From IMG/VR virus record IMGVR_UViG_3300021185_002040, positions 1 to 24,063 of that record: 24,063 nucleotides of DNA; one strand, given 5' to 3'. Below the pieces are notes generated by a model. The model was not told the DNA's origin. It searched no databases and saw only the letters and a list, made by a program, of their open reading frames with translations. The stretch is from a virus. Made by a program: the position numbers and the translations under genes. Shown one piece after another: positions 1 to 24,063 of the stretch (positions are counted from its first letter, which is position 1; each line of letters starts with the position of its first letter).

Positions 1-1
1 T

Positions 2-1669
2 ATTGCTCAAACAAATAGAAATAAAGCAGTTAAGTTTCAACAAGCACAAGTTTTAAGAGATGGTATTGTTTCAGGACATTTTTCTGACGATATGGTTACT
101 CAAGTTGAGGGAGCATTGGACAGAATGGCTAAATTAAATCCAAACGGAAAGAACTATTCTAAAGTTTTAAATGAGGCTAACGCTGAGTTGGGGATGACCG
201 TACAAAAACAAGCACAGGTTACTGATTTATTAAAAAGAACTAGTGATGCGTTTGAAGGAGATGAAGATAAAAAATACTATTCTAAGGATGCATTCTTTGC
301 TTTATTAGAGGATAACACTTCTTTAGATTTAGATTCTAATGCAATGAAAAATGCCTACAAAGGTTATTTAAAGTCTACAGACAATATAAATGAAGATGTT
401 GTAAGAGAAGATTTTATTGACTTACTAGGTAAGTATAAGTTTGGTTATGGAGGTAAAACAGAGGAAGGAGAAATCGGTGGTGTTAAAACCATGATAAATA
501 GTAGTTCTCAAGGTGAAAGAACTCAGATGTACAAACTGGAAAGTGGTGTATCTGTGCCGGTATATACTGACTCATCTTTAGTACCAGAAGATTTAGTAGA
601 AAAATGGGGAACATCTAGTAAGGCTCACATTGCTATGATGGACAACTATGTAGATAAAAAACTTGCAGGTAAATCATATACAGGTGAAGAGTTAAAAGCA
701 CAAGAATTAGCATTAAAGAAGGAGTTTGTTTTAGAACAGATGAAACAAGTAATTCCTGACTACGCAAGTATATCACAAAAAAGAGAAAGTGCATTACCAG
801 GACAAACTGATGGTTCTAGCAATAAACCAAATCCTTCATCATTAGTGGCAACACAAATTAGTAGAGCATTACTAGGTGATCAATCTATTATTGGAAACAC
901 ATCCAGAAGTTATATGATGTTCGAGAATACTAAATTAGAAGGCTTTGATGTAACTAGTCAGTTCAAAGATATTAAACTTATTCCAGGTATTGGAAAATCA
1001 CCAGGTAGACCTGCTACTAAAATATTTAGACCACTAAACGAAGATGCACTATACATAGATACAGGTCGTGGAGTTGTTAGATATGACGAGAGTCAATTTA
1101 ATGACTTAATGATTATGGCTTCAAGTGCAGGTAATGGGTTTGACATGACTGATGCTAATAGTCTACCTGAATACAATAATATATCGAAATCATTTAATAT
1201 CAGACAAACGGTTACAGACGGTACAACAACTAAGAATATTTCTGAGTTAACATCTGCTGAAGCACAGTCTGGAAAATGGTCACCTGCAAATCAATCACTA
1301 GTAGGTACTAAGTATCAAAAGTATCAAATGACTGATGAGAATAAAAGTAATGAAAGAAGTCAACAAAAAATAGCAGGTTCAGCGTTGTCTCAAATAGAAG
1401 GATTTTCTATTGAACAAATGAATAATAATAATCAGAATTATGATAATGTAACTGAAATGGGAAAGGCATTAAATACATCATGGTCTGGACAAGTAGTACC
1501 TGGTATTAGTATGACAAAAACAATAAAATCTATAAAAACAGGTGTAAATGCAGTAGGATCATTAGGCTTCGGAGCAGGGCGAGATAAATTTGTTGTAAGA
1601 TTTAATGACGGATCTGATAAAACAATTGATCAAGATGAGATGAGATCACTAGTATTGGGACAGTTTTAA
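2..1669 (+). CDS. Large phage virion-type protein, 3' part (5' end outside window)
   Basis: The reading frame is open from base 2, so the ATG at 92 is probably internal; about 555 C-terminal residues are visible. No enzyme motif was recognised. The protein is hydrophilic, rich in Asn, Ser, Lys and Gln, with no membrane segment. The C-terminus has a compact beta-type ending (DKFVVRFNDG, then an acidic helix) that looks like a small folded domain. It sits directly upstream of the giant polyvalent gene with a 17-bp gap and ahead of the lysis genes, so it belongs to the late operon. By position I infer an internal virion or ejection protein. A tail or minor structural protein is equally possible, and the function is not shown by sequence. 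Confidence 0.8.
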   Translation: MAQTNRNKAVKFQQAQVLRDGIVSGHFSDDMVTQVEGALDRMAKLNPNGKNYSKVLNEANAELGMTVQKQAQVTDLLKRTSDAFEGDEDKKYYSKDAFFALLEDNTSLDLDSNAMKNAYKGYLKSTDNINEDVVREDFIDLLGKYKFGYGGKTEEGEIGGVKTMINSSSQGERTQMYKLESGVSVPVYTDSSLVPEDLVEKWGTSSKAHIAMMDNYVDKKLAGKSYTGEELKAQELALKKEFVLEQMKQVIPDYASISQKRESALPGQTDGSSNKPNPSSLVATQISRALLGDQSIIGNTSRSYMMFENTKLEGFDVTSQFKDIKLIPGIGKSPGRPATKIFRPLNEDALYIDTGRGVVRYDESQFNDLMIMASSAGNGFDMTDANSLPEYNNISKSFNIRQTVTDGTTTKNISELTSAEAQSGKWSPANQSLVGTKYQKYQMTDENKSNERSQQKIAGSALSQIEGFSIEQMNNNNQNYDNVTEMGKALNTSWSGQVVPGISMTKTIKSIKTGVNAVGSLGFGAGRDKFVVRFNDGSDKTIDQDEMRSLVLGQF

Positions 1670-1686
1670 TACAACAAAAAAACATA

Positions 1687-4600
1687 ATGGAAGATAAAGA
1701 GTTACTTGCAGCCTGGGAAAAAATAGGGCAAATATATGGACCTCAAAAAAGAACTTTTGATGAGTTTAAGTTTCAAATGCAGTCTAATGACTATAGAAAA
1801 GAAACTTTTAAAAAGTTAGGTAGTAATGCAAAAGTTGTTTTAGGGTATGATAACTATGATCAGTTTAACGCTGACAAGTTTTTACCTACTCCAACACTAA
1901 GTATAAATAATATTCCTGAAAGTGCAGATAACTTACCTAGATTTAATGCTTCATCTTCTACTTTTGTAGATCAAACAACAGATATTGCAAGAAAATCGAG
2001 CAATCCAAAACTATCTGGAGGTACTGGACCTGGAGGAAATTCAAGAAGAGTAAGTCCTAGAACCCAAGCAATAATAGACTCTAACAAGTCTAAAAAAGAA
2101 GAAGCAAAAAAACAAGCGTCATTAGATAGAGCAAAAGTTGCAGCAGCAACTACTTCAGACTTAGTAACTCAAAAGGCAGACTTCTATGATGTTTTAAAAA
2201 ACTACTCAAGTGTATCTGGAAATGAATTGTTTGCTAGTCAATTAGATTATAATAATGATAAATTAACTGGTGTTGCTAAAGGAGACTTTGAACAGAAAGC
2301 AATTAATTTTCTTTCAGAGGATATGTTTTCTGTTGTAGAAGATACTGAAAATAGTCAAGTTTGGAAAGACTATGGAGAAGAGTATGGATTTTTAATAAAC
2401 CAACTTAATTCACAAGGAAAAGAAATAAAAATACTACAAGATCAACTTGGTACAGAAACTGATCCAACAAGGAAACAAGACCTTATAGATGAAATAAATG
2501 ATATAATGTCTGAGGGTGCTGATTATAAGTCTAATAAACCTACAAAAACAGGTGTATCAAACAAAATATACAAGTACGGTTCATATGAAGATATGCAAGA
2601 AAGGTTCTCTAAACTAAACAGTTTACCTGAATTTAAGAATTATCAAAGAGCAATAAATATATTAGGTCATGTTAGTGATGTAAGTAAAAATTTTGATACT
2701 AGAAACCCTGAGTGGGTTGAGAATCAAAAAAACCTAAAAGGTGCTCAAGCATATGTGGATATGAAGGATAAGTATGACCTTCCAGACGCAGAAATTCCTG
2801 GGCAAATGCCACAGCCAAAATGGTTTAAAAACAACATATCAAAACCAATAATATCATCACTTGCTAAAGGAGTAAATGATATACTATCTCTTCCTAGAAC
2901 TCTTTCATTTAATGACGAATATGGATGGACAGATTCATTAGCAGAAGCATCAGAGAGAATATTTAGTAAGGAAAAAAATCCAAACATGGTTGCTCAACTT
3001 GGACAATCAAGTAATAAGGATAGAGGTTTGTCTGAAAGAGTTGCGATGGTTGATGACTATCAATTAGTTGTTGATGATAACATAGGTGCTGAATTTAGAT
3101 CAGCAAAAACAGTAAGAGATAAAGATGGGTATTTAGTACAAGACAATGAAATAGTAAAACAAGTAATTGAGAAGTACGAAGCAAACCCTGAAGAATATAA
3201 ATCTGAACAACAATACAATCTAGAAGGAGCGTTGCCAAAATTTGTTGGAGTTATGGCTGATTTAGGTGTATTAATGTTTGGAACAAAAGGTTTAGGTACT
3301 GGAGTTAAAGCAACAGGAGCACTAGCAAAAGGATCAGGATTAACAAGAGCGGGTAACTACTTAAGTAAATCTACTGTAGCAAACAGAATTGGATTAACTG
3401 GTGCTGTAACTGGACAGACTCACAACCAACTTTATGGGGAGGCAATAAGACAAGGTATGACACCTACTGAAGCCTCTGCTTTTGCAGTTACTGGATCTCT
3501 TGCTGTTGCAGCAGTGGCTCAGATAAATCCACAGTTCTATTTGATCGGTGAAAAGAAAGCAGCCTCAAAATTAACAGAAAGGTATATTGCGTATTTAGCA
3601 CAAGGAGGTAAAGAATCTAAAAGCACAGCATTTAAGTATGCTATGAAAGAAGTATTTGGTGCAGGTAAAAGAGAAATGCTTGAAGAATTAGCAGAAATAC
3701 CTGCTCTTAATGCAGTTCGTGGTGGATTTAACCAGGTAATGTCACCAGAAAAATCATTTGAAATTGAATGGTCTAGGGGAGAAATAGAAGAGTCAGCAAT
3801 ATTTGGTCTTGCAGCAGGAACTGCAACAGGTCCAATGAATATTACATCTCAGTCATCTTTACAGCAACAAGCAACATACGCTTCGTATAAAGCAAAAGAA
3901 AAATTCTTTGAAAGATTAGACAACTTAGTAGGTAAACAATACATAGATCCTGAAAGCGGCAACACGTATTATTATACAAAAGAACAAGCCGAATCAAAAA
4001 AAGCAGAGTTTTCAAATTTGTTTACGCAATTAGATGCGGCTAAACTATCTACAAATAAATTAAGTGAAGAGTCAGAATCTAAATTACTTAGTTTGTTTCA
4101 GAGTTCTAATAATATAAAAAGACTAATGGACAATGCAGAAGGAAACCCTGCGTTGATGAAAGTATTAGATGCACAGTATGCCCTTACTAATGACGCTATT
4201 GCTGAAGAATTAGAAAACAACAAAAAACAACCTAAAGTAGAACCTAAAAAAGATGAAAATATTTCAACACCTACAGAATTAACAGAGGATGTTGAATCAG
4301 AGATGGATTCTATTTTAGATAACGATTCTGAATTGGAATTAAATGGAACAGTAAAACCAGATCCAAAAGTAGAAGAAAAAACAACAGAATCAGAACCGGA
4401 GGTTGTAAATAATGAAGTGGTTGAAGAAGGACAAAAACAACAAGCCATTAGTATTGAACCAAAAGTTGAGGGTGACCAAAACACTAAGTCTGATTATAAT
4501 GAAAATATAGTTCCAGGTCATTTTACTATGCTCTATGATGATGCATTTGGACTAAAAGTAAAAGGACCTTCGGATAAAAATGGTAACAAGGATTTAGACA

Positions 4601-7600
4601 AGGCAGTTAACAAAGCCATGAGAGAATCTAAAACTTATCAAGAGGCTTTAGGAAAATTAAAAAAACTTAACCCAAAAGGGGAGATTAAGCAAGATTCTAA
4701 ACCAAAACCTTTATTCACTAAAGACGAAGTAACTACTGCTAAAGCAACAGGTGATTATTTGACACCATTAGTAAAAAGATTAAAAGAAAACTTTCCTGGT
4801 GTTGAAGTAGTTGTAGATTCAAAAGCGGTAGAAGATTTAGCCTTGTCTCAAGGAGTATCACCAGAAGGAGCCAAAACTGCAAGAGGTGTTTTTGATGCTA
4901 CAAATAACAGGGTATTAATAAATCCTAAAACAGCAAACAAGGATACACCTATCCATGAGTTTGGTCATGTATGGACAAGATTAGCAAAGGAAGAGAGAAA
5001 GGAATTGTGGGACAAAGGTATGTCTCTTATTGGTGATAGTGATATAGTTAAAAACTTAAGGAATCAAATAGCACAAAACCCTGACTTACAAAAAGTATAT
5101 ACAGAGGACAAGATATTAGATGAAGCATTAGCAATTGCTATTGGTCAACGTGGGGCTAAGATATTTGAAAGTCAAGAAGACCAAGGTATTTGGGATAATT
5201 GGATAAAAGAGTTTTTTGATTTTATTAAAAACAAATTCAATGTAAAAAGTGAAGGTGATATAGAAAACCTAACTTTAAGAGAATTTATAGAACTTGCTAG
5301 TACAGAGATACTAACTGGAGAAAAAATTGTATCAACAGAATCAAAATCTGAGCCTGAAGTTAAGGTAGATGACAACGGACAAACATTATTGTTCCAAGCA
5401 AACTTTTTAGATCCACAAACAGGACTTCTGTATTCATATGACAAGAATGGGAAAAAGTTTAAATTATTAGAAGCCTTTGGAGATATCACAAGAGACAAAG
5501 AACTTGAATATTTTGCAGACAAGCATATGGTTTTGCATACTCCAGATTTTGCGTTCTCTGGTCAAATAAGTGCTAAAAATGGTGAAATAATTGTAGAGGG
5601 AAAGGGTGGTATGTACTATCCTATAAAGTTTCATGAAAAAGGTTTTTTCTGGGCTTCAACGGAATCAGGTGCTGACTCACTAGTAAAAACACTAAATGAA
5701 TCTCTAAAAAAGAATCCAGACGGTAAAATATATATGGGATTGGTAACTGCACAAGCAAGCAAACTTCTTTCCTCTACTACAGCATCTAACGCTGTTGTTG
5801 ATATATTTACAACTAAAACTTTTATAGATGGTTTAGGTTTAAAAAAATCACAAGTAAATAGAGCATTGGTAAATGCTGCAAATGATACTACATCTAAAAA
5901 GACTAAGAAAAAAGATAAAGAAGGAAACCCTATAAAAGTAAAAGGTAAGTTTGTGATGATTGATAAAATCACAGGACTTAGAGCAAATACAAAAAACAGA
6001 TCATCAGTTGAGGATAATTTAAAGTTAATTAGAACTAAACTAGCAAACGATAAATCCTCTTTTGAAGATAGAAAATTCTTTGTTCAGTCTTTTTTAGATA
6101 GGCTTGCACAAAATGTAAATCCTAAAGCCTTAGATGCTAAAGGTAAGATGAAGTTTATTAAGTCTGATAAAACAACTAAAACCAATGCACAGGTATTTAA
6201 ATTCTTTAAAGATACAATTGGTTATGATCAAATGACAGGTACAGGTGGAAGAATTTCTAAAGCCAATTTAACTGCTGCTGTATCATACATGTTAGGTGAG
6301 CCATTACTTAGAGAAGAAGCAGAAACTAATAAGATTTATGCTGTAGTAGAGATTGACACTAAATTAAGTACATTTAAATCAGATGCACATGAGTCGTACC
6401 CTAAAGCAATAGGAGTTGATCCTAAAAAAACTAATTCAAGAACTAAATTACATATATTAAAAGACAGAAAAGACTGGAGGGATCATATCGCTGATCCAGA
6501 AACTGATACAAATATTGAATTAGGAAGACCAAGGAAAAAAGATGGTAAGGCAAGATCTTACATTCAAATACTACCTACAACTGTAGGATTAACGTATGCA
6601 CCTGTAAGAATATTAAATAAATCAGAAAACCCTGGAATGTCATTCCAATTAGATGGAATAGTGTCAGAGGCTGACGTAGTAAACGAGTCTGATCTTGCAT
6701 TATTCTCATTACCAACTACTAATAAAATAACTCAAGAGCAAGTTGATGAAGCATTAAGTACTGATAAGACATCACAAAGAATACTTGCTAAAGGAATAAA
6801 TCCAAAGACAGGAGATAATGTTGGTGTTAGATTAAACTTAAATGTATTTAAGAACACTAAAGTCCCTGTACAAACTGTACACAAGGGATCTAACACAGAT
6901 AACTATAAAAAAGTAAACGGTGTAGTTGGAAACTTCAGAGGAGAGGCTTTAACTTACAAGGCTGCTGTAACTATTAAAGACGCACATTTTAACACGCATC
7001 AAAAATCTGTTTACGAGGTAAAGAATAAAATAAAAAACAAATTTCCACTTGCCTCTGTAGATGGTAAATATCAAGAAGTACCGTTAGATAAGCAAAATTA
7101 CAGTGGAGTTGAGATAGGTTTTAATCCTATGAAAAACAGTCTGTTTGTTGACTCTGATGGTAAGCCAGTAAAAAGAGCAGATGAGGTTACTATTGTAGGA
7201 ACTAAGGTTTATGCAAGAGGAAATGTAGAATATTTTACAGAGGAAAATAAACCTAAAGAATATTCACCGTCCTTTCAACTAGATGGAGACACAAATAAAA
7301 AACAGGTATATGATGCTATAACAAAATTTAAAGAACTTGGTAAATTTACTGAAGCACAGATTGTACAATATTTTAACAAAAGATTTCCTGATATTTCTGT
7401 AAAAGAATTAGGTGAAATGTATATAGGAAAAGTTCCAGAAGATTCTCCTAGATCCGAAAAAAGAAAATATACAAATAGACTTGAACAAGTATTAAGTGAA
7501 GAAACATTTGATCAGATTTCAGACGAAGCAAAAACTTATATCCCAAAGAGAAATAATATAACTGAGGCTGAAGCGGACTTTATGTTTGAGAACTTAGGGT

Positions 7601-9933
7601 TAGAGGATTCAGTAGTTATAATAAAGTCTAATCCTGATTGGCTACTTCCAGAGGTTAGAATTGCTTTAACTAATAAAGTTATAACAGCGTTAGAATCAGA
7701 AATTCAAAAACTGAGGACAGAAGGCAAAGATTCCGAGGCTAACTTGATTTCAGCATCTATAAATAATATTGTAGAACAGATTTCTAAAGAGGGAACTAAA
7801 GCAGGTCGATTTATTCAAGCGTTTAGTTTATTAAAAGCGTTAAGTGCAGATAGAACAGTTTCCTTAGTAAATAAAAAGTTAAAAGAAGCGGGAAAACAAC
7901 CATTAACAAAAGAAGAGGAAACTGAATTAAAAAGACTTAAAAATAATTCTGAAGATGCAGCAGAAGGTTTACCAAAGTCTGAGGCAATGGCTCTTGAGTA
8001 TAAATACATTCAGAACCTACTAGGGTCTAATTTTAAGGATGTGTTTGTGGCATATTTTTATGCAAGTATATTATCAGGTGTACCAACTCAGATAAAAAAC
8101 ATATTTGCAAATGTAATGTCTATCAGTAATGAGTTGTTTGTTACATCATTAAGAGAAGCAATAAAAGGAAACCCTGCTGCGATTTTTCAAGCACCATTAG
8201 GTATGATAAAGGGGCTTAGTAAAGGATGGTTAAATGCAAAACATATTTTAGAAACAGGAGTAAAATCAGATAAGTCAAATAAGTTTGATAACCCAACTTT
8301 GCTAGAGTGGTGGAGGTTTAATACTAACAATACTGTTATAGGTAAACTTTTACCTAAAAAAGTAACAGACTCAGCCGACTGGCTTTTAAATTCTAAATTT
8401 CTTCCTTGGTCACCCAACTTTTTAAAATATGTTCAAAGAGCAATGGTTGCAGGAGATCAATTGTTTTTTCATTCTGCAAAAGAGATGCAAGCAAGAGCAC
8501 TTGCTTATAGAATAAAGAAAGGAAAGAATGTGACACCAGAAGACATAAAAAGAGCAGAAACAATTATAAACCCTTCAAAAGAATCTTTAGAAAAAGCCAA
8601 AGCAGAAGCAAGAGCAGAAAAATATAAAGACGGAACGACCCAGTTTAAGATTCGTGTTCATGAATTAATGGAGGCTAATAGAGATATGACAGTACAGGGT
8701 CAATCAGAGGATTTTGCCGCAAAGACAACATTTAATTACGAACCAGAAGGTGGGTTAAGTTACTTATATAATTTTATAGTGCAATCAAGACAGATGGATT
8801 ATGTAGGTCCTGTAATGACAACGTTTATACCATTCGCTAGAGTATTAACAAATGTGTTTAACAGGTTTTTACACTATACACCTATTGGAGCATTTACCGC
8901 AGCCAGAGGCAAAGTAAGAATGGCAAGTGGTAAAACAAGAATTCTATCCTCAGAAGAAAAAGCCGATTTATATATAAAGGCTTCTATGGGTTTTTCCACT
9001 TTGATGGGATTAGTTGGATATCTTATGACTCATGCAGATGACGAAGATTCAGTTCTTAAAATATCAGCATCCGGTCCAAGAGACTTTAATAAAAAATATG
9101 AGTTAAAAAAAGCAGGATGGAAACCTTTTACAGTGACCATAGGAGACGCAAGTTTTTCATATCAAGATCACCCGCTATATTTTATTCTTGCAGCCGCAGG
9201 AACCCTTTATGAAAGTGATAAATATGGTAACTCAATAGATGGAGAAGGTAATGCAGATTTATTCTCTTATGTAGCATTAACGACTGCAATGAGTATGTTG
9301 CAACAATCATGGCTACAAGGACTATCTGATCTTGGTAGAATTTTAAATTCAGATGATCCCGCAAAAGCAATTGCAAACAAAACTGTTGGAGTTTTAAATG
9401 CTGTTGCAATGCCTAATTTTCACAAACAACTAGTGAGAGGTTATATGGAAATCATGGATGACCCTATAAAAGCAAGGAGAAATGGAACTCTTACAGGTGC
9501 AATGGATCAGTTATACAGAGATATTCCTATAGCAAATTCTGGTCTTTACGATATGGTAGATAATTATGGGGACCCAATAATACCAGAACAAGGCAGAAAA
9601 CTAATTCCAATAGACTTAACGTGGGGTGAAAAAGGTGATCCATTAGCAAAACACCTTGTAGGTGAAGGGGTGTATGTAGGTAAAGCATCTAATAGAAAAA
9701 TTGAAGATTATGATATAAATGATGAAAGATATTTAAATGACGATGAATATCAAGTTTATAAAATGGAATCTGCTAAAGCAGTGGGTAAAATATTAAGAGA
9801 AAACTCAAGTTATCTAAAAGGTCTTAAAGGAGAAGAATTAGGTTTGGCTGTTAGAGATTTAAAGAAAGAGGCAAGAGATAATACACTTTATGATTTGTTT
9901 TATTATGATGGTTACAAAAAAATAAAAAAATGA
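1687..9933 (+). CDS. Giant phage polyvalent protein with HExxH metallopeptidase module and membrane-associating C-terminal region
   Basis: This 2,748-aa single frame has clear modules. Residues about 20-66 hold a motif of the type seen in Bacteroidota phage virion proteins (FDEFKFQMQSNDYR, then GYDNYDQF). Residues about 518-625 are Gly/Ala-rich and hydrophobic. Residues about 838-940 are an acidic low-complexity linker. HEFGH at 1090-1094, with E1146 (LDEALA) as possible third ligand, suggests a zinc metallopeptidase. Short motifs LLFQA (about 1236), MSFQLDG (1651-1657) and PSFQLDG (1861-1867) separate large blocks. Residues about 2120-2150 and 2370-2560 are hydrophobic and resemble polyvalent-protein-associated C-terminal domains. 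Such proteins are thought to be packaged and injected to counter host defences or aid early takeover; that role here is inference. It lies between a virion-type gene and the amidase, which starts inside its stop codon (ATGA). Confidence 0.85.
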   Translation: MEDKELLAAWEKIGQIYGPQKRTFDEFKFQMQSNDYRKETFKKLGSNAKVVLGYDNYDQFNADKFLPTPTLSINNIPESADNLPRFNASSSTFVDQTTDIARKSSNPKLSGGTGPGGNSRRVSPRTQAIIDSNKSKKEEAKKQASLDRAKVAAATTSDLVTQKADFYDVLKNYSSVSGNELFASQLDYNNDKLTGVAKGDFEQKAINFLSEDMFSVVEDTENSQVWKDYGEEYGFLINQLNSQGKEIKILQDQLGTETDPTRKQDLIDEINDIMSEGADYKSNKPTKTGVSNKIYKYGSYEDMQERFSKLNSLPEFKNYQRAINILGHVSDVSKNFDTRNPEWVENQKNLKGAQAYVDMKDKYDLPDAEIPGQMPQPKWFKNNISKPIISSLAKGVNDILSLPRTLSFNDEYGWTDSLAEASERIFSKEKNPNMVAQLGQSSNKDRGLSERVAMVDDYQLVVDDNIGAEFRSAKTVRDKDGYLVQDNEIVKQVIEKYEANPEEYKSEQQYNLEGALPKFVGVMADLGVLMFGTKGLGTGVKATGALAKGSGLTRAGNYLSKSTVANRIGLTGAVTGQTHNQLYGEAIRQGMTPTEASAFAVTGSLAVAAVAQINPQFYLIGEKKAASKLTERYIAYLAQGGKESKSTAFKYAMKEVFGAGKREMLEELAEIPALNAVRGGFNQVMSPEKSFEIEWSRGEIEESAIFGLAAGTATGPMNITSQSSLQQQATYASYKAKEKFFERLDNLVGKQYIDPESGNTYYYTKEQAESKKAEFSNLFTQLDAAKLSTNKLSEESESKLLSLFQSSNNIKRLMDNAEGNPALMKVLDAQYALTNDAIAEELENNKKQPKVEPKKDENISTPTELTEDVESEMDSILDNDSELELNGTVKPDPKVEEKTTESEPEVVNNEVVEEGQKQQAISIEPKVEGDQNTKSDYNENIVPGHFTMLYDDAFGLKVKGPSDKNGNKDLDKAVNKAMRESKTYQEALGKLKKLNPKGEIKQDSKPKPLFTKDEVTTAKATGDYLTPLVKRLKENFPGVEVVVDSKAVEDLALSQGVSPEGAKTARGVFDATNNRVLINPKTANKDTPIHEFGHVWTRLAKEERKELWDKGMSLIGDSDIVKNLRNQIAQNPDLQKVYTEDKILDEALAIAIGQRGAKIFESQEDQGIWDNWIKEFFDFIKNKFNVKSEGDIENLTLREFIELASTEILTGEKIVSTESKSEPEVKVDDNGQTLLFQANFLDPQTGLLYSYDKNGKKFKLLEAFGDITRDKELEYFADKHMVLHTPDFAFSGQISAKNGEIIVEGKGGMYYPIKFHEKGFFWASTESGADSLVKTLNESLKKNPDGKIYMGLVTAQASKLLSSTTASNAVVDIFTTKTFIDGLGLKKSQVNRALVNAANDTTSKKTKKKDKEGNPIKVKGKFVMIDKITGLRANTKNRSSVEDNLKLIRTKLANDKSSFEDRKFFVQSFLDRLAQNVNPKALDAKGKMKFIKSDKTTKTNAQVFKFFKDTIGYDQMTGTGGRISKANLTAAVSYMLGEPLLREEAETNKIYAVVEIDTKLSTFKSDAHESYPKAIGVDPKKTNSRTKLHILKDRKDWRDHIADPETDTNIELGRPRKKDGKARSYIQILPTTVGLTYAPVRILNKSENPGMSFQLDGIVSEADVVNESDLALFSLPTTNKITQEQVDEALSTDKTSQRILAKGINPKTGDNVGVRLNLNVFKNTKVPVQTVHKGSNTDNYKKVNGVVGNFRGEALTYKAAVTIKDAHFNTHQKSVYEVKNKIKNKFPLASVDGKYQEVPLDKQNYSGVEIGFNPMKNSLFVDSDGKPVKRADEVTIVGTKVYARGNVEYFTEENKPKEYSPSFQLDGDTNKKQVYDAITKFKELGKFTEAQIVQYFNKRFPDISVKELGEMYIGKVPEDSPRSEKRKYTNRLEQVLSEETFDQISDEAKTYIPKRNNITEAEADFMFENLGLEDSVVIIKSNPDWLLPEVRIALTNKVITALESEIQKLRTEGKDSEANLISASINNIVEQISKEGTKAGRFIQAFSLLKALSADRTVSLVNKKLKEAGKQPLTKEEETELKRLKNNSEDAAEGLPKSEAMALEYKYIQNLLGSNFKDVFVAYFYASILSGVPTQIKNIFANVMSISNELFVTSLREAIKGNPAAIFQAPLGMIKGLSKGWLNAKHILETGVKSDKSNKFDNPTLLEWWRFNTNNTVIGKLLPKKVTDSADWLLNSKFLPWSPNFLKYVQRAMVAGDQLFFHSAKEMQARALAYRIKKGKNVTPEDIKRAETIINPSKESLEKAKAEARAEKYKDGTTQFKIRVHELMEANRDMTVQGQSEDFAAKTTFNYEPEGGLSYLYNFIVQSRQMDYVGPVMTTFIPFARVLTNVFNRFLHYTPIGAFTAARGKVRMASGKTRILSSEEKADLYIKASMGFSTLMGLVGYLMTHADDEDSVLKISASGPRDFNKKYELKKAGWKPFTVTIGDASFSYQDHPLYFILAAAGTLYESDKYGNSIDGEGNADLFSYVALTTAMSMLQQSWLQGLSDLGRILNSDDPAKAIANKTVGVLNAVAMPNFHKQLVRGYMEIMDDPIKARRNGTLTGAMDQLYRDIPIANSGLYDMVDNYGDPIIPEQGRKLIPIDLTWGEKGDPLAKHLVGEGVYVGKASNRKIEDYDINDERYLNDDEYQVYKMESAKAVGKILRENSSYLKGLKGEELGLAVRDLKKEARDNTLYDLFYYDGYKKIKK

Positions 9934-10355
9934 GAAAAATAAATAAGATCGTAGTACACTGTACTGCTACTCCAGAGGGAAGACCGGTATCAGTAGAGGA
10001 AATTGACTCATGGCATAAACAAAGAGGATGGTCACAAATAGGCTACCACTATGTTGTACAACTTGATGGAACTATTAATCAGGGGCGACCTCTAAATATA
10101 TCAGGTGCTCATGTAAAGGGTCATAACAAGTATAGTATAGGTATAACCTATGTAGGAGGATGTGATGCAGATATGAATCCTAAAGACACCAGAACGGATG
10201 CACAAATTGACAGCCTTGAATACTTAGTTGGTTATCTTTGTGCTAGTTATCCAGGATCAGAGGTTTACGGTCACAGAGACTTTTCTACAAAAGACTGTCC
10301 TAGTTATGACGCAAAAGAAGAATACAAATCAATACAAGATAAATATGTTCGATAA
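9930..10355 (+). CDS. N-acetylmuramoyl-L-alanine amidase (T7 lysozyme type endolysin)
   Basis: This 141-aa amidase_2-family enzyme hydrolyses the bond between MurNAc and L-alanine in peptidoglycan, releasing progeny. Zinc ligands are visible: H10 (IVVHCTAT), H115 and C123 (GHRDFSTKDCP). Catalytic Y39 (GYHYV) and K121 correspond to Y46 and K128 of T7 lysozyme. Length matches T7 lysozyme, and there is no signal peptide or cell-wall domain, so it needs a holin to reach its substrate. Its ATG overlaps the stop of the giant upstream gene as ATGA, which suggests translational coupling in the late operon. T7 lysozyme also inhibits its phage RNA polymerase; no polymerase is visible here, so only the lytic role is supported. 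Confidence 0.95.
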   Translation: MRKINKIVVHCTATPEGRPVSVEEIDSWHKQRGWSQIGYHYVVQLDGTINQGRPLNISGAHVKGHNKYSIGITYVGGCDADMNPKDTRTDAQIDSLEYLVGYLCASYPGSEVYGHRDFSTKDCPSYDAKEEYKSIQDKYVR

Positions 10356-10512
10356 TTTAGGCTACGTTGTAGCAATATCAGAAAGGTTTAGAATCGGTCC
10401 ACTGTTAGGTTGGGCATTCTTTACACCTGATGAAGTAGAAGATTGCTATGAGTTGAATATTTATATAATATTCATAATGATTCACATTAAATGGTGGGAA
10501 GGCGATGAGTGA
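10345..10512 (+). CDS. Small hydrophobic protein of the lysis cassette (55 aa)
   Basis: The frame extends further upstream within the amidase gene, but the ATG at 10345 gives a compact 55-aa product overlapping the amidase end by 11 bp. The N-terminal half is amphipathic (GYVVAISERFRIGPLLGW). An acidic turn (TPDEVEDCYELN) precedes a short hydrophobic stretch and HIKWW near the C-terminus. I recall the ELNIY...L.HIKW pattern from small proteins of flavobacterial phages, but cannot name a family. Its place between amidase and holin suggests a role in lysis, perhaps as an accessory membrane protein. The hydrophobic run is only about 12 residues, short for a full membrane span. Confidence 0.65.
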   Translation: MFDNLGYVVAISERFRIGPLLGWAFFTPDEVEDCYELNIYIIFIMIHIKWWEGDE

Positions 10513-10645
10513 TACAAGCAGTAATAGTGGACCACAAGTAAATGCTTTACGCAATAATTACAATAAATTAGTTTCAAAAAAACTTTATTTATCTAAATGT
10601 AAAAAAGTACAATGGGAATCTAAAAGAAGGTTCGGAAATATATAA
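10505..10645 (+). CDS. Small basic protein in lysis cassette (46 aa)
   Basis: This 46-codon frame begins at an ATG overlapping the stop of the upstream gene by 8 bp (ATGAGTGA) and ends 5 bp before the holin-like gene. It fills the otherwise empty space exactly. The product starts with a Ser/Asn-rich segment (SDTSSNSGPQ) and becomes strongly basic (Lys/Arg) towards the C-terminus, with no membrane segment. No family was recognised. The tight coupling on both sides is the main argument that it is real. A chance open frame in AT-rich DNA cannot be excluded. Confidence 0.5.
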   Translation: MSDTSSNSGPQVNALRNNYNKLVSKKLYLSKCKKVQWESKRRFGNI

Positions 10646-10650
10646 AGGTT

Positions 10651-11094
10651 ATGAGTAAACAAAAGAAAAAATTTAAAGACACAAAAGTTGGTCAATTTAT
10701 CTTAAAAAAATTACCTGGTTTTGTTGGCGATATACTTCCCGAAAAAGGTGTTTTAGGAGTGGTTAAAAATTTAATTGATAACGAGCCTGAATTGACAAGT
10801 CAAGATAAAGTACAATTGCACAATGAACTGGTTGAGTTATATCAATTAGAAGTTGCGGACAGAGATTCGGCTAGAAAACGAGAAGTTGAAAAGGCTAAGT
10901 CAGGAGGTATTGACTTTATGTTTAATTTAACTGGTGTTATTGGGTTAGGTGCTTTTGCTTTTATTATTTATGCGATTGTATATTTACAAATACCAGAATC
11001 TAACAAAGAGGTTTGGATTCATTTAATTGGAATTTCTGAAGGAATAGTTTTATCTATTTTCGGTTATTTCTTTGGTTCTGCGGTTAGGAAGTAG
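10651..11094 (+). CDS. Putative holin (two-TM, phage holin-like superfamily)
   Basis: The 147-aa protein has a soluble N-terminal part with a charged helix (residues about 50-85) containing the box DRDSARKREVEKA. Two hydrophobic segments follow at about 91-113 and 122-143, and a short basic tail ends it (SAVRK). The DRxSAR box followed by C-terminal membrane segments is typical of 3TM-type holin families of Gram-negative phages. It would form membrane lesions that release the upstream amidase to the cell wall. The gene is the last of the + strand operon; its final 11 bp overlap the end of the convergent integrase gene. Confidence 0.75.
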   Translation: MSKQKKKFKDTKVGQFILKKLPGFVGDILPEKGVLGVVKNLIDNEPELTSQDKVQLHNELVELYQLEVADRDSARKREVEKAKSGGIDFMFNLTGVIGLGAFAFIIYAIVYLQIPESNKEVWIHLIGISEGIVLSIFGYFFGSAVRK

Positions 11095-12355
11095 TAACAC
11101 CGTTATTATTTAGTTTATCAATTAACAATGTAAACATTTCAGAAACTCTGTATTTCTTTAATATAGAGGAATGAAACCTTGTATACTTTTCTAACATTAG
11201 TGGTGCTTGGGTATCCTTGTAATGTTTTGAAATAGTGTTGTCACCTTGAAACATAAGTTCTCTAATATCAGCATCAGGAACGCTAAGTATAGACGCTGTT
11301 GTATTAAATGCTTTTCTTGCTGACTTGTAATTGTGACCAGTAAGTTTTTTAAACCTTCTTGCTTCAGACTTCCAGAAAAAATTCATAACACTATCACCTC
11401 CTCCAACAGGAAAGAAAGATTTATTTTCTGGGTTGATAATGTGGTTTATTGACTTTATTATGTCTTTGATCGGATTTAATCCCATGTATACTAAGCCCAT
11501 TTTATTAGTTTTTGATCTAAAATGTTTGTAAACCATATTATTCTCCCCAAACTTAAATTCTGATGTATTGTCGTAAGTTGAATTCACAAAAGATTTCATT
11601 TCTAATTTTTCAATATCTTTAGAATACATACCTCTCATTGAAAACATCATTAAATAAATTAAAACACATAGTCCGTTATTTTTAAACATTCTATCCTCTG
11701 TATCTAAATTATTAATAACTTCAATTAACTCATCTGATCTAATCCATTTTGGGGTGTAGTTGTTTATAGTATTAGTTCTTACGTGTGGAAAAACAGTATA
11801 AGTGATTTCATCTTTTACTGCATGCCCATGAATACCTTTAGCAGCCTTTTTATAAGAATTAAATGTTTGAGGGCTTCTGCCTTTTTCATTAAGATTTTGC
11901 TTAAGTTTTAACCAATTACTTTTATTGCATATATCTTCAAACGTCAAGTTTTTAATACCAAAATTAAAACCAATTGATTTCATTTTGTTTTTGTAAGTGG
12001 TGAAGGTTGTCTCCTTCATTTGGCTTTTTAGATATCGATCTAAATACGAAAGAATATCATTTACATATGATCCACTAGTTAACCTAGTTCTAGCCTCTTC
12101 GTATGATAAAACAGACACAACACTTTGAATATAGAGGTCTTCTACAATCGTGTTTAATTCCTTTATCTCTTTATTCTTCATTTCAAATAAAGGATGGTTT
12201 TTTTTTAGCCTTTTGTTTTTATTATCCCAATGTTTTTGAAATACTTTTATTTTGGTGTAAATCTTTTTATCAAACTGTTTATTTTTAAAACGAACATATA
12301 AAAGTGTTGTTCCATCTTTATTAGTTTCGTTTCTACTTCCAATTGATAAAGCCAT
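11084..12355 (-). CDS. int: Tyrosine recombinase / phage integrase with divergent catalytic boxes
   Basis: The 423-aa protein shows the Bacteroidota-type three-part layout: an N-terminal arm-binding domain (TTLLYVRFKNK, residues 16-26), a SAM-like core-binding domain (about 95-190) and a C-terminal catalytic domain. R241 (MFSMRGMYSKDIE) is the first catalytic arginine. The HxxR box reads KSAR (344-347). The second histidine box reads FQGDN (369-373) without a clear GH. The nucleophile is probably Y379 (KHYKD). I chose the ATG at 12355, which gives MALSIGSRNE, the usual family start. An upstream in-frame ATG at 12427 would add 24 residues translating across the TAGTCCC repeat, which looks like DNA-binding sequence rather than coding. 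The gene converges on the late operon. Confidence 0.88.
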   Translation of the reverse strand: MALSIGSRNETNKDGTTLLYVRFKNKQFDKKIYTKIKVFQKHWDNKNKRLKKNHPLFEMKNKEIKELNTIVEDLYIQSVVSVLSYEEARTRLTSGSYVNDILSYLDRYLKSQMKETTFTTYKNKMKSIGFNFGIKNLTFEDICNKSNWLKLKQNLNEKGRSPQTFNSYKKAAKGIHGHAVKDEITYTVFPHVRTNTINNYTPKWIRSDELIEVINNLDTEDRMFKNNGLCVLIYLMMFSMRGMYSKDIEKLEMKSFVNSTYDNTSEFKFGENNMVYKHFRSKTNKMGLVYMGLNPIKDIIKSINHIINPENKSFFPVGGGDSVMNFFWKSEARRFKKLTGHNYKSARKAFNTTASILSVPDADIRELMFQGDNTISKHYKDTQAPLMLEKYTRFHSSILKKYRVSEMFTLLIDKLNNNGVTTS

Positions 12356-12374
12356 AGTCCCTAATTTAGTCCCT
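12355..12374 (+). repeat. TAGTCCC pair, copy 1
   Basis: TAGTCCCTAATTTAGTCCCT: two TAGTCCC heptamers at a 12-bp period, next to the integrase ATG. It matches copy 2 at 12611-12630 in 18 of 20 positions and in the same orientation. It is a likely protein-binding site, for integrase arms or autoregulation. Confidence 0.7.
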
Positions 12375-12408
12375 AAAACATAATTTGCTGTTTTATGGTG
12401 TTTTGATA

Positions 12409-12416
12409 CAAAGTTA
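12409..12416 (-). promoter_or_regulatory. TAACTTTG, candidate Bacteroidota -7 box for int (proximal)
   Basis: On the - strand this reads TAACTTTG, a match to the Bacteroidota -7 consensus TAnnTTTG, about 54 bp upstream of the integrase ATG. No clear TTG -33 element is present at the expected distance, so confidence is limited. Confidence 0.35.
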
Positions 12417-12460
12417 TGCACAAACAAGAAAAATCAGAGTAAACGTTATTAACATTATGG

Positions 12461-12468
12461 CAAAGTTA
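12461..12468 (-). promoter_or_regulatory. TAACTTTG, candidate Bacteroidota -7 box for int (distal)
   Basis: A second TAACTTTG lies 52 bp upstream of the first. A TTGAC follows the 11-bp repeats on the - strand, but only 13 nt separate its TTG from the TA, shorter than the usual spacing. The repeats lie directly behind it, where an activator or repressor could act. Confidence 0.35.
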
Positions 12469-12493
12469 TTGTACTAAAAGTCAATAATAATAC

Positions 12494-12537
12494 CCCTGGG
12501 ATACCCTTGGGATACCCATGGGACATCCGTGGGACAT
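12494..12537. repeat. Four tandem 11-bp repeats, CCNTGGGA(TAC/CAT)
   Basis: Units are CCCTGGGATAC, CCTTGGGATAC, CCATGGGACAT and CCGTGGGACAT, contiguous and in register. The third base runs C, T, A, G while TGGGA is fixed; the last three bases are TAC in the first two units and CAT in the last two. The period is about one helical turn, so a protein could bind one DNA face. It lies upstream of a promoter-like box for the integrase. Integrase arm sites, excisionase sites or operators are all possible. Confidence 0.8.
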
Positions 12538-12610
12538 TTGATTTTTTTTTTATTTTCTTCCTGTAAAACAGATATAAAACAAATTATTTTTAACTTAAAA
12601 TAACATCAAT

Positions 12611-12630
12611 TAGTCCCCAATTTAGTCCCC
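12611..12630 (+). repeat. TAGTCCC pair, copy 2
   Basis: TAGTCCCCAATTTAGTCCCC: the same 12-bp-period pair as at 12355-12374, differing at two positions (T to C). It lies at the far edge of the intergenic region, just after the 65-aa gene. The two copies frame the tandem 11-mers. Confidence 0.7.
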
Positions 12631-12635
12631 TCAAT

Positions 12636-12833
12636 TTAATTGTGTATAACTTTTTTTTTCTTTAGAAGTTTACTTATTCCAAGTGTGTCGTATATCCTTG
12701 GGCTTTTTGTTGACCTTTTATAAACGATGAAACCGTCATTTTTTAAAATTTGAATTGCATCTAATATTTTTTGCTCTTGTTCTCTAAAGTGATTAAATGT
12801 GTCACCCTCAATCGTACTTGTTTTAGTAGTCAT
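12636..12833 (-). CDS. Small protein of unknown function (65 aa)
   Basis: This last gene of the - strand early operon lies just before the integrase control region. The product is helical at the N-terminus (FREQEQKILDAIQILKNDG). A beta-like segment follows (FIVYKRS), and the C-terminus is lysine-rich. The helix-turn-strand pattern would suit a small winged-helix or excisionase-like DNA-binding protein, and the place next to int agrees, but no family match is recognised. It is separated from the upstream gene by 11 nt that carry a start-proximal box shared with other genes here (TAA, AACTAAAAAAT, ATG). Confidence 0.7.
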   Translation of the reverse strand: MTTKTSTIEGDTFNHFREQEQKILDAIQILKNDGFIVYKRSTKSPRIYDTLGISKLLKKKKVIHN

Positions 12834-12844
12834 ATTTTTTAGTT

Positions 12845-13180
12845 TTATGTTCGTGTTTCAAACCATCCTGAATGATCTCTGTAAGGTTTATTTCTATTCT
12901 GCTCATCTATTTCTGGTTGTTTTTCATTTTTTAATGCAATCAACAGAAGTATTAAGTAACCTGTAAGATCTTTAACAGTATCTTCAGTCTTATCGTATAT
13001 TCCTTTTTGTTTTATTCTAGATAACTTATCATCTATCCTTGCACATAAAGACGCTACAGCGTTGCCCTCACTAAAAACATTAATAGGTGATGTTGCACTA
13101 TCACCATAATCAGTGTTTTTAGAGATGAGAAGGCTGATGATCTCAGCACCAACCCTCTCAATTTTTTCTCTAGTATCCAT
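12845..13180 (-). CDS. DUF1599 / nucleotide-modification-associated domain 1-like protein
   Basis: The 111-aa protein carries the family pattern: KNTDYGDSA (residues about 21-29), SPINVFSEG, RIDDKLSRI (about 48-56), then an acidic stretch and DLTGYLILLLIAL (about 71-83). Phage members of this family are all-alpha and MazG-like. They have been linked by genome context to modified nucleotide metabolism, and their exact reaction is not established. No thymidylate-synthase-like or base-modifying gene is visible in the window, so here it may act on nucleotide pools. It follows the SSB-like gene with 2 bp between stop and start. Confidence 0.8.
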   Translation of the reverse strand: MDTREKIERVGAEIISLLISKNTDYGDSATSPINVFSEGNAVASLCARIDDKLSRIKQKGIYDKTEDTVKDLTGYLILLLIALKNEKQPEIDEQNRNKPYRDHSGWFETRT

Positions 13181-13182
13181 TA

Positions 13183-13566
13183 TTAGAATGGCAAATCAGA
13201 TCCTTCTTGCTTTCCGTTAACAAAATTCTCTACCTTTTGTTCGTGAGACTTTGCTTTAGCATTTGGAATGTTTCCATCTGCATAAGTAATCTTCCATGCG
13301 TTAGCATTAGCAGTTCTTAACTCTCCGTTACGATCTCTGTAACTTCTAAGGTTGATAGAAACTAATACCTCGTCACCTGTCTTGTAAGCACTAAATAAGT
13401 TTGCTTTAGCACCAATTGCTTCAACAGGGTATTCAACAGGGTACTGACTATCAGCACCTAGTTCAACTGTTAATACTCTTTTTTCAATGTCTCCCTTTTG
13501 AGTTTGAATGGTTTGTGCATCAGAGATTTGTTTGATGCGACCTTGTAATTCTAATGAATTTGACAT
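13183..13566 (-). CDS. ssb: DUF3127-like OB-fold single-stranded DNA-binding protein
   Basis: The 127-aa protein begins LELQGRIKQISDAQT and has a strand-rich core with YPVEYPVEAIG, then GDEVLVSINLRSYRDRNG (about 74-91) and NANAWKITY. This pattern matches DUF3127 proteins of Bacteroidota, which adopt an OB fold. A flexible polar tail ends in DLPF, closely resembling the conserved SSB C-terminal tip that recruits replication proteins. It most likely coats single-stranded phage DNA beside the helicase-primase and recombination genes. The assignment as the phage SSB is inference from fold, tail and neighbours. Confidence 0.8.
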   Translation of the reverse strand: MSNSLELQGRIKQISDAQTIQTQKGDIEKRVLTVELGADSQYPVEYPVEAIGAKANLFSAYKTGDEVLVSINLRSYRDRNGELRTANANAWKITYADGNIPNAKAKSHEQKVENFVNGKQEGSDLPF

Positions 13567-13596
13567 AATTAAATAATTAAAGTGTTATATATATTC

Positions 13597-13633
13597 AGAG
13601 GTTTTAAAGCCTCTCGCCTAAAAATATTTTAGG
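13597..13633. terminator. Two adjacent small stem-loops between nuclease and SSB genes
   Basis: CCTAAAA-ATA-TTTTAGG (13617-13633) is a perfect 7-bp stem with a 3-nt loop. AGAGG-8 nt-CCTCT (13597-13614) is a second stem beside it. They occupy the only sizeable gap in this part of the operon. Five Ts follow the first stem on the + strand (13636-13640) but there is no T run on the - strand. They could limit antisense transcription, or set mRNA stability of the SSB transcript. Confidence 0.4.
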
Positions 13634-13647
13634 ACTTTTTCAGTTTC

Positions 13648-13995
13648 CTATGGTGTATTTATAATTTTATTGCTAATTAACATTTCAATAAGTTCCATCA
13701 TATCTTCTTTATGAAGGATACAGTATTCCTTACCTCCGGGTGCTTTATGAAAAATAATAGGCACATCTGTTGGTTTTACAACCATGTCTGCTAATACTTT
13801 CTTATACTGAGGATTTCTTTTGTAGCATTTTGCTTGTACAGCAAAGTCTCCTGTGTTCATTAAGTCTATTCCTTGATCATCCAACATCTTAGAACCATAT
13901 CTTGATGTAACGCAATTTTCAAATCCTAATTTTTTAAAATCCTTGACCAATTGTCTTTCGTAATTGTGCCCTTTGTTTCTGTTAGTGTTTGCCAT
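13648..13995 (-). CDS. Holliday-junction-resolvase-like PD-(D/E)XK nuclease
   Basis: The 115-aa protein starts at MANTNRNKGHNYER. Core motifs are E13 (NYERQLVKDF), R32-G34 (SRYGSK), D44 (QGIDL) and AVQAK with K56. This order resembles Hjc-type archaeal and phage resolvases, with Gln at the place of the usual Glu in the ExK box. It probably cuts branched replication or recombination intermediates. A start 8 codons upstream (14019) is possible, but the chosen one gives a 14-bp overlap with the upstream gene and a typical N-terminus. A VRR-type or other small nuclease is the alternative. Confidence 0.75.
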   Translation of the reverse strand: MANTNRNKGHNYERQLVKDFKKLGFENCVTSRYGSKMLDDQGIDLMNTGDFAVQAKCYKRNPQYKKVLADMVVKPTDVPIIFHKAPGGKEYCILHKEDMMELIEMLISNKIINTP

Positions 13996-14317
13996 ATTTA
14001 TTGAAATCTTTGTAGACATAAATCATTTTGTGTTTTACAAAACTTTTTATATCATTATATTCTGTTGTTTTATCAAAACCTTTATATATGAGGTAAAAGT
14101 CATTTCCATGTCCGTTTGGTCTCATAAAATACTCTTCTTTATCTGGAACAATTTCATCTATGTTAGCAAGACGTAAAAGTTCACCACTATCAAATTTTTT
14201 ATGTACACCTATCTTTCCTCCCCATCTATTTGTAGACCAAGACAACTTGTGTAAATTTTGATTATTGTCCTCTAAACTTCGGAAACTGCCCTGACGTTGT
14301 CTCATATTGATCCTCAT
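13982..14317 (-). CDS. Protein of unknown function (111 aa) in the replication operon
   Basis: No family was recognised. The N-terminal 20 residues are basic and polar. The centre has WSTNRWGGKIG and FDSGELLRLANIDEIVP, followed by aromatic, strand-rich sequence ending in a Lys/Tyr-rich tail. The gene overlaps the end of the helicase by 56 bp, or 44 bp if the second ATG (14305) is used, and overlaps the nuclease start by 14 bp. This packing suggests co-translation. It may be an accessory to the helicase or the nuclease, by position only. Confidence 0.65.
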   Translation of the reverse strand: MRINMRQRQGSFRSLEDNNQNLHKLSWSTNRWGGKIGVHKKFDSGELLRLANIDEIVPDKEEYFMRPNGHGNDFYLIYKGFDKTTEYNDIKSFVKHKMIYVYKDFNKYGKH

Positions 14318-15986
14318 TATGTTCAGTATAACATGTTGTTGTTAAATTATATTTAAACTCTTGCATACCTGTCTTTCCTGTAAACCTCCATCTGACTTTC
14401 CATATATGAACTTCAACGAGTTCTTTTTCAAAGTCTCTATAAACAGTTATTCCATTATCTACTTTATTAAAGAAGTGGGAAGAGCCACTTACGCTGTAAC
14501 CTGAAGCGACTTCAACCTTCCCGTTCTCCTTTTTTAGTTTTTGTGGGTGTGCTACTAACACTACACCACAATCGTATGATTCTTTAAATATTTTAATTTT
14601 AGATAATTGCATTCCTGTGTATTGATGTTCGTTCATTCCACGTTCAATCTTGTGTTCTACAAATGCCCAATTATCAATTATCAAACAATTGATCCCAAGT
14701 TTCTTAACTAACTCCTTTCCTTTGTTTAATATTCCGTCTACAGTTAAATCATTATCCTTTAGATTTATAAAAAAGAAATGGTTGTTAATGAAATCAATTG
14801 CAGGATCTAATTCTTCGGGTTGTAAATTGTCTACAGAACCTTTTCCAAATCTTTTACCTGCATATTTTTCAATTAATTCTGCAACATGAACCTTAATAGG
14901 TTGTTTTTCAGCAGAGAATATTCCAAATTTCCAACCTTTCTTTGCAAGTTCTATTGCAACTTGATCTACAAAACTAGATTTACCATGACCGGGTACACCT
15001 GTAACAAGAGTAAACTCACTAGGTCTCCAAGACATTAATTCATCAAACTTTGGATAGCCTATAGTATCCCCTTTAGGCATCCCATAGTTGTAAAGATTGT
15101 GTATTTCGGATCGAGAATCTGATGCTTTACTAACTCCTTCTAATGGGAAGGGTTTTGCTTGGTCAATGCAGTTAACTAATTCTTCAGAACCATGCTTTAG
15201 TAAAACATCATTGGCATCTTTACATCCATCTGGAAAATTAACTAACCAAACTCTTTCTTTCCCTAGCCTTCTCGATAATTCATCTCTTAATTTTATACCT
15301 GGTGCATCATTGTCTAAAGCCAAGTATATTTTATCTTTATTTTCAAACTCATCAATACTGTTATCTAAGTATGTCAAATTTTGATTTCCTGTAGATGCTC
15401 CATTTGGTACAGAACAGGCAAACATAAGTCTGTTTTGCTGAGTTCCCGCCTCATAAAAAGCCATCGCATCAAATTCTCCTTCAGTTATAATACACCATGA
15501 AGCGGGTTTAATTAAATCTAAACCATACATGATCATCTCTGACCCTTTGTTTAGTTTAAAGTTCTTTTGTGAGTCCCTAAACTTTATGTTAATCCTTCTG
15601 CCTTTTCTAATGTAATTAAATTGTATTACAGGTCTTTCAGCCGAAACTTGTGGCATATATTCTACACCTTCAGTAACACCAAAGTATTCTATTGTAGAAT
15701 CACTTATACCTCTACCTTTAAAGAAATTTGAAACTTTTTCACTCAATGGTGAAGCCTTCACTATAGGCAACTCGTACTCACTTTCATATTCTGCTACAGA
15801 TCCATTGTCACCACAATGATGGCAATAATATGTACCTGTTTCAACCCATACTCTTAGGCACTTTTCATTTCTATTTTTCTTTCTTGTATGTGAGCACTTA
15901 GGACATTTAGTCTTTTGTGGCTCTGAGTTACTATTTCCATTAACTTCAATGCCAATGTCTTGCAGTTTAGATAAATTATCTGTCAT
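14262..15986 (-). CDS. T7 gp4-like primase-helicase
   Basis: The 574-aa protein has three domains. A zinc-binding primase domain shows CPKC (28-31) and CHHC (55-58). A TOPRIM domain shows TEGEFDAMAF (168-177) and LALDNDAPG (222-230). A RecA-like hexameric helicase shows Walker A GVPGHGKSS (330-338), E360 (FSAEK), Walker B LIIDN (435-439) and VAHPQK (478-483). It would unwind the fork and lay down primers. Length agrees with T7 gp4 (566 aa). It starts within the stop of the replication initiator gene (ATGA), so the two are probably translationally coupled. Confidence 0.95.
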   Translation of the reverse strand: MTDNLSKLQDIGIEVNGNSNSEPQKTKCPKCSHTRKKNRNEKCLRVWVETGTYYCHHCGDNGSVAEYESEYELPIVKASPLSEKVSNFFKGRGISDSTIEYFGVTEGVEYMPQVSAERPVIQFNYIRKGRRINIKFRDSQKNFKLNKGSEMIMYGLDLIKPASWCIITEGEFDAMAFYEAGTQQNRLMFACSVPNGASTGNQNLTYLDNSIDEFENKDKIYLALDNDAPGIKLRDELSRRLGKERVWLVNFPDGCKDANDVLLKHGSEELVNCIDQAKPFPLEGVSKASDSRSEIHNLYNYGMPKGDTIGYPKFDELMSWRPSEFTLVTGVPGHGKSSFVDQVAIELAKKGWKFGIFSAEKQPIKVHVAELIEKYAGKRFGKGSVDNLQPEELDPAIDFINNHFFFINLKDNDLTVDGILNKGKELVKKLGINCLIIDNWAFVEHKIERGMNEHQYTGMQLSKIKIFKESYDCGVVLVAHPQKLKKENGKVEVASGYSVSGSSHFFNKVDNGITVYRDFEKELVEVHIWKVRWRFTGKTGMQEFKYNLTTTCYTEHNEDQYETTSGQFPKFRGQ

Positions 15987-16603
15987 ATTATCGCTATATT
16001 CTTTCTGTTGGGGGTGACCTTACTCATTGTCTCCCACTCTGTATATTGTATTAAGTATTTCTCTATAAATTTGTTTCCAAAAATCACCTCTGGAGTAACA
16101 GAGGATTGATACTTTTGACTCCAATTCTCTTTACACCACATAAAGACATTAACCATAGTGGATCCTGTAATTGGTTTACCATTAAATTTTTTAGAAAGGA
16201 TACTTTTAAACCTTTTCTCATATGTTCTAGGTAAGTACTTATTTCCGTACCTTTCGTTTATATAATTGATTACCTCAGTACAAACCTCTTGATACTTTAA
16301 AGAGACAGTATGATTATTTTTATTATCAGATACAGCAATCATGAACCATGTAGGTGTAGTTCTAAACTTTGGGTGAGCCTTTGTTCCTACATTTTCAATT
16401 AAACCTTTTTCTGTTAATTCTGTAACATATCTACTCATTGTTCTTGATGATGAATTTAATTGAAATGCTAAGTCAGATAATGTAACATCGCAATATCCAT
16501 CATGAGATGTGTATTTGTAAACTAAATCACACAACATGTATGAAATAGGTGTCATGTCTTGCTTTCTTAATACATCGTATATTATTGTTGTTGATCTAAT
16601 CAT
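15983..16603 (-). CDS. Winged-helix replication initiator / replisome organiser with conserved phage C-terminal domain
   Basis: The 206-aa protein has an N-terminal winged helix (about 15-75) with LSDLAFQLNSSSRTMSRYVTEL as the recognition region and EKGLIENV as wing. Its C-terminal domain (about 108-190) reads VINYINERYGNKYLP, then a helical stretch, then SSVTPEVIFGNKFIEKYL. That pattern matches the conserved phage C-terminal domain found in DnaD-like initiators and replisome organisers. It should bind the phage origin and load the helicase encoded just downstream (ATGA overlap). The origin often lies within such a gene, but no iteron array was seen inside it. Confidence 0.85.
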   Translation of the reverse strand: MIRSTTIIYDVLRKQDMTPISYMLCDLVYKYTSHDGYCDVTLSDLAFQLNSSSRTMSRYVTELTEKGLIENVGTKAHPKFRTTPTWFMIAVSDNKNNHTVSLKYQEVCTEVINYINERYGNKYLPRTYEKRFKSILSKKFNGKPITGSTMVNVFMWCKENWSQKYQSSVTPEVIFGNKFIEKYLIQYTEWETMSKVTPNRKNIAII

Positions 16604-16863
16604 CTTAATAATATTTTATGATAAAAAAGTGTAGGCTTTTTCTTATTCCTATGAGATTCAATTTTACAATCAAGTGTAACTATATCACCTAACTCAAATG
16701 AGGCTGTTTTATCTATAAGTTTATCCCAACAATTAACCGCAATGTAAGAGTCCTCTAAAGTTTTTAACCATATTGTAAGAAAAGAATGATCTTTTTTATC
16801 ACTTCCTTTTACTTCTTTGATTGGAGACATAAATTTAATTTGTCCTAGTACAGTTATATTCAT
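16600..16863 (-). CDS. Small OB-fold, SSB-like protein (87 aa)
   Basis: The protein starts MNITVLGQIKFMSPIKEVKG, then shows alternating strands (FLTIWLK, YIAVNCWDKL, LGDIVTLDCKIESHR), and ends in a basic segment (KKKPTLFYHKILLR). The order G-x-I, aromatic strand, W-D, GD-x-V is that of short single-stranded-DNA-binding OB folds, close to a minimal SSB. It lacks the acidic SSB tail, unlike the second OB protein at 13183. ATGA overlaps join it to both neighbours, so its product ratio is tied to the initiator. A role in origin melting or as a recombination mediator is inference. Confidence 0.7.
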   Translation of the reverse strand: MNITVLGQIKFMSPIKEVKGSDKKDHSFLTIWLKTLEDSYIAVNCWDKLIDKTASFELGDIVTLDCKIESHRNKKKPTLFYHKILLR

Positions 16864-17225
16864 TTAATCTTATCTTTTATTATGTCAGCAAGAGTTACTG
16901 TTTTTCTATGTTCCAGTCTGATATGATTTAATATTAAATTTGTTTTAGTATAAAAACCTTTAGTTGTAACACTTGGGTCTTTTGTGTTGAAGTATGAGTT
17001 TAATATATTTAAAAACTTTTCTTCCAAAAACTCTACGTGATCCAATGGCTCACGTAAATACTCTTGTATTTCTTCTAGAGAAAAATTAAACATTCTTGCA
17101 ACACCAACGAAAATGCACAGACCAAAGTATGAGTTACCTTCAAGTACAGAATCAACCTCTAAAGTGTGTTTGTTTTTTACTGCTAAGTTGTTGATTATAC
17201 CAATCTTTATATCTTGTAATTTCAT
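16860..17225 (-). CDS. Small helical protein with DnaA-domain-IV-like segment (121 aa)
   Basis: Residues about 33-75 read FGLCIFVGVARMF, then NFSLEEIQEYLREP, then LDHVEFLEEKF. This helix order, with Asp-His-Val before the last helix, resembles the DnaA C-terminal DNA-binding domain (usual DHxTV). The similarity is weak and no ATPase domain is present. The flanks are polar helices. It starts one nt after the exonuclease stop (TAAgATG) and overlaps the OB gene by ATGA. It may bind DNA at the phage origin. A Trp-repressor-like helical fold is an alternative. Confidence 0.6.
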   Translation of the reverse strand: MKLQDIKIGIINNLAVKNKHTLEVDSVLEGNSYFGLCIFVGVARMFNFSLEEIQEYLREPLDHVEFLEEKFLNILNSYFNTKDPSVTTKGFYTKTNLILNHIRLEHRKTVTLADIIKDKIK

Positions 17226-17226
17226 C

Positions 17227-18252
17227 TTAAAAATTTAATAATTTAGGTTCTTTATATCTTACGTTGAAAGTCTTTCCCCAAACAATCTTACCACTATCAC
17301 CAAAGTCTACCTCTTGTGCTCCACGATGTAATAGTATCTGTTTTATTTGTTGCATTGCTAATTGTTTACCGGATTTAGCAACCTTTTCCTCATCTCTAAA
17401 TTTTATGTATTGTTGAGTTAACTCTGTGATTTCTTCGTCAGAATCAATCTTCACTCTGTCAAGCATTGCTTTATGTTTATAAGACAAAAATTGATCAAGG
17501 TCTACTTTGTACTCGTCCTCTACATTTGGTTCTAAATGCGATATAAGTCTATAGGCTTCGTTATCGTTTAATACCCTAAAATCCGTATCAATTAAACCTC
17601 TTGCTTCTTGTACACTATTGTAGAACTTCTCTCCCTCAATAAGTATGGTTTCTTGTATGTTTTGATTAGCCTCAACTGTAAATACATCCATGTGTCTACC
17701 GTCCTTTAAAAAAGCAAATTGTCCATAGTCATATTCCAACACAAGCATATACAATTGAATCTGTGCAATATAGTATGGAGGTATTCCACCTTCCCATTTA
17801 TCTGCATTATAACCCGAAATAGTTTTTATTTCTAAAACACCTCTTCCAGACATTTCATCGTGGCTAGTTATCTGTCTGTCAATGTTTGCAAAAAGAAAAG
17901 GATATTTTTCATTAATAAATATTGAGTTTCTTCTGATAGACTTTCTTAGTTTAGTTTTACTCTGATAGTTGTCAATCATTTCAATAGGATCTCCTGTCCA
18001 ATACTGCCATAGATCAGCAACATAATCTTCTAAAAGTCTTCCATGAAACATTACCTCGTTGTCAATGTTTTTCATATTAGCAGTACCTACAGATTGATTC
18101 CATCTTGTAATTTTAGATGTCCATGGGTTTAATCCTAATAGGGTAGAGGCATCAGATCCTCCGACCATTCCTTTGTATACTAATGTTTTTCTTAATGCAA
18201 CCCACTCATCGTATGGTAGGTTTGCTGTTGGTATTCTTTTTATCTTACTCAT
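17227..18252 (-). CDS. YqaJ-family (lambda exonuclease-like) recombination nuclease
   Basis: The 341-aa protein carries the YqaJ signatures in order: GGSDASTLLGLNPW (31-44), HGRLLED (70-76), FANIDR with D125, LEIKT with E141 and K143, and PPYYIAQIQLYML with Q164. The metal-binding triad D125/E141/K143 is intact. It would resect one strand of double-stranded ends from 5' to 3', giving single strands for the annealase encoded upstream at 18486-19019. The C-terminal third (about 230-310) is helical. Its start overlaps the end of the small ribbon-helix-helix gene by ATGA. Confidence 0.92.
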   Translation of the reverse strand: MSKIKRIPTANLPYDEWVALRKTLVYKGMVGGSDASTLLGLNPWTSKITRWNQSVGTANMKNIDNEVMFHGRLLEDYVADLWQYWTGDPIEMIDNYQSKTKLRKSIRRNSIFINEKYPFLFANIDRQITSHDEMSGRGVLEIKTISGYNADKWEGGIPPYYIAQIQLYMLVLEYDYGQFAFLKDGRHMDVFTVEANQNIQETILIEGEKFYNSVQEARGLIDTDFRVLNDNEAYRLISHLEPNVEDEYKVDLDQFLSYKHKAMLDRVKIDSDEEITELTQQYIKFRDEEKVAKSGKQLAMQQIKQILLHRGAQEVDFGDSGKIVWGKTFNVRYKEPKLLNF

Positions 18253-18404
18253 ATTTTACAGGTTGTTTTTAATGACTCTCTAATTACTTCAGATATACTT
18301 TTCTTCTGTAATTTGCATCTTAATTGAAGACTTTGAACCTCTGAAGGTGTAAGTCTAAATGTTATTCTTTCTATCAATTTTTCTGTAATTCCTCTTCCCA
18401 TCAT
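18249..18404 (-). CDS. Ribbon-helix-helix DNA-binding protein (51 aa)
   Basis: The frame MMGRGITEKL... contains a beta strand ERITFRL, a turn TPSE, helix VQSLQLRCKLQ and helix SISEVIRESL. This is the strand-helix-helix signature of Arc/CopG/MobC-type regulators. It is 51 aa, a usual size for the family. The stop overlaps the exonuclease ATG (ATGA). The second ATG at 18401 is an alternative start. It would bind DNA as a dimer and may control the recombination operon. The inverted repeat just upstream could be linked to this. Confidence 0.8.
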   Translation of the reverse strand: MMGRGITEKLIERITFRLTPSEVQSLQLRCKLQKKSISEVIRESLKTTCKI

Positions 18405-18419
18405 TTGTTTTTAGAAAAA

Positions 18420-18479
18420 GGGAGGACAGGTAAAGACGGATGCCTCCACTAAGTGTTGTTGTTGGTTTGTTGTCCTCCC
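18420..18479 (-). terminator. Long-loop inverted repeat with T run (terminator/attenuator-like)
   Basis: On the - strand GGGAGGACA (18479-18471) pairs perfectly over 9 bp with TGTCCTCCC (18428-18420), with a 42-nt loop. TTTTTCT follows directly. It lies between the annealase and ribbon-helix-helix genes, so it could lower transcription of the downstream recombination and replication genes. The loop is longer than in usual terminators, so an attenuator or a protein-bound RNA structure is also possible. Confidence 0.5.
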
Positions 18480-18485
18480 CTATGT

Positions 18486-19019
18486 TTATTTGCTTGCTTG
18501 TGCGACTGCCTTTTTAGATTTTTCGGCATTTATTAAGGTTTTTAATTCCTTAATTTGTTCACTTGTTAAAAGTGATTTATTTGCGGGTATTCGCTTTTCT
18601 ACCGCAGTATAATCTACAGATACATATGCTAACATAGATTGATATATGTCTGATCCGTTAGATGCTTTTACTCTTTGTAATTCTTTTGCCTCATCTTCAT
18701 CCATTATTGAGTCCTCTCCGCTATCTACAATACCAAGTATAAATAATGCTCGGTTTAATGCTCCAGACTGACATTTTTGAAAAGAAAAAGGCTCATTGGT
18801 TCTTTTATGTGCGATACCATCTGCTACTACAACTTGTTCGGAATTATAAACCTTACCTGTCATAACAATAATACTATCGTTCATCTCTATAATATCTGTT
18901 TGTAGTGTGTATCCCTCGGTTCTAAAGTAGTCGTTGAAATAATTTAATCTTTCAATCCAAGGCACGATATTAACTCCTCTTCCTATTGATGTTTTTTTTA
19001 GTTTTCGTTTCAGTTTCAT
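18486..19019 (-). CDS. Rad52-like single-strand annealing protein (phage recombinase)
   Basis: The 177-aa protein matches the pattern of small annealases in Bacteroidota phages. It has VPWIERLNYFNDYF (19-32), a strand region YTLQTDIIEMNDSIIVMTGKV, then VVVADGIAHKRTNEP, then CQSGALNRALFILGI (83-97). The last is the family's C-x-S-A-x-x-RAL-x-x-GI helix. The tail is Lys/Ala-rich. With the exonuclease it forms an annealase-nuclease pair like lambda Bet-Exo, used for recombination and perhaps concatemer formation. The start overlaps the upstream gene by 50 bp; no later ATG preserves the core. Confidence 0.78.
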   Translation of the reverse strand: MKLKRKLKKTSIGRGVNIVPWIERLNYFNDYFRTEGYTLQTDIIEMNDSIIVMTGKVYNSEQVVVADGIAHKRTNEPFSFQKCQSGALNRALFILGIVDSGEDSIMDEDEAKELQRVKASNGSDIYQSMLAYVSVDYTAVEKRIPANKSLLTSEQIKELKTLINAEKSKKAVAQASK

Positions 19020-19236
19020 TTGGGTGTTTGTTTTTTAAATTGTTTAAATAAAAGTTTACTATGTAATATTTTCTTGCGTGAAATAATATGGATTCCCAGT
19101 CAAATCGCCAGTCTTTAATCCTCCTATCCATACAAATGTCTTCGTGATAGGTAAGCATGAACAATTTAAAGTCTCTTAGAGAAAACCTTTTACGATCATG
19201 AATAATTTCTTTGTTCTCGTAGTCAAATCTGACCAT
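18970..19236 (-). CDS. Protein of unknown function (88 aa)
   Basis: The product is charged and aromatic: FDYENKEIIHDRKRF, LRDFKLFMLTYHEDICMDRRIKDW, WESILFHARKYYIVNFYL. It then has a Lys/Asn/Thr-rich tail that overlaps the annealase start by 50 bp. No family was recognised. The long overlap is unusual here (mostly 1-14 bp), so the tail may be under constraint from the annealase start. It is the first gene after a 136-bp non-coding gap, and so may be the first gene of the recombination-replication transcript. Confidence 0.6.
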   Translation of the reverse strand: MVRFDYENKEIIHDRKRFSLRDFKLFMLTYHEDICMDRRIKDWRFDWESILFHARKYYIVNFYLNNLKNKHPNETETKTKKNINRKRS

Positions 19237-19372
19237 GTTTTTAATAGGTATTTCATGTCGTGGTTATTTAAAGTAAATGTAAGACAATTTTGGTTTACTT
19301 GAACGTAAGTGTTGTTAACAATCGTTAAAGTTCTTCACAATTGTATATAGTCTGACATATAATTTATTGTGA
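19237..19372 (-). promoter_or_regulatory. Non-coding gap with 14-bp palindrome, candidate promoter/operator
   Basis: This is one of the largest gene-free gaps of the early strand. At 19315-19328 it holds TTAAC-AATC-GTTAA, a perfect 5-bp inverted repeat, and nearby ACTT-6 nt-AAGT. On the - strand TTACATTTAC, one base from TAnnTTTG, lies between the palindrome and the 88-aa gene. I infer a control region for the recombination-replication genes; no strong promoter match is present. Confidence 0.4.
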
Positions 19373-20323
19373 CTACCTAAGTGAATATTGTTTTTGTTTT
19401 TCTATAGACTCTGTGTTAGAGTGTTTTACGTATCTATAGAAAGCAGTAGAGCCATTTGAGTGACCACTAATATTCCTTGCCTCGATTTCACTTAATCCTT
19501 TTGAAAGGTGATAAGTTATACCACTTGCTCTTAATTTGTGTGGTGTTATTATATCATATAAAAACTTTTCCTCATGTATAGGGTTTCCATTATGATCATA
19601 TGTGTAGATAATTTTCTTTTCGTGTAATTCTTTATAAGATTTAAGTAAAGTCTTTAGTCTTACTCTAAAATGTTGTTGAGAGTGTGTAAAAGCACCCTTG
19701 CCCTCTAAAAAAACACGTACATCCTTTGGTAAATAAAAAGATGATATTGAGCCAACTCCCTTCTTTGTAATTATTGTGACAACGCTTCCATCAGATGATG
19801 CTTTAAAGTTTACCAAGTCACTTACTCGCATACAAGAATATAGCATCAGCCTAGTGTAATACCATACATCTTCGAGTTCGATTCCCGGCTTGTTGTTATG
19901 TATTAACTCAACTTGTGTAGGTGTTAATGCAATTACCTCAGTCTGTAACTCTCTCATGCTTTGTAACTTAGGAAACATATAACCATAATAATCCTCTGCC
20001 TTTTTTAATGTAGTTCTTATAATCTTTAGGTGATTTTTTCTAGTGTTATGATGTTTACAATCGTCCAACATCATGTTTAAATATTTATTTACTTGTGTCT
20101 GTAAATTTCGGGTGACCTTGAGCCTGTCCTTTCTATTAGTAACGTTATTCAGATCTAAACTTTCAATATTAAAATTAAACTTGTAAGTAGACATTTGATT
20201 GTAAACTTGTCTGTAGGAGGTAATAGTAAGATTAGAAAACTTTTTACCATAGTTTAAGATTGAGCCATCTTCTAATTTAGTTATGATTTCCTTGAGTAAG
20301 GATATAAAAGTTGCTGTATTCAT
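19373..20323 (-). CDS. Second tyrosine recombinase (XerC/D-like)
   Basis: The 316-aa protein has an N-terminal helical core-binding region (about 1-125) and a catalytic domain with all usual residues: R166 (YSCMRVSDL), K187/K188 (ITKKG), HKLR with H262 and R265, GHSNGST with H288, and Y298 (or Y296) as nucleophile (YRYVKH). It has no arm-binding domain like the integrase at 11084, and is closer in size to Xer proteins. It may resolve multimers, invert DNA, or serve as the true integrase. It lies between a DnaA-IV-like gene region and the recombination genes. It has more canonical catalytic boxes than the first recombinase. Confidence 0.9.
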   Translation of the reverse strand: MNTATFISLLKEIITKLEDGSILNYGKKFSNLTITSYRQVYNQMSTYKFNFNIESLDLNNVTNRKDRLKVTRNLQTQVNKYLNMMLDDCKHHNTRKNHLKIIRTTLKKAEDYYGYMFPKLQSMRELQTEVIALTPTQVELIHNNKPGIELEDVWYYTRLMLYSCMRVSDLVNFKASSDGSVVTIITKKGVGSISSFYLPKDVRVFLEGKGAFTHSQQHFRVRLKTLLKSYKELHEKKIIYTYDHNGNPIHEEKFLYDIITPHKLRASGITYHLSKGLSEIEARNISGHSNGSTAFYRYVKHSNTESIEKQKQYSLR

Positions 20324-20365
20324 TTGAAAAGTTTTTTTAGTATTCGTTAAAATTATGTGTAGTAC

Positions 20366-20620
20366 TTAACTATCTGAAATGATTTCTTCAATCTTGTCTG
20401 ATACATTACCATAGTATTCTATGATCTTGCATGACTCCTCAAAGAATAGAGGAGATGCACCAGTCTTCTTTTGATTTAAAGTACTTTTTTTTGATTTTGA
20501 CCCGTAGATATACAAGCAAACTTCTGTCGTTGGTATTTCTGAAATTTGCAATAGTGCTAAGGCTTTTCTGCGAAATATTTCGACCGATCTACTTCGCCTT
20601 TTTTTTGTGTTTTTAGGCAT
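20366..20620 (-). CDS. Small basic protein of unknown function (84 aa)
   Basis: I chose the ATG at 20620 (MPKNTKKRRSRSVE) over 20644. It is preceded by TAAACTATACAAT, a box shared with other starts here, and the 8 extra residues would merely translate that box. The N-terminus is strongly basic (KKRRSRS). The middle holds EVCLYIYGSKSKKSTLNQKK, then a C-terminal acidic helix (EESCKIIEYYGNVSDKIEEI). It looks like a small DNA-binding or regulatory protein, but no known fold is recognised. The neighbours are a tyrosine recombinase and a DnaA-IV-like gene, so a directionality factor or regulator is possible. Confidence 0.65.
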   Translation of the reverse strand: MPKNTKKRRSRSVEIFRRKALALLQISEIPTTEVCLYIYGSKSKKSTLNQKKTGASPLFFEESCKIIEYYGNVSDKIEEIISDS

Positions 20621-20677
20621 ATTGTATAGTTTAATAGTATTCAAATTAGTTAGTTAGTTGAACATCAATTCACTAAA

Positions 20678-21223
20678 TTAATTATTATTTACTTTTATTA
20701 CAAGAATCGAGTGTAAAGTTTTTTGCAAATCCCTTGAGCAATTCTCGTCTCTTATTATTTGGTGTAGTAAATCATTTCCAATTGGATGAAATAACTCCTC
20801 CACTTTTTCTGTTACTTTATTATGCAACGATCTTAATAATGTTTCATATTTATTTTTTATATCCAAAGTCTCTGACTGAAGATTAACATAATCAACAAGT
20901 ATATCTTGACTATCAATTATATTAGAATCAAATTCAACACTTGATATTACTTTCATTACTGCATTATAATTATTTCTAAAGTCTCTGTCTGTTTCGAAAA
21001 GAGCATCAAAACCTTTTAAACTATGTAAAACAGATGCGTGATTTTTATCAAAGTATTTAGATATTCTAATGTAGGTAAGATTTAAAACCACTCTACAAAC
21101 TCTGTAGGCAATTCTTCTGGCATCAACATTTTCTCTCAATCTGTTTTTCCCCATTGGGTCTGCTTTAGTAACAACTGCTACTGCATCGCAAATAATTTCT
21201 ATATCATTATTAATTGTCTTCAT
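20678..21223 (-). CDS. DnaA domain-IV-like DNA-binding protein
   Basis: The 181-aa protein has a DnaA C-terminal-type domain at about 34-85: ARRIAYRVCRVV, LNLTYIRISKYF, then NHASVLHSLKGF, which matches the DnaA signature (usual DHTTVLHA). There is no AAA+ ATPase part. The C-terminal half is helical and acidic-polar. It should bind DnaA-box-like DNA and may recruit or block the host initiator at the phage origin, or act as a repressor. I chose the ATG at 21223, since the longer form (21289) overlaps a well-supported 59-aa gene. Confidence 0.75.
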   Translation of the reverse strand: MKTINNDIEIICDAVAVVTKADPMGKNRLRENVDARRIAYRVCRVVLNLTYIRISKYFDKNHASVLHSLKGFDALFETDRDFRNNYNAVMKVISSVEFDSNIIDSQDILVDYVNLQSETLDIKNKYETLLRSLHNKVTEKVEELFHPIGNDLLHQIIRDENCSRDLQKTLHSILVIKVNNN

Positions 21224-21245
21224 TCTTATTTTTTTTAGGTTGTTA

Positions 21246-21425
21246 TTATTGTGTAATGTTTGGTAATTTTTTATTATAGTTTCCATCATCTAAAAGATCC
21301 CATAACATTTGCTTTCCTCTAATACTATGAAACATACTATTTATAAATTGCTCATCTGTTCCGTTAGGAAACATCTCTCTAATCTGTGCTTTTAATTCTT
21401 CGTCTTTTTTGCTTAAATAGTCCAT
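21246..21425 (-). CDS. Small protein of unknown function (59 aa)
   Basis: The frame begins at an ATG sharing one base with the upstream stop (TAATG) and ends 22 bp before the DnaA-IV-like start. The product is polar and acidic-helical (MDYLSKKDEELKAQI, REMFPNGTDEQFINSMF, GKQMLWDLLDDG). No family was recognised. The exact fit between two genes supports it against the alternative of an N-terminal extension of the DnaA-like gene. Function is unknown. Confidence 0.65.
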   Translation of the reverse strand: MDYLSKKDEELKAQIREMFPNGTDEQFINSMFHSIRGKQMLWDLLDDGNYNKKLPNITQ

Positions 21426-21793
21426 TATTTCTGTTTTTTTAAATAATTATTTGCTTCTAGTTCTGTTTCAAAATATTGTGTGTATGGATCATCTCTGTGC
21501 ATTTCTTCACTAATGTCATCCCAACATGACCAAACAACACTATCACCATCAATAGTCCAATAATCATCCCCTTCTGTAAATGGATATATGTTACCTTGTT
21601 CCTCGTCTTTTATTCTAATAACTCTATTCATGTATGTAGTTGTTTCTTTTACTAAGTCTTGCACCTCTACTAGTTGTTCTTGTATCTCCTTTAAGTAGGG
21701 TAGTGATCTTGATGGGTCGTACTTGTATTTTATAGATATTGTATCTAAAACATTTTGTTTTAAAAACTTACCCATTTTTATATTGGTAGCCAT
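21425..21793 (-). CDS. Early phage protein of unknown function (122 aa)
   Basis: The N-terminal half is a long helix (about 25-65; YLKEIQEQLVEVQDLVKE, then MNRVIRIKDEEQG). The C-terminal part is GDDYWTIDGDSVVWSCWDDI, then an acidic stretch and YFETELEANNYLKKQ. The Y-W-T-I-x-G-D ... W-D ... F-x-T-E-x-E-A pattern is common in small phage early proteins of several hosts, but I know no function. It overlaps the 59-aa gene by one base, and ends a run of small genes. Confidence 0.75.
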   Translation of the reverse strand: MATNIKMGKFLKQNVLDTISIKYKYDPSRSLPYLKEIQEQLVEVQDLVKETTTYMNRVIRIKDEEQGNIYPFTEGDDYWTIDGDSVVWSCWDDISEEMHRDDPYTQYFETELEANNYLKKQK

Positions 21794-21795
21794 AG

Positions 21796-22152
21796 TTATG
21801 AATTTAGTTTTTTAAATTGTATAGTTAAATTTTGTTTCCAATGATCAGCATCTTTTTCGTACTCCTCTAGTATTTTATTTACTAATGGTATCTCATCTAT
21901 TCCAAGTCTTGATATCTTGTCTAGCATTTCATCTGTATGAATCTGAAGATTTGTTAGAAACTCCTCATCGTTCTTAAACATCGTCTCAATAAATCTTGAG
22001 TTTTGTTTTTCCAATTCTAGTTGTGCTTGTTTTACTTTAAACTTTAATGATTGTCTGAATACCCTAGTATTTTCCAACTCGTCTAAAGACTCTAATAAAA
22101 GTTGTGCGTAAAAACTTGCTTTTACAACTGCAACATAAGTTTGATCTTTCAT
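21796..22152 (-). CDS. Helical coiled-coil protein of unknown function (118 aa)
   Basis: The sequence is nearly all helix-forming with heptad-like spacing of Leu/Ile/Val. Examples are YAQLLLESLDELENTRVF, LKFKVKQAQLELEKQNSR and IDEIPLVNKILEEYEKD. It is likely an alpha-helical bundle or coiled coil. There is no membrane segment, signal peptide or motif. Its stop lies 2 bp from the ATG of the next gene. No function is assigned. Confidence 0.7.
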   Translation of the reverse strand: MKDQTYVAVVKASFYAQLLLESLDELENTRVFRQSLKFKVKQAQLELEKQNSRFIETMFKNDEEFLTNLQIHTDEMLDKISRLGIDEIPLVNKILEEYEKDADHWKQNLTIQFKKLNS

Positions 22153-22169
22153 TTTTTAAATTTTATTAA

Positions 22170-22448
22170 TTAATATATCCTTTCTTGACCTTGAGAATTT
22201 GTAATCATTTCCTCTCCATATTTATCACTTAGTTCTTCATTGTATTCATAAAGATCAACTTCATTAGTTCTTTGCAACAAGTCATCTAAGGTTTTAAATA
22301 CATGAGTATAAATACCACTCATTGTAGCCTCCCATTCTTCCATGGCACTATTGTAAAACAAAAACCACTTTCCTAAATCTAATTGTCCTTCTTCTACTAA
22401 CTCAGTAACAGAAGACTTATCTATTCCCCAAAAATTATTTTCCATCAT
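22170..22448 (-). CDS. Acidic protein of unknown function (92 aa)
   Basis: The product is acidic (ELVEEGQLDLG, YEYNEELSDKYGEE) and aromatic (GKWFLFYNSAMEEWEATM). The segment THVFKTLDDLLQRTNE is helical. No family was recognised. Its ATG overlaps the stop of a 23-codon frame upstream by ATGA. It sits in a cluster of small acidic early genes, which in many phages encode host-interaction or anti-defence proteins. That role is inference by context only. Confidence 0.7.
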   Translation of the reverse strand: MMENNFWGIDKSSVTELVEEGQLDLGKWFLFYNSAMEEWEATMSGIYTHVFKTLDDLLQRTNEVDLYEYNEELSDKYGEEMITNSQGQERIY

Positions 22449-22516
22449 CTTAATAAATTATACGATACTTTGATTATTATAAAACATATCCAAGCAAGTA
22501 CCATCAACGTGAACAT
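22445..22516 (-). CDS. Possible 23-residue membrane peptide
   Basis: A short frame starts at ATG 22516, 6 nt after AGGAG (ATAGGAGAAAACATG), one of the few Shine-Dalgarno-like sequences here. It ends in a TGA overlapping the next ATG (ATGA). The peptide is almost wholly hydrophobic (LMVLAWICFIIIKVSY), long enough for one membrane span. It may be a leader or coupling peptide for the 92-aa gene, or a small membrane effector. The evidence is limited to the coupling, RBS and composition. Confidence 0.4.
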   Translation of the reverse strand: MFTLMVLAWICFIIIKVSYNLLR

Positions 22517-22551
22517 GTTTTCTCCTATACTATTTTTTCTTCTCACTTTAT

Positions 22552-22734
22552 TTAAGTTATAATTTGATTAATTATATCTTCTACTTCGTGTTCATTTACT
22601 ACCATATCTGTATCGTCAGCAATGTTAACATATGCGACATCAGAATCCTCTCTTAGTTGGCATATAAGATTTTCCAAACCTCCATATCTTGTCATAATTG
22701 ATTTAAGTACTAGGTTATGTTTATTACTTTCCAT
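22552..22734 (-). CDS. Small acidic protein of unknown function (60 aa)
   Basis: The protein has an N-terminal helix (LVLKSIMTRYGGLENLICQL), a strand region (VAYVNIADDTDMVV) and a C-terminal helix (HEVEDIINQIIT). It is acidic. The gap to the upstream gene is 5 bp, and its start reads TAAGTAATATG. It resembles short early phage proteins of no known function. Confidence 0.6.
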   Translation of the reverse strand: MESNKHNLVLKSIMTRYGGLENLICQLREDSDVAYVNIADDTDMVVNEHEVEDIINQIIT

Positions 22735-22739
22735 ATTAC

Positions 22740-23186
22740 TTAATCTTCAAGTTCTTTTAATCCATTATATTCTGCGTGAAATCGTATAGCAGACCAAATT
22801 TGATCCATAGTTGCTTCATTAGTTAATGCAGAATCCAACACATCTTGTGCTTCATCATCGTCACACTTAAACATACCTTTGACATCGGCAACTTGCCATA
22901 AATTACCCGTATAAAATCCTCTTTTTGTCAACAACTCTTTTAGGGCAGTAGTAGAAAGTTCCCAATTATCAGACTCTCTTACTACTATATCATCCTCATC
23001 TCTAGTTTCAATACAATAGACATGATACCTTCCATTTTCAATATTATCACAAATTTGTTGTATTTGTTCCACATCAAATTCGGCTTCCCAATTTTTACCT
23101 AACGTCATTTCTGCGTGTTTTTCAAGGTTGTTGTTTCCAACGAAACCATATGTAGAATTATATCTACCTTCTAAATTTACTTTCAT
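22740..23186 (-). CDS. Acidic phage protein with conserved C-terminal helical domain (148 aa)
   Basis: The N-terminal part (about 1-60) is mixed and acidic (GKNWEAEFDVEQIQQICDNI). The centre has NGRYHVYCIETRDEDDIVVRES. The C-terminal domain (about 95-145) reads LWQVADVKGMFKC, DDDEAQDVLDSAL and MDQIWSAIRFHAE. This W-x-V-x-D-V ... A-x-x-V-L ... IW-x-I pattern is common as a stand-alone domain in phage early proteins, with no function known to me. The 11-bp gap to the gene upstream carries the AACTATATAAT box just before the ATG. Confidence 0.75.
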   Translation of the reverse strand: MKVNLEGRYNSTYGFVGNNNLEKHAEMTLGKNWEAEFDVEQIQQICDNIENGRYHVYCIETRDEDDIVVRESDNWELSTTALKELLTKRGFYTGNLWQVADVKGMFKCDDDEAQDVLDSALTNEATMDQIWSAIRFHAEYNGLKELED

Positions 23187-23199
23187 ATTATATAGTTTT
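23187..23199 (-). promoter_or_regulatory. AAAACTATATAAT box directly upstream of ATG 23186
   Basis: Identical to the box at 23940-23952. Here it fills the whole gap between the upstream TAA and the ATG (TAA, AACTATATAAT, ATG), as does the variant before 12833. Confidence 0.5.
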
Positions 23200-23476
23200 A
23201 GTTGTATTGATTAATAAATTGTACTACTGCTTTGTATGTGGTGTCAATTTTAAAAGCACCTCCAAGTATTTCAATGTGAGTTTCTTCAATTTGAGCATTA
23301 CACATATCAATATTGAATCTGTAAGCATTGCCATTCTCATCTCTAAGACCCTCTATCTTCTCAACTACGGGCATAAGCCAATCCCAAGAGGTGTTATAGT
23401 TAGGTGTGACATATTCGCCCATCTCTTGATGGTCTTCCATTCCCATAAATTCTGATATTAGTTTATTACTATTCAT
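23198..23476 (-). CDS. Phage protein with NKLISEFMG...SWDWLMPVVEKIE motif (92 aa)
   Basis: I chose ATG 23476 (MNSNKLISEFMG), one nt after the upstream TAA, over 23509, which overlaps that gene. The protein shows NKLISEFMGMED, then YNTSWDWLMPVVEKIEGL, then an ILGGAFKIDTTYKAVVQFINQYN end. This pattern is frequent in phages and plasmids of Bacteroidota and other groups as a small alpha/beta protein of unknown role. It sits in the early cluster of small genes. The AAAACTAAATAAT box precedes the start. Confidence 0.85.
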   Translation of the reverse strand: MNSNKLISEFMGMEDHQEMGEYVTPNYNTSWDWLMPVVEKIEGLRDENGNAYRFNIDMCNAQIEETHIEILGGAFKIDTTYKAVVQFINQYN

Positions 23477-23477
23477 A

Positions 23478-23939
23478 TTATTTAGTTTTGATTCCATATT
23501 GTTTTTCAATGTTATAATTAATTGCTCCTTTTATGGTGTTTTTAGGTGATTTTACCAAAAGCAATAGTCTTGCAATCTCTTCCATAACTTCTTCCTCTTT
23601 TGTCTCCTCGCAATAATAATCACTATATCTTTCTATAAATAATTTTCTAACTAAATCCATATGATACCAATCCAAGCAATTTCCATACATCTGATTAAAA
23701 TCTTCTCCTTTGCCATCATCCCATTGTTTTACCCAATTTAGATATGAAGAATTATCACTAAACATAACTTCATTAACAAGTTCACATATTGTATCGTAGT
23801 ACATCTGATGACCACCTCCTCCATCTAACCAAGCAAAATATTCAAGCCTTACAAGAGGATACATATCTGATGCACACGCACACAGAATCATATCATAATT
23901 TTCTTTACTAATTTGTTTTTGTTTTTCGTTTAATAACAT
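23478..23939 (-). CDS. Early phage protein of unknown function (153 aa)
   Basis: The start at 23939 follows the upstream stop by one nt (TAAtATG). The longer form from 23972 only adds residues encoded by the AACTATATAAT box and the end of the upstream gene. The protein is Cys- and Trp-containing and acidic: ILCACASDMYPLVRLEYFAWLDGG, GHQMYYDTICELVNEVMF, LNWVKQWDDGKGEDF, ETKEEEVMEEIARLL. Several aromatic and helical segments suggest a compact fold, with no known motif. It is the second early gene from the right edge of the window. Confidence 0.75.
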   Translation of the reverse strand: MLLNEKQKQISKENYDMILCACASDMYPLVRLEYFAWLDGGGGHQMYYDTICELVNEVMFSDNSSYLNWVKQWDDGKGEDFNQMYGNCLDWYHMDLVRKLFIERYSDYYCEETKEEEVMEEIARLLLLVKSPKNTIKGAINYNIEKQYGIKTK

Positions 23940-23952
23940 ATTATATAGTTTT
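23940..23952 (-). promoter_or_regulatory. AAAACTATATAAT box directly upstream of ATG 23939
   Basis: This 13-nt box ends at the base before the start codon. The identical box occurs before 23186, and near-identical ones before 23476 (AAAACTAAATAAT), 12833 (AAAACTAAAAAAT) and 20620 (TAAACTATACAAT). Its position next to the start favours a translation-initiation signal. Confidence 0.5.
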
Positions 23953-24063
23953 AACATTTTCGTATTTATCAATCAGACTTTCCAATTTATCTGCATCATA
24001 TTCTTTAGAATAACTACCAATTACACCTCCACTTATAGGATGCTCATTACCCCTTAAATAAGT
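23941..24063 (-). CDS. C-terminal end of a protein whose 5' part lies outside the window
   Basis: The frame is open from the right edge and ends at 23941; 40 residues are visible, including a glycine-rich turn (EHPISGGVIGSYSKEYD) and a C-terminal helix (ADKLESLIDKYENV). Its stop TAA lies one nt before the next ATG. It is too short to identify. Confidence 0.6.
   Translation of the reverse strand, partial: TYLRGNEHPISGGVIGSYSKEYDADKLESLIDKYENVKTI

Follow-up and report, generated by a model that had tools for sequence, protein, structure and literature searches.

A row of four short direct repeats lies upstream of an integrase-like gene (int) in the window, by which we mean the whole 24,063-nucleotide stretch of DNA that was analyzed. 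The array is intergenic, with the start of int (12355) on one side and the end of a 65-aa open reading frame (12636) on the other, both on the minus strand, and it forms a GC-rich island in a genome of 32% GC (Table 1). The sites are asymmetric and are arranged head-to-tail with 11-bp spacing. The first-pass annotation had described four in-register 11-bp repeats with C, T, A and G in turn at one position (N) and with units ending in TAC, TAC, CAT and CAT. Its sequence and coordinates were exact, and both the order of bases at N (as read on the plus strand) and the unit ends were correct.

Table 1. Features in and around the intergenic region upstream of int (window coordinates).
Feature	Position	Strand	Remarks
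Integrase-like gene (int), 423 aa	11084..12355	-	N-terminal Arm-DNA-bind_5; diverged tyrosine-recombinase-like C-terminal part
GGGACTAAATTAGGGACTA, putative right arm-type repeat	12355..12373	-	overlaps int start
TTGTGCATAACTTTG	12409..12423	-	at -61 from int; inverted partner AAAGTTATACACAA at 12640-12653
TACAATAACTTTGCCATAATGTTAATAACG, conserved, putative attP core or promoter	12444..12473	-	starts at -118 from int ATG
Array, four head-to-tail 11-bp units	12494..12537	-	TRTCCCANGGX on int strand
Array units as read on the plus strand	12494-12504, 12505-12515, 12516-12526, 12527-12537	+	CCNTGGGAYAY
GGGACTAAATTGGGGACTA, putative left arm-type repeat	12611..12629	-	kept in relatives, at variable distance
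65-aa open reading frame upstream of int	12636..12833	-	helix and beta hairpin (two strands) predicted
AAAGTTATACACAA, left inverted copy	12640..12653	-	from repeat analysis and relatives

We treat the 423-aa product of int as a diverged tyrosine integrase, a provisional assignment that draws on domain matches and a predicted structure. The protein has an Arm-DNA-bind_5 domain (Pfam PF17293, E 3.9e-9), and its relatives gave weak matches to SAM-like integrase domains. The AlphaFold2 model was poor (mean pLDDT of 60). Seven of the eight best Foldseek matches to this model were tyrosine recombinases, including Tn1549 Int, XerA, lambda Int and Brujita Int, and none was significant (E of at least 0.2). 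There was no match to Int in the phage or plasmid collections searched, and no sequence relative was found in the PDB. The 3' ends of int and of a 147-aa gene on the plus strand overlap by 11 bp (11084-11094), which leaves no space for a terminator separating late transcription from that of int. A second tyrosine-recombinase-like gene (19373-20323, 316 aa, phrog_1) is in the early operon; its match to Pfam Phage_integrase was below the cut-off, and it is conserved in relatives both with and without the array.

The repeated motif was confined to the array. Within the window, CCNTGGGAYAY matched four times on the plus strand (at 12494, 12505, 12516 and 12527) and nowhere else, compared to an expectation of 0.06, and four matches were reached in none of 100 shuffles. 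Self-identity across the array at a lag of 11 was 0.85, the highest in the window for any period from 8 to 20. As a control, 100 dinucleotide shuffles peaked at 0.81, or at 0.71 for segments of at least 40% GC.

The array was present in all of the close relatives and in none of the more distant ones. We compared two sets of viral contigs: seven with int 89-100% identical to that of the window (L002-L008, with int of L002 identical), and ten with int 56-67% identical (L068-L077). The first-pass annotation had proposed looking for the array beside int in related phages, and had regarded its absence from close relatives as evidence against a binding array; all seven of the close set carried it, with four copies in unchanged 11-bp phase, the first unit at -181 and the last at -148 from the int ATG, and no insertions or deletions between the array and the start of int. 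The period was exactly 11, with four units, in each of the eight array-bearing sequences, placing the repeats approximately one helical turn apart. The array was absent from all ten contigs of the distant set, which keep the rest of the module upstream of int at identical spacing. In these array-less relatives, the primase-helicase (85-95% identical), SSB (77-94%) and exonuclease (83-92%) were well conserved compared to int (only 56-67%). The array is absent where int is divergent even though other genes are up to 95% identical, and it therefore travels with the int/attachment cassette. In these comparisons it follows the int allele, independently of the genes for the 65-aa, RHH and DnaA-like proteins.

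Constraint within the array is base-specific. On the int strand, TNTCCCA-GG (T1, T3, CCC, A7 and GG) was invariant at 32 of 32 positions over six array sequences, and only R, N and X varied. None of the 28 positions of the TCCCA-GG core was variable, compared to 9 of 16 elsewhere in the units (p = 1.6e-5). This is the pattern that a base-reading protein would be expected to leave behind. A neutral or selfish tandem repeat, generated by slippage and without function, seems to us very improbable. The drift at N, R and X would fit such an origin, as would the few unrelated arrays (5, 13 and 2 loci) obtained when viral contigs were scanned with a scrambled motif or at other periods. However, copy number, phase and distance are constant, and the array core is invariant while 14-40 of 95 sites in the left flank differ between most pairs of sequences. 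Based on these comparisons, we conclude that the array is real, conserved and probably functional, a cis element whose kind is known but whose motif is new.

We considered whether the array acts as RNA. The units are quasi-palindromic and can fold into a 44-nt hairpin, and a T-run on the plus strand could then stop rightward late transcription. Folds of the int-strand RNA had z-scores of -1.4 to -2.8, there was a terminator-like match on the plus strand (12515-12533), and the T-run follows the array in most array haplotypes. However, a long quasi-hairpin on the int strand is what any row of quasi-palindromes would give. There were no compensatory pairs, 88.3% of cells were paired compared to 89.2% in shuffles, and the plus-strand fold was no better than shuffles (z = -0.49). 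In addition, L003 has no T-run, and the invariant A7 and T3 were mostly unpaired or in wobble pairs. With no covariation, pairing that was not above shuffles and an unremarkable plus-strand fold, we rejected the hairpin or terminator, and we regard a role as RNA as distinctly unlikely. A search of Rfam gave nothing credible. We also rejected a coding sequence or leader peptide over the array, as the relatives have neither a conserved start nor a conserved peptide.

The array lies within a module whose layout resembles that of an attP, a core flanked by two arm-type repeats. On one side of the array is GGGACYAAATTRGGGACYA, the putative left arm-type repeat, and on the other is the conserved segment that may be the core or a promoter. 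The right part of the module was present in all 11 sequences compared, with or without the array: TACAATAAC at -118 (some copies with one base changed), TAACTTTG at -61, in some cases with a single base altered, and, overlapping the start of int, the GGGA elements (-18 and -6; some with a base changed). On the left side, relatives have GGGACYAAATTRGGGACYA, reworked in some, and the inverted CAAAGTTAT element at variable distance. Among viral contigs, the TACAATAACTTTGCCATAATGTTAATAACG pattern was found only beside these int genes. The designation attP is taken solely from this layout, because searches of 395 Bacteroidota genomes, and of subsets at order level, found neither lysogens nor attB; int likewise had no match in the Bacteroidota genomes searched. 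The array marks this attP-like control module, in which three elements keep rigid spacing and one, the array, is exchangeable, in a group of uncultured marine phages.

Another possibility, in our judgment unlikely, is that the array is the operator of a transcription regulator, from the phage or the host, that acts on int alone and plays no part in recombination. The place of the array upstream of int and its fixed distance to conserved boxes fit such an operator equally well, but a scan for sigma-70 promoters on the int strand of the array intergenic region found nothing recognizable. The TAnnTTTG-like boxes at -113 and -61 are, by eye, without a clear upstream TTG. The claim in the first-pass annotation that the array is upstream of a promoter-like box is therefore unproven. 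An int-only operator also overlaps with the reading that we prefer (below), because RDFs often do both jobs.

The main rival explanation is that the units are extra arm-type sites for the N-terminal domain of Int, comparable to the neighboring P' arm sites of lambda Int. Int does have an arm-binding domain, the array goes together with the int allele, and the array (TGGGAYA on the plus strand) and the arm-like sequences (GGGACYA and GGGAACA) have GGGA in common, in most cases with a pyrimidine after it. The left arm repeat of L070 and L075 contains TGTCCCA. However, GGGA is preceded by T in every array unit but by A or G in the arm repeats, and the invariant CC beyond N has no counterpart in the arm repeats. 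If the units were arm sites, the array should occur wherever the same arm domain does, and it does not: L068-L077 keep the arm domain, highly conserved, and the repeats without having the array. The arm domain is in fact the best-conserved part of Int in relatives with and without the array (66-77% identical, compared to 44-64% for the core-binding domain). This conservation of arm domain and arm-like repeats across both sets weakens the case for Int and makes it more likely that the array serves another protein; the GGGAY shared with the arms strengthens it slightly. On balance, we doubt that the units are arm-type sites.

None of the small phage proteins named in the first-pass annotation as possible ligands is supported as an array-specific partner. 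By position, the 65-aa gene is the natural RDF candidate, and a helix plus two strands are predicted in its product, where a small winged-helix protein would be expected of an RDF. Yet the gene dissociates from the array in both directions: it does not occur beside int in L005-L007, which carry the array, and is present in L068, L069, L076 and L077, all of which are without it. The RHH and DnaA-like genes are similar, and equally present, in relatives with and without the array. In the comparison of genes between array-bearing and array-less relatives, we found no other candidate that convincingly tracks the array.

Our preferred reading, to which we give about even credence, is that the array comprises four head-to-tail sites for a DNA-binding protein in the attP-like control region of the int cassette, steering Int, int transcription, or both. 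The earlier proposal of a binding array beside int is borne out to the extent that the array occurs in all seven close relatives with fixed copy number, phase and distance and with base-specific constraint. We infer that one protein monomer would occupy each 11-bp turn, that the monomers would line up cooperatively on a single face of the DNA, and that the bound protein would bend or coat the P-arm. The bent or coated arm could then steer Int between integration and excision, regulate transcription of int, or do both, in the manner of 186 Apl, P2 Cox and lambda Xis. The ligand might be a directionality-factor-like (RDF-like) protein, a regulator, or Int itself. The place of the array between a putative arm-type repeat and the putative core is that of accessory sites, which we count in favor of this reading. 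Counting against the preferred reading, the relatives that have no array manage without one. If the array is the site of an RDF or regulator, it would provide a starting point for understanding how marine, probably flavobacterial, phages control integration.

The variable base N does not appear to set a gradient of affinity among the four sites, as the first-pass annotation had suggested. N is the most variable position, and its order on the int strand is permuted between relatives: CTAG in the window and L005-L007, CATG in L003 and L008, and CGTA in L004. That N drifts and is permuted while TNTCCCA-GG is fixed argues against a graded-affinity dial, and N is apparently the base that is not read. 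L004 and L008 are >99% identical around the array, and two of their four N differ: G and A have traded places in units 2 and 4, leaving the set of bases the same. In all, 4 of 47 array positions differ between these two phages, compared to ~0.7% elsewhere (p = 6e-4). Inversion was rejected as a source of the permuted units, as reverse-complement units were never seen.

Each base occurred exactly once at N in all five distinct arrays, in three different orders. Shuffling of columns gave p = 0.02 for the five arrays and p = 0.11 for the three distinct orders, so support for coordination is weak and the pattern, though intriguing, is unproven. One speculative explanation, to which we attach little weight, is that the array is selected to carry all four bases once, in any order, at the unread N. 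With no two units identical, slippage or a long perfect palindrome that would change copy number would be blocked, and four identical protein contacts would be kept. Arrays with identical units in other phages (L009-L044, below) have 3-16 copies; the int-side arrays are constant at four. Should further genomes obey the each-base-once rule, it would nicely illustrate how sequence design can keep tandem operators stable.

Similar arrays occur in other phages, possibly by convergence. A scan of viral contigs for the three-copy pattern gave 38 loci, seven of them in this int group and ~26 in unrelated phages. The latter have TATCCCAYGGC in 3-16 copies, many just after a minor tail gene (phrog_1924), and no int homolog. 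In the marine group L009-L044 (for example, L034:2239-2417 and L026:9156-9334), TATCCCAYGGC is on the coding strand with a period of 11 and some spacings of 21-23; the arrays differ greatly in copy number, and several contigs stop partway through one. The unit and period are nearly those of the int-side array, whereas N is only C or T in most, and there is no homologous int and no shared window protein. Because the control scans described above also yielded a handful of unrelated arrays per motif, convergence is plausible and we do not claim a common origin. An unrelated phage family (L018:876-933, L021:7175-7232 and L046:3841-3898) has intergenic tandem CTTCCCAAGGG units, also with a period of 11. 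We rejected a link to arrays in genome contigs, where the 21 matches were dispersed one-offs across phyla with other spacers.

Several known systems use short direct repeats in a comparable way. The centromere iterons bound by RHH/ParR proteins, as in parC of plasmid R1, are 11-bp repeats and, like the array, are head-to-tail; here there is no par operon, and the presence of the RHH gene in these phages does not follow that of the array. The tandem arm-type sites of lambda (P'1-P'3) and the P/arm sites of ICEMlSymR7A IntS resemble the array in being short direct repeats (~10-11 bp) beside int in a module of ~280 bp. They differ in that the GGGACYAAATTAGGGACYA repeats already fill the arm role here, and relatives with the same arm domain are without the array. 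Cooperative binding of attP repeats by small RDFs, which bend DNA and often regulate promoters as well, is well documented. The operators of published RDFs are direct repeats one helix turn apart, and attP of phage 186 has five Apl operators as direct repeats with 10-11 bp spacing (PMC7498355). The filaments of RdfS bear a general resemblance to these (PMC11963761). The array has in common with the sites of 186 Apl, P2 Cox and lambda Xis that direct repeats, one turn apart, lie next to core and arm sites for Int, which are putative here. Its motif is different, longer and GC-rich, with a strictly conserved core. Those systems are in Enterobacteria, whereas the host of the array phages is apparently from the Bacteroidota, and no RDF gene was recognized here. 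By analogy, the array would work most like the Apl sites at attP of phage 186, which we offer as a likeness and not as an assignment to that class.
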